Assembly: GCA_001820055.1 (NCBI GenBank)
Contig: MHOK01000020.1
Location: 1-40,228 of the forward strand
From: Candidatus Spechtbacteria bacterium RIFCSPLOWO2_12_FULL_38_22
Lineage (GTDB): Bacteria; Patescibacteriota; Minisyncoccia; Spechtbacterales; 2-12-FULL-38-22
Direction: 5' to 3'
DNA length: 40,228 bases
Shown here: piece by piece, positions 1-40,228 of the stretch
Layout: each line of letters begins with the position of its first letter
Numbering within the stretch: position 1 is the first letter of the stretch
Notes under the pieces: generated by a model
Told to the model about the DNA's origin: nothing
The model's database searches: none
The model's input: the letters and a program-made list of their open reading frames with translations, nothing else
Made by a program: the position numbers and the translations under genes

Positions 1-558
1 CCATCTTGTACCAGTAAGTCCCAAACTATCGGTTGAATCAGTGTCGCTTACAACATTACCTCCGTGGGTTACCACACCGGTAATTGTAACTGGCGGTGTA
101 ATGGTTAGACGCTGTGCGCCGGTAGTTGTGTCAAACACCATCAAGTCGCCTGCTGAATCCAATACAGACAAGGCGTCTGCCAAGTTGGTTGTTAACGTCA
201 AAGTGTTTACAGTCGTTGCGCCGTCTAATCTAATTGTATTACCTGTAAAACCATCTGCGAAAACATTTGCCCAGCGAACAGTTGTTGTTCCCAAGTCATC
301 TGTTGAATCAGTGTCGCTTACAACATTACCTCCGTGGGTTGTAACTCCAGCCAAGTTTGCAATACCATCTACTTCAAGGGTTCCTGTTACATATAGGTCA
401 TCGCCGTTAAGCGTAAGACCTGGAGTGCCAGCACCCAATTGAACATTTGTGTTTATAGTTACGGCACCAAATGTTAAAGCTGCTATAAAGACAGATGCAA
501 CGACAGCTACTGCTATCGCTACCCACTGCCTCGTATTTAAGCTTAATAATTTACTCAT
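1..558 (-). CDS. exported repeat surface protein, N-terminal part (cut by window edge)
   Basis: An open frame runs from an ATG at 558 to the window edge without a stop, so only the first 186 residues are seen. Residues 1-35 form an uncleaved or late-cleaved signal anchor (VAIAVAVVASVFIAALTFG). The rest is low in charge and rich in Thr, Gly, Asp and Val, with a motif HGGNVVSDTDSTD(D/S)LG occurring twice about 75 residues apart, followed by TT-x-RWANVF. This is the pattern of fibre-like or tail-spike-like surface proteins common in Patescibacteria; the function, probably attachment or surface coat, is inference. No Shine-Dalgarno sequence precedes the ATG. A long leader with a promoter candidate near 867-894 and a folded segment at 703-807 lies upstream. 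The two repeats are nearly identical at the DNA level too (around 40-80 and 300-340). Confidence 0.75.
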   Translation of the reverse strand, partial: MSKLLSLNTRQWVAIAVAVVASVFIAALTFGAVTINTNVQLGAGTPGLTLNGDDLYVTGTLEVDGIANLAGVTTHGGNVVSDTDSTDDLGTTTVRWANVFADGFTGNTIRLDGATTVNTLTLTTNLADALSVLDSAGDLMVFDTTTGAQRLTITPPVTITGVVTHGGNVVSDTDSTDSLGLTGTRW

Positions 559-702
559 AATTTTTTGTTTAATTTTATGTATATATTATTTATTATGCAT
601 CAATAAACAATATACATCTCTGAACTTTCAATTACATTTCTAAAACATAATTGAAAAAGACCTTTTAATTTTTATTTATTTTATCGTTTTTTCTTTCAAT
701 GC

Positions 703-807
703 AGGACAGAAAATATATCCTACATAATGTTATACTTCTTTATTTAAAAAAGAAGTTCCCACCCAAATATAAATTACGGGTGGATATACACTCGACCTTT
801 CTGTCCT
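703..807 (-). promoter_or_regulatory. structured 5' leader element (possible cis-regulatory RNA)
   Basis: Four nested or neighbouring stems can be drawn. The outer stem pairs 703-712 with 798-807 (10 bp, AGGACAGAAA/TTTCTGTCCT). A second pairs 714-720 with 782-788. A hairpin pairs 734-740 with 750-756. Another pairs 759-764 with 778-783. The second and fourth stems compete for bases 782-783, so they cannot both form fully. It lies about 145-250 nt upstream of the surface protein start at 558. I do not recognise a known riboswitch class. Confidence 0.4.
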
Positions 808-866
808 CTTGTTTTATTTTTTCAGAAGACAAATTCATTTTTGTTTAGAGTTTTAAACTCTAATTT

Positions 867-894
867 AATATAACATACGTGTTATTGAAAGCAA
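867..894 (-). promoter_or_regulatory. promoter candidate for the surface protein at 1-558
   Basis: On the minus strand TTGCTT (889-894) and TATATT (867-872) are separated by 16 nt. Transcription would start near 860, at the 17-nt palindrome 846-862, giving a leader of about 300 nt. Confidence 0.35.
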
Positions 895-987
895 TATAAA
901 TTTGAAGATAAGTTTTCCACATTTAAACTATTTTAAACAAGATTATACTTTTAAAAAGTGTCCGAAAAAAATTAACTAATTTAGGCA

Positions 988-1019
988 AAACAAAAATCCC
1001 CTTTCGGGGATTTTTGTTT
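988..1019 (-). terminator. rho-independent terminator after the S-layer-like gene
   Basis: A 14-bp stem (988-1001 with 1006-1019, CCCC/GGGG core) has a 4-nt loop and is followed on the minus strand by a T-rich run. It lies about 50 nt past the stop codon at 1071. Confidence 0.85.
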
Positions 1020-1070
1020 ACGATTTACGCGTATCGAGAAACGTCCAAACTGATAACTTCACTTAGACTA

Positions 1071-4000
1071 CTAGGAAGGATTTACGAAGAATCCACCGTC
1101 TAGAGGGAAGCCTTCTGTCAAGGTGTTTGCAATGTCCGCGCCTGCTGTCGTGTCGTCGTCCCAAGAAATGTCGTTTGCGGCATTTGCAATTCTCAACTGG
1201 AAGGTGTCACCGTCTGTTTCGTAGTCAGTTAAGGTCGCAGTTACATAGAACTCAACTGTTGTACCTGCAGAAATAGTAGTGTTCATATTTACTACATCCG
1301 TGGTATCAGTTGGGTCTAAGTTAGTTGAACCTAATGAACCAACTGCTGTTGCCACACCATACTTGTAAACAGTAATGGTATCACCGGCTGAAGCATCGTC
1401 ATCGCTTTGTGTACCTGCAACCGTAAACTCAAGGTTGTGGTTGGTACCATCAAAGATAACGTCTCCCGCGGCATCAGCTGTAATTGTAAAGCGAAGCACT
1501 GTCATTGTAGCGGCAACTAATGTGCCTGATGGAGAAGCTCCACCTGCACAGCTTGCTGTACATAGAGCAAATACTGGCTTTGTCTTTGCAATTGTTGGTG
1601 CATTGAAGTTTGTAGCGGTTATTGGTGTTGGAGTACCCGCGGCTGAAGTAACAATCGCGCCTGAATCCACACCTCTTGCATCAACATCTGATGCAGAGAA
1701 ATCTGTATCACCTGCTACATCCTGAATGTAAAGGGTTGGAGTATGTACTGATGTTGCGCCATTGCTTGTACCGTTAAGGTCTGCAATTACTCGCATTATC
1801 AAGTCCCCATCCTTTGGAACAACTGCTGTTCCTGAAGTAAAGGCGAAGTTTAAGGTTACATCTGCTGATGCGTTAGTGCCAGAGAAATATAGTGGGCCTG
1901 AAACTGTTGTCCAGGCATCACCTACTTTCTTCTGAACATATACGCCCGCAAAGTTACCTACTTCGTTGTTTGATCCATCAGCATCAAGAGCTACTTGCAA
2001 CCTTAGAAGGTCAATTGCTTCATCTGTTGAAGTGAACTTAGCACGTGAGAATTCAACGCTTGTTGTTCCCGTTGCGCCTACCGCAACGTTTCGCGCAAGA
2101 GGAGTTCCAGCATCTACAGCTACAGTTAAGGTTCCCTCTGCTGAGAAGGTCATTGAGCCTGAATCGTCAGCGTCGGTTCCTGTTCCATAAATTGTAGTGT
2201 TGCTTGAAAGACCTGTTGCAACTACGTCGGTTGTTCCTGTTAGATCATCCATACCTATAAAGATGGTGGTGTTTGCGCCTATAACGTTTGCCCTAAGTTC
2301 TACAACTTTAGATGTGTTCTTTGGAACAAGCAAAGCTAGACCAGTAAATGTTACGCTGTCAGGCGTTCCATCTGTCATGGCTGATTTAGTTGTACCAATT
2401 TGTACGCCATCTACATATAGCTGTAGGTTGTTTAGGTCGCCCGTTAGGGCATCTCCGTCTCCATCAAGTGCTGTCGCATCATCTCCGTCAAATGACATAG
2501 ATGTTACGCGGACGTCACCTGAAGTTCCGGCTGTCAAAACTGCTTTGGAAATCACTGCTTGAGCTCCACCAACAACTAATGTTGCGTATGGTACCGGTGA
2601 AAATGCAACGGTTAATGTTTCGGCAACCGCTGTTTGCGCCGTACCTTCAACCTCGTCAGTTGGGTCAACTACTGTTGCTCCTGATGCAACACCTGTAGCT
2701 GTTATATCTTGGTCAATTTGGAAAGCACCAATATCTGAACCCCAATCTGTTGTAGCATCTGTTGGTATATCCGCTGTTACATACAATGTTTGCTTTACAT
2801 CTTTTACAAGGGTCAAGTTAAAGCTAAAACTTGATGTAGTCGTTGGCGATGCTGAAGTTGAACCCAATTGTGTTCCGTCTGCTTTGAATAACTTTACATT
2901 TGAAAAGTCACCTGAGTCGGCATCTGGAGTTCCATCTTCAGAACATGCTGCGGCCTCACAAAGGTTAACTGTCAAAGAGGAAAGAGTCATATCTTCACCA
3001 CTTGCTGTAAAATCAACGCTTAAGAATTTATGTCCGGCAGTTCCCGGTACAACATCTTGAGCTATTGGGTTTGTGGTGCTTGCAACCATTGTTATGGTTC
3101 CAACTGTGTCGTTGGCGTTGTGAGTTACTGTTTCGCCCAATGCGTCAACACCAGTAACAACAACCGCGCCAATATCGCCACCTGACTGAATACCGTCAAC
3201 GCGAATTTCATTAACTCCAATTTCTATTGTTGTCCAGCTTGCTGAAGATGAAATGTCGGCACGCACGTGAATCACGGCGTTACCGCTCTTTGCAATGTCA
3301 AAGAGTCCTGGTGAGTCAAGCCCAGAGGCGTTTGCGCCAAATGTGGCAACTGTACCTGAAAAGCTAGTTGGTGTTCCTATTTGTGTTTCGGTACCTGTAG
3401 CTTCGTCGTATCGATACAATGTTACGTTTGATATGTCCACTGCGCCAGCGCCAGTACCCAATAGGTTAAGTTTCATTCGTGGAATACGAACATCCTCCTC
3501 TGAACCTACAGAAAGTCTCCAAGCAGAGAATAGTTGTTGTGGTGTTCCATTCACGAAATCTTGCGCTGAAGGGTTTGTTGCGCCATTAACCGCTATTGTA
3601 GGCAATGTGCCTTGGCTAATTGTCTGGTTTGCACCAGTTTGCGCGATAAAGGTTGTATTGTTTGAATATGTAATCGTTACTGAACCTCCTGAGTTTCCAC
3701 CAAATGCCGTAACATCTGTTGCTTCTGTAATTTCAAAAGCAACTATTCTTGAGGTTGTAACACCCGAAGCGATGTCTGCATGCGCGTAAACATTTTTTGC
3801 TGTTCCAGCATCAATTACAATTGGGCTGCTTGATAGGTCAAATACTACACGGTCACTGCCATCTAAGGCAGCAACGGTAGGACCTACCTGAACGCCATTT
3901 ATTTTAAGCTTCATGTTTGCTACATCGCTTGAAACAGAAGAACCTACTTCTGTTAAGGCAATTCTTGATACACTGAAACCTTCTACTGAATCAGCGTCAA

Positions 4001-5126
4001 ATGCCCAAGATGCTATTTCCACGTCTGTAGCGCCCGATACAACATCAGCTGCTGCCGGTGTGCTTCGTACGTCAACATCAAATTGACCCACTGCGATACC
4101 CGCAACTGTCATAGCACTACCATAAACTGGAAAACTTCCAGATACGGTTGTTGTTGCTGTAACATCCGCGGCTGAAGCAACACCCAATCGTGGAGCGTTA
4201 CCAACTGTTGCCGCTGGAGATGAAGATGTTGAGTTCAAGCTTGCAGTTACGGTAAGAACTTTGGTCATGCCGGCTGGCACTACCCAGTTCAAACCTGTAA
4301 ATGTTGCCTTGTGGGTTGTCGTGTTCAAAGCTTGGATTCCTCCAAGTTGTGTTGCGCCATCCCAAAGCTTGATGTTTGCGATATCGTTGTCGGAAGCAAG
4401 CCCGCTCCTTGTTACTACAAGGCTTGAAACGGTTGTGTTTGCTCCGCCTGCGAAATTGAACTTACCAAACACGACATCAGTTGCTGATTGAGCAACTCCT
4501 TGCGCGCCTGGTGAGTCTGCTGCTAATGATACGGAAACTCCTGCTCCTGCTGGAACTGTCGTTCCGCCACCATTAACATTTGTTGACCATGTGACTAAGT
4601 TGTCTGTTGCGGTCAACGCTGTCATTGTTGGGTAGAAACTTGGTGAAGCTTCTGTGTGGTTCACTTTGTAAAGTGAATCCCAATCAAGACCTGCCGCTTC
4701 AAACTCGGCGGCTGTCACATTTAAGTGACGACGCTCACCTGTGTCTGAACCTGCGGCTGAAGTGACTGCGTAAACTTTTGGATCAGCTGTTGATCCGTCT
4801 GCGTTCACTTCTAATACCAAGTTTGTGTTTGTGTACATATCAAGTTCTGCTTGTGTAGCAGTCTTGATTGCGCCCCATGATAGATGTCCGTAAGAGTTAA
4901 AAATGTCCGGGTTAAGAATTAACCTCTTAAACATCTTTGCTCCTACATACTTTAGAATGTAGACATCTGGGTTGTCAGCTGTTTTTGCAACATCACCATC
5001 AACAAATGTTGCGGCGTTTGCTTGTAAAGCTGTTGCTAAGTACACAACTCCTGAAAGTGAAATAATAGTTACTAGCGCTGTTAACACTGCTATAACTTTA
5101 TTTACACCTGTTAGTGTGTATGTCAT
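1071..5126 (-). CDS. S-layer-like secreted protein with repeated beta-sandwich domains
   Basis: The 1351-residue product has a signal peptide (residues 1-39, hydrophobic core then LQANA-A). A domain at about 41-165 follows (DVYILKYVG, then P-x-IFNSYGHL-x-W, ending near LYKVN) that is also found at the C terminus of the protease at 8535-10244. From about 200 to 1320 there are roughly seven units of 110-150 residues, each with a D-(I/V)-x-N-x-KL-x(2-4)-G-x-Q-(L/I/V)-G segment and a V-P-x-G-x-x-K-x-(L/V)-x-V-x-A-(D/S)-(I/L) segment. Such units form the cell-surface layers of CPR bacteria. The protein ends in FPLDGGFFVNPS, resembling the PLTGG/PVDGG tails of related proteins. The gene looks less AT-rich than its neighbours by eye. 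It is preceded by a chain of hairpins and followed by a strong terminator. A major coat protein is the likely role; that is inference. Confidence 0.8.
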   Translation of the reverse strand: MTYTLTGVNKVIAVLTALVTIISLSGVVYLATALQANAATFVDGDVAKTADNPDVYILKYVGAKMFKRLILNPDIFNSYGHLSWGAIKTATQAELDMYTNTNLVLEVNADGSTADPKVYAVTSAAGSDTGERRHLNVTAAEFEAAGLDWDSLYKVNHTEASPSFYPTMTALTATDNLVTWSTNVNGGGTTVPAGAGVSVSLAADSPGAQGVAQSATDVVFGKFNFAGGANTTVSSLVVTRSGLASDNDIANIKLWDGATQLGGIQALNTTTHKATFTGLNWVVPAGMTKVLTVTASLNSTSSSPAATVGNAPRLGVASAADVTATTTVSGSFPVYGSAMTVAGIAVGQFDVDVRSTPAAADVVSGATDVEIASWAFDADSVEGFSVSRIALTEVGSSVSSDVANMKLKINGVQVGPTVAALDGSDRVVFDLSSSPIVIDAGTAKNVYAHADIASGVTTSRIVAFEITEATDVTAFGGNSGGSVTITYSNNTTFIAQTGANQTISQGTLPTIAVNGATNPSAQDFVNGTPQQLFSAWRLSVGSEEDVRIPRMKLNLLGTGAGAVDISNVTLYRYDEATGTETQIGTPTSFSGTVATFGANASGLDSPGLFDIAKSGNAVIHVRADISSSASWTTIEIGVNEIRVDGIQSGGDIGAVVVTGVDALGETVTHNANDTVGTITMVASTTNPIAQDVVPGTAGHKFLSVDFTASGEDMTLSSLTVNLCEAAACSEDGTPDADSGDFSNVKLFKADGTQLGSTSASPTTTSSFSFNLTLVKDVKQTLYVTADIPTDATTDWGSDIGAFQIDQDITATGVASGATVVDPTDEVEGTAQTAVAETLTVAFSPVPYATLVVGGAQAVISKAVLTAGTSGDVRVTSMSFDGDDATALDGDGDALTGDLNNLQLYVDGVQIGTTKSAMTDGTPDSVTFTGLALLVPKNTSKVVELRANVIGANTTIFIGMDDLTGTTDVVATGLSSNTTIYGTGTDADDSGSMTFSAEGTLTVAVDAGTPLARNVAVGATGTTSVEFSRAKFTSTDEAIDLLRLQVALDADGSNNEVGNFAGVYVQKKVGDAWTTVSGPLYFSGTNASADVTLNFAFTSGTAVVPKDGDLIMRVIADLNGTSNGATSVHTPTLYIQDVAGDTDFSASDVDARGVDSGAIVTSAAGTPTPITATNFNAPTIAKTKPVFALCTASCAGGASPSGTLVAATMTVLRFTITADAAGDVIFDGTNHNLEFTVAGTQSDDDASAGDTITVYKYGVATAVGSLGSTNLDPTDTTDVVNMNTTISAGTTVEFYVTATLTDYETDGDTFQLRIANAANDISWDDDTTAGADIANTLTEGFPLDGGFFVNPS

Positions 5127-5141
5127 TTTTATAATTTTTTA

Positions 5142-5174
5142 GTTAACCATATTGTTATTTAAAATATAGTTAAC
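5142..5174 (-). promoter_or_regulatory. leader hairpin next to the S-layer-like start codon
   Basis: A 12-bp stem pairs 5142-5153 with 5163-5174 (arms end in GTTAAC). One position is a U-G wobble on the minus strand but a C-A mismatch on the plus strand, which favours folding of the mRNA. The stem ends 16 nt before the start codon. Confidence 0.5.
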
Positions 5175-5181
5175 TTGGTTT

Positions 5182-5214
5182 CATCTACTTATTTGTGCAC
5201 CAAATAAACAGATG
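5182..5214 (-). promoter_or_regulatory. leader hairpin
   Basis: A 14-bp stem pairs 5182-5195 with 5201-5214 around a 5-nt loop. Two positions are G-U wobbles on the minus strand and A-C mismatches on the plus strand. Confidence 0.5.
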
Positions 5215-5284
5215 ATAGTATCACGCGCTAAGCTTTATGCTTAGGCGGATAGCATCACGCGCTAAGCTTTATGCTTAGGCGGAT
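5214..5284 (-). repeat. two tandem 34-nt hairpin units in the S-layer-like leader
   Basis: The units occupy 5214-5247 and 5248-5281, and the shared 30-nt block ends at 5250 and 5284. They differ at one base only (GATAGTA versus GATAGCA). Each folds on itself: a TAAGC/GCTTA stem extended by CGC/GCG and AUC/GAU with small bulges. The two hairpins therefore lie side by side in the leader, about 90-160 nt before the start codon. Confidence 0.75.
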
Positions 5285-5291
5285 GAAATTC

Positions 5292-5348
5292 GGCCACCAA
5301 GCATATAAACTAATTATTTACTAAATATAGTTCATATGCTTGGTGACC
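5292..5348 (-). promoter_or_regulatory. long-stem leader hairpin
   Basis: A 15-bp stem pairs 5292-5306 with 5334-5348. Fourteen pairs are Watson-Crick; the remaining position is a U-G wobble on the minus strand and a C-A mismatch on the plus strand. The loop can extend the stem with a further AACTA/TAGTT pairing. Confidence 0.5.
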
Positions 5349-5372
5349 ATTTGTTAAGAGCCAACGCCGACC

Positions 5373-5390
5373 AGCCTTTTTAAAAAGGCT
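5373..5390. repeat. 18-nt perfect palindrome
   Basis: AGCCTTTTTAAAAAGGCT is its own reverse complement. It lies between the larger hairpins upstream of the S-layer-like gene. Confidence 0.5.
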
Positions 5391-5400
5391 GAAGACCCAT

Positions 5401-5449
5401 TCCTCCTCCCAATTAAACTTTGGTTTTCAAAGCTTAATTGGGAGGAGGA
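5401..5449. terminator. 21-bp hairpin, possible terminator or leader structure
   Basis: 5401-5416 pairs with 5434-5449 and 5418-5422 with 5428-5432, around a 5-nt loop. The single odd position is a G-U wobble on the minus strand. On the plus strand the stem is followed by a T-rich run, so a terminator reading either way is possible. Confidence 0.45.
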
Positions 5450-5470
5450 GATTATTTTTTAAAATAAAAC

Positions 5471-5793
5471 TCCCAAAATGCTCACTAAGTGGCCGATGTG
5501 CGAGTCGACCTAAGGGTGCGGAGTTCGAACTAGAATCAATTTAGCGGAATCAATTTTGTTCATATTCAAGGCGGGAGGAGCGATGCGATGCCGAAGCATC
5601 GTGAGCGACAAACAACGCAGAATATGGATAAAATTGACCCGCCTATCAGGAAGTTAAAAAATACATCGTCTGCTTCGTCATTCCTCCTCGAAGTAGATAA
5701 AACTACTTCTTCCTCGTCATTCCTTGCATCCAATGTATTTTTTAACTTCTAAATCTGATTTTAGTTCGAACTCCGTACCCTAAAACATTTTGG
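5471..5793. repeat. 323-bp imperfect palindromic element
   Basis: Outer arms CCAAAATG (5473-5480) and CATTTTGG (5786-5793) enclose a second arm pair of about 25 nt (about 5513-5538 with 5757-5782, core CGGAGTTCGAACT). Inside are two hairpin domains. One is closed by about 5549-5566 with 5619-5637 and has a tip CGATGC-CGAA-GCATCG at 5586-5601. The other is a perfect 17-bp stem, 5650-5666 with 5733-5749, containing an inner GAAGTAG/CTACTTC stem. No open frame lies inside. It could be a MITE-like element or a structured RNA. Confidence 0.55.
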
Positions 5794-5804
5794 TTTCCAT
5801 ATTT

Positions 5805-5833
5805 ATTATATTTTAAGAACTCCTATCTAACAA
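5805..5833 (-). promoter_or_regulatory. sigma-70 type promoter reading toward the S-layer-like gene
   Basis: On the minus strand TTGTTA (5828-5833), 17 nt, TATAAT (5805-5810). Transcription would begin near 5798, almost exactly at the edge of the palindromic element. If it runs into the S-layer-like gene the leader is about 670 nt. Confidence 0.55.
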
Positions 5834-5861
5834 TTAATCCTATCCACAATTCACAAAATTC

Positions 5862-6512
5862 CTATAACCCAAGAAGATTTTCTGTATATATTAATATCCT
5901 CAAAGCAGAATCGTAATCGCCTAATTCATACATTTCCTGCGCTTGCGCGGCTAAATTCATAACATAAAAATCTTTTGATTCCTCGCCTAAAACTGTGATT
6001 CTATTTATTCTTTCTACCAGCATTGCCTTAAATGCCACGGCGATGTCCTGATCGTATATCATAAGTGAAGCCAAAGTGTCGGAGGGTGTTTTTTTAATAT
6101 TAATGGACGCCTCATCTTGTTCTAATGCTTCATCTTGTTCTAATGTTCGGCCATCCAAAAAACCAATGTTTAGTGGTGCGACATTTGACGGCTCGTTTTT
6201 TAACGCTAGGCCCCCAAAGTCAAGGTTACGAGCGGGAAATAAACCAATGGATAGTATCAACAGTAAGGCAAAAATTGGAACCAAGCTAAAACTTAATCTT
6301 GGAAGAGGTGAGAATAGAAAAGAGAAACCCGCCTTCGCTCCTTCAGAGCTATGGCGGGTGCTCGATATCGTATCCTCATTAACCATTCGGACGATATCGG
6401 CACGTGCAGAAACAGCCCACTCGTCGTTGGGTTTTATATTTCGTAATTCGCTAAGTTGTTTTATAAGCTCTTTTTCTTTCATTTTAAACATTTTAAACAA
6501 ACTGTCCTTCAC
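5862..6512 (-). CDS. anti-sigma-like single-pass membrane protein
   Basis: This is a 216-residue protein. The N-terminal part is cytoplasmic by appearance (ELIKQLSELRNIKPNDEW around residues 14-32, a short helical motif often seen in proteins encoded after ECF sigma genes in CPR genomes). One membrane segment lies at about 74-93, followed by an outer part of about 120 residues ending in helices with a TPR-like look (MYELGDYDSALRILIYTENLL). It lies directly downstream of the ECF sigma gene on the same strand, which is the main reason for calling it an anti-sigma factor; sequence alone does not prove it. The frame opens with GTG at 6512; ATG codons at 6491 and 6482 are alternative starts. An exact LEQDEA duplication occurs at residues 124-135. 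Confidence 0.5.
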   Translation of the reverse strand: MKDSLFKMFKMKEKELIKQLSELRNIKPNDEWAVSARADIVRMVNEDTISSTRHSSEGAKAGFSFLFSPLPRLSFSLVPIFALLLILSIGLFPARNLDFGGLALKNEPSNVAPLNIGFLDGRTLEQDEALEQDEASINIKKTPSDTLASLMIYDQDIAVAFKAMLVERINRITVLGEESKDFYVMNLAAQAQEMYELGDYDSALRILIYTENLLGL

Positions 6513-6582
6513 TAATTATGACGAAATAGACGCGTTTTTGTTACAGTTTTCGTTGGTTTTAGTACTTGGACGTAAAGGCAAC

Positions 6583-6612
6583 AAAAAATGCCGTTATTTA
6601 AGGCATTGTTTT
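6583..6612 (-). terminator. terminator or attenuator between sigma and anti-sigma genes
   Basis: The stem AATGCC/GGCATT (6587-6592 with 6602-6607) has a 9-nt loop and is followed by six T on the minus strand. It would cut or lower transcription from the sigma gene into the anti-sigma gene. Confidence 0.6.
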
Positions 6613-6682
6613 AACTAACCACAAGTATAACAAACCTTTCAAAAAAATCAATAGTTCCGGTATAAATCCGCTAAAATCCGCA

Positions 6683-7234
6683 TTAATCCGCGGTATCAAG
6701 CTTATTACGTAACTCCGCCAGTCCTCGGGATATTATAGTCCTTACAGCGCCCTCTGATTTGCCCAAAATCTGCGCGATTTCAGCGTTAGACATATCTTCA
6801 ACATATTTTAAGGTTATGGCTTGCACTGTTAATTCGGACAGGCCTTGTAGCATCATAAATACGCTGTCCATATTCTTAGAAATGTCCAAACGATCTCCCA
6901 CACTCTGTTCCACATCTTTTGTCTGTGTCGAAGCTAATTGAACAAACACATCCGCGTTATCAATATTTACCTCCCTATTTTTCTGCGCGCTACGGTAGTA
7001 ATCAATAAGCAGATTATTGGCAATTTTATATAAATATGCCCTTTCGTTACTTGGATATTGCGTATCAGAGGTTGCTACAGAATCCCATGCTTTTGTAAAG
7101 GTTTCGGAGGTTAAATCCTGCGCTATTTCATCTTCCGACACTCTAAATCGTAAAAAACGATAAATACTCTCATGATATTTATCGTACAAACTAATAAAAT
7201 TTTTCTTTATGTTTTTTTTATTATTTTTTGACAT
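6683..7234 (-). CDS. ECF-type RNA polymerase sigma factor
   Basis: This 183-residue protein has sigma-70 region 2 at about 13-58 (YRFLRFRVSEDEIAQDLTSETFTKAW, then the YLYKIANNLLIDYYR helix at about 87-101). Region 4 lies at about 131-178 (the LKYVEDMSNAEIAQILGKSE helix-turn-helix followed by GAVRTIISRGLAELR). Length and layout match ECF sigma factors, which direct RNA polymerase to a small set of promoters under stress or envelope signals. The ATG is preceded by AAGGG, a weak ribosome site. Immediately upstream lies a GGACAT-TGAT-ATGTCC palindrome. Downstream is a membrane protein that may hold it inactive, and the S-layer-like gene follows, so control of the cell coat is a reasonable guess. 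Confidence 0.9.
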   Translation of the reverse strand: MSKNNKKNIKKNFISLYDKYHESIYRFLRFRVSEDEIAQDLTSETFTKAWDSVATSDTQYPSNERAYLYKIANNLLIDYYRSAQKNREVNIDNADVFVQLASTQTKDVEQSVGDRLDISKNMDSVFMMLQGLSELTVQAITLKYVEDMSNAEIAQILGKSEGAVRTIISRGLAELRNKLDTAD

Positions 7235-7253
7235 TATACCCTTATTTTAATAC

Positions 7254-7269
7254 GGACATTGATATGTCC
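7254..7269. promoter_or_regulatory. palindromic operator candidate upstream of the sigma gene
   Basis: GGACAT-TGAT-ATGTCC is a perfect 6-bp inverted repeat 20 nt before the sigma start codon. Two further TGTCC motifs (about 7288-7299) lie just upstream, in the 71-nt gap after the HTH gene. The HTH protein encoded next door, or the sigma system itself, could bind here. Confidence 0.4.
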
Positions 7270-7305
7270 AAAAAGAATACACAATTTTGTCCTAATGTCC
7301 GAAAT

Positions 7306-7896
7306 CTATATACTTTCATACACTGTACCATTCGTTTTGCCCTTTTTTATTATTAATCCCGCGGTAATAAGCCCATCCAAATCTCGTCTTATTGTTCTTT
7401 GAGACACATCAGGGAACATGCTTGCCAGTTCTGCCACGTGTGAATTGCTATTTTGTCTTATGTGATTTAGTATATTGTTCTGTCTACCTGTAAACTTATC
7501 ACTATCCACTTTTGACTCGTTCCTGCTTGGTAAAGAAAATTTAGCTGGATTTTTAGCTACTGGCTGTGGCGAAGGTTGAAATGCAAATGTATTTAAAAAA
7601 TTAAAAAAAGAATTTTTCAAAATCATAAAATTTTTCCTATCTACCCAATTTTGTTGTTCTGCAAGTTCACAGTAGTTGACCAATGTCCTAACCGAAGCTA
7701 CAAACTTATTAAAATGCTCTTCGTCGCCAAAATACGCATGCTCTGCATGATTTAATATATTTAAAGCTTGTTCTCTTAACCTGCTTCTTAATATTTCATC
7801 TGTAGGGAATCTTTCCGTGACCCTATAAATGGCCGAAACAAGTACGTTTAAATTTCTACGCCTTCCATTTAGGTCGTTTTCGTTATTTTCGGACAT
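7306..7896 (-). CDS. HTH protein with DeoR-type winged helix
   Basis: This is a 196-residue protein. Residues 1-110 are helical and look like a four-helix bundle (YRVTERFPTDEILRSRLREQ, LNHAEHAYFGDEEHFNKFV). After a Pro/Ser-rich linker, residues about 134-196 form a DeoR-type helix-turn-helix (RQNNILNHI, then DVSQRTIRRDLDGLITAGLI, then a wing with GKTNGTVY). Such domains bind operators; nothing shows a sugar-binding part, so it is not a normal DeoR repressor. It ends 71 nt before the ECF sigma gene on the same strand, and the gap contains repeated TGTCC motifs. Its own start codon lies in ATGTCCGAAA, the same word seen at about 7295. A role in controlling the sigma gene is inference. Confidence 0.7.
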   Translation of the reverse strand: MSENNENDLNGRRRNLNVLVSAIYRVTERFPTDEILRSRLREQALNILNHAEHAYFGDEEHFNKFVASVRTLVNYCELAEQQNWVDRKNFMILKNSFFNFLNTFAFQPSPQPVAKNPAKFSLPSRNESKVDSDKFTGRQNNILNHIRQNSNSHVAELASMFPDVSQRTIRRDLDGLITAGLIIKKGKTNGTVYESI

Positions 7897-8061
7897 ATCA
7901 TTATTTCTATTATATACTACATTATTATCTTAAATTTTCAACAATCAAAACCCAAAGATTAATTTGGGCGAACGACAAAACTTATCCACAGGGTAATATT
8001 TATTTACCAACATTAACTGGTATTATAAATACAGTAACAAACCAAAAATGAGGGACTAAAA

Positions 8062-8472
8062 ATGTCGCCGCAAGGACCGAAAAAATTCCTGGAAAAAATA
8101 CAAATTACTGAACGCAGACCAGCTAATTTAGCCAAACTCTTCAGTGCCTTGGGCATAGCGCTTTTCTTTGGATGGGGAATATTTGCAATAAAATTAGCAT
8201 ATGCAATTTCCATTTCAGTTTTTTGGAATGACATAATCATCGCGATTTCTTTGTTTGTATTTCTTATGACAATACTTCCACGTCGCAGTAGAGTAAATTC
8301 TAGATTAGAGTTTTACTTAACAGCATTACTACCCTCAATAGTATCCACCGGCCTAGTCTGGTTATTCTTGACTTGGAAATCTAATCTATTAACTGGTATT
8401 TTCTTCGGTGTTTGGATATTCATTATGGCACTGCAGTTTCATATTTTCAGAGACAACGCTAGTTTAAAATAA
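8062..8472 (+). CDS. small four-helix membrane protein, unknown function
   Basis: This 136-residue plus-strand protein has an N-terminal basic tail (KKFLEKIQITERRP) and four hydrophobic segments at about 25-45, 50-70, 85-105 and 108-128. The loop LPRRSRVNSR between segments two and three is positively charged, so it is probably cytoplasmic. No family is recognised. The start is supported by GAGGGA six nucleotides upstream, one of the better ribosome sites in the window, and a terminator follows the stop at once. It stands alone between the HTH gene and the protease gene, transcribed against both. A weak promoter (TTTACC, 15 nt, TATAAA at 8003-8029) may serve it. Confidence 0.75.
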   Translation: MSPQGPKKFLEKIQITERRPANLAKLFSALGIALFFGWGIFAIKLAYAISISVFWNDIIIAISLFVFLMTILPRRSRVNSRLEFYLTALLPSIVSTGLVWLFLTWKSNLLTGIFFGVWIFIMALQFHIFRDNASLK

Positions 8473-8477
8473 CTCAA

Positions 8478-8510
8478 TAAAAAAATCCCGCTCAAACGGG
8501 ATTTTATTTA
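8478..8510. terminator. bidirectional terminator
   Basis: The stem AAATCCCG/CGGGATTT (8483-8490 with 8497-8504) is flanked by A-rich sequence on the left and T-rich sequence on the right. It lies between two converging genes and can serve both. Confidence 0.85.
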
Positions 8511-8534
8511 GGCAACATCCCCCATTACTGATAA

Positions 8535-10244
8535 CTACAAGGTAGGGACACCTTCTCTATAAAAGTCGTATTCCTTTTGATTAATCTCATAGATTGATGT
8601 CCATTTTCTACTACTTGCTTCAAACTGGCTTGGCGTTATATTAAGCCAGTTTTTCGTACTACCACCCATCCCTATTTCATAAACCTTATAATCCCCTATG
8701 AATTGAACTAAGTACGACTCTTTATAATTATTTAAAATCTCCTCGTCTACTTCTAATATGTTTTCCCACTTTAAATGCCCATAACCGTTAAAAACTTCTG
8801 GCGAAGGTATCCAACGGCGGTAGCCATCTTTTATAACATAAACCCTATCATCACCTTTTGTTCTCAATAAATCTCCATTTTTTATATCGTACGCACCAGA
8901 ACTCATAGAGGCCTCTATGGAAATTGTCCTAAATTTATTTTCCATATTATCAAAATTACTAAGCTTAGTATGGCTTGACAGTACCAAAACAACCGAACTA
9001 ATATCCTGATTAAAGTCAGGGACACTTAACATGCTACCACCACCGCGTACAGTGTGAACGTCTGTCGTGATATCGCCAGCTATGGTTGTTATAATTACTG
9101 CTACTTCAAAAACGTCTTGTTTGTTTAAGGTTTCAAATTTAATATTCAAAAAGTTTGGGTTCCCTAAGTCATATTTTAACGGTATAAACCTATACCACTG
9201 AGGAGAAAAATCCTGTAAAGCCACGCTAATTTTTATTAAATTCGTGTCACCAACGCTAAAGGTGTTTTTTGCGTTTACTCTAAAATTTAAAAAACTTAAT
9301 AGGGGATTTTTATATGCGTATATTTTAGTATCATCAAAATTCTGATTTAAAAATAAAGCTGTGGTCCAGTCTGTATATACTTGAGAAAAATCTCTATTTA
9401 CCCCAAGTTTATTTAGAGCATCTGTTATCGCTGCGCTTCCCACAAAAGAGCTATGCGCTACATGGTAAACTAGGGTGTCGCCATATATATCTGCTAGGTA
9501 GTGTATAAACATGGACACAGAGGCGTAATCCTTAATTTCGTTGTCCCATACGACGAGCGAGTCATTTGGGCTGTTTTTAAAAATACTTAGTCTGCGACTT
9601 AAATAACTTTCAGATCCATCATCAGCTACCACTGTAGAAGCATATTCGCTCAACGCCTCATTTAACCATCTTTCTTCTTTAACGCCGGTTATTCTTTCTT
9701 TTTGATTATAGTTTATAAGATGTTGAAATTCATGAGCCAAAACGGCGGGCAAAATTATATCCCCTACCAACTTTGCATTAATATAAAGCATCTCTCGCTT
9801 GTTTGAGTTTACCGCAAATTGAGAGGTACTTTCATCTTCCGATCTCACATATCCATTAAACTCAGAAGGCATATCTGTAAAATAAATAGTGATTTTGGGA
9901 TCGTTATCTATACCCGGATTCCATTCCGATCCAAAGATACTGCGAACCCTGTCGTATATTTGAGTATCAAACAAATTTCCCGTATTTTGTACTGCCGTGT
10001 TCAAATCTATTTTGCTTTGGTCGGAAAGACTGTTTAAATAGTCCTTTTCTATGTAAAAATGCGCTTTCGCTGAACTATATAAAAAAGTTATTTGTTCATT
10101 TTTATGGCCGTCTGTCTCATATTCAGGATTTACAAAAAAATAAACAGGGTCGTTAATTTGCGCCTGTGAAAAAAAGGGGGCTACAAATGAAACAGCAAAC
10201 AATAAAATTATTGCCGCATATGTTATTTTTTTAATTTTCCTCAT
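8535..10244 (-). CDS. secreted zinc metalloprotease with C-terminal surface domain
   Basis: The 569-residue product has a signal peptide (residues 1-28, ending FFSQAQ). The zinc site HEFQHLINYN is at 171-180 and the third ligand probably Glu196 in ERWLNEALSEYAS, the gluzincin pattern HExxH plus NExxxE; the arrangement resembles family M30 (hyicolysin-like) peptidases. Residues about 330-450 look like a beta-rich domain. Residues 453-569 repeat the domain seen near the N terminus of the S-layer-like protein (GDLLRTKGDDRVYVIKDG, then P-x-VFNGYGHL-x-W). The shared domain suggests that protease and coat protein are held at, or bind, the same surface. The start overlaps the end of galU by 14 nt, so the two are likely co-transcribed. 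A terminator shared with the converging gene follows. Confidence 0.85.
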   Translation of the reverse strand: MRKIKKITYAAIILLFAVSFVAPFFSQAQINDPVYFFVNPEYETDGHKNEQITFLYSSAKAHFYIEKDYLNSLSDQSKIDLNTAVQNTGNLFDTQIYDRVRSIFGSEWNPGIDNDPKITIYFTDMPSEFNGYVRSEDESTSQFAVNSNKREMLYINAKLVGDIILPAVLAHEFQHLINYNQKERITGVKEERWLNEALSEYASTVVADDGSESYLSRRLSIFKNSPNDSLVVWDNEIKDYASVSMFIHYLADIYGDTLVYHVAHSSFVGSAAITDALNKLGVNRDFSQVYTDWTTALFLNQNFDDTKIYAYKNPLLSFLNFRVNAKNTFSVGDTNLIKISVALQDFSPQWYRFIPLKYDLGNPNFLNIKFETLNKQDVFEVAVIITTIAGDITTDVHTVRGGGSMLSVPDFNQDISSVVLVLSSHTKLSNFDNMENKFRTISIEASMSSGAYDIKNGDLLRTKGDDRVYVIKDGYRRWIPSPEVFNGYGHLKWENILEVDEEILNNYKESYLVQFIGDYKVYEIGMGGSTKNWLNITPSQFEASSRKWTSIYEINQKEYDFYREGVPTL

Positions 10245-11106
10245 TAAATTTTTTTAAAAATTCTTTAGCTTGATCTTTTATTTCCGGATGCTCAAGCCCA
10301 ATCTCTAAATTTGCTCTCCAAAAACCAAACGCGCTGCCACAATCATGCCAAATTCCTTCCAATTTTTTACCATAAACCTCACCTTCAACGGCCAATTTAC
10401 CCACGGCTTCTGAAAGATATACTTCCCCATTCTTTTTGGGTTGTTTTTGTATATATTCAAAAACTTTTGAATCTAAAACCATTCTTCCGATGCTGGTTAG
10501 GTTAGAGGGAGCTTCGTGCGATTGAGGTTTTTCTACAACACCCTTAATTTCATATACTCCACTCTCTATTTCTTTACCTTCTATTGAACTATATTTACTT
10601 ATTTGCTCAATTGCAATTTCCATAAGACCCATAACCGAAACTCCATACTTATCATAGACATCTATGAGTTGCCTAAGCGCTGGTTCTGTTTTGGAAACAA
10701 TAACGTCATCGGCGTAAAAAACTGCGAAAGGTTCATCTCCAACAAATTCCCTGCCTCGCAATATCGCGTCTCCATTTCCAATCGGTTCCTCTTGGTGCAC
10801 AAAACTGAAATTTGCCTGCTTATGCAAATGCGCTATCTTTTTTAGTAAATCAAGCTTACCTTTTTTTTCTAAAAACCTCTCCAAACCCTCATCGCGACTA
10901 AAATGTTGAATAACATTTAAACGACTAGGATGAGTAATAAATAAAATATCTGTTATCCCGCTTGCAACTGCTTCCTCAACTAAAAATTCTATAACTGGTT
11001 TATCAACAATTGGTAGCATTTCTTTTGACTGCACTTTTGTCGCAGGTAAAAAACGGGTCCCAAAACCCGCTACAGGTATAATTGCCTTTCTAACCTTTTT
11101 TGCCAT
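10231..11106 (-). CDS. galU: UTP-glucose-1-phosphate uridylyltransferase
   Basis: GalU makes UDP-glucose from glucose-1-phosphate and UTP in the cytoplasm, feeding polysaccharide and glycolipid synthesis. The 291-residue length is normal. The nucleotide-binding signature is intact (AGFGTRFLPATK at residues 13-24, then KEMLPIVDKPVIEF). Other family marks are QEEPIGNGDAIL (about 105-116), FAVFYADDVI (about 127-136, metal-binding Asp), VVEKP at about 190 and the C-terminal GIWHDCGSAFGFWRAN. The gene has a near-leaderless promoter (11116-11144) and overlaps the downstream protease gene by 14 nt. With the rhamnose genes further along it points to a glycosylated cell surface. Confidence 0.95.
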   Translation of the reverse strand: MAKKVRKAIIPVAGFGTRFLPATKVQSKEMLPIVDKPVIEFLVEEAVASGITDILFITHPSRLNVIQHFSRDEGLERFLEKKGKLDLLKKIAHLHKQANFSFVHQEEPIGNGDAILRGREFVGDEPFAVFYADDVIVSKTEPALRQLIDVYDKYGVSVMGLMEIAIEQISKYSSIEGKEIESGVYEIKGVVEKPQSHEAPSNLTSIGRMVLDSKVFEYIQKQPKKNGEVYLSEAVGKLAVEGEVYGKKLEGIWHDCGSAFGFWRANLEIGLEHPEIKDQAKEFLKKFNEEN

Positions 11107-11115
11107 ATTACCAAT

Positions 11116-11144
11116 ATAGTAATATCGATTTTAACTTTTGTAAA
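11116..11144 (-). promoter_or_regulatory. galU promoter
   Basis: TTTACA (11139-11144), 17 nt, TACTAT (11116-11121) on the minus strand. Only 9 nt separate the -10 box from the ATG, so the mRNA would have almost no leader. Confidence 0.5.
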
Positions 11145-11156
11145 TCTTTATAAAAA

Positions 11157-11180
11157 ATCAGTTTGCATGTGCAAACTGAT
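11157..11180 (-). terminator. rho-independent terminator
   Basis: An 11-bp stem (11157-11167 with 11170-11180) has a 2-nt centre and is followed by TTTTTT on the minus strand. It lies just after the stop codon of the gene at 11185-11790. Confidence 0.85.
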
Positions 11181-11184
11181 CCTA

Positions 11185-11790
11185 TTATACTAAATCTTCT
11201 TCGTGCGGAATTGCGTAATACTCTTCATCTGTCCATTTTCTAGCTTTCCAGTTTTTCATTGAAATTGTGCCAAAAGAAGTTACATACCTCCAAACAGCTT
11301 TAAAGCTATCGTCCACTATCAATGTATACTTTCTCTCAATCAATTGCGGGTTGGGTATCGCAAACTGTATTAACACCACAGAAAGCATTTCATCTTCATT
11401 GTTCATGCTTCTGCTTACCGCAACTCCGGGAATGAGCGCTGTTTGGGGACCATGAAATCTATAGAGTATTCTTTTATGTCCGCCACCTACAAATATTTTT
11501 AACTTTTTTGCTCTCAAGCGTCTCTGTTTTCCGATTATTCCCTTAAGAGAAACCACTCCAAATATGTACGGGAAAATAAGCATAAGTCCTGCAAAAACTG
11601 AGCGTGTAATGCGCGCATTGATAGGCACAATGTCTGCAATTAAATTCCAAAACTTGGGTTCGTAGTTAACAACAAATTTTGTTATAAATTGCAAAAACTG
11701 AAATCCTATAAATACTAGAAACGCGGGCCTAACCAAAATAAAAACACCAACCAGTGTATTTTCCTTTATATGTTTCCATATTCTGCGCAA
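11185..11790 (-). CDS. DUF502-like membrane protein
   Basis: This is a 201-residue protein. Two membrane segments lie at about 14-42 and 60-85, then a soluble part of about 115 residues. The order of features fits DUF502: a short N terminus, two helices, a segment IPGVAVSRS, the run VLIQFAIPNPQ and a closing helix DDSFKAVWRYVTSFGTIS comparable to the SVEDALKLIISGG end of that family. The match is by eye and moderate. Function of the family is unknown. Translation probably starts at TTG (11790), which has GGGGGT 8 nt upstream. A clear terminator follows the stop. The gene sits between a coiled-coil pair and galU with no obvious functional tie. Confidence 0.5.
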   Translation of the reverse strand: MRRIWKHIKENTLVGVFILVRPAFLVFIGFQFLQFITKFVVNYEPKFWNLIADIVPINARITRSVFAGLMLIFPYIFGVVSLKGIIGKQRRLRAKKLKIFVGGGHKRILYRFHGPQTALIPGVAVSRSMNNEDEMLSVVLIQFAIPNPQLIERKYTLIVDDSFKAVWRYVTSFGTISMKNWKARKWTDEEYYAIPHEEDLV

Positions 11791-11890
11791 CGTTACGACC
11801 CCCTTTGTGATTCTGTGAACTAGCTATATTAAACCGCAAAAAATCTGTTTTGTAAAGCAAAACATGAGTTTTAGAACATAAAATTTCAAT

Positions 11891-11970
11891 AAAAAATAGT
11901 ACAGTTTATTCCGTCGTAAGCGGGAATGAGCGTAGCGAATGGCAGCGTGGAATAAATTGTACTATTTTTT
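11891..11970. terminator. long hairpin, probable bidirectional terminator
   Basis: A 22-bp stem (11891-11912 with 11949-11970) has one G-T wobble and is flanked by A and T runs, enclosing a 36-nt GC-richer loop with GAATGAGCGTAGCGAATG. It lies past the end of the gene at 12090-12353. Confidence 0.6.
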
Positions 11971-12005
11971 ATTTTACATCAGCTTGTGACCACCTTTCGT
12001 CTACC

Positions 12006-12045
12006 TAATCGGCTCAATCCGCCAGCTGGCGGATTGAGCCGATTA
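12006..12045. repeat. 40-bp perfect palindrome, copy A of a dispersed pair
   Basis: The sequence is its own reverse complement, with centre GCCAGCTGGC. The 16-nt arm CTGGCGGATTGAGCCG recurs exactly at 35890-35905, where it is again one arm of a hairpin. Confidence 0.75.
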
Positions 12046-12089
12046 TAAACTAGCTTAGTTTATGTAAAGCTATCTTCTCTTTTCTAGAA

Positions 12090-12353
12090 CTATAATTCCC
12101 CCTCCAACTGTGTTAATTCTTCTTCTACATCACCTAATTCGCTTTCCAAATCTCCCAAATCTTGCTCAATTATCTGTAAGTCTTGGGTAATTTCCTGTTC
12201 GCTGTCGCCAGTGGTTAAATCTTGCTCTTGTTGCTCCCGTAGAAAGTTTATGTCACGACCCGGACCCCAATAAAAATACCAAGCTACAACAACCAGCAAC
12301 GCCAATACAAAAACCCATGTTAATACGGTTTTATTTTTTATTTTTTTATTCAT
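12090..12353 (-). CDS. small membrane-anchored coiled-coil protein
   Basis: This is an 87-residue protein. A basic N terminus (MNKKIKNKT) is followed by one membrane helix at about 10-29. The rest is an acidic helical tail at about 38-87 rich in Glu, Gln and Leu with heptad-like spacing (LQIIEQDLGDLESELGDVEEELTQLEGEL). The tail would lie outside the membrane and could form a coiled coil. No family is recognised. It begins 30 nt after the coiled-coil gene at 12384-13151, so the two are probably one operon under the promoter at 13183-13211. Confidence 0.7.
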   Translation of the reverse strand: MNKKIKNKTVLTWVFVLALLVVVAWYFYWGPGRDINFLREQQEQDLTTGDSEQEITQDLQIIEQDLGDLESELGDVEEELTQLEGEL

Positions 12354-12383
12354 TTTATTTTAATTTATATATTAAGTATAAAA

Positions 12384-13151
12384 TTAAACTCCTTCATTTT
12401 CTTCTTCTTGTTCTTCCCTATCAGCGGGCGTAGCCGCTTTTATGGCTTCTTTTACCTCCTCAAAAAAATCGTGCAGCTCGTCGCGAACACCCCTAAGCGA
12501 TGTTCTTATTATTTGGTGATCATCCTTAAACTCACCCATGACAGTTCTGAACGCCTCGCCGAACTCTTCTTTTGTTTCTGCGCTAATCGTGTATACTTTT
12601 TCTTTTTGTGAAAGCACCAAGTCTACTGTAACATCGATCTCTGCCCTCAAAGCTTCTGCCAAAACCACCAAAGCATCATACTGATCAGGCTCAAGTGCTT
12701 TATCCGCACGAGTTAAGACCTTATCTAAAATTTCCTCTATTCTTTCTAGGTGCTTCAAATACACACTAGTCAAGTGGTCATTTTTTGCATTCAACATATC
12801 AACCAACTTCTCCATTCTTTCTTGCAAGCGCTGGTCTAACTTCTCCTTAATTTCCAATTTTCTTTCTTCCAACTTTTCCGTAGCTCTTTCCTTTGCCTCT
12901 TCTCTCTTTTGCTCAACTGTTTCCTTTTTTTCTTCTCTCTTTTCTTGCAAATCCTCCTTTCTTTCATCTGTTTCGGTTTTAGTTTCGCCTCGTACGTTTA
13001 TTATCTTTTTTTCCACGCGTTCTTTTGTAACCTCCAGCCTATCTGATTTTTCGCTATCATCATGACTATAAGCAAAAACAGAACCCAAACCAAAGTTAAA
13101 CAGTAAACCAAATATCAAAAATAAACTTAAACCTTTTGAAAAATTTTTCAT
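12384..13151 (-). CDS. exported coiled-coil protein
   Basis: This 255-residue protein has a signal peptide (1-27, LFLIFGLLFNFGLGSVFA). Residues about 35-115 are almost entirely charged (repeats of EKR, EER and KEK), forming a single long helix or coiled coil. Residues about 120-240 are a more ordinary helical bundle (LKHLERIEEILDKVLTRADKAL, VVLAEALRAEIDVTVDLVLSQKEKVYTI). A second acidic tail ends the chain. Proteins of this type, with a signal peptide, a highly charged helix and a helical bundle, are common in CPR genomes and have no known function. A promoter and terminator of the upstream gene overlap just before it. The start is ATG at 13151. Confidence 0.7.
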   Translation of the reverse strand: MKNFSKGLSLFLIFGLLFNFGLGSVFAYSHDDSEKSDRLEVTKERVEKKIINVRGETKTETDERKEDLQEKREEKKETVEQKREEAKERATEKLEERKLEIKEKLDQRLQERMEKLVDMLNAKNDHLTSVYLKHLERIEEILDKVLTRADKALEPDQYDALVVLAEALRAEIDVTVDLVLSQKEKVYTISAETKEEFGEAFRTVMGEFKDDHQIIRTSLRGVRDELHDFFEEVKEAIKAATPADREEQEEENEGV

Positions 13152-13182
13152 ATGCCTAAAATAAATAAATTATAATACTTTC

Positions 13183-13211
13183 ATTATAACAAATACAAAA
13201 AAACCCTACAA
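13183..13211 (-). promoter_or_regulatory. promoter overlapping a terminator
   Basis: TTGTAG (13206-13211), 17 nt, TATAAT (13183-13188) on the minus strand. The -35 box lies in the loop and arm of the terminator at 13197-13225. A second TATAAT (13169-13174) with TTGTAT 18 nt upstream is an alternative. Confidence 0.5.
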
Positions 13212-13225
13212 CAAGCAGGGTTTTT
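13197..13225 (-). terminator. rho-independent terminator
   Basis: The stem AAAAACCCT/AGGGTTTTT has a 9-nt loop, with a T run on the minus strand. It lies 17 nt after the stop of the gene at 13242-13892. Confidence 0.85.
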
Positions 13226-13241
13226 AACTTTCACGACCACA

Positions 13242-13892
13242 TTACTCCTCGGGCAACTGGTCTTCCAGTGATTTATGTAAAAAGTAAACATCTGCGATGT
13301 TGAGGCCATCATCTTCGTCATCAAAAGCTAAAAACATCTCCAGTGGATCTTCGCCCGCAGAAACATAAATCACAGAAAAGGTTTCTTTTTCTGTTTCATC
13401 TACAATAAGCATGTGTGTTGCGCCGCGCATCTGTCCTTCCTTAAAGTGATGCCTTATAAAGACGTAGTACTCAAAGAAGATGTCGTCCTCGTCGTCTGAT
13501 ATCCTGTAATCATATCTGTAGTTGGATAAATCAAATATAAATGCTTTGCCTACTTCTTGCGGTATCTCTGTCATGCTCGGCAAGGTACCATCTTCAATCA
13601 ATACACCGCTTAAATCCTGCTGATCCATGTGCATTTGAAATACAATAAGAATATCTTGTAGTAGGTCATTCCAATTTTTATCATCCTCTTGTTTCCTTCT
13701 AAATACAAAAACCAACGGATTCACGCGCACCACTACAAGAGAACCAACACCTAAAGCGGCGAAGTCCTTAAATAATTTATACAATTCATAAATATGGCTA
13801 TGGCCGTCTTTCTTTTTCGAATCTCCAAGGTAAACATTTGTATATAAGAAAAAAGATTCTTCATCTTCACTTGTTTTGCCAAAATATCTCAC
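13242..13892 (-). CDS. acidic cytoplasmic protein, unknown function
   Basis: The 216-residue protein has no signal peptide or membrane segment. It begins FFLYTNVYLGDSKKKDGHSHIYELYKLF, has a hydrophobic strand VGSLVVVRVNPLVFVFR at about 49-65, and several Asp/Glu clusters (DDEDDIFFEYYVF, FDDEDDG). Alternating strands and helices suggest a compact alpha/beta fold. I do not recognise the family. The frame starts with GTG at 13892, preceded by AGGGGG ten nucleotides upstream, and ends with a clear terminator, so it looks like a real single-gene unit. Confidence 0.65.
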   Translation of the reverse strand: MRYFGKTSEDEESFFLYTNVYLGDSKKKDGHSHIYELYKLFKDFAALGVGSLVVVRVNPLVFVFRRKQEDDKNWNDLLQDILIVFQMHMDQQDLSGVLIEDGTLPSMTEIPQEVGKAFIFDLSNYRYDYRISDDEDDIFFEYYVFIRHHFKEGQMRGATHMLIVDETEKETFSVIYVSAGEDPLEMFLAFDDEDDGLNIADVYFLHKSLEDQLPEE

Positions 13893-13998
13893 CTCGCTAG
13901 CACCCCCTTTCTTGTACTAATAACTGTTTTTACTATAACAAAAATTCTCCCCAAAACAATACTCTCTACTAACGGGTTGTACTTGTCCAGCACATGTG

Positions 13999-14033
13999 CA
14001 TCCAAAAGCAGGACCTGGTCCTGCTTTTGGATG
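13999..14033. repeat. 35-nt hairpin with 17-bp perfect stem
   Basis: 13999-14015 pairs with 14017-14033 around a single base (core AGCAGGACC/GGTCCTGCT). No T run follows. It lies beyond the end of the small membrane protein gene; role unknown, possibly a terminator without a U tract. Confidence 0.6.
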
Positions 14034-14080
14034 AGATCTAAAAAATTTCTTAACCGAAAACAAAATACAATAAAATAAAA

Positions 14081-14103
14081 AAAACCGCTATTTAATGCGG
14101 TTT
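14081..14103 (-). terminator. terminator overlapping a stop codon
   Basis: The stem AAACCGC/GCGGTTT is followed by eight T on the minus strand. The stop codon of the gene at 14088 lies within the hairpin. Confidence 0.85.
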
Positions 14104-14336
14104 AGTGTTCCTATATAAAAGTCGCGAAAAAGCATTATAAAAGCGATAATCAGTACAAAAGGGGTTATAACTGCAAAACCTACAAAATAAAGGTAGGTGC
14201 TGTCGGTTGGTGAAGTGTTGCCAGGAACTGCTCCAAAAACAAAAAGGTCTATCACAAATGCTAGGAAAAAGATAAATGTAAATGCTATTAACGTCATAAA
14301 AAATGCCTTAAGCGCAGCACCTATCTTCATTAGCAT
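14088..14336 (-). CDS. two-helix membrane protein, unknown function
   Basis: This 82-residue protein has two strongly hydrophobic segments at about 8-34 and 47-70, joined by a polar loop VPGNTSPTDSTYLY, with a basic end (RDFYIGTLNRIK). The topology is probably both ends inside. No family is recognised. Start could be ATG at 14336 or the ATG two codons later. It is followed at once by a terminator and has no close partner gene. Confidence 0.6.
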   Translation of the reverse strand: MLMKIGAALKAFFMTLIAFTFIFFLAFVIDLFVFGAVPGNTSPTDSTYLYFVGFAVITPFVLIIAFIMLFRDFYIGTLNRIK

Positions 14337-14424
14337 TTTCTTCCTTGCCTATTGCAAAACTAAAACTATAGTACCACTACACAAAATAACTACAAGCCAC
14401 ATGGCGCTACCAAAATAAAAACTT

Positions 14425-14499
14425 AGCTACTATAGGGTTGCCAAGCTACTATAGGGTTGCCCAGCTACTATAGGGTTGCCAGGCAGCCCTATAGTAGCT
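14425..14499 (-). terminator. terminator with a triplicated 3' arm
   Basis: Three tandem 19-nt units (14425-14443, 14444-14462, 14463-14481; AGCTACTATAGGGTTGCC plus A or C) are followed by one inverted copy (14482-14499). On the minus strand the single 5' arm can pair with any of the three 3' arms (18 bp with one wobble). The last is followed by AAGTTTTTATTTT. It follows the stop codon of the giant exported protein. Confidence 0.7.
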
Positions 14500-14507
14500 A
14501 TTAAAAA

Positions 14508-17500
14508 TTACTCTAAAACGTAAATTTTTAACTCATCTGTAATAGCGTATAACACGCCATCACCTAATACTATGTGTACAATTTCTCCACCCAACTGATA
14601 TGACCAGTTTAATTGGGGATTCGCCGTGGTGGATGTAGATTTTACAGAATACAGTAATCCATCCTCACCCCCAAAATAGACATTATTAGCGTTATCAATA
14701 ACTATCGACGTTGTAATACCGTCTTCAGTTGCATACAAATAATTCATGCTTACCTCATCTTGCACTGTTAATCTATATATAATAGTTTTACCATCTTCGT
14801 AACTATAAACAGCGCCATCATTATCTATAGCCGGAGGTTGTACAATATCTTTCGACGCAAACTGTTTCTTCCATTGCAATGCGCCTTCACTGTTCAAATC
14901 GTATGCCGCAATGCCAAATTTATTTTTAAATTGTTTATACCCCACAAATAATAATCCATCTGTATTAACACTTGGAGAACCTGTCACATCTGTAATGGCG
15001 CTCACCTCCATTTGTGTCTGCCAATTTAATAAGCCGGTACTGGTATCTATCTCTAACAAGTGCCAGCTTACAGGGTCGCTATCTGGCTTAACAACAACAT
15101 ACAATTTTTCATTATACAAAATAGGATCGTACAAATCGTTGATAGAGCTAGCCGTAAATCCGTTATCAAAAATACTTGCCCAATCAATAATCAACCAGTC
15201 TTTTTCCCAATTTAAGTTTCCATCCGCGCTAAATGAGTAAATCTTAGATTTTGTAACAATGTAAATGTTGCCATCTGAATCTACAACTGGATTGGCTGGG
15301 TCTCCCAATAAATTCGTGCTGGAAATAAAACCCCCATCAACACTATTTAAAGCCGTAAACTTATTATCAATTAAATAGATTTTTTGACTATCCTGGGACA
15401 ACACCATATAACTATTGTCTGTATAACTCCACCTTTCTTCGCCGTCAGCCGAATAAGAATAACTTTTTTCGTTAGCGCTTACATATATATTCCCGTCTGA
15501 ATCCACTACTGGCTGTTCTACTAACGAAACTGGCGCTTCCAGTTCTTCACTCCAAATAATCGTAGGCTCTATTGTTGGACCTGTAAATTTACTTAGGCCG
15601 CTATTTGTATACAAATTTTGCCAAGAAGACCATATCGGATCGGCAGAAAAACTTTCAGAATTTTGCTCGCTTTGACTATTTGTGGGCGTAGCATCACCAA
15701 TTGTAAAATCAATAAAATTATTATCCGAATCCCAATGTTGACTGCTGCGATTTACGCTTTCGTTATCATCTGGCGTTTCAGTAGTTCTTGTTTCTTTTAG
15801 AGTTACGTCTTCGTCGTCGCCCCACGCAACAGCGTCCGTTGGTGTTGGGCTGTCTGCTTCTTTTGGATCTTCGCTAAACATAGCAATAGTCCCTTTAGAA
15901 TTTGAGAGTTGCGCAGAGGAATATGGCTGCCAATCTGCATTCGGATTGCTATTTGCAGTTGAATAGCCTTCCAATCCTATTAGATAATACCCTCCTGCAA
16001 AAATAGTGGTATTTTCGGCTTCTGAAAATGATTTGTTGCGATATGGGTCACCCCACTCAACTTTACCAGAAGAGTAATAACTGAAATAGTAATCAGACAA
16101 ATCTATCTCGTCTTCCGTCGGATTATATAACTCTATAAATTCACTGTCTTGGACTTGTACTTCGTTTATTATTAAACTATTTGGCGTTGCATTAGGATAA
16201 GCTGTTGCGATATTAGAAATTTCAGACTGATTCCCTGCTTCATCTTCCGCTTTAATTCCAAAATAATATAAATTCCCCAGCACTAAATCATCAATAACTA
16301 AAATCTCTTCCCCTCCTTCGGTTTGGGGTGTAGTATCTTGGTCATACTCGGTGGCAGCATCCCAATTATCTTGACGTATAACCTCACCGAAATATTTAAC
16401 TATATATTTTACAACTCCCTCGTTGTCTATCACCGCATCCCAATTTAATTTGACACTTCCTCTCTCGTCGCCACTTTGTGCTACAAGATTTGTAATACTA
16501 CTTGGCGCTTCGTTGTCCTCCTCATTATCATTATCATCTTCTTCTTCTTCATCTTCGTCGCCATCATCGTTATCTTCCTCGCCATCATCGTTATCTTCGT
16601 CGCCATCATCGTTATCTTCCTCGTCTTCTTCATCATCCTCGTCATTATCCTGATTTTCATCGCCGTCTTCTTCATTTTGTTCATCTTCGTTTTCGTCATC
16701 ATTTTGATCCTCTTCTTGGTCATCGTCGTCAACAACCACTACATAATTTGACCCTGGGGTAGGAGTTTCTACCAATACAAAATCGTTGTAATTATTATTT
16801 GTATCTGTATGATTTTCATCACGACTTGAGCTAGCGGTTTCTAATAACTCGCCATCGTACGGTTGTCCCTCGTATAAGTTGACCTCATTCCACCCAAAAC
16901 CATCAATTATTTGTCCGCCTGACTCCGGATCGCCAAAAAATAATCCAACCGTTCCGGCGCTATTTGAAAGTTGGTTAGAACTATATGCCTGCCAATCGTA
17001 AGCTCCGCTATAGCCGCCTAACGCTACAACAAAAAAACTAAATGGATTTATTTTAAAAGCTTGCGGAAAATTTTTATTTCGATACGGATCGTTCCAGTTA
17101 ACTTTGCTGGAGGGATAATAACTAAAATAATAATTGCTTAAGTACGTAATTTCGGGGCTGTCATTATACAACTCCACAAACTCTCCCCCGTCCACGGAAA
17201 CTTCATTTATTACAATGTTTGTATTAATAAGCGAAGGCGGATAAACCACCGCGCTGCTAAATTCTTCTTCCGATTTTTTATATTCCTCTACTTTTGTCAA
17301 TTCCGGGTGACAAGTACCTCCCCACAGTCCGTACCTGTTTTCCTTTGCCACATTCTCTATTTTTTCAAAAAGACTAGAAAATTTATGCGTAAAACCAAAA
17401 TCAAAAGCGTACGCATGCCCTGTGTCAACTAAGTTTTTATTTATTAAATTATTGCCATCCCAAACATATCTTAATAACCTGTCGTAACTATCTTTATCAT

Positions 17501-18965
17501 CTGGGCCCGACTCCAAAACTACCTGTTTATTTAATACCAGTTGCTCATTTTGATGTTTTGCTTCTTGCGCAAAACATCCATCTGGCAATTCCGGCGCGTC
17601 AATGCCAATGTATCTAACTCTTTGTCCGTTTTCTAATTCTATCGTGTCCCCGTCTATAACACGGGTAACTGTATGAGATTTTTTAACTTGCGGCGGTAAC
17701 AGTTGTAGTTCTGTTTCTGTCGGTGTTTGCTCTGGCTCTGCTAGTTCTTGCTCAATCTCCACAAGGGTAGGGGGCGCCTGCTCGTCTGTGACGGTTTGAA
17801 AGTCTTGTGATAAAAAACTAATTTGTTGAGCAAAGCTTTCGCCCGCCTTTTTCTCTAAAGCGCTTTGCCGGTTCCCAATTGTGGTATTGTCGCCACTTAC
17901 GGAAGGCGCTCCGGTCTGTAGAACTGCTACTGGAAATGTTTCAAGGTCTAAGCCATGACGTTGAAAAACAAAAGAACTTAAATTGTAAAGATAGCGACCG
18001 CCGGATGCTATAACATTTCCAATTTTCGCAAACGCATTTTTTAAACCTCCCCAAAAACCACTTTTACCTTGCATTTCTTGCTGTGGTAAATCTTTGACAG
18101 TATCCTTAAACAATTTTATGATGCCTGCTGTATTTTCTATGGCAGTGGGAGCAAGACGGTTCCAGTAGTCGCGGAGGACGAGAGGGTCGGAAAAGGCATC
18201 TGCATAAATTTCAAAACTAGAGTCATAAAGTTTTGTTCCTGTCCTACGTATTTTTAGTAATTTATATTCTCCACGGCCGTCTCTCGCGTAAACATAATTG
18301 TTATCAACTCTTACCAAATCAGGTTTTTTATAAAAACCCAAACTGTCTTTGCTTAAAAATTGAGTATTTGTATATTGCGCAACCATATCAAAATAAATAT
18401 CTAAATTATCATACAAAATAGGATTCATACCTGCCATATTTGGCGCGCTAAATTCTTTAACACCTTGCTCGTAAGGGTCAGCTCCGCCATACAACTCATG
18501 AGGGTGAGGATCGTTTCTGGTATGGGCCGGCACTGTCGCATCCTGAATTAAATGCAAAATATGCCCAAGCGTTTTATAAGCATATTCGTAATTGCCCCGA
18601 TTGTATGCCCCGATTGCTTCTTCCCAAGTATAAATACCCATACTTGCCTGCAAATCTTTTCTACGCGCCCATTCTTTAGAACTTTGATAGCCGCTCAATC
18701 CCTTATTGTTTATAGGGTCGTAAAAATGATAAAGCGGACGAGTAAGTGGGCTATCCTCTTGAGCAGAACCTTGCGCTATCCATTGCTTTTGTTGGCTAGT
18801 TAAACTGTCGTCAGAATAAAATTGATTATATAAATCTACGGCGCGCTCTGTTAAAGGAGAGTGCGTGGTATATGGACTATAAGCAATCACATAGAAAAAA
18901 GAGGAGAAAAATATTCCCCCTCCTATCAATATTATTAAAAATACTTTTGATATTTTATGTTTCAT
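14508..18965 (-). CDS. giant exported phospholipase C/nuclease/lamin-tail/propeller protein
   Basis: This is a 1485-residue protein with a signal peptide (1-29). Residues 30-290 resemble zinc-dependent phospholipase C or P1-type nucleases, with likely metal ligands His35, His80, Asp83, then GHILHLIQD-ATVPAHTRND (His138, Asp142, His148) and His156. Residues 431-550 are a staphylococcal-nuclease domain with the catalytic set Asp440, Arg451, Asp456, Glu459 and Arg496. Two lamin-tail domains (about 578-735 and 928-1090) are near copies of each other (YYFSYY and DPYRNK motifs). Between them lie a pure Asp/Glu/Asn/Gly linker (744-819) and a fibronectin III domain (820-922). Residues about 1145-1485 are PQQ-type propeller repeats (VVDSDGNIYV). 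It probably degrades lipids and nucleic acids outside the cell to supply an organism that cannot make them; that is inference. The gene ends in a terminator with repeated arms. Confidence 0.85.
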   Translation of the reverse strand: MKHKISKVFLIILIGGGIFFSSFFYVIAYSPYTTHSPLTERAVDLYNQFYSDDSLTSQQKQWIAQGSAQEDSPLTRPLYHFYDPINNKGLSGYQSSKEWARRKDLQASMGIYTWEEAIGAYNRGNYEYAYKTLGHILHLIQDATVPAHTRNDPHPHELYGGADPYEQGVKEFSAPNMAGMNPILYDNLDIYFDMVAQYTNTQFLSKDSLGFYKKPDLVRVDNNYVYARDGRGEYKLLKIRRTGTKLYDSSFEIYADAFSDPLVLRDYWNRLAPTAIENTAGIIKLFKDTVKDLPQQEMQGKSGFWGGLKNAFAKIGNVIASGGRYLYNLSSFVFQRHGLDLETFPVAVLQTGAPSVSGDNTTIGNRQSALEKKAGESFAQQISFLSQDFQTVTDEQAPPTLVEIEQELAEPEQTPTETELQLLPPQVKKSHTVTRVIDGDTIELENGQRVRYIGIDAPELPDGCFAQEAKHQNEQLVLNKQVVLESGPDDKDSYDRLLRYVWDGNNLINKNLVDTGHAYAFDFGFTHKFSSLFEKIENVAKENRYGLWGGTCHPELTKVEEYKKSEEEFSSAVVYPPSLINTNIVINEVSVDGGEFVELYNDSPEITYLSNYYFSYYPSSKVNWNDPYRNKNFPQAFKINPFSFFVVALGGYSGAYDWQAYSSNQLSNSAGTVGLFFGDPESGGQIIDGFGWNEVNLYEGQPYDGELLETASSSRDENHTDTNNNYNDFVLVETPTPGSNYVVVVDDDDQEEDQNDDENEDEQNEEDGDENQDNDEDDEEDEEDNDDGDEDNDDGEEDNDDGDEDEEEEDDNDNEEDNEAPSSITNLVAQSGDERGSVKLNWDAVIDNEGVVKYIVKYFGEVIRQDNWDAATEYDQDTTPQTEGGEEILVIDDLVLGNLYYFGIKAEDEAGNQSEISNIATAYPNATPNSLIINEVQVQDSEFIELYNPTEDEIDLSDYYFSYYSSGKVEWGDPYRNKSFSEAENTTIFAGGYYLIGLEGYSTANSNPNADWQPYSSAQLSNSKGTIAMFSEDPKEADSPTPTDAVAWGDDEDVTLKETRTTETPDDNESVNRSSQHWDSDNNFIDFTIGDATPTNSQSEQNSESFSADPIWSSWQNLYTNSGLSKFTGPTIEPTIIWSEELEAPVSLVEQPVVDSDGNIYVSANEKSYSYSADGEERWSYTDNSYMVLSQDSQKIYLIDNKFTALNSVDGGFISSTNLLGDPANPVVDSDGNIYIVTKSKIYSFSADGNLNWEKDWLIIDWASIFDNGFTASSINDLYDPILYNEKLYVVVKPDSDPVSWHLLEIDTSTGLLNWQTQMEVSAITDVTGSPSVNTDGLLFVGYKQFKNKFGIAAYDLNSEGALQWKKQFASKDIVQPPAIDNDGAVYSYEDGKTIIYRLTVQDEVSMNYLYATEDGITTSIVIDNANNVYFGGEDGLLYSVKSTSTTANPQLNWSYQLGGEIVHIVLGDGVLYAITDELKIYVLE
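16560..16622. repeat. 21-bp tandem repeat inside the acidic linker
   Basis: Three copies with period 21 (start GCCATCATCG) encode EDNDDG(D/E) units in the linker of the giant exported protein. It is a coding minisatellite likely to vary in copy number. Confidence 0.8.
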
Positions 18966-19018
18966 GTTATGTGTCTTTTGTATTCCATATTCTATGTTAT
19001 GTGTTCCATGTTATGTGC
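18964..19018. repeat. three copies of ATGTTATGTG before the giant gene
   Basis: Copies at 18964, 18994 and 19008 fill the 54-nt gap between two minus-strand genes. The first copy contains the start codon of the giant gene (complement of 18963-18965). No ribosome site is visible. Confidence 0.6.
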
Positions 19019-19019
19019 T

Positions 19020-19577
19020 TTAAATACTGCTTATTTTCCAAACTCCCTTTTTGTCACGAATAAATTCTACGGCTTCACTATATCCCTCGAGCGGATTGGG
19101 GCTATCGTTTCCAGGGATAGGTTCCATTTCATAAACTACAGTGCCCTGACCATCGTCGTAGATTTTTTTTGTAAGCGGAGTCATTCTCCCTGCAGCTTCA
19201 TAGAATACACCTTCTTGAGCAGCCTTTCTTAAACCTTCCTCATACTTCCGCAAGTAATCAGGATGAATAGTCGCAAGCACTCCTTCTAAGTCGTTGTTCA
19301 AAAGCGCCTGACGCGCTTCTTCATATGTTTTTTGCGGAGTAGAATCGCCAAATTGCACATTATAAAGATAAAAAACCTGATCACTAATACCTTGGCTCTG
19401 GCTTTCGCGTACACCTACTTCAAACAAAGTTCCGTCCATTCTGTTTAACAAAAAAACGCCCGCAATAACCACGGCCGCCACAAAAACTGTCCATCCCAGC
19501 CAATCAACTCTGAATTTTTTTACTAACTTATTTAATTGCGAACTCCGTCCCTCAATTTTTTGACTTTTTTCCTTCAT
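19020..19577 (-). CDS. membrane-anchored protein with NTF2/DUF4878-like outer domain
   Basis: This is a 185-residue protein. A basic cytoplasmic tail (1-27) leads into one membrane helix (WTVFVAAVVIAGVFLLN, about 29-45). The outer part (about 80-185) has a helix YEEARQALLNNDLEGVLATIHPDYLRKYEEGLRKAAQEG, then strands with VVYEMEPIPG and a final KKGVWKISSI. This helix-then-strands order, ending in a W-K-I strand, recalls DUF4878 or NTF2-like folds; the match is weak. It is 54 nt upstream of the giant exported protein gene on the same strand, so the two may be co-expressed and both act outside the cell. Confidence 0.55.
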   Translation of the reverse strand: MKEKSQKIEGRSSQLNKLVKKFRVDWLGWTVFVAAVVIAGVFLLNRMDGTLFEVGVRESQSQGISDQVFYLYNVQFGDSTPQKTYEEARQALLNNDLEGVLATIHPDYLRKYEEGLRKAAQEGVFYEAAGRMTPLTKKIYDDGQGTVVYEMEPIPGNDSPNPLEGYSEAVEFIRDKKGVWKISSI

Positions 19578-19974
19578 AAAATACTAATACAACTACAGCG
19601 CCCTATATTATATTTAATTTTAAACATAATAAACAACCCACAATATAGCGTCCTATCGTTTTATTCAGCTGATCAATTACCCTATTTTATTTACAAAATA
19701 GGGTAAAACTAACTTTAAAATCACAAAACCACCCTATCGCAAATCTAAAAATCTGTCAAGCGTTGTACTGGTTCATATGATAGGATACATTTTAAAACTT
19801 AAAAAATGATAAAACTAAATATCTATAATAGCGCAATATACACAAATGGAGGAGTGTGCACATAAAACAACACAAATTACTCCCTATACGCTCACCCACG
19901 GCCGTGGGTGAGCGTATAGACGTATAAAATAAAAACTAAATCTTTAGTTTGTGCTTATTTCTCTTTACTCACAA
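19578..19974. other. intergenic region with palindromes
   Basis: No gene is seen in these 397 bases. It contains an 11-bp hairpin at 19679-19706 (TACCCTATTTT/AAAATAGGGTA), scattered CCTATC and GATAGG words, and the perfect 36-bp palindrome at 19884-19919. The rest is AT-rich sequence without a pattern I can name. Confidence 0.6.
19884..19919. repeat. 36-bp perfect palindrome, left member of a pair
   Basis: The arms are CTATACGCTCACCCACGG and its exact complement. It lies 55 nt past the stop of the HTH/Cas2-fold gene. The right member at 20715-20764 has the same sequence apart from two base pairs that change together in both arms. Confidence 0.9.
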
Positions 19975-20610
19975 CTATTTTATTCTTAAAAAAAATCCCA
20001 ATTTTTGAAAATGTCTTTTTACTCCAAAATCTCTATTGATATTTCCTGTAAAAATCAGAACGTGGCGCCTAATCTCAAAATATTCGCATAAAAGATCTAT
20101 TTCCTTTTCGCAAGAATAAGGAAATAGATATACGCTTTGTTGAATTCTAAAAAATTCTAAAGTTTCCAACTTGCCCCGCAGAGCATCACGGCAATATCTT
20201 TGCTTTTCCGGTATATCAAATACTATAAAACGCCATTTACCATCCCATTTTTGTTTCTTAGATATCCTTAAATCATCAACTTGATAACCTTGCACTATTT
20301 CTTTTCCTTTTTTTGTTAGCTCAAAACGTATCTCTGTTTTATCTTTGGAGTAAATATATTTTATATATTCCCTATTTTTTAAACTATATAAACTTCGACG
20401 AATTTTGTTTTCATCTATTTCTTCGTCTGGTGGAAATAAAAAATCTTCCAAAGCATCTAAATTATCTTCAGCATTTTTTGCCCAATTGGTGGTTGTAGAA
20501 AATGGTGTGGTAGCAACAACCAAAGGAGTTGAAAGAGCTAAAAGAATTTTTTTAGCCACGACACCATGTCGCCCTTGAAGTGGTTTTTCATAATGGGTTG
20601 GTTTCGACAT
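19975..20610 (-). CDS. HTH plus Cas2-fold (PaaX-like) protein
   Basis: This is a 211-residue protein. Residues 15-112 hold a winged-helix region (KIRRSLYSLKNREYIKYIYSK then ELTKKGKEIV). Residues about 120-205 form a Cas2-like ferredoxin fold with the marks KWRFIVFDIPEKQR (a strand ending in the Asp that in Cas2 binds metal), LRGKLETLEFFRIQQSVYLFPYSC and the closing strand HVLIFTG. This is the layout of PaaX-type regulators and of the many stand-alone proteins called Cas2 in CPR genomes. There is no cas1, no other cas gene and no repeat-spacer array here, so a CRISPR role is unlikely. Binding or cutting of DNA palindromes would suit the fold and the setting: the gene is bracketed by two related perfect palindromes. 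That link is inference. Confidence 0.75.
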   Translation of the reverse strand: MSKPTHYEKPLQGRHGVVAKKILLALSTPLVVATTPFSTTTNWAKNAEDNLDALEDFLFPPDEEIDENKIRRSLYSLKNREYIKYIYSKDKTEIRFELTKKGKEIVQGYQVDDLRISKKQKWDGKWRFIVFDIPEKQRYCRDALRGKLETLEFFRIQQSVYLFPYSCEKEIDLLCEYFEIRRHVLIFTGNINRDFGVKRHFQKLGFFLRIK

Positions 20611-20714
20611 AATAAATAAACATTAAAAATTAAAAATTGAAATAGGATTTGTTTTTTGCAACGCACTTTTTTGTACATCCCTTATGATAGTTCATAGGTT
20701 ACATTATCTACCAC

Positions 20715-20764
20715 GTATTGTCTATACGCTCATCTACGGCCGTAGATGAGCGTATAGACAATAC
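20715..20764. repeat. 50-bp perfect palindrome, right member of a pair
   Basis: The palindrome is centred between 20739 and 20740 on GGCC, with no mismatch over 25 bp per arm. The middle 36 bp match the palindrome at 19884-19919 except for two pairs changed in a compensating way. It lies between the ends of rfbD and the start of the Cas2-fold gene. Confidence 0.9.
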
Positions 20765-20805
20765 TTTAACTTACGTTAAAAACTTAAGTTGTTTAAATTC
20801 TTAAA

Positions 20806-21660
20806 TCAAAGCAAATTTAAATACTCATCCAATGCTTCGGACCACGGACGAAGGTGCGAGAATTTAGTGTTAAGTAAAATAGACCAGTTTGGTCTTTTTG
20901 CAGGAGTTGGAAACTCGCCCGATGTTACGGGAATAATGTGTGGAAATTCTTTTTTGCCCCATCCTTTGATACTTCCATATTTACCTACTATCTTTTTTGC
21001 GTATTCGTACCAAGTTATGTCGTCTTCATTTGTTAAATGATAAATCCCAAACGGAGAATCAGATTCAATCAAATTCTGGGTTGCTTTTGCTAAGTCGGGC
21101 GCATACGTGGGCTTACCGTGCTGATCATTTACTACCTTGAGTTCGTCTCGCTCTGAAGCAAGGCGAATCATTGTATCTATAAAGTCCTTTCCGCCAGACC
21201 CAAAAACCCACGAAGTTCTTATTAAATAGTACTTATCTATATTTTTTTGTAACTCTTGTTCCCCCAATAATTTTGACTGCCCATATACGGTAGATGGAAC
21301 TTCCGCCGGCGCATCATCTTCTAGATACCCCTCTTCTTTATCGCCCGAAAAAACATAGTCAGTTGAATAATGCACCAAAAGAGCATTTACTTCGCGGGCG
21401 GCTTTTGCTAAATATCCAACAGCGTGCCCGTTTACTGCCATGGCTAAGTCTTTTTCGTTCTCTGCGTTATCCACTGCGGTATAACCTGCGGCATTTATAA
21501 TTATACGGGGTTTTATCTCCTCAATTTTTTGTAAAACCTCTTTTTCGTCAGTAATATCCAAGTTCTTGCGCACAAATGAAGTTACGTTGTAATCTGAAGA
21601 AAAAATTTTTTCTAAATCAGATCCCAAAAGCCCCTCTGACCCCAAAAGCAATGTTTTCAT
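20806..21660 (-). CDS. rfbD: dTDP-4-dehydrorhamnose reductase
   Basis: RfbD (RmlD) carries out the last step of dTDP-L-rhamnose synthesis, reducing dTDP-4-keto-L-rhamnose with NADPH. The 284-residue length is normal. The nucleotide-binding loop LGSEGLLGSDL is at 6-16, NAAGYTAVDNAE at 56-67, STDYVFSG at 99-106 and the catalytic pair Tyr126/Lys130 in YGQSK. RTSWVFG follows at about 149-155, and the C-terminal KRPNWSILL is typical of the family. It is transcribed away from rfbB-rfbC-rfbA with only 75 nt between the two start codons, so the four biosynthetic genes share one divergent control region. Its own promoter leaves about 8 nt before the ATG. Confidence 0.95.
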   Translation of the reverse strand: MKTLLLGSEGLLGSDLEKIFSSDYNVTSFVRKNLDITDEKEVLQKIEEIKPRIIINAAGYTAVDNAENEKDLAMAVNGHAVGYLAKAAREVNALLVHYSTDYVFSGDKEEGYLEDDAPAEVPSTVYGQSKLLGEQELQKNIDKYYLIRTSWVFGSGGKDFIDTMIRLASERDELKVVNDQHGKPTYAPDLAKATQNLIESDSPFGIYHLTNEDDITWYEYAKKIVGKYGSIKGWGKKEFPHIIPVTSGEFPTPAKRPNWSILLNTKFSHLRPWSEALDEYLNLL

Positions 21661-21668
21661 ATTTGTAT

Positions 21669-21696
21669 ATTATATAATTAATCTACAGTTAGTAAA
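21669..21696 (-). promoter_or_regulatory. rfbD promoter
   Basis: TTTACT (21691-21696), 16 nt, TATAAT (21669-21674) on the minus strand. Eight nucleotides separate the -10 box from the ATG. Confidence 0.5.
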
Positions 21697-21698
21697 GA

Positions 21699-21726
21699 TT
21701 GCATTTTTTTCAAAAAGTAGTATAGA
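21699..21726 (+). promoter_or_regulatory. rfbB promoter
   Basis: TTGCAT (21699-21704), 16 nt, TATAGA (21721-21726). Nine nucleotides separate the -10 box from the ATG at 21736. The -35 match is weak; a TATACT at 21728-21733 is too close to the start to be the -10 unless translation begins further in. Confidence 0.4.
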
Positions 21727-21735
21727 ATATACTGT

Positions 21736-22941
21736 ATGACAATAGAGATAAAACCGCTAGAAACAGGTACCCCTATATTTGTGCCGTCCCCAGATCCACA
21801 ACATCCTAGGGTTCTGCTTGCAACTCGCCTGTTTAACGATGGGCATATTGATATTGAGGAAGCTTCGCATATTTCAGGCGAAACTCCAGATACGCTGGAG
21901 AAATTTTTTGAACAAAGTGGAGTTTTGCCGCGAAAGCGCGTACTTGTTTGTGGCGGTGCGGGGTTTATCGGCAGTAATTTTATACATCATATTCTTGAAA
22001 AATACCCCTACTACAGCGTCATAAATTACGATAAATTAACCTATGCTGGAAACTTGGAAAATTTACGTAATGTAGAAAAAAGCCCTAGATATAAATTTAT
22101 AAAAGGAGACATTGCAGATACAGAAACCATAGAAAAACTTGTCCAAAATGAAAAAATAAATTACATTATAAACTTTGCCGCAGAAACTCATGTAACACGC
22201 AGTTTACTCTTACGGGCTGACGAATTTTTAAGAACAAACGTTCTAGGTGTTCACTCTTTGCTTGAGGTGGTAAAAAGAAACCCACAAGTAGAGATTTTTG
22301 TACACGTATCAACAGATGAAGTCTACGGAAGCCTAGATCTTGATAGCCAAGATAGTTTTACGGAAGACACTGCATTTCAGCCAAATGTACCATATGCTGC
22401 AGCAAAAGCTGGGGGCGATATGCTGTGTCGATCCTACCATAATTCATATAAAATACCTGTTATAGTAACTCACTGTTCTAATAACTACGGACCGTTTCAA
22501 CATCCAGAAAAATTAATACCAAACGCTCTGTTTAGAGCATTGAGAAACCAACCAATCACGTTACACGGAAATGGGCAACATGTTAGGGATTGGATATTCG
22601 TTAGAGATCACTGCGAAGCACTAGATTTAATTTTACATAAAGGAAAACCCGGACATGTTTATAATGTAGGAGCAGATGTAGAAAAAAATACTCACGAAAT
22701 TGCACGCACAGTTCTCAAATACTTAGGAAAACCAGAACACTTAATAACGTTGGTTGACGACAGGCCGGGAAATGACTTGCGTTATTCTATAAGTCCCCAA
22801 AAAATTAAAAAAGAATTGGGTTGGGATACAACAGTAAGTTTTGAAGAAGGAATAGCCTTAACTGTTCAGTGGTATGAAAATAATATAAGCTGGGTTGATG
22901 CAATAAGAGAAAGGGATAAAGAGTTTTCAAAATATATTTAA
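21736..22941 (+). CDS. rfbB: dTDP-glucose 4,6-dehydratase with extra N-terminal helical module
   Basis: RfbB (RmlB) converts dTDP-glucose to dTDP-4-keto-6-deoxyglucose using bound NAD. The enzyme part starts at residue 68 with RVLVCGGAGFIGSNF. Catalytic residues are present: Thr193-Asp194-Glu195 in STDEVYGSL and Tyr220/Lys224 in YAAAK. It then has NNYGPFQHPEKLIPN and the family end DRPGNDLRYSI. Two oddities are visible. The first 67 residues are extra; residues 23-62 (RVLLATRLFNDGHIDIEEAS, then ISGETPDTLEKFFEQSG) resemble the small helical fold of UPF0175-type antitoxins. The usual HVDRS motif reads HVTRS (Thr154). It is the first gene of a tight plus-strand operon with rfbC, rfbA and a glycosyltransferase. 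Confidence 0.93.
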   Translation: MTIEIKPLETGTPIFVPSPDPQHPRVLLATRLFNDGHIDIEEASHISGETPDTLEKFFEQSGVLPRKRVLVCGGAGFIGSNFIHHILEKYPYYSVINYDKLTYAGNLENLRNVEKSPRYKFIKGDIADTETIEKLVQNEKINYIINFAAETHVTRSLLLRADEFLRTNVLGVHSLLEVVKRNPQVEIFVHVSTDEVYGSLDLDSQDSFTEDTAFQPNVPYAAAKAGGDMLCRSYHNSYKIPVIVTHCSNNYGPFQHPEKLIPNALFRALRNQPITLHGNGQHVRDWIFVRDHCEALDLILHKGKPGHVYNVGADVEKNTHEIARTVLKYLGKPEHLITLVDDRPGNDLRYSISPQKIKKELGWDTTVSFEEGIALTVQWYENNISWVDAIRERDKEFSKYI

Positions 22942-23004
22942 AGACTTACGGTATGATGCGAATCAACGAATAATTATGCGAATCTACGAATTAATTTCCA
23001 AAAT

Positions 23005-23538
23005 ATGAAATCCTATCAAGAAATAGATACCCCAATAAACGGGGTAAAAATACTACTCAACAAAGTGGCCTCCGACAACAGAGGGCATTTTCTTGATTTA
23101 GCGGAAACAGACAACCCCCTCTTCAAAGACGTAAAGCACCTACACGCCTCTATCGCTACTACAAAGCATATTGCGCGTGGAGAGCACTACCATTATAAAT
23201 TAACAGAAAATTTTTATGTGTTGAACGGAACTTCCTTATTTATAATGCATGACTTCAATGAAGACTCCCCAACCTATGGCAAAACATACGCGCTAATTTT
23301 GGGAGACGGCAAAGAAAAACCAAATACAAATCTAGAAACTTATTACATTGGCGAAGGTCAGCTAGCACAAATAAGTATATCGCCTAAAATATATCACGCA
23401 TTTTGGCCATTAACAGACGACGATGCTGTTATTTTTGTAACGGGTAACACTGGCTACGACGCGCAAGATTATGGCAAACCAAAAATTGAAGAGATTCCTG
23501 GCGCTGTAGAAATTTTAAAACAGCACGGAATAACATAG
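23005..23538 (+). CDS. rfbC: dTDP-4-dehydrorhamnose 3,5-epimerase family protein
   Basis: This 177-residue cupin has the family length and layout. An N-terminal NGVKILLNKV-x-SDNRGHFLDL strand pair leads to ARGEHYHYKLTENFYVLNG, where His61 falls at the place of the catalytic His of RmlC (RGLHYQ). It continues with LAQISISPKIYHAFWPL and YDAQDYGKP near the end. It is divergent from textbook RmlC (HYH instead of HYQ) but its place between rfbB and rfbA makes the role, epimerising dTDP-4-keto-6-deoxyglucose at C3 and C5, very likely. It begins 63 nt after rfbB without a clear ribosome site and ends 8 nt before rfbA. Confidence 0.82.
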   Translation: MKSYQEIDTPINGVKILLNKVASDNRGHFLDLAETDNPLFKDVKHLHASIATTKHIARGEHYHYKLTENFYVLNGTSLFIMHDFNEDSPTYGKTYALILGDGKEKPNTNLETYYIGEGQLAQISISPKIYHAFWPLTDDDAVIFVTGNTGYDAQDYGKPKIEEIPGAVEILKQHGIT

Positions 23539-23546
23539 ATAAATTC

Positions 23547-24614
23547 ATGAAAGCAATAATTACAGCCGGTAAAAGTTCGCCGCCAAAACCGATAAACTAC
23601 ATTCAAAATAAACACCTAATTGAACTTGGTAATACACCACTTATTTTTCATGCGCTAGAACAGGTTGCCAAATCCGGCATAAAAGATGTTGGAATTATAG
23701 TAGAAGATGGCACTCAATACATAGAAAAAGCCGTCAAAAACGGCGGTAACTTTGGATTAAATATAACCTATATACACCAAAAGGGCGGACCTTTGGGGTT
23801 GGCTCATGCTGTATATTGCGCTAGAGAATTTTTGGGAGAGGAAAAATTTATGGTATATCTGGGAGACAACATATTTGATGAGGATATACTAGCTATGCGT
23901 ATAAATTTTGAAAATAGCGGCGCTAATTGTTTGCTAGCACTTGCAAAAATACCAAAACCGGAAAGGTTTGGCGTGCCAGAATTTGATCGACAAGGAAAAA
24001 TAATTGGAATCCAAGAGCGTCCAATAAAACCCAAAAGTCCCTATGCTGTATCTGGAATTTATTTTTACGATAAAAACGTTCATAAAGCGTTCCCTCACAT
24101 AAAACCCAGTTTCCGCGGTATTTATGAAATATCAGACCTTCATACTTGGCTTGCAAAAAATGGATACTCTGTCCAGTATCTTGAAATAAAAAACTGGTGG
24201 AAAGACCGCGGACATCCTCTAGATCTTTTAGAGGGCAACGCCATGGTTTTAAATAAGTTGAAAGCAAATAACCTTGGGAACGTAGAACCCTCGGTTTCAA
24301 TACGGGGCGCAGTAAATATAGGAAAAAATACAAAAATCGGAGGACGCACTGTTATAAGAGGTCCAGTTATTATAGGAGAACACTGTCTGATAAAAAACTC
24401 CTACATAGGCCCCTACACATCAATAGGAAACAAGGTGGAAATACACAACGGACACATAGACCATTCTATTATATATTCGGGGACGAGTATTAATACTTCC
24501 AAAAAAATTGTAGATAGTTTAATTGGAGAAAACACAACAATAAGCGAGGCAGAACACGATACGCCAGCTGGAAATAGGCTTGTTGTATCTGAAAATTCGA
24601 TAATAGCACTATAA
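23547..24614 (+). CDS. rfbA: glucose-1-phosphate thymidylyltransferase-like protein, signature loop changed
   Basis: This is a 355-residue protein of the long RmlA type: a sugar-nucleotide transferase domain (1-240) plus a left-handed beta-helix C terminus (about 255-345, hexapeptide repeats such as IGKNTKIGGRTVIRGPVIIG). RmlA makes dTDP-glucose, the entry to the rhamnose path. Family marks kept are NKHLIELGNTPLIF, GPLGLAHAVYCAREFLG, YLGDN (Asp107, metal site), ERP and WWKDRGHPLDLL. The N-terminal nucleotide loop is abnormal: where family members have G-x-G-T-R-L-R-P this protein has AGKSSPPKPI, so the conserved catalytic Arg is a Pro. It may be inactive, use another residue, or have changed substrate. 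The neighbours still argue for a rhamnose role. Confidence 0.75.
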   Translation: MKAIITAGKSSPPKPINYIQNKHLIELGNTPLIFHALEQVAKSGIKDVGIIVEDGTQYIEKAVKNGGNFGLNITYIHQKGGPLGLAHAVYCAREFLGEEKFMVYLGDNIFDEDILAMRINFENSGANCLLALAKIPKPERFGVPEFDRQGKIIGIQERPIKPKSPYAVSGIYFYDKNVHKAFPHIKPSFRGIYEISDLHTWLAKNGYSVQYLEIKNWWKDRGHPLDLLEGNAMVLNKLKANNLGNVEPSVSIRGAVNIGKNTKIGGRTVIRGPVIIGEHCLIKNSYIGPYTSIGNKVEIHNGHIDHSIIYSGTSINTSKKIVDSLIGENTTISEAEHDTPAGNRLVVSENSIIAL

Positions 24615-24616
24615 AT

Positions 24617-25447
24617 ATGGATATATCAGTAGTGGTAAATCATTATAAATCATCCGAGATGCTTAAGCTTAGCTTAGGCCATCTTAAGATTTGGCAAAAA
24701 GAATTTGAAAAAGATGGAAAAAAGGCAGAGATAATCGTAACAGATTCCCAAACCACTTTTGAAACAAAGCTTCTAATGCAAGATAAATTTCAAGACATTC
24801 ACTTTATAGAAGAAAAAAACAACATAGGATTTGGCAAATCAATAAACAATGCTCTCAAAAAGGTTACAGGGAAATTTATTTTTATAGTAAACGCAGATTT
24901 AATTATTCCAAAACCAGAGGACCTAAATAAAATGATTGAATACCTGGAGGGTAATAAGGATGTGGGCATAGTTGGCCCCTCTCTTAAAAACTTTGACGAG
25001 ACACATCAATCTTCTGCGTTTCGTTACTATACGCCAGCAACTATGGTGGCGCGCAGAACTCCTCTGGGAAAAACCAAATGGGGAAAAGCCATACTAAATA
25101 ACTTTATGCTAAATGACGTTAAAAATTTACTACACAAACCGCACGAGGTTGACTGGATTATGGGGTCTGCGTTATTAACAAAAAAAGAACATCTAGACAA
25201 ACTGGGGTTTTTTGATGAAAGATATTTTATGTATATGGAAGATGTAGATTTGTGCAGAAGGTTCTGGGAAAGCGGACTTAAAGTTATATATTACCCATAC
25301 GCCACCATGTATCACTTTCATGGAGCAGCATCCAGATCGCGTAATATTTTTAAAGCATTATTTAATAAATATACAAGAGTGCATATGGCAAGCGCCTGGA
25401 AATTTTTCCGCAAACATGGACTAAAAAAGGTTAGACACGGAATATAG
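24617..25447 (+). CDS. GT2 family glycosyltransferase, probable rhamnosyltransferase
   Basis: This 276-residue GT-A fold protein starts with DISVVVNHYKSSEML at residue 2. The nucleotide-binding strand is IIVTDSQT and the helix NNIGFGKSINNALK at about 68-82. The metal-binding region is IVNADLIIP, with NAD in place of the usual DxD. VDWIMGSALLTKK and the acceptor-side FMYMEDVDLCRRFW at about 208-221 carry the catalytic Glu-Asp. These marks fit rhamnosyltransferases of the WbbL/RfbF group, and the gene is the last of the rhamnose operon, 2 nt after rfbA. It probably moves rhamnose onto a surface glycan. No membrane helix is seen. A terminator shared with clpB follows. Confidence 0.85.
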   Translation: MDISVVVNHYKSSEMLKLSLGHLKIWQKEFEKDGKKAEIIVTDSQTTFETKLLMQDKFQDIHFIEEKNNIGFGKSINNALKKVTGKFIFIVNADLIIPKPEDLNKMIEYLEGNKDVGIVGPSLKNFDETHQSSAFRYYTPATMVARRTPLGKTKWGKAILNNFMLNDVKNLLHKPHEVDWIMGSALLTKKEHLDKLGFFDERYFMYMEDVDLCRRFWESGLKVIYYPYATMYHFHGAASRSRNIFKALFNKYTRVHMASAWKFFRKHGLKKVRHGI

Positions 25448-25479
25448 GATATTTATTACAGAAACTACACCACTTAACT

Positions 25480-25509
25480 AAAAAATCCTTGCAACCGCAA
25501 GGATTTTTT
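25480..25509. terminator. bidirectional terminator between the rhamnose operon and clpB
   Basis: A 13-bp stem (25480-25492 with 25497-25509, core TCCTTGC/GCAAGGA) is flanked by six A and six T. The clpB stop codon (25508-25510) overlaps its right arm. Confidence 0.9.
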
Positions 25510-28192
25510 AGTTAAGAATTTTTATTAATAATTTGCCTTTTTGTTCTGTTATAGACACCCGCGCAGAACCACGAATTCCTTTTTCTATCAGTTCTTTTGC
25601 TAAAGGGTCTAAAATATATTTTTGTATCGCGCGCTTGAGCGGACGCGCTCCAAAATTTGAATCATATCCGTGCCCTGCGATAAACTCCTTAACACCCTTA
25701 CCTACTTTTAACTCAATCTCGCGCTCGGCAAGTTGTTTCTGAGTACGCTTTAATTGGATTTCTACTATTTCTGCCAAAATTTCTTTATTTAAAGAATGAA
25801 ATATAATAACTTCATCTAACCTGTTTAAAAACTCTGGTTTAAAGTTATTGCGTAGTTCTTTTTCTATCCGTTCACGCATTTCCTGTTCCTTTGCACTATC
25901 GTCCTTTTTAGCATCTGTTGCAAAACCAAGAGGACCCATATCCTTTATATAACTGCTTCCGATGTTTGAGGTCATAATGATAACCGTATTTTTAAAATCA
26001 ACTTTTCTTCCCTTTGAATCTGTCAAATGTCCATCATCTAAAATTTGAAGAAGAGCATTAAATACCTCAGGATGAGCTTTTTCTATTTCATCGAACAACA
26101 CAACACTGTAGGGACGTATTTTTATTCGCTCTGTTAACTGACCGCCTTCCTCATATCCAATATATCCGGGGGGTGAACCGATCATACGACTCACGGAATG
26201 TCGTTCCATATATTCACTCATATCAAGACGCACTATCGCATTCTCATCATCAAACATAAACTCTGCAAGCGCGCGGGCGAGTTCTGTTTTTCCTACACCG
26301 CTAGGGCCTAAAAATATAAACGAGCCAATTGGACGAGAGGCATCGCTAACCCCCGTCCTATTTCTTCGAATTGCGTTTGATACAGATTCAATCGCCTCTT
26401 TCTGTCCGACAACTCTTTTACGCAATCCCTCTTCCATATCTGCCAATCGTTGCACCTCTTCTTGTAACATACGGCTTGCAGGAATTCCCGTCCATCGTGA
26501 AATAACGCGCGCAATATCTTCCTCGGTAATTTCTTCGCGCATTATTCTGCTATCTTTTTGTAATCGCGCTAATTCCTTTTCTTGTTCTTTAAGTTCTTGC
26601 TCATTGCGCGGTATTGTGCCATATCGAATTTCAGCAACACGCTCCAAATCGCCGGAACGCTCGGCAATTTCAGCTTCTTGGCGTTTTTCGTCAATCTCTT
26701 TTCTAAGTTCATGAATTGTACTAATTACGTCTTTTTCATTCCGCCATCTGCGCTCAAGCGCCCTTGAGCGTTCCTTGATATCAGCAAGTTCTTGATTTAT
26801 TTTTTTCAAATTATCACGTGATCTTTTATCTTTTTCGCCTTTCAAAGCCTGCTTTTCAATCTCTAACCTTCTCACATCCCTTTGCAGTTTATCTAGCTCT
26901 TCCGGCTGGCTTTCTATGGTTAACCTAAGAGCAGAAGCAGCCTCATCCATCAAGTCAACCGCCTTATCGGGCAGATAGCGTCCGGGTAAATACCTTTGGG
27001 AAAGTTTTACAGAGGCAATAAGAGCCGCATCTGTAATTCTCACACCATGATGTACTTCGTATTTATCTTTTATTCCGCGCAACACAGATATCGCGTCGTC
27101 TGTGTTGGGTTCCACAACTAAAATCGGCTGAAAGCGCCTCTCAAGCGCCGGATCTTTTTCTATATATTTTTGATATTCCTTGGTTGTTGTTGCTCCAATC
27201 GCATGAAGTTCACCTCTAGCTAGCGCGGGTTTTAATAAATTTGAAGCATCTATGGAACCTTCTGCGGCTCCAGCACCTACAATTGTATGTAATTCATCTA
27301 TAAATAATAAAACCGAACCCGATGCTTGTTGAATTTCTTTTAACAATGCTTTTAATCTATCTTCAAATTCTCCTCTATACTTTGTTCCAGCAACAATAGA
27401 TCCAATATCTAGCGCTAAAAGTTCTTTATTTTTTAAACTTTCTGGAACATCCCCAGCCACAATCCGTTGGGCAAGTCCCTCTGCTATGGCAGTTTTTCCT
27501 ACGCCTGCCTCACCAATAAGTACGGGGTTATTTTTTGTTCTTCGGCTTAAAACCTGCATAACACGCCTTATCTCATCCTCCCGACCAATAATCGGATCTA
27601 GTTTTTCATTTCGCGCCATTTCAGTTAAGTTGCGCGCATATTTTTCAAGGGCCTGAAATTTATCCTCTGGATGAGGGTCGGTGATGCGGACGCCGCCACG
27701 CAACTCGCTTAATGCCACCAAGACATTTTCGTAATTCAACTCTTTTGATTTACCATGTCCCATAACAGAACTTGCTATCATATTGGCTTCTTGCAAAAGC
27801 ATTTGAGCCTTCGTCGGACTATCTATAATAGCCAAAAACATATGTTCTACACTTATAAACTCATCAGAAAGCTTGCGGGATTCTTCGCGACTACGAGCTA
27901 AAATTTTTGCTAAATCTTGAGTAACATAAAGTTGCCCAAATGGAAGAGTACCTACTGAGGGTCCCATTGGATTTATTATACGAGGAAGTTTGTCCAACTC
28001 ATGATCAACGCTTTTCTGCAAACTACCCAAATCCATCCCAAATTTATCTAAAAGAGTTCTTACAATACTTCCATCCTGATCAAGCAAAGCCGCAAGCAAA
28101 TGCAAATCAGACACTTGCTGGTGACTTTTTGTTTGGCTTATCTCTTGAGCTGTTTGCAATGCCTCTTGAGCGTATTGAGTAAAGTTATTCAC
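25508..28192 (-). CDS. clpB: ATP-dependent disaggregase ClpB
   Basis: ClpB (Hsp104 family) threads proteins out of aggregates with the help of DnaK. The 894-residue length is slightly above usual. Domains in order: Clp N domain (1-145, two helical repeats), first AAA module with Walker A GEAGVGKT (227-234) and Walker [10 protein letters not shown] (about 291-299), then a coiled-coil middle domain (about 410-530). A second AAA module follows with Walker [13 protein letters not shown] and Walker [11 protein letters not shown] and the C-terminal [19 protein letters not shown]. The middle domain separates it from ClpA and ClpC. Translation starts at GTG (28192) with no clear ribosome site. The promoter and a CIRCE operator lie 70-120 nt upstream, so HrcA control of heat-shock expression is expected. 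Confidence 0.97.
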
Positions 28193-28263
28193 ACTAGGTT
28201 TTGGGTTATAGGTTTTAGATTATAGAAAACTAAAAACTATTTACCCATACTGTACTTAAATAC

Positions 28264-28292
28264 AGTATAGCATATATATAAACAATTAGCAA
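28264..28292 (-). promoter_or_regulatory. clpB promoter
   Basis: TTGCTA (28287-28292), 17 nt, TATACT (28264-28269) on the minus strand. The -35 box lies inside one arm of the CIRCE element, so a bound HrcA would block polymerase. Confidence 0.65.
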
Positions 28293-28312
28293 TCACCCCC
28301 AAAGAGTGCTAA
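28286..28312. promoter_or_regulatory. CIRCE operator (HrcA site) of clpB
   Basis: TTAGCAATC (28286-28294), 9 nt, GAGTGCTAA (28304-28312). The established consensus is TTAGCACTC-N9-GAGTGCTAA, so only one base differs and the spacer is exact. It overlaps the stop codon of the upstream gene. Confidence 0.9.
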
Positions 28313-28728
28313 TTTAATAAATGCAAACCAACTTCGTCGTTAAATTCTCGCTTAAGCTCTCCTTCTCCTGTAAATATAACAACCTCGCAAGTAGAAGAAA
28401 CAACACAACGATGAATATGTCCGCCAACAACATCCATATCTTCCCTGCTAAATAAACCATGCGCGTGGCAAAATACCTTACCTTCCTTCAACGCGATGTT
28501 ACCTGTTATGCTTGCGATTTCTAAAAACTCTTTAAAATTTTTAATCTCATATTCTTTTATCTTCGTATCAAAATACGCTAAATCTAAATCCGCCAGAGAA
28601 CCAATTGCCTGCAACCAGCCAGCTTTAATGTTCTCTTTTTCACAAAAATTTTGTATTGAGTTTATAAACTCCTCGCCCTTATCCAAACGAAAAATATATT
28701 TATTTTTATCCCTGTAAATTGTGTCCAT
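28309..28728 (-). CDS. PPC/DUF296 domain protein
   Basis: About 139 residues from the ATG at 28728. The whole chain is a PPC (PCC, DUF296) domain, known from plant AT-hook proteins and many small bacterial proteins. The family marks are visible: GEEFINSIQNFCEKENIKAGWLQAIGSL near the start, then HAHGLFSREDMDVVGGHIHRCVVSSTCEVVI. The His residues of HAHG and GGHIHR form the likely metal site. The bacterial role is unknown. The frame could open ten codons earlier at a TTG (28758) that overlaps the upstream gene, but no ribosome site supports that. It probably belongs to one transcript with the cupredoxin-like and DUF167 genes. Its stop codon lies in the CIRCE element of clpB. Confidence 0.85.
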   Translation of the reverse strand: MDTIYRDKNKYIFRLDKGEEFINSIQNFCEKENIKAGWLQAIGSLADLDLAYFDTKIKEYEIKNFKEFLEIASITGNIALKEGKVFCHAHGLFSREDMDVVGGHIHRCVVSSTCEVVIFTGEGELKREFNDEVGLHLLN

Positions 28729-28750
28729 AAAAATTACTTTCTTTTTTATG

Positions 28751-29269
28751 TTATTCAACTATAATTATTCCGCCATGGCCTATCTGTAAATGGTTGTGAT
28801 AACCCCAATTACCTTTTTGAGCAAACGTAAAAGACCAGCTTTCTCCTGGTGCAACGCCCTTGCATGTGTCAAATAATTCCCCTGCCAAAGCGGTACTGCA
28901 TTTACTTATATCCGAACTCGGATATAAGGTGTGTGTGGGATGTAGATTTGACGCTGTCCACATAGTATTTGAACTATCATTAACAAAGGTTATCGCATCT
29001 CCTGCTGAAATTTTAACAGTAGCAGATGAGTATCCAGAATCCGTATAAGTAACAGTTATGCTTTGTGGACTTTCTATATCCTCTGTATTGACGGCGTCAT
29101 TTGGGGATTCGTTATCTTCGTTGACCTCCTGCAATTGCACGCTATCGTTTGTATCATCTATCTGATTTGTATCATCTACCTGATTATTGTTACTACTTTT
29201 ATTTGCAAATAATGCAAATGCTGCTATGGCCACAAAAACTACCAAGAGAACCAAAAATGTTTTTTTCAT
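28751..29269 (-). CDS. exported cupredoxin-like protein with altered copper site
   Basis: This 172-residue protein has a signal peptide or anchor (1-22) and an Asn/Asp/Gln-rich linker (about 25-68, with NQVDDT/NQIDDT repeats). A plastocyanin-type fold fills about 70-172: VKISAGDAITFVNDS, NLHPTH at 108-113, two Cys (124 and 136) that could form a disulphide, and GYHNHLQIGHGGIIIVE at the end. In blue copper proteins the last motif has Cys, His and Met ligands; here the places look like His158, His160 and His165, so a normal type-1 site is missing. Its ligand is unknown; a His-only metal site is possible. It shares ATGA with the DUF167 gene upstream, indicating coupled translation. Confidence 0.75.
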   Translation of the reverse strand: MKKTFLVLLVVFVAIAAFALFANKSSNNNQVDDTNQIDDTNDSVQLQEVNEDNESPNDAVNTEDIESPQSITVTYTDSGYSSATVKISAGDAITFVNDSSNTMWTASNLHPTHTLYPSSDISKCSTALAGELFDTCKGVAPGESWSFTFAQKGNWGYHNHLQIGHGGIIIVE

Positions 29270-29496
29270 ATTTTATTATTTATAATTTCTATTATTTTAA
29301 CCTTTGAGCGCTCCCCTGCAATTATATTAACATCTCCCCTTCGCACTTTGAAGTATTTAGCTAATATCTCACGCAATCTTCTATTGGCTTGCCCCTCGTG
29401 CGCGGGAGCATCCACCTTAACTTTATATGTTATCTCATCTAATTTCTCTACAAGCACCTTTCTAGCGCCCGACACTACCTGTATGTTTAACTTCAT
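29266..29496 (-). CDS. DUF167 (YggU-like) protein
   Basis: This 76-residue protein matches the family over its whole length: KLNIQVVSGARKVLVEKL at the start, then YKVKVDAPAHEGQANRRLREILAKYFKV, and VNIIAGERSKVKIIEI at the end. The PAHEGQAN and AGERSK motifs are diagnostic of DUF167. Family members are small alpha/beta proteins of unknown function found across bacteria and eukaryotes. The ATG at 29496 has no clear ribosome site. The stop codon overlaps the start of the cupredoxin-like gene (ATGA). Confidence 0.9.
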   Translation of the reverse strand: MKLNIQVVSGARKVLVEKLDEITYKVKVDAPAHEGQANRRLREILAKYFKVRRGDVNIIAGERSKVKIIEIINNKI

Positions 29497-29534
29497 AAAT
29501 TTAAATATTTACTAAGTGTGTATTGCTTTATGTA

Positions 29535-32186
29535 TTATGACTTGCGGAAAAACCATTTGGTCACTTCGACTAACGTGATATTAACTACAAGCCATATCAC
29601 AAGAATTCCAACCCACGGTAACGTCAGCGCCTGCGTATCTAAAATGTTTTGTAAGAATGGCAAATATATCGCAAAAGCCATTAAGATAAGTCCTATTCCA
29701 ATTCCTATCAATATCCACCTGTTACTGAACGGGTTGAATTGAAATATGCTTTTTTTCAAACTGCGAAGGGGCCATGCTAAAAATAATGTGTAAATTCCAA
29801 ATGCCGCAAATGTAAAACTTCGTACAACACCCTCATCGTATCCCTGACGCATTAAATACCAATAAAAACTAAACAACAGTGCGCTTGTTGCAACTCCCAA
29901 TACTAAAATCATAAATAAAACCTCGCTATCTAAAACTTTGTTTCTTTTTTTACTTAAATGATTTTCAAAATTTTCTTCAAACGCAAACGCAAACGCAGGT
30001 ATACTGTCTGAAAAAAAATTGACCCACAAAATCTGAAGCGCGTTTATCGGTAACGGCAATCCCAATAACAAACTACCCCCTATTAAAAGTACCTCATCTA
30101 AAGCATCGCTTAATAAATACACAATTGTTTTTTTAATATTGCTTAATACACGCCGACCTTCCTCAATTGCGGCAACTATCGTCTGAAAATTATCATCCAA
30201 AAGCACTAAATCTGCTACCTCTTTGGCAACATCTGTCCCACTACCTATCGCAATTCCAATATCAACGGTTTTTAACACGGGCGCATCATTTACACCATCG
30301 CCGGTCATTGCTACAACTTCGCCAGAATGTTTAAAAAGTCTGGCCACGCGCATTTTATCTTCTGGACTAACTCGGGCAAAAATCCTTATACTTTTCAACT
30401 TACGCAAAAGTTCTTCATCGGTAGTCTGTTTTAAATCTTGACCAGTCATTATGTTGCTTTCAGTAATCTCCCATCCAAGTTCGCGGGCAACACTTACTGC
30501 CGTTCCACTTAAATCCCCTGTTACCATAGCAACATGCAAACCAAATCCCTGTACCTTTTTCATGGCATCCACCACTTCCGGACGGATTGGGTCATAAAAT
30601 GAAATAACGCCAGCAAACTGAAGATCCTTCAGGTCATCGGAACTTGATGTTTTAATTTCTTTATCGTGAGATACTATTTTAGCGGCAACCCCCACAACGC
30701 GCATTCCGCTATCTGATAGTTTCTCTATGGATTCCTTTATTTTTATATAACTATCCTTATCTAACTTGGACCTATCCAAAAGAATATCCGGAGCTCCAAG
30801 AACCGCAATAAAATTTGTGCCCTTCAAGTGATCCCATTCAAATTCATCGGTACGTTCTATGAAACTTGCGGAAAATTTATACCTAGAAGAAAATTCTAAA
30901 GTTTTTCTATACTTAATTTTCTTTTTCAAATCTACAATAGATACTCCGTAACGCGAACTATGTTTTACTATATTAGATTCAAGCGGATTTCCTTGAATTA
31001 TCCATTGTTTAGGATTTTCTGTAGGATTTTCTATAACTACATCTGTATTCACTAAAGCTAACTTTAACACATCCACCTGTTCTTTTTCTAAGCCTTCAGC
31101 AAGATTCGTATAAGATGCCGAACCCTCCTTTAAATGTTGCGTCGTCAAAATATCTTTCATGTCCATTTTTGCCTGAGTAAGGGTTCCCGTTTTGTCAGTT
31201 AATATCACTGTCGTAGAACCAAGAGATTCTGCGGCGGCAAGTTTACGCACAACTCCCTTACGCTTTACTAGCCGTTCTACGCCTACAGCCAAAGTCACGG
31301 TTAAAGCAACCGGAAGAGCTTCGGGTATTGAACTAACCGCCATAGCGACTGCCACTAAAAACATATCTAAAACACTCTGGCCTCTTGCAACTCCCAAGAC
31401 AAAAATTGAACCAACTACCAAGGTTAACCCAAGAGCTATAAACCAAGCCATTGATCCTATGGAACGCTGGAGCGGAGTTTTTTCTCTTTGCGTTGTCGCA
31501 ACTAAACTTGCAATGCGCCCAATTTCGGTATTCTGACCGGTACAAGTAACCACAGCAAGACCAGAACCTCCAGCTACAAGAGTCCCGGCATAAACCATGT
31601 TTGCACGCTCCGCAAGTTCAGTAGACTTGGGCAAAATTTGGGTATGTTTAGTAACTGGCAAACTTTCTCCCGTCAAAATTGCCTCATCGACCGACAATAA
31701 ATTGCTATCTATAATGCGCGCATCAGCAGCAACTCTAACTCCATTATTTAAATGCATTATATCCCCGGGAACAACTTCGTTTGCTGAAAATTCGTGTTCT
31801 TCATTCTGCCTAATCACGCGAACTCTTTCTTTTATATATGTTTTTAAATGTTCTAATGCCTCTTCTGCTCGGTTTTCTTGATAAAAACCAAGCGCTGTAT
31901 TTATAATAATAGCTAAAATAACTACTCCTGCCGAAATCCAATCTTCCAAGAACAAAGTTACGACTGCAGCAATAATTAAAATAAATATCAAAGGACTTTT
32001 AAATTGACTTAAAAATATACGCAACTTTGTTATTCTTTTTGTTTTTTTAAATATATTTCCACCAAAAAACTTAAGACGCTGTTGGACCTCTTCGTTAGAT
32101 AAACCACGATGAGTAGTTTCTAAAATGTTTATTGAATCCGCAGGGCTTAATGCCCAAAAAGGCCGTTTGATTGTATCTAAATCCAT
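29535..32186 (-). CDS. calcium-type P-type ATPase
   Basis: About 883 residues from ATG 32186. P2-type cation pump with a cation-ATPase N-terminal domain (WALSPADSINILETTHRGLSNEEV), membrane pair, actuator motif LTGES and TM4 motif IPEALPV. The phosphorylation site is DKTGTLTQ, followed by the ATP-binding domain, TGD, and GDGVNDAPVL. TM6 contains WVNFFSDSIPA and the C terminus has four more helices. PEALP in TM4 and N-x-x-x-D in TM6 match SERCA/PMR1-like pumps, so calcium export is most likely; manganese is an alternative. Ten codons earlier a TTG (32213) would open the frame inside a terminator hairpin, so I chose the ATG, which follows TATAAT by only 6 nt and suggests a leaderless mRNA. It follows the Fic gene on the same strand. 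Confidence 0.9.
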   Translation of the reverse strand: MDLDTIKRPFWALSPADSINILETTHRGLSNEEVQQRLKFFGGNIFKKTKRITKLRIFLSQFKSPLIFILIIAAVVTLFLEDWISAGVVILAIIINTALGFYQENRAEEALEHLKTYIKERVRVIRQNEEHEFSANEVVPGDIMHLNNGVRVAADARIIDSNLLSVDEAILTGESLPVTKHTQILPKSTELAERANMVYAGTLVAGGSGLAVVTCTGQNTEIGRIASLVATTQREKTPLQRSIGSMAWFIALGLTLVVGSIFVLGVARGQSVLDMFLVAVAMAVSSIPEALPVALTVTLAVGVERLVKRKGVVRKLAAAESLGSTTVILTDKTGTLTQAKMDMKDILTTQHLKEGSASYTNLAEGLEKEQVDVLKLALVNTDVVIENPTENPKQWIIQGNPLESNIVKHSSRYGVSIVDLKKKIKYRKTLEFSSRYKFSASFIERTDEFEWDHLKGTNFIAVLGAPDILLDRSKLDKDSYIKIKESIEKLSDSGMRVVGVAAKIVSHDKEIKTSSSDDLKDLQFAGVISFYDPIRPEVVDAMKKVQGFGLHVAMVTGDLSGTAVSVARELGWEITESNIMTGQDLKQTTDEELLRKLKSIRIFARVSPEDKMRVARLFKHSGEVVAMTGDGVNDAPVLKTVDIGIAIGSGTDVAKEVADLVLLDDNFQTIVAAIEEGRRVLSNIKKTIVYLLSDALDEVLLIGGSLLLGLPLPINALQILWVNFFSDSIPAFAFAFEENFENHLSKKRNKVLDSEVLFMILVLGVATSALLFSFYWYLMRQGYDEGVVRSFTFAAFGIYTLFLAWPLRSLKKSIFQFNPFSNRWILIGIGIGLILMAFAIYLPFLQNILDTQALTLPWVGILVIWLVVNITLVEVTKWFFRKS

Positions 32187-32192
32187 GTACCT

Positions 32193-32198
32193 ATTATA
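32193..32198 (-). promoter_or_regulatory. -10 box of the P-type ATPase gene
   Basis: Perfect TATAAT on the minus strand, 6 nt before the ATG at 32186. No clear -35 box, since the sequence upstream is a terminator hairpin. Confidence 0.45.
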
Positions 32199-32233
32199 AC
32201 AAAAAGTTCGCAAACTTTTGCGAACTTTTTGTT
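32198..32233. terminator. terminator fused to the next promoter
   Basis: A perfect 17-bp stem (32198-32214 with 32217-32233) has a 2-nt centre and runs of A and T at the ends. It ends the Fic gene transcript; its last base is also the first base of the TATAAT of the ATPase gene. Confidence 0.8.
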
Positions 32234-32263
32234 AAGGAAATAGAATTCAATTTGTCGGTTAGT

Positions 32264-32842
32264 TTATTTAAGTAAGTTCGTTACCAGCGCAACCATTTGT
32301 TCTTTCTTGCTAGGGTCGCTTTCTGCGATAAGAAGTGTAAGTACAATTAAAGTCGCTGGATTAATATTGTGACTAGCACGGGCGCAATATTTACGAAGAA
32401 ACCAAATAAAAGTAAAAGCGCCAGAACGTTTGTTGCCATCAACAAAAGGATGGTTCTTCACCATAAAGTACAAAAGGTGCGCGGCTTTTTCTTCTAAGCT
32501 TGGGTAAAGCGATTGGCCTCCAAATGATTGCATGACATTGCCCACAATACCCTCAACACTCCCTGATTTTCTTTCTTGGGCAAATAACTCCGTTGCTTGG
32601 CTTTTTTTAAAAAGCTCTCCACGCAAATTTTTTATGGCGCCTGCCAATTCTCCCGCAACTAAACTAATTGATTTTTTAGTTTTGGAATTAATATCAAGGG
32701 TTTCTTTGTCATAAGCGTCAAGCAAAACCCAGGTACTAGCAAATTCTTTGATGAGTTCCGTGTCAAAATCACCTCCAAGTTTCACAGCCTTCGATTTTGT
32801 CTGATAAGTTGTTGCTTGTTTAACTTCTTTTTTCTTTTTCAT
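32264..32842 (-). CDS. Fic/Doc family protein
   Basis: This is a 192-residue protein. The Fic motif HPFVDGNKRSG at 131-141 carries the catalytic His131 and the anion-hole residues DGNKRSG, so AMP transfer (or phosphate transfer as in Doc) is possible. Upstream, SGSVEG at 93-98 fits the inhibitory motif (S/T)xxxE(G/N) of self-restrained Fic proteins. The region SFGGQSLYPSLEEKAAHLLYFMVKN before the motif matches the Fic core found at the C terminus of RhuM-type proteins, but the N-terminal RhuM half is absent; instead there is a short basic helix (KKKKEVKQATTYQTKSKAVK). No antitoxin gene lies next to it. The stop is 19 nt from the HAM1 gene end region, and a terminator follows. Confidence 0.85.
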   Translation of the reverse strand: MKKKKEVKQATTYQTKSKAVKLGGDFDTELIKEFASTWVLLDAYDKETLDINSKTKKSISLVAGELAGAIKNLRGELFKKSQATELFAQERKSGSVEGIVGNVMQSFGGQSLYPSLEEKAAHLLYFMVKNHPFVDGNKRSGAFTFIWFLRKYCARASHNINPATLIVLTLLIAESDPSKKEQMVALVTNLLK

Positions 32843-32860
32843 AATGAAATTAAAGTTACT

Positions 32861-33403
32861 CTATTTTTTAAGAAAATCCCCCAACTTCTTAAGGGCAATC
32901 CTCCGTACAGAAGTCTCGATCTGTTCTTCTTTGTTCATTTCTGCCCACGTCTTTTGAGACCCATTCGGGATAAATATTGAGTCCATTTCAAAGACTGCTT
33001 CCCCCCTAGGAAGTGACGCAATTTTCCCATCAAGCGACCCTCCAAATAAATTCAGGTCTTTACCATCGTACAAAGCAAAACTCACTTCGGCTACCGCGGT
33101 TCTGTCTTTATAACCGTCAAGTAATTTACAAAGTCCTTCCACCCTCAATTCTTGTAAAAACCACTTAAAGAGCGGCCCAGGTAGACCCTCTAGGGCCAAA
33201 AATCTTAAAGACATATCTTCTACTAAGACTGGTGAACCAACTTGCCTGAATGCTTCATAAGCCTTATGAGAAACCACCTCTTCCAAGTCCAATGACTGTA
33301 TCTCTGGCAAATCAAGTTTTTTATGATCAATTTGATAATCTAAATGCCATCCAAGCTGCTCTGCTTTTTGGGGATGACTTGTGATAAATGTAATCTTGCT
33401 CAT
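32861..33403 (-). CDS. HAM1/RdgB-type non-canonical NTP pyrophosphatase
   Basis: About 180 residues from ATG 33403; a TTG two codons earlier is less likely. The protein follows the HAM1 fold: ITFITSHPQKAEQLGWHL at the start (the family has T-x-N-x-x-K), LPEIQSLDLEEVVSHKAYEAF, then VLVEDMSLRFLALEGLPGPLFKWFL, which carries the acidic residue pair and the LPGP loop. DGKIASLPRGEAVFEMDSIFIPNGSQKTWAEM and ETSVRRIALKKL complete it. Enzymes of this family remove inosine or xanthosine triphosphates. The Asn in the first loop is replaced, so the exact substrate is uncertain. It sits between the hydrolase and Fic genes, all on one strand, with 18 nt to the Fic start. Confidence 0.8.
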   Translation of the reverse strand: MSKITFITSHPQKAEQLGWHLDYQIDHKKLDLPEIQSLDLEEVVSHKAYEAFRQVGSPVLVEDMSLRFLALEGLPGPLFKWFLQELRVEGLCKLLDGYKDRTAVAEVSFALYDGKDLNLFGGSLDGKIASLPRGEAVFEMDSIFIPNGSQKTWAEMNKEEQIETSVRRIALKKLGDFLKK

Positions 33404-33499
33404 ATCCAAATCTTATCACAACACGAAGTCTCTTAGTAGCTATGCAATATATAACGCACTTAATATAACGCACTTAAAAAATGCTTAATATCCTAAAAT

Positions 33500-33534
33500 A
33501 AAAAAGCGGCGTTGCCAACAACAACTAACCGCTA
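33500..33534 (-). terminator. terminator overlapping a stop codon
   Basis: The stem AGCGG/CCGCT with an inner GTTG/CAAC is followed by TTTTTT on the minus strand. It includes the stop codon of the hydrolase gene. Confidence 0.75.
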
Positions 33535-34407
33535 CTCATAATGTTCCCTCAAAAAGTTAGCCACTTTTTCGCTAAATTCATCGGGATTGGTAGATATAAC
33601 ATGGTGACCAGAATTTTTAATAACATAAACTTCAACTACCTGTTTCCTGCCCTTTGCTTTTACTAAATGTTGTAATTTGATACTGCTATCTACTGCGGCG
33701 TAGGGAGCATTATCACCAGCAACTATAAGAGTGGGGCAATCTATTTGCATAGCGGCAAACTCTGCGCTGTGAGCAAAAAGAGCATCTATCCCCGCTGCCC
33801 AAAATCTTGGATTTGTATTTCTTTTGTCATACTCTTTAATTTCCTCTATTTGTTTTTTCAACCCTGATTCGTCTGGGCGAGTACGGACAAATAAATTTGG
33901 GAAAATAATCTTAGCAATCTTATGGGCCCAAGTGTTATTTATAATTTTCAAAATAAATCTTGTTTCACCAAAGGGTTTCAATAGATTGTATAAAATATGA
34001 AATCCCCATCTTCGATATAGCTCAAACGCACTGCCCTTTAAAATCGGATCGTTCACAACCAACACTTTTACCCTGTCTTTATGTTGGGATGCGATATGCA
34101 AAGCAATTGTGGCTCCAAAAGAATAACCAACCAAAGCGAACTCCTCAACGCCTGCGTCATCTATGGATTTCATTACACTATCGACTATATGTTGGATTAC
34201 TTCTTTTCGTTTTAAGTTGGGGCTTTTTAGTTTTCCATTTTTGCCATGACCGGGTAAGTCAACTGCGATAAATCTATAATTTTCCCCCGCACCCTGCATT
34301 CTTGGAATAACTATCCGTTCAAAAATTAAACTTGAAGCGCCCCATCCATGAAGAAATATTAACGGCTTGCCCTGATTGATATCTGTGTAAGCAAGCAAGT
34401 AAATCAC
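33532..34407 (-). CDS. alpha/beta hydrolase
   Basis: This is a 291-residue alpha/beta hydrolase. The oxyanion loop is HGWG at 20-23, the Asp of DLPGHG at 50-55 is structural, and the nucleophile is Ser96 in GYSFG. The acid is probably Asp232 in LIVAGDNAP and the catalytic His lies in NSGHHVISTNPDEF near residue 270. There is a lid region (about 140-215) rich in Phe, Trp and Arg. No signal peptide is seen, so it acts in the cytoplasm. The family covers esterases, lactonases and haloperoxidase-like enzymes; the substrate cannot be read from the sequence. It starts at GTG (34407) with TTAG just before it. A terminator overlaps its stop. Confidence 0.85.
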   Translation of the reverse strand: MIYLLAYTDINQGKPLIFLHGWGASSLIFERIVIPRMQGAGENYRFIAVDLPGHGKNGKLKSPNLKRKEVIQHIVDSVMKSIDDAGVEEFALVGYSFGATIALHIASQHKDRVKVLVVNDPILKGSAFELYRRWGFHILYNLLKPFGETRFILKIINNTWAHKIAKIIFPNLFVRTRPDESGLKKQIEEIKEYDKRNTNPRFWAAGIDALFAHSAEFAAMQIDCPTLIVAGDNAPYAAVDSSIKLQHLVKAKGRKQVVEVYVIKNSGHHVISTNPDEFSEKVANFLREHYE

Positions 34408-34450
34408 CTAACTTTTGTATTGAACTATGGCTAGTATAGCAAATTTTACA

Positions 34451-34475
34451 AAAAAAGCGAGAAAAACTCTCGCAT
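34451..34475 (-). terminator. terminator
   Basis: The stem GCGAGA/TCTCGC has a 5-nt loop and is followed by seven T on the minus strand. It lies about 90 nt beyond the DoxX stop codon. Confidence 0.7.
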
Positions 34476-34508
34476 TTATACATATCCTATCTTTTACGTG
34501 GACACAAT

Positions 34509-34544
34509 AATCATCCTTAAAAACTCCAGTTTTTAAGGATGATT
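34509..34544. repeat. hairpin with perfect 17-bp stem
   Basis: 34509-34525 pairs with 34528-34544 around a CC centre. It lies between the DoxX stop codon and the terminator at 34451. On the plus strand it is followed by AGTTTTT, so it may be a plus-reading terminator or a processing site. Confidence 0.6.
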
Positions 34545-34562
34545 AGTTTTTAAAAAAATTTT

Positions 34563-34931
34563 TTATACTAACAACAACGCAATCAATGCTCCTCCAACCA
34601 ATGCCATGTTTTTGAGAAAGTTACTCATTTGCGACATTCTATCGTTTGTATCTTTTAACGACCAAAAATTGTGCATAAACAAAGAAGTTACAATTAAAAA
34701 CATAACCAGTAACAAGACTGCAAATTGAACATAAGCGGCAAATACCACACCGAACCCGCCAACGAGCAAAAAAACACCCCCTAATAAAACTGCCAATTTG
34801 GGCGAAGGAACTTTTTTACTTTTTGCCATTGCGGTTAAGGCATTTGCTTTTGTAAAATGGTTAAGCCCCATTAATACAAAAAACCCTCCGAATAATAAAC
34901 GACCAATAAAAATAAGTGTTGGGTAATCCAT
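34563..34931 (-). CDS. DoxX family membrane protein
   Basis: This 122-residue protein has four hydrophobic segments at about 5-22, 46-62, 64-86 and 103-122. The first carries the family pattern GRLLFGGFFVLMGLNHF, followed by AMAKSKKVPSPKLAVLLGGVFLLVGG. DoxX-type proteins are small membrane subunits linked to thiosulphate oxidation or to resistance against oxidative stress; here the role is unknown. The ATG at 34931 follows a TATAAA by four nucleotides. It is its own transcription unit by appearance, ended by two hairpins. Confidence 0.85.
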   Translation of the reverse strand: MDYPTLIFIGRLLFGGFFVLMGLNHFTKANALTAMAKSKKVPSPKLAVLLGGVFLLVGGFGVVFAAYVQFAVLLLVMFLIVTSLFMHNFWSLKDTNDRMSQMSNFLKNMALVGGALIALLLV

Positions 34932-35034
34932 ATATTTTATAAAAAACGAAGAAAATTAATTAAATGACCTTTTGAATTTCTTATGTTTATATTATATCAA
35001 ATATTAAAACAAATTAATAGTTTTAAAAAATAAA

Positions 35035-35095
35035 AAACGTCTCAAATGTTTGCCCGCTCACAACTTTTAGTGTGAGTGAACCTTTTGAAACGTTT
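35035..35095 (-). terminator. branched terminator
   Basis: An outer stem AAACGT(C)TCAAA/TTTGA(A)ACGTTT encloses an inner stem CTCACA/TGTGAG, followed by TTTTTTATTTTTT on the minus strand. It overlaps the stop codon of the Fe-S protein gene. Confidence 0.8.
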
Positions 35096-35459
35096 ACGAA
35101 AACGAATTGCCGCAACCACAACTGCGACTTGCGTTTGGATTGTTAATCTTTAACCCTGAGCCAGAAAGACCATTATCTATATAATCTACCTCTGAACCGT
35201 TAAGCAATCTAAAACTTTCTTGATCTATAACAACTTCTACTCCGTCAAAATCTTTGTGCCAATCATCGCTACTTCTGACGGTATCAAGTTCCATCTCATA
35301 AGTAAACCCAGAACACCCACCGGACTGCACTCCCAACCTAAGGTATAGCTGGCTACATCCTCGCTTTTGTTTTTCTATATCAATCAAATTCTTCAACTCC
35401 TCTTGAGCTAATTCTGTTAGAGTAATTCCGCGCGGTCTAATGTCAATTGGCTGACTCAT
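35094..35459 (-). CDS. iron-sulfur cluster assembly protein (IscA/ErpA/SufA family)
   Basis: This is a 121-residue A-type carrier that accepts and hands on Fe-S clusters. The three conserved Cys are present: one in GVQSGGCSGFTYEMEL (about residue 49) and two in RSCGCGN near the C terminus (about 114-118). The region ITLTELAQEELKNLIDIE at 12-29 and the strand VDYIDNGLSGSGLKINNPNA also match. It has one of the strongest ribosome sites in the window (GGGAGGAG). That site lies inside the coding region of the 49-residue gene upstream, which it overlaps by 17 nt. No isc or suf partners are in the window. Confidence 0.95.
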   Translation of the reverse strand: MSQPIDIRPRGITLTELAQEELKNLIDIEKQKRGCSQLYLRLGVQSGGCSGFTYEMELDTVRSSDDWHKDFDGVEVVIDQESFRLLNGSEVDYIDNGLSGSGLKINNPNASRSCGCGNSFS

Positions 35460-35592
35460 CTTGCTCCTCCCTTGTGGTGTAAGAGTTAAACGGTTTAAAA
35501 AACCATATCATAATCGGACCATCGCTCATAGCTTTCATTGCTCGTAACATAAAATCCGACCACTTATGCTTGATGTCTTTATCCGTTCGCAT
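35443..35592 (-). CDS. 49-residue protein bridging two genes
   Basis: An ATG at 35592 opens a frame of 49 codons ending TGA at 35443. It begins 14 nt inside the end of the Cys-rich gene and ends 17 nt inside the Fe-S carrier gene, so all three genes overlap. The product is basic and hydrophobic in parts (KHKWSDFMLRAMKAMSDGPIMIWFFKPFNSYTTREEQ). No signal or known motif is seen. The double overlap and lack of any other explanation for the gap of 119 nt make it a plausible small gene, but translation is not proven. Confidence 0.45.
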   Translation of the reverse strand: MRTDKDIKHKWSDFMLRAMKAMSDGPIMIWFFKPFNSYTTREEQDESAN

Positions 35593-35764
35593 GACATATC
35601 CTTTCATGAAGTTCAAGCAAGTCCCTTGCTACTCTTTTTTTACATTTGGGATTAGGACAATTTAAACAACAGTCGTATTTACAATTTGCAAATTCTGCGT
35701 AATGACAACCGCATTCACATTCGTGGTGTATGCATGTTCCAAACATAACTACCCTTCTCCTCAT
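35579..35764 (-). CDS. small Cys-rich zinc-binding protein
   Basis: This 61-residue protein has ten Cys and several His: C-x3-H-E-C-E-C-G-C-H, then NCKYDCCLNCPNPKCKKR and HERICH at the end. The spacing of CxxC, CC and CxxC pairs suggests two metal-binding knuckles, probably for zinc. I do not recognise the family. It stands first in a run of three overlapping genes ending in an Fe-S carrier, so a role in metal handling or Fe-S work is a guess. Confidence 0.65.
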   Translation of the reverse strand: MRRRVVMFGTCIHHECECGCHYAEFANCKYDCCLNCPNPKCKKRVARDLLELHERICHANG

Positions 35765-35833
35765 CTGGTACTAATAAAACAATACCACAAATAAAAAAAC
35801 CCTGCTAGGCAAGCATTATGGTTCAACAGCTAA

Positions 35834-35867
35834 TTTAATCGCCTCATGTAAAGTTGAGGCGATTAAA
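35834..35867. terminator. hairpin, 13-bp stem
   Basis: TTTAATCGCCTCA pairs with TGAGGCGATTAAA across an 8-nt loop. It stands beside the hairpin at 35865-35911; together they separate the Cys-rich gene from the two membrane protein genes. Confidence 0.6.
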
Positions 35868-35911
35868 AAACGGCTCATCTTTCCGCCAACTGGCGGATTG
35901 AGCCGTTTTTT
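35865..35911. terminator. bidirectional terminator, copy B of a dispersed palindrome
   Basis: The outer stem AAAAAACGGCTCA/TGAGCCGTTTTTT and inner stem TCCGCCA/TGGCGGA are separated by a small internal loop. The 16-nt right arm CTGGCGGATTGAGCCG is identical to one in the palindrome at 12006-12045. A and T runs flank it. Confidence 0.8.
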
Positions 35912-35966
35912 ATTTTGTTAAAAACTGAGTAATACGCCTGACTATTACGACAAGGCGATAACGAAT

Positions 35967-36287
35967 CTACAATATCTTAGCATAATGCATAGAATAAAAA
36001 CCTAAAATAGCAAAAATTCCTAAAATTGTTGCCCAAATCAGTAGCATAATAAGTTTATTTATCTTGTTGTTTCCTATCTCTTTCACTAAAAAATAAGTTA
36101 CTATCCCTGCAACAATATAAATAGCCAGTGAAAAAATACCCTTTGTTACCCAATGATGGCCAGAAACACCCGCAAGCCAATCTTTCAGAGGTTTACTTCG
36201 CTCTGCCCAAATAGTAATTACCGTAACAAAAGCTACAGAAAACAAGGACGCTACTACAGATGAGTATATTAATTTTAGTTTATTCAT
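35967..36287 (-). CDS. three-helix membrane protein, unknown function
   Basis: This 106-residue protein has hydrophobic segments at about 8-27, 48-68 and 79-99, with a GHHW motif in the first loop. No family is recognised. Its ATG lies one base after the stop codon of the four- or five-helix membrane protein gene upstream, so the two are co-translated and may form a complex. Two hairpins end the unit. Confidence 0.65.
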   Translation of the reverse strand: MNKLKLIYSSVVASLFSVAFVTVITIWAERSKPLKDWLAGVSGHHWVTKGIFSLAIYIVAGIVTYFLVKEIGNNKINKLIMLLIWATILGIFAILGFYSMHYAKIL

Positions 36288-36288
36288 A

Positions 36289-36762
36289 TTATCCCCATCG
36301 CGCCGCCGCAGATATAATATAACCCATTATACCTATAGCGAGCCCTATGAATACCAATAACCCAACTAGCAAAATGGTTGATTTTTTTAAATTATTTGCG
36401 CTAAATTCGTCTTTTGTTAAAAGCATGATAAACGTTATTGTCAGAGCAAGCGGAATAATAAAAAGAAAGATGTGTTCTTTTGTTTCCATGACAATCGCGT
36501 GCGCCCAAGGCGCAAGTCCTTCTTTAATAATTGGTTTAACTTGAGAGCCATAATACACAACGTAGTAATATCCTCCAAAAACCCAACTCAAAATAAACCC
36601 GCCAAGTCCCACAAGGCTCGCAAATAAAATTCTTGTTCTGTGCCTTGCACCTGCGATTAACTCGCCCAACACCCACAAAAAACCATCTATCCCAAGTATG
36701 GCAAATCCCAAGTGTAGCCCTATCAACACCGGCCGATTATTTAATATATCTAATATAAACAT
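36289..36762 (-). CDS. polytopic membrane protein, unknown function
   Basis: This 157-residue protein has four likely helices (about 10-36, 45-69, 95-116, 127-150). The conserved-looking region GLHLGFAILGIDGFLWVLGEL and the segment APWAHAIVMETKEHIFLFIIP contain His residues within or beside helices, as in haem-binding membrane proteins; a haem role is only a possibility. It heads a two-gene unit with the three-helix protein. The promoter leaves about 10 nt before the ATG. Confidence 0.65.
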   Translation of the reverse strand: MFILDILNNRPVLIGLHLGFAILGIDGFLWVLGELIAGARHRTRILFASLVGLGGFILSWVFGGYYYVVYYGSQVKPIIKEGLAPWAHAIVMETKEHIFLFIIPLALTITFIMLLTKDEFSANNLKKSTILLVGLLVFIGLAIGIMGYIISAAARWG

Positions 36763-36772
36763 GCTTTAGTTC

Positions 36773-36801
36773 AGTATAACAAAATAAACGCCCACCTACA
36801 A
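36773..36801 (-). promoter_or_regulatory. promoter of the two-membrane-protein operon
   Basis: TTGTAG (36796-36801), 17 nt, TATACT (36773-36778) on the minus strand. Ten nucleotides separate the -10 box from the ATG. Confidence 0.55.
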
Positions 36802-36821
36802 CAAACGTAGTGCACGATTCT

Positions 36822-36864
36822 TAAAGACACAAAAGCGGAATATGGTCCCGTTTTTGTGTCTTTA
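36822..36864 (-). terminator. terminator of the copper operon
   Basis: A long stem (TAAAGACACAAAA/TTTTGTGTCTTTA with a GC-containing inner part) lies 12 nt beyond the cupredoxin stop codon. It just precedes the promoter of the next unit. Confidence 0.7.
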
Positions 36865-36876
36865 AATAATAAAAAA

Positions 36877-37266
36877 CTAACTCTTAAAAATAATCTCAAA
36901 TGGATACATTCCCATTCCACAAATTCCCTGTAAAGTTCCGGTTTTAGGGTTGCCTAAATTAATATCCACTGTTCCTGCTGGTGGTAAGTTCCTGGCGATA
37001 TTCATACTGGGGATGCGAACCGAAGAGGAACAATCAAATGTTCCGTTCGTTTCAAATCTCAAAATTGTCGGCAAGTCTGCTTTGGCAATACTTTTTCTTG
37101 GCGAGTAACCACCCTTTGCTCCTATTTCAATTATTTGTTTCCCATCAACTACTGTCACATTATTTAGCGGAATATTATCTGTTTCTTGAGAATTGCCTCG
37201 TACCAAAACAAAAGATCCCCCAACGAGGCCGACTGCGATAATAATTGATACAAGGGTTGCTTTCAT
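36877..37266 (-). CDS. cupredoxin-domain protein of the copper operon
   Basis: This 129-residue protein has an N-terminal anchor or signal (1-22). The cupredoxin fold at about 43-128 has IIEIGAKGGYSPRKSIAKADLPTILRF, Cys79, and a C-terminal loop GICGMGMYPFEI with Cys116, Met118 and Met120. The Cys plus Met set suits Cu(I) binding. Domains of this type occur fused to, or next to, copper ATPases and DsbD-like proteins. It is the last gene of the operon, 18 nt after the HMA-membrane gene. It probably handles copper outside the membrane. Confidence 0.82.
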   Translation of the reverse strand: MKATLVSIIIAVGLVGGSFVLVRGNSQETDNIPLNNVTVVDGKQIIEIGAKGGYSPRKSIAKADLPTILRFETNGTFDCSSSVRIPSMNIARNLPPAGTVDINLGNPKTGTLQGICGMGMYPFEIIFKS

Positions 37267-37284
37267 AGTTATGATTATATTTTA

Positions 37285-38307
37285 TCAAAAATTAAAAATC
37301 GGTGAAATAAGACCAATCACTACCAAGCTATTAATGAGATTAAATAATGCAAACATAATCACAATAAGTCCTGCGGTTTTGAAAAAGATACCCGCCTTCG
37401 AGTTACTTTGAATATTAAGGGAACTGAAACTAATTAACGCCAGCACTGGTAAAGTTCCTAGCGCAAAAGAAAACATCGTTAACCCTCCCCTAAGAAAACT
37501 TCCCGTAGATAGGGTGTAAATTTGCATTGATTGAGTAAAACCGCAAGGCAAAATAAACGTAGCGATACCGACGAGTAGCGGTGTAATCATATGATTGAGT
37601 TTTGAAACTCTCAAGGCATGCTTTGAAATGAACTTCGGTGTCGCCAATTGGAATTTCTTTGCCCAATGAAAAACATCAAGAAGATTGATACCAAGAATAA
37701 GCATCACAATGGCAATAAACACATTCAAGACGAGGGTTGTTGTTGTGTTTAAAGCAAAAACTGCACCGATTGCTCCAATAACACCACCGAGAATAAAAAA
37801 TGAAACAAGACGACCACCATGAAATAAAAGCTGTGGTTTAACCTTATCACTCCCCCTTGCAAAGGTGGCCGACATCGAAAGGACCAAACCGCCTACAACA
37901 GCCATACAGGTGGAAAGCGAGGCAATAATACCAATTACAAATGACGTTCCATAAGTGACATTATTCGTATTTACGAGATTAACTATACCCATTTTTTGTA
38001 AAAGCACAAATAACAGTGCGAAACTAATGGCTATGGGAATTGCAACTTTAAAATCCGTCCAATTTTTTGTTTTTATTTGTTTTTCAACATCAAGTGAATA
38101 CCCGTGTTTAGTAAGAACACCCGTAAGTTCTTGGGCAATGGATTCAAGGGACATATCTCCAAAATCTCCACATATTTTGACGGAATTAGTCTTCAAGCTT
38201 GATTTAGCAGACAAAACTTTCGCATGATCTTGTAGCTCACTTTCTGTGAGAAGTATGCAAGCATTACAGTGCATTCCCTTAACATGAAATGTATAGTTTT
38301 TATTCAT
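37285..38307 (-). CDS. HMA domain plus DsbD/TauE-like membrane protein
   Basis: This is a 340-residue protein. Residues 1-75 form a heavy-metal-associated domain with GMHCNAC at 11-17. Residues about 88-340 hold seven or more helices of the sulphite exporter/UreH-DsbD group, with paired half-repeats: SFVIGIIASLSTCMAVVGGLVLSMS and LLVGIATFILPCGFTQSMQIY, each with a Cys in a helix (TC and PC). Proteins with this fusion are found with copper ATPases and are thought to move copper or electrons across the membrane. The ATG overlaps the TGA of the 58-residue gene upstream, so the chain is made together with it and CopA. Confidence 0.85.
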   Translation of the reverse strand: MNKNYTFHVKGMHCNACILLTESELQDHAKVLSAKSSLKTNSVKICGDFGDMSLESIAQELTGVLTKHGYSLDVEKQIKTKNWTDFKVAIPIAISFALLFVLLQKMGIVNLVNTNNVTYGTSFVIGIIASLSTCMAVVGGLVLSMSATFARGSDKVKPQLLFHGGRLVSFFILGGVIGAIGAVFALNTTTTLVLNVFIAIVMLILGINLLDVFHWAKKFQLATPKFISKHALRVSKLNHMITPLLVGIATFILPCGFTQSMQIYTLSTGSFLRGGLTMFSFALGTLPVLALISFSSLNIQSNSKAGIFFKTAGLIVIMFALFNLINSLVVIGLISPIFNF

Positions 38308-38480
38308 AATATTTTTAACTTGGGTAAATTTTCTTCTGCGCTACTGGTAATTTCTAAATTGCAACTACGGTGCTCTCTGCACCATGCCTCACATTTTTCT
38401 GCCTGTTCCAGATTAACATAATGAAATCCACATTCTTCACACTGATATAAATTTATATTACCATCTTTAATTTCTTTCAT
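38304..38480 (-). CDS. 58-residue Cys/His-rich protein of the copper operon
   Basis: The frame runs from ATG at 38480 to TGA at 38304 and overlaps both neighbours by four bases (ATGA at each end). The product has YQCEECGFHY (CxxC at 14-17), then KCEAWCREHRSC (Cys30, Cys34, His37, Cys40) and the tail NLEITSSAEENLPKLKIL. The spacing gives a compact zinc- or copper-binding knuckle. Similar small proteins occur beside metal genes in archaea and CPR bacteria. A metal-shuttling or sensing role is inference. The coupled reading frames and strong motif make this a real gene despite its size. Confidence 0.8.
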   Translation of the reverse strand: MKEIKDGNINLYQCEECGFHYVNLEQAEKCEAWCREHRSCNLEITSSAEENLPKLKIL

Positions 38481-40228
38481 ATTTTTTTTGCTTTTATACG
38501 GAGCGAATTACCAACAACCGAAACGCTTGAAAAAGCCATTGCCAAACCCGCAAAAATTGGGTTAAGAAGCCAACCAAAAAACGGATAAAACAACCCGCCC
38601 GCAAGGGGAATGCCAATAATATTATAAATGAAAGCCCAGAATAAGTTTTGTTTAATACCCCTCATTGTTATTTTTGAAAGCATCACTGCTTTAACAAGCT
38701 TAGAAATGTCTCCATGAAGCAAAGTAATGCCTGCCGACTCAATGGCTACATCTGTTCCACTAGCCATCGCAATGCCAACATCAGCTTGAGCAAGAGCAGG
38801 AGCATCGTTCACTCCATCGCCAGCCATTGCAACAACCTTACCTTGAGATTGTAATTCTTTGATTTTTTTAAGCTTATCTTCTGGCATTACCTCTGCCACA
38901 ACTTCGTTTATACCAACTTGTTTTGCGATATACCTTGCTGTATTTGTATCATCACCTGTAAGCATCACTACCTGAATGTTAAGCTTATTTAATCGAGCTA
39001 CCGCATCAATTGCTTCTGGTTTTATTGTATCAGAAACCATTATAACAGCGAGGACTTTTTCTTTTATCGCTAAAACAACAGGTGTTTTGCCTTCAAGCGT
39101 CTCTTGCTCAATTGACTGTGTATCAAATGATAAATTAATGTCTTTTACTAATTTAGCATTGCCAGCAAAGTATTCAGTGTTATTAATAACGCCTTTCAAA
39201 CCCTTGCCTCTAATTGCTTCGAAATTACTTACGGGCATAAAGGACAATTTTTTCTCATTCGCATAGGAAACAATTGCGTGAGCAATGGGATGTTCTGATT
39301 TTTTTTCAAGCGAAGCAAGAATCACTACAAGTTCGTCATTACTTTTTTCTGAAAAGTTTTGAATTGAAGCAAGCTCTGGTCTGCCTTTAGTGATCGTCCC
39401 TGTTTTATCAACGACAAGTGTGTCTATTTTATGTAGCTTCTGGAGAGTTGCCGCATCTTTAATTAAGATTCCTTCTTTAGCCCCCTTACCAACTCCCACG
39501 ATAATCGCTGTTGGTGTTGCAAGGCCAAGAGCACAAGGGCAAGCAATAACTAATATACCCACAAACGAAACCAGACCCAAAGAAAGTGCTTGGGAAAAAC
39601 CAAAATAAGGGACGCCAATGAAAAACCAGATACCCAAAGCAACAAAAGCAAGAACTAAAACAACAGGAACAAAAATACTTGAAATTTTATCAGCAAGTGC
39701 TTGAATAGGTGCTTTGCTACCTTGAGCTTCCTCAACCATTTTTATAATTTGAGCAAGCATAGTTTCTGAACCAACCTTAGTAGCCTTAAATGTAAACGAA
39801 CCACTTGTATTTATTGTTCCGGCAACAACACTCTCACCAATCTTTTTTTGAACAGGCATTGGTTCACCAGTGACCATCGATTCGTCAATATACGAGAAAC
39901 CGTCGGTAATAACTCCATCTACTGGAACCCTTGCTCCTGGTTTTACAACAACAAGATCGCCATGTATTACATCATTTATTAAAAGCTCTATTTCTTTGCC
40001 ATCACGTATAACAAGCGCAGTTTTTGCTTGAAGATTAAATAATTTCTCAATAGCATCGCCTGTTTTTATCTTTGATCGAGCTTCAAGATATTTACCAAGA
40101 GCAATAAAAGTAATGACCACAATCGTAACGTCGTAATACGTATTGTCTACATTTATGAACGGCCGAAGAGATTCTTCAAAAGCAGTAACTATAAAACTAT
40201 AAAAGAAGGCCACAGAAGTTCCAATACC
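38477..40228 (-). CDS. copA: copper-exporting P-type ATPase, 5' end cut by window edge
   Basis: 584 codons are seen; the frame continues past the window edge, so the N-terminal metal-binding domains and the first helices are missing. A GTG at 40213 is internal, not a start. Features seen: the actuator motif MVTGEPMPV, the copper-site CPC in ACPCALGLATPTA, the phosphorylation site DKTGTITKG and the SEHPIAHAI motif that marks P1B pumps. MLTGDD, GDGVNDAPALAQADVGIAM, and the last helices with NLFWAFIYN and MAFSSVSVVGNSLR (Met-x-x-Ser-Ser) complete the set. These residues mark the Cu(I) subgroup. The TGA overlaps the next gene (ATGA). With the HMA-membrane protein and the cupredoxin it forms a copper-detoxification operon. 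Confidence 0.95.
   Translation of the reverse strand, partial: GIGTSVAFFYSFIVTAFEESLRPFINVDNTYYDVTIVVITFIALGKYLEARSKIKTGDAIEKLFNLQAKTALVIRDGKEIELLINDVIHGDLVVVKPGARVPVDGVITDGFSYIDESMVTGEPMPVQKKIGESVVAGTINTSGSFTFKATKVGSETMLAQIIKMVEEAQGSKAPIQALADKISSIFVPVVLVLAFVALGIWFFIGVPYFGFSQALSLGLVSFVGILVIACPCALGLATPTAIIVGVGKGAKEGILIKDAATLQKLHKIDTLVVDKTGTITKGRPELASIQNFSEKSNDELVVILASLEKKSEHPIAHAIVSYANEKKLSFMPVSNFEAIRGKGLKGVINNTEYFAGNAKLVKDINLSFDTQSIEQETLEGKTPVVLAIKEKVLAVIMVSDTIKPEAIDAVARLNKLNIQVVMLTGDDTNTARYIAKQVGINEVVAEVMPEDKLKKIKELQSQGKVVAMAGDGVNDAPALAQADVGIAMASGTDVAIESAGITLLHGDISKLVKAVMLSKITMRGIKQNLFWAFIYNIIGIPLAGGLFYPFFGWLLNPIFAGLAMAFSSVSVVGNSLRIKAKKI

What the first reader, a model, noticed from the sequence alone, without database searches (positions are those of the whole stretch)
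14508..18965. Exported protein joining phospholipase C-like, nuclease, lamin-tail, fibronectin and propeller domains
One 1485-residue chain contains a zinc-PLC/P1-like site (GHILHLIQD and AHT-R-ND), a complete SNase active site (Asp440, Arg451, Asp456, Glu459, Arg496), two near-copy lamin-tail domains, a long acidic linker, FN3 and a PQQ-type propeller. I know of no described protein with this set. CPR bacteria generally lack lipid and nucleotide synthesis and depend on other cells, so a secreted enzyme that opens membranes and digests nucleic acids would fit a scavenging or predatory role.
Basis: partly seen in the sequence, partly recalled or inferred. Interest (0 to 1): 0.75.

Follow-up and report, generated by a model that had tools for sequence, protein, structure and literature searches.

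The report
Secreted phospholipase-nuclease protein with membrane partner
A tiny host-dependent bacterium carries a large exported protein that joins a membrane-lipid-cutting-type enzyme to a DNA/RNA-cutting enzyme, and its relatives show that this is one version of a widespread, previously undescribed (as far as I could find) two-gene system with interchangeable front-end domains, probably used on the membranes of other cells.

Summary
The 1485-aa ORF is real, and its domains are real apart from a weak FN3. The N-terminal domain is a distant relative of zinc-dependent phospholipase C (PLC). An AlphaFold model (pLDDT 86) matches Listeria PlcB and B. cereus PLC (Foldseek E about 1e-5, probability 1.0). 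S1/P1 nucleases match only at E>=0.29. Putative metal-ligand positions are invariant in 34 relatives. An assembly fusion is excluded: PLC-SNase fusions recur in five other loci, and one (L116) is PLC-SNase-LTD-PQQ.

The larger finding is that the head defines a class-wide family (108 of 384 genomes). It sits on a variable chassis of LTD, beta-helix or propeller, and sometimes SNase. A small one-TM protein with an NTF2-like domain is encoded directly upstream in 100 of 104 loci; in the window this is 19020-19577. In a relative of the same order, the same SNase-LTD-PQQ chassis at the same genomic position carries a different, weakly NLP-like head. All five loci of that head type with upstream sequence have a different, multi-TM partner.

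Best reading: secreted membrane-attack or scavenging effectors with exchangeable heads, each paired with its own membrane partner (immunity or chaperone). Fold, linkage and module exchange are shown. Catalysis, targets and partner function are inferred. 'New variant of a known kind'.

The parts
14508..18965 (-). Whole ORF, 1485 aa exported multidomain protein
   Evidence: relatives with long uninterrupted frames in 108/384 genomes
18882..18965 (-). Signal peptide, residues 1-28; predicted cleavage before Tyr29
   Evidence: only strong hydrophobic segment; small residues at -3/-1 before an aromatic (Y/F 34/34) in the family; cleavage inferred, not tested
18096..18881 (-). Zn-phospholipase-C-like head, residues 29-290; invariant H35 E70 D71 H80 H138 D142 H148 H154 E166
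17316..17684 (-). Staphylococcal-nuclease domain, residues 428-550, active-site residues complete
   Evidence: Pfam E 8.7e-14, residues checked, PADLOC 'SNc+LTD' E 2.8e-22
16746..17222 (-). Lamin tail domain 1, residues 582-740
16506..16739 (-). Acidic linker, residues 743-820 (71% Asp/Glu)
16194..16505 (-). FN3-like domain, residues 821-924
   Evidence: not hit by Pfam here; matches L117 525-625 (E 7.6e-20), which hits fn3 weakly (E 0.002)
15726..16193 (-). Lamin tail domain 2, residues 925-1080
   Evidence: 46% identical to LTD1
14511..15680 (-). BamB/PQQ-type beta-propeller, residues 1096-1485
   Evidence: PQQ_2 E 1.2e-11; PDB propeller matches E down to 2e-16
19020..19577 (-). Cognate partner: 185 aa, one N-terminal TM helix then NTF2-like domain (outside by positive-inside charge), ends 54 nt before the large gene
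   Evidence: hit E 2.4e-11 by an HMM built without it; directly upstream in 100/104 loci; AlphaFold pLDDT 80, NTF2-like best matches
10231..11106 (-). GalU-like nucleotidyltransferase; syntenic marker beside the exported-protein locus in the order
   Evidence: GalU name from sequence, not from a family search
1071..5126 (-). Candidate S-layer-like protein, syntenic part of the same surface locus

Best explanation
The gene pair 19020-19577 and 14508-18965 encodes a secreted membrane-active effector and its cognate membrane partner. The large protein is exported by its signal peptide. The mature N-terminus (Tyr29) and the invariant His/Asp/Glu set form a PLC-type multi-zinc site that cleaves phosphate-ester head groups of lipids in a neighbouring or host cell. 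The SNase domain degrades DNA/RNA that becomes accessible. The LTDs, FN3-like domain and propeller act as an extended scaffold that holds the enzymes at a surface (own S-layer, host envelope or nucleic acid). Products (diacylglycerol, nucleotides) would feed a cell that probably makes neither lipids nor nucleotides itself. The upstream NTF2-like protein sits in the producer's own membrane facing outward and binds the head, either neutralising it (immunity) or assisting its export and folding. Heads are exchanged on a common chassis together with their partner gene. SHOWN: domains, fold relationship, invariant ligand set, linkage, co-occurrence, different head on the same chassis at a syntenic site, SNase-module exchange. 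INFERRED: zinc content, lipid cleavage, target cells, scaffold role, partner function.
For: Head fold: Foldseek E 8.5e-6, probability 1.0, to Listeria PlcB and B. cereus PLC; the first 17 matches are all zinc PLCs. Profile match to B. cereus PLC aligns its ligands H118, D122, H128 and E146 with H138, D142, H148 and E166. Ligand columns are invariant in 34/34. PLC-SNase fusion recurs in L114, L115, L116, L174 and L199. Upstream partner directly adjacent and co-oriented in 100/104 non-redundant loci; genome-level co-occurrence 100 of 108 heads and 109 partners in 384 genomes, Fisher p 6e-71 (not corrected for phylogeny). Head swap: G004 (L094) has the same SNase-LTD-PQQ chassis (SNase 53%, LTD-PQQ 32% identity) beside GalU at the syntenic position with an unrelated head. 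Such heads (L094, L240-L243) have a multi-TM partner directly upstream (5/5) and never the NTF2 partner. Fused SNases cluster (6 of 7; window+L114+G004 99/96) while their heads are scattered (at least 4 changes). Literature: CPR lack complete lipid synthesis and derive lipids from others (PMC7242380); NTF2-fold immunity proteins, and a Het-C toxin domain related to Zn-PLC, are known in polymorphic toxin systems (PMC3482391).
Against: No activity data and no zinc evidence. The partner is upstream, whereas immunity genes more often follow their toxin. Heads are one conserved family across the class, less polymorphic than typical toxin cassettes. Most of the family lacks SNase, so the nuclease is an accessory and not the core function. 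Nine genomes have the partner without a detected head.
Confidence: 0.5

Rival explanations
1. Nutrient-acquisition enzyme without antagonism: a surface or secreted phospholipase plus nuclease that digests lipids and nucleic acids of dead cells, with the upstream NTF2-like protein as a head-specific export or folding factor rather than immunity.
For: Enzymes of this kind fit scavenging; SNase is an optional module (6 of 90 complete proteins); extracellular LTD nucleases are known (ExeM, PMC6085458); CPR lipids are thought to come from other cells (PMC7242380); partner upstream and overlapping the next gene suits a chaperone.
Against: Two unrelated heads each having a different membrane partner is what cognate immunity or specificity would produce; a single-TM NTF2-like protein and a 5-7 TM protein are unlikely to do the same chaperone job.
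Confidence: 0.3
2. The PLC-type head acts on the producer's own envelope or on a phosphorylated surface glycan/teichoic-type polymer (remodelling or S-layer attachment), and the repeat chassis is a structural surface protein.
For: Surface locus with S-layer-like protein and GalU; chassis domains are typical surface scaffolds; an S-layer-like homolog lies within about 6 kb in 9 of 79 loci.
Against: S-layer-like adjacency is not general; presence is patchy (about 28% of genomes), so it is not a housekeeping function; fusion to an intact SNase makes little sense for envelope remodelling.
Confidence: 0.12
3. The head is a nuclease of the S1/P1 type, making the protein a double nuclease.
For: S1/P1 nucleases share the fold superfamily and the HxxxD...H ligand spacing; weak Foldseek hits (E 0.29 and worse).
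Against: All strong structural and profile matches are to phospholipases.
Confidence: 0.06
4. Catalytically dead adhesin that kept the fold.
For: H142 equivalent missing; Pfam score below cut-off.
Against: All other ligand columns are invariant across 28-39% identity; the SNase site is intact.
Confidence: 0.05

Closest known systems
Zinc-dependent phospholipase C (Pfam PF00882; B. cereus PC-PLC, Listeria PlcB, clostridial alpha-toxin)
   Same: Predicted fold, HxxxDxxxxxH core, E after it, D and H upstream, predicted N-terminal aromatic after signal cleavage
   Different: 13-20% identity in structural alignments, H142 ligand displaced, inserts, long C-terminal chassis instead of a stand-alone enzyme or C2-like domain, nearly obligate upstream partner
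Secreted SNase-LTD proteins (PADLOC PDLC01096 'SNc+LTD'; NCBIfam thermonuclease NucI) and LTD extracellular nucleases such as Shewanella ExeM
   Same: SNase followed by LTD on an exported chain; LTD beside a nuclease is known
   Different: No phospholipase head, propeller or partner gene is described for these; ExeM uses other nuclease domains
Polymorphic toxin / immunity systems (Zhang et al. 2012, PMC3482391)
   Same: Exchangeable enzymatic domain on a shared chassis, adjacent cognate partner, NTF2-fold immunity families known, Het-C toxin domain related to Zn-PLC, MAFA-MAFB pair has an upstream surface partner
   Different: Variable head is N-terminal, not C-terminal; partner is upstream; no dedicated secretion-system domain; chassis varies as well as the head
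Secreted phospholipase proposed in Vampirococcus lugosii and Gracilibacteria (PMC8080830, PMC9530719)
   Same: Same proposed ecological use of a secreted phospholipase by a CPR epibiont
   Different: Domain architecture not stated in the passages read; no fused nuclease or partner described there
NLP / NPP1 necrosis-inducing-like proteins (Pfam PF05630)
   Same: The alternative head in L094/L117/L240-L243 carries HYGDWE (HYSDWE in L241) in place of GHRHDWE; 5/6 weak NPP1 hits (best E 0.025), sole PDB hit an NLP (E 0.31)
   Different: All hits are weak; relationship suggestive only; not present in the window

Membership tests
Zn_dep_PLPC (PF00882) | Profile score above curated cut-off | tested here: not met
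   Window 14.2-17.6 bits vs 26.8; a family relative, L032, passes at 27.9
Zn_dep_PLPC (PF00882) | All-alpha Zn-PLC fold | tested here: met
   AlphaFold pLDDT 86, pTM 0.84; Foldseek E about 1e-5, probability 1.0 to PLCs
Zn_dep_PLPC (PF00882) | Zinc ligands corresponding to H118, D122, H128, H142, E146 of B. cereus PLC | tested here: inconclusive
   Four aligned and invariant (H138, D142, H148, E166); H142 not matched, invariant H154 nearby
Zn_dep_PLPC (PF00882) | Mature N-terminal aromatic residue as zinc ligand | tested here: inconclusive
   Y/F in 34/34 after a plausible A-x-A cleavage site; processing not measured
Zn_dep_PLPC (PF00882) | Phospholipid hydrolysis | not testable with these tools
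   needs assay
Staphylococcal nuclease (PF00565) | Profile score and D21, R35, D40, E43, R87 equivalents | tested here: met
   52.3 bits vs 21; D440, R451, D456, E459, R496 present
S1/P1 nuclease | Fold and sequence match better than to PLC | tested here: not met
   E 0.29 and worse, after 17 PLC hits
Polymorphic toxin system | Exchangeable effector domain on a shared chassis | tested here: met
   Different head at syntenic locus and on shared chassis; SNase exchange
Polymorphic toxin system | Adjacent cognate immunity gene that changes with the toxin | tested here: inconclusive
   Adjacent partner changes with head (100/104 and 5/5); immunity activity untested and gene is upstream
Polymorphic toxin system | Toxicity to other cells | not testable with these tools
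   needs expression test
NTF2-like immunity or accessory protein (partner) | NTF2-like fold | tested here: inconclusive
   Model pLDDT 80; best Foldseek hits are mostly NTF2-like but E only 0.02-0.5; profile hits to designed NTF2 folds E 1.6e-4; DUF4878 hits in 35/58 members. Consistent, not strong

The most novel reading that the evidence does not exclude
A class-wide effector system of Paceibacteria: exported proteins with interchangeable membrane-active N-terminal heads (Zn-PLC-like; weakly NLP-like), an optional nuclease and a swappable adhesive chassis, each head inherited with its own cognate membrane partner that protects the producer. This would be a host-attack counterpart of polymorphic toxin systems, built on signal-peptide export and serving lipid and nucleotide capture from host cells.
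Probability: 0.38. Interest if true: 0.85.

Novelty: new variant of a known kind. Interest (0 to 1): 0.68.

Why it matters
How Patescibacteria obtain lipids and nucleotides from other cells is an open question; phospholipases have been proposed to open host envelopes (PMC11665869, PMC8080830) and their lipids are thought to come from other cells (PMC7242380), but I found no defined machinery described. This work names a concrete, widespread two-gene unit with a recognisable enzyme site, an easily searched partner gene and a natural head-swap experiment, so the idea can be tested by expression in laboratory strains and by localisation in the few Paceibacteria co-cultures. It also gives a marker for which lineages use it (about 28% of sampled genomes of the class).

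Tried and rejected
Assembly fusion of two genes: rejected, the fusion recurs in five independent loci. P1/S1 nuclease reading: rejected on fold. 'Unique architecture': rejected, L116 shows the same domain types. Phage or plasmid origin: no tblastn match in either collection. Viral fold library: no match below E 0.4. S-layer gene as a constant neighbour: only 9/79 loci, so a feature of some lineages only. Anti-phage defence: only the SNase part hits a PADLOC 'SNc+LTD' model, which I take as domain similarity. The phylum sample outside the class gave only three weak hits, although the GTDB scan names Magasanikbacteria and Falkowbacteria carriers. Window FN3: no Pfam hit. Direct measurement of ligand clustering: not possible, the tool returns no coordinates.
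Full report
WHAT IS THERE. The ORF 14508-18965(-) is open for 1485 codons with an N-terminal signal sequence and no other membrane segment. Pfam confirms SNase, two LTD stretches and a PQQ_2/BamB propeller above curated cut-offs, and Zn_dep_PLPC only weakly. PDB sequence search agrees for the propeller and nuclease. The SNase catalytic residues are intact. The LTDs are 46% identical to each other, so 'near-copy' is too strong. The FN3-like stretch is not recognised by Pfam in this protein.

THE HEAD. Residues 1-296 found homologs in 45 of 142 related genomes, most of them in very long frames. Aligning 34 of them shows invariant H35, G66, E70, D71, R76, H80, G134, H138, D142, P146, H148, R150, H154 and E166, at 28-39% identity to the window sequence. 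AlphaFold2 on that alignment gave pLDDT 86, pTM 0.84. Foldseek against the PDB returned 17 zinc phospholipases C first (best E 8.5e-6, probability 1.0); S1/P1 nucleases start at E 0.29. The family profile matches B. cereus PLC and Listeria PlcB by sequence (E 1.5e-4 and 2e-4). It aligns PLC ligands H118, D122, H128 and E146 to H138, D142, H148 and E166, while PLC's H142 is not matched. Position 29 is Tyr/Phe in 34/34, usually following small residues at -3 and -1. This would place an aromatic at the mature N-terminus, as Trp1 does in B. cereus PLC (my knowledge). One relative, L032, passes the Pfam cut-off (27.9 against 26.8 bits).

THE FAMILY. In 384 genomes of the class, 108 carry the head. 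A GTDB scan found 302 relatives, and nearly all of the best 80 are in named Patescibacteria or unnamed MAGs; one is labelled Bacillota, possibly misbinned. Outside the class, within the phylum, I found only weak hits. Of 90 complete non-redundant proteins (median 1267 aa), 81 have LTD, 50 a right-handed beta-helix, 7 the propeller and 6 the SNase (counts from profiles built here). So the commonest form is head + LTD + beta-helix, often with an Ig- or FN3-like domain; the window protein is a rarer SNase/propeller form. The six SNase-bearing heads are the window, L114, L115, L116, L174 and L199. L116 is PLC-SNase-LTD-PQQ, the same set as the window without the second LTD and FN3. An assembly fusion is therefore excluded.

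MODULE EXCHANGE. On a tree of 108 heads the SNase-bearing ones are scattered (6 changes; starred branches force at least 4; quick method). On a tree of 44 SNase domains, six of seven fused SNases group together (82/86), with window, L114 and G004 at 99/96. G004 belongs to the window's order. Its 1277-aa protein (L094) has the same SNase-LTD-PQQ chassis (SNase 53% identity, LTD-to-propeller 32%), but its first 300 residues are unrelated to the PLC head. Both genes lie in the same surface locus: S-layer-like protein, small genes, GalU, then the large gene. A contig end in G006 shows a propeller C-terminus at the same position; G002, of the same family, lacks the gene there. So the head was exchanged, or chassis and head were recombined, at a fixed locus.

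THE PARTNER GENE. Clustering all neighbours of 79 GTDB loci gave one family present in 74, always co-oriented and, apart from one extra copy in L185, directly upstream, mostly overlapping or within about 150 nt. Counting all non-redundant loci with at least 500 nt upstream, 100 of 104 have it; three of the exceptions are very divergent heads. An HMM built without the window sequence hits window 19020-19577 at E 2.4e-11. In 384 genomes head and partner co-occur in 100 (108 heads, 109 strong partners; Fisher p 6e-71, not phylogeny-corrected). The partner has one TM helix, positive residues before it, and a domain that looks NTF2-like (DUF4878 weakly in 35/58). It is less conserved than the head (mean column identity 25% against 35%; different row sets).

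THE OTHER HEAD TYPE. A search with the L094/L117 heads found six clear carriers in 384 genomes, none of them with the PLC head. Five have upstream sequence. All five have, directly upstream, a 5-7 TM protein of one family (28-44% identity); none has the NTF2-like partner, and that multi-TM family was found beside no PLC head. Their chassis again consists of FN3, LTD, propeller, beta-helix or SNase. The head hits NPP1 weakly in 5 of 6 members (best E 0.025) and its only PDB hit is an NLP (E 0.31), around HYGDWE/GHRHDWE. This is suggestive only.

MECHANISM. The simplest account is an exported effector whose N-terminal head acts on membranes of other cells, with an optional nuclease, held by an extended surface-binding chassis, and a cognate membrane partner that protects the producer or helps the head fold or export. 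Two unrelated heads each bringing a different membrane partner favours immunity, or at least head-specific cognacy, over a generic chaperone. NTF2-fold immunity proteins exist, the Het-C toxin domain is related to Zn-PLC, and MAFA-MAFB shows an upstream surface partner (PMC3482391). CPR cells lack complete lipid synthesis and are rich in lysolipids thought to come from others (PMC7242380). A secreted phospholipase was proposed to disrupt host membranes and supply lipids in Vampirococcus (PMC8080830), and Paceibacteria parasitising methanogens express extracellular enzymes and deform host cells (PMC10936435). LTD-containing extracellular nucleases are known, with LTD suggested to direct proteins to membranes (PMC6085458) or to bind DNA (PMC4486849). 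Catalysis, targets and partner role are not shown.

NOVELTY. The components are known; the class-wide two-gene unit, head-partner cognacy and PLC-SNase-LTD-propeller set were not found in ten searches of the open-access library. That library lacks most subscription papers, so absence is weak evidence.

Noticed in passing
window 1071-5126 (-): 1351-aa Ig-like-repeat protein with GC about 45% against 36% around it and no Pfam hit; 55% identical homolog in G006 and partial homologs in other genomes of the order: candidate highly expressed S-layer protein. Window 8535-10244 shares a domain with it.
   Followed up: partly
L094 2537-6370, L240-L243, L117: Second exported-protein head family (weakly NPP1/NLP-like, HYGDWE motif) with an upstream 5-7 TM protein in all five testable loci; worth its own study.
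   Followed up: partly
window 12384-13151 (-): Exported coiled-coil protein (weak apolipoprotein-like Pfam hit), with a homolog at the syntenic place in G002 (L226 10426-11118).
   Followed up: no
window 12090-12353 (-): 87-aa ORF with TM and acidic tail gives a weak hit (E 7e-4) to the partner-family HMM; probably the TM segment only.
   Followed up: no
G000:C16:10779-11078 (L097 2693-3499): The same genome has a separate 268-aa LTD protein with an apparent signal peptide and C-terminal TM segment.
   Followed up: no
window 19975-20610 (-): PaaX central Cas2-like domain protein (Pfam E 1e-20) next to the pair; role unknown.
   Followed up: no
L104, L105 and other standalone SNase matches: Several matches of the SNase query in the class contain in-frame stop codons, possibly match extensions beyond gene ends or decaying genes.
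   Followed up: no
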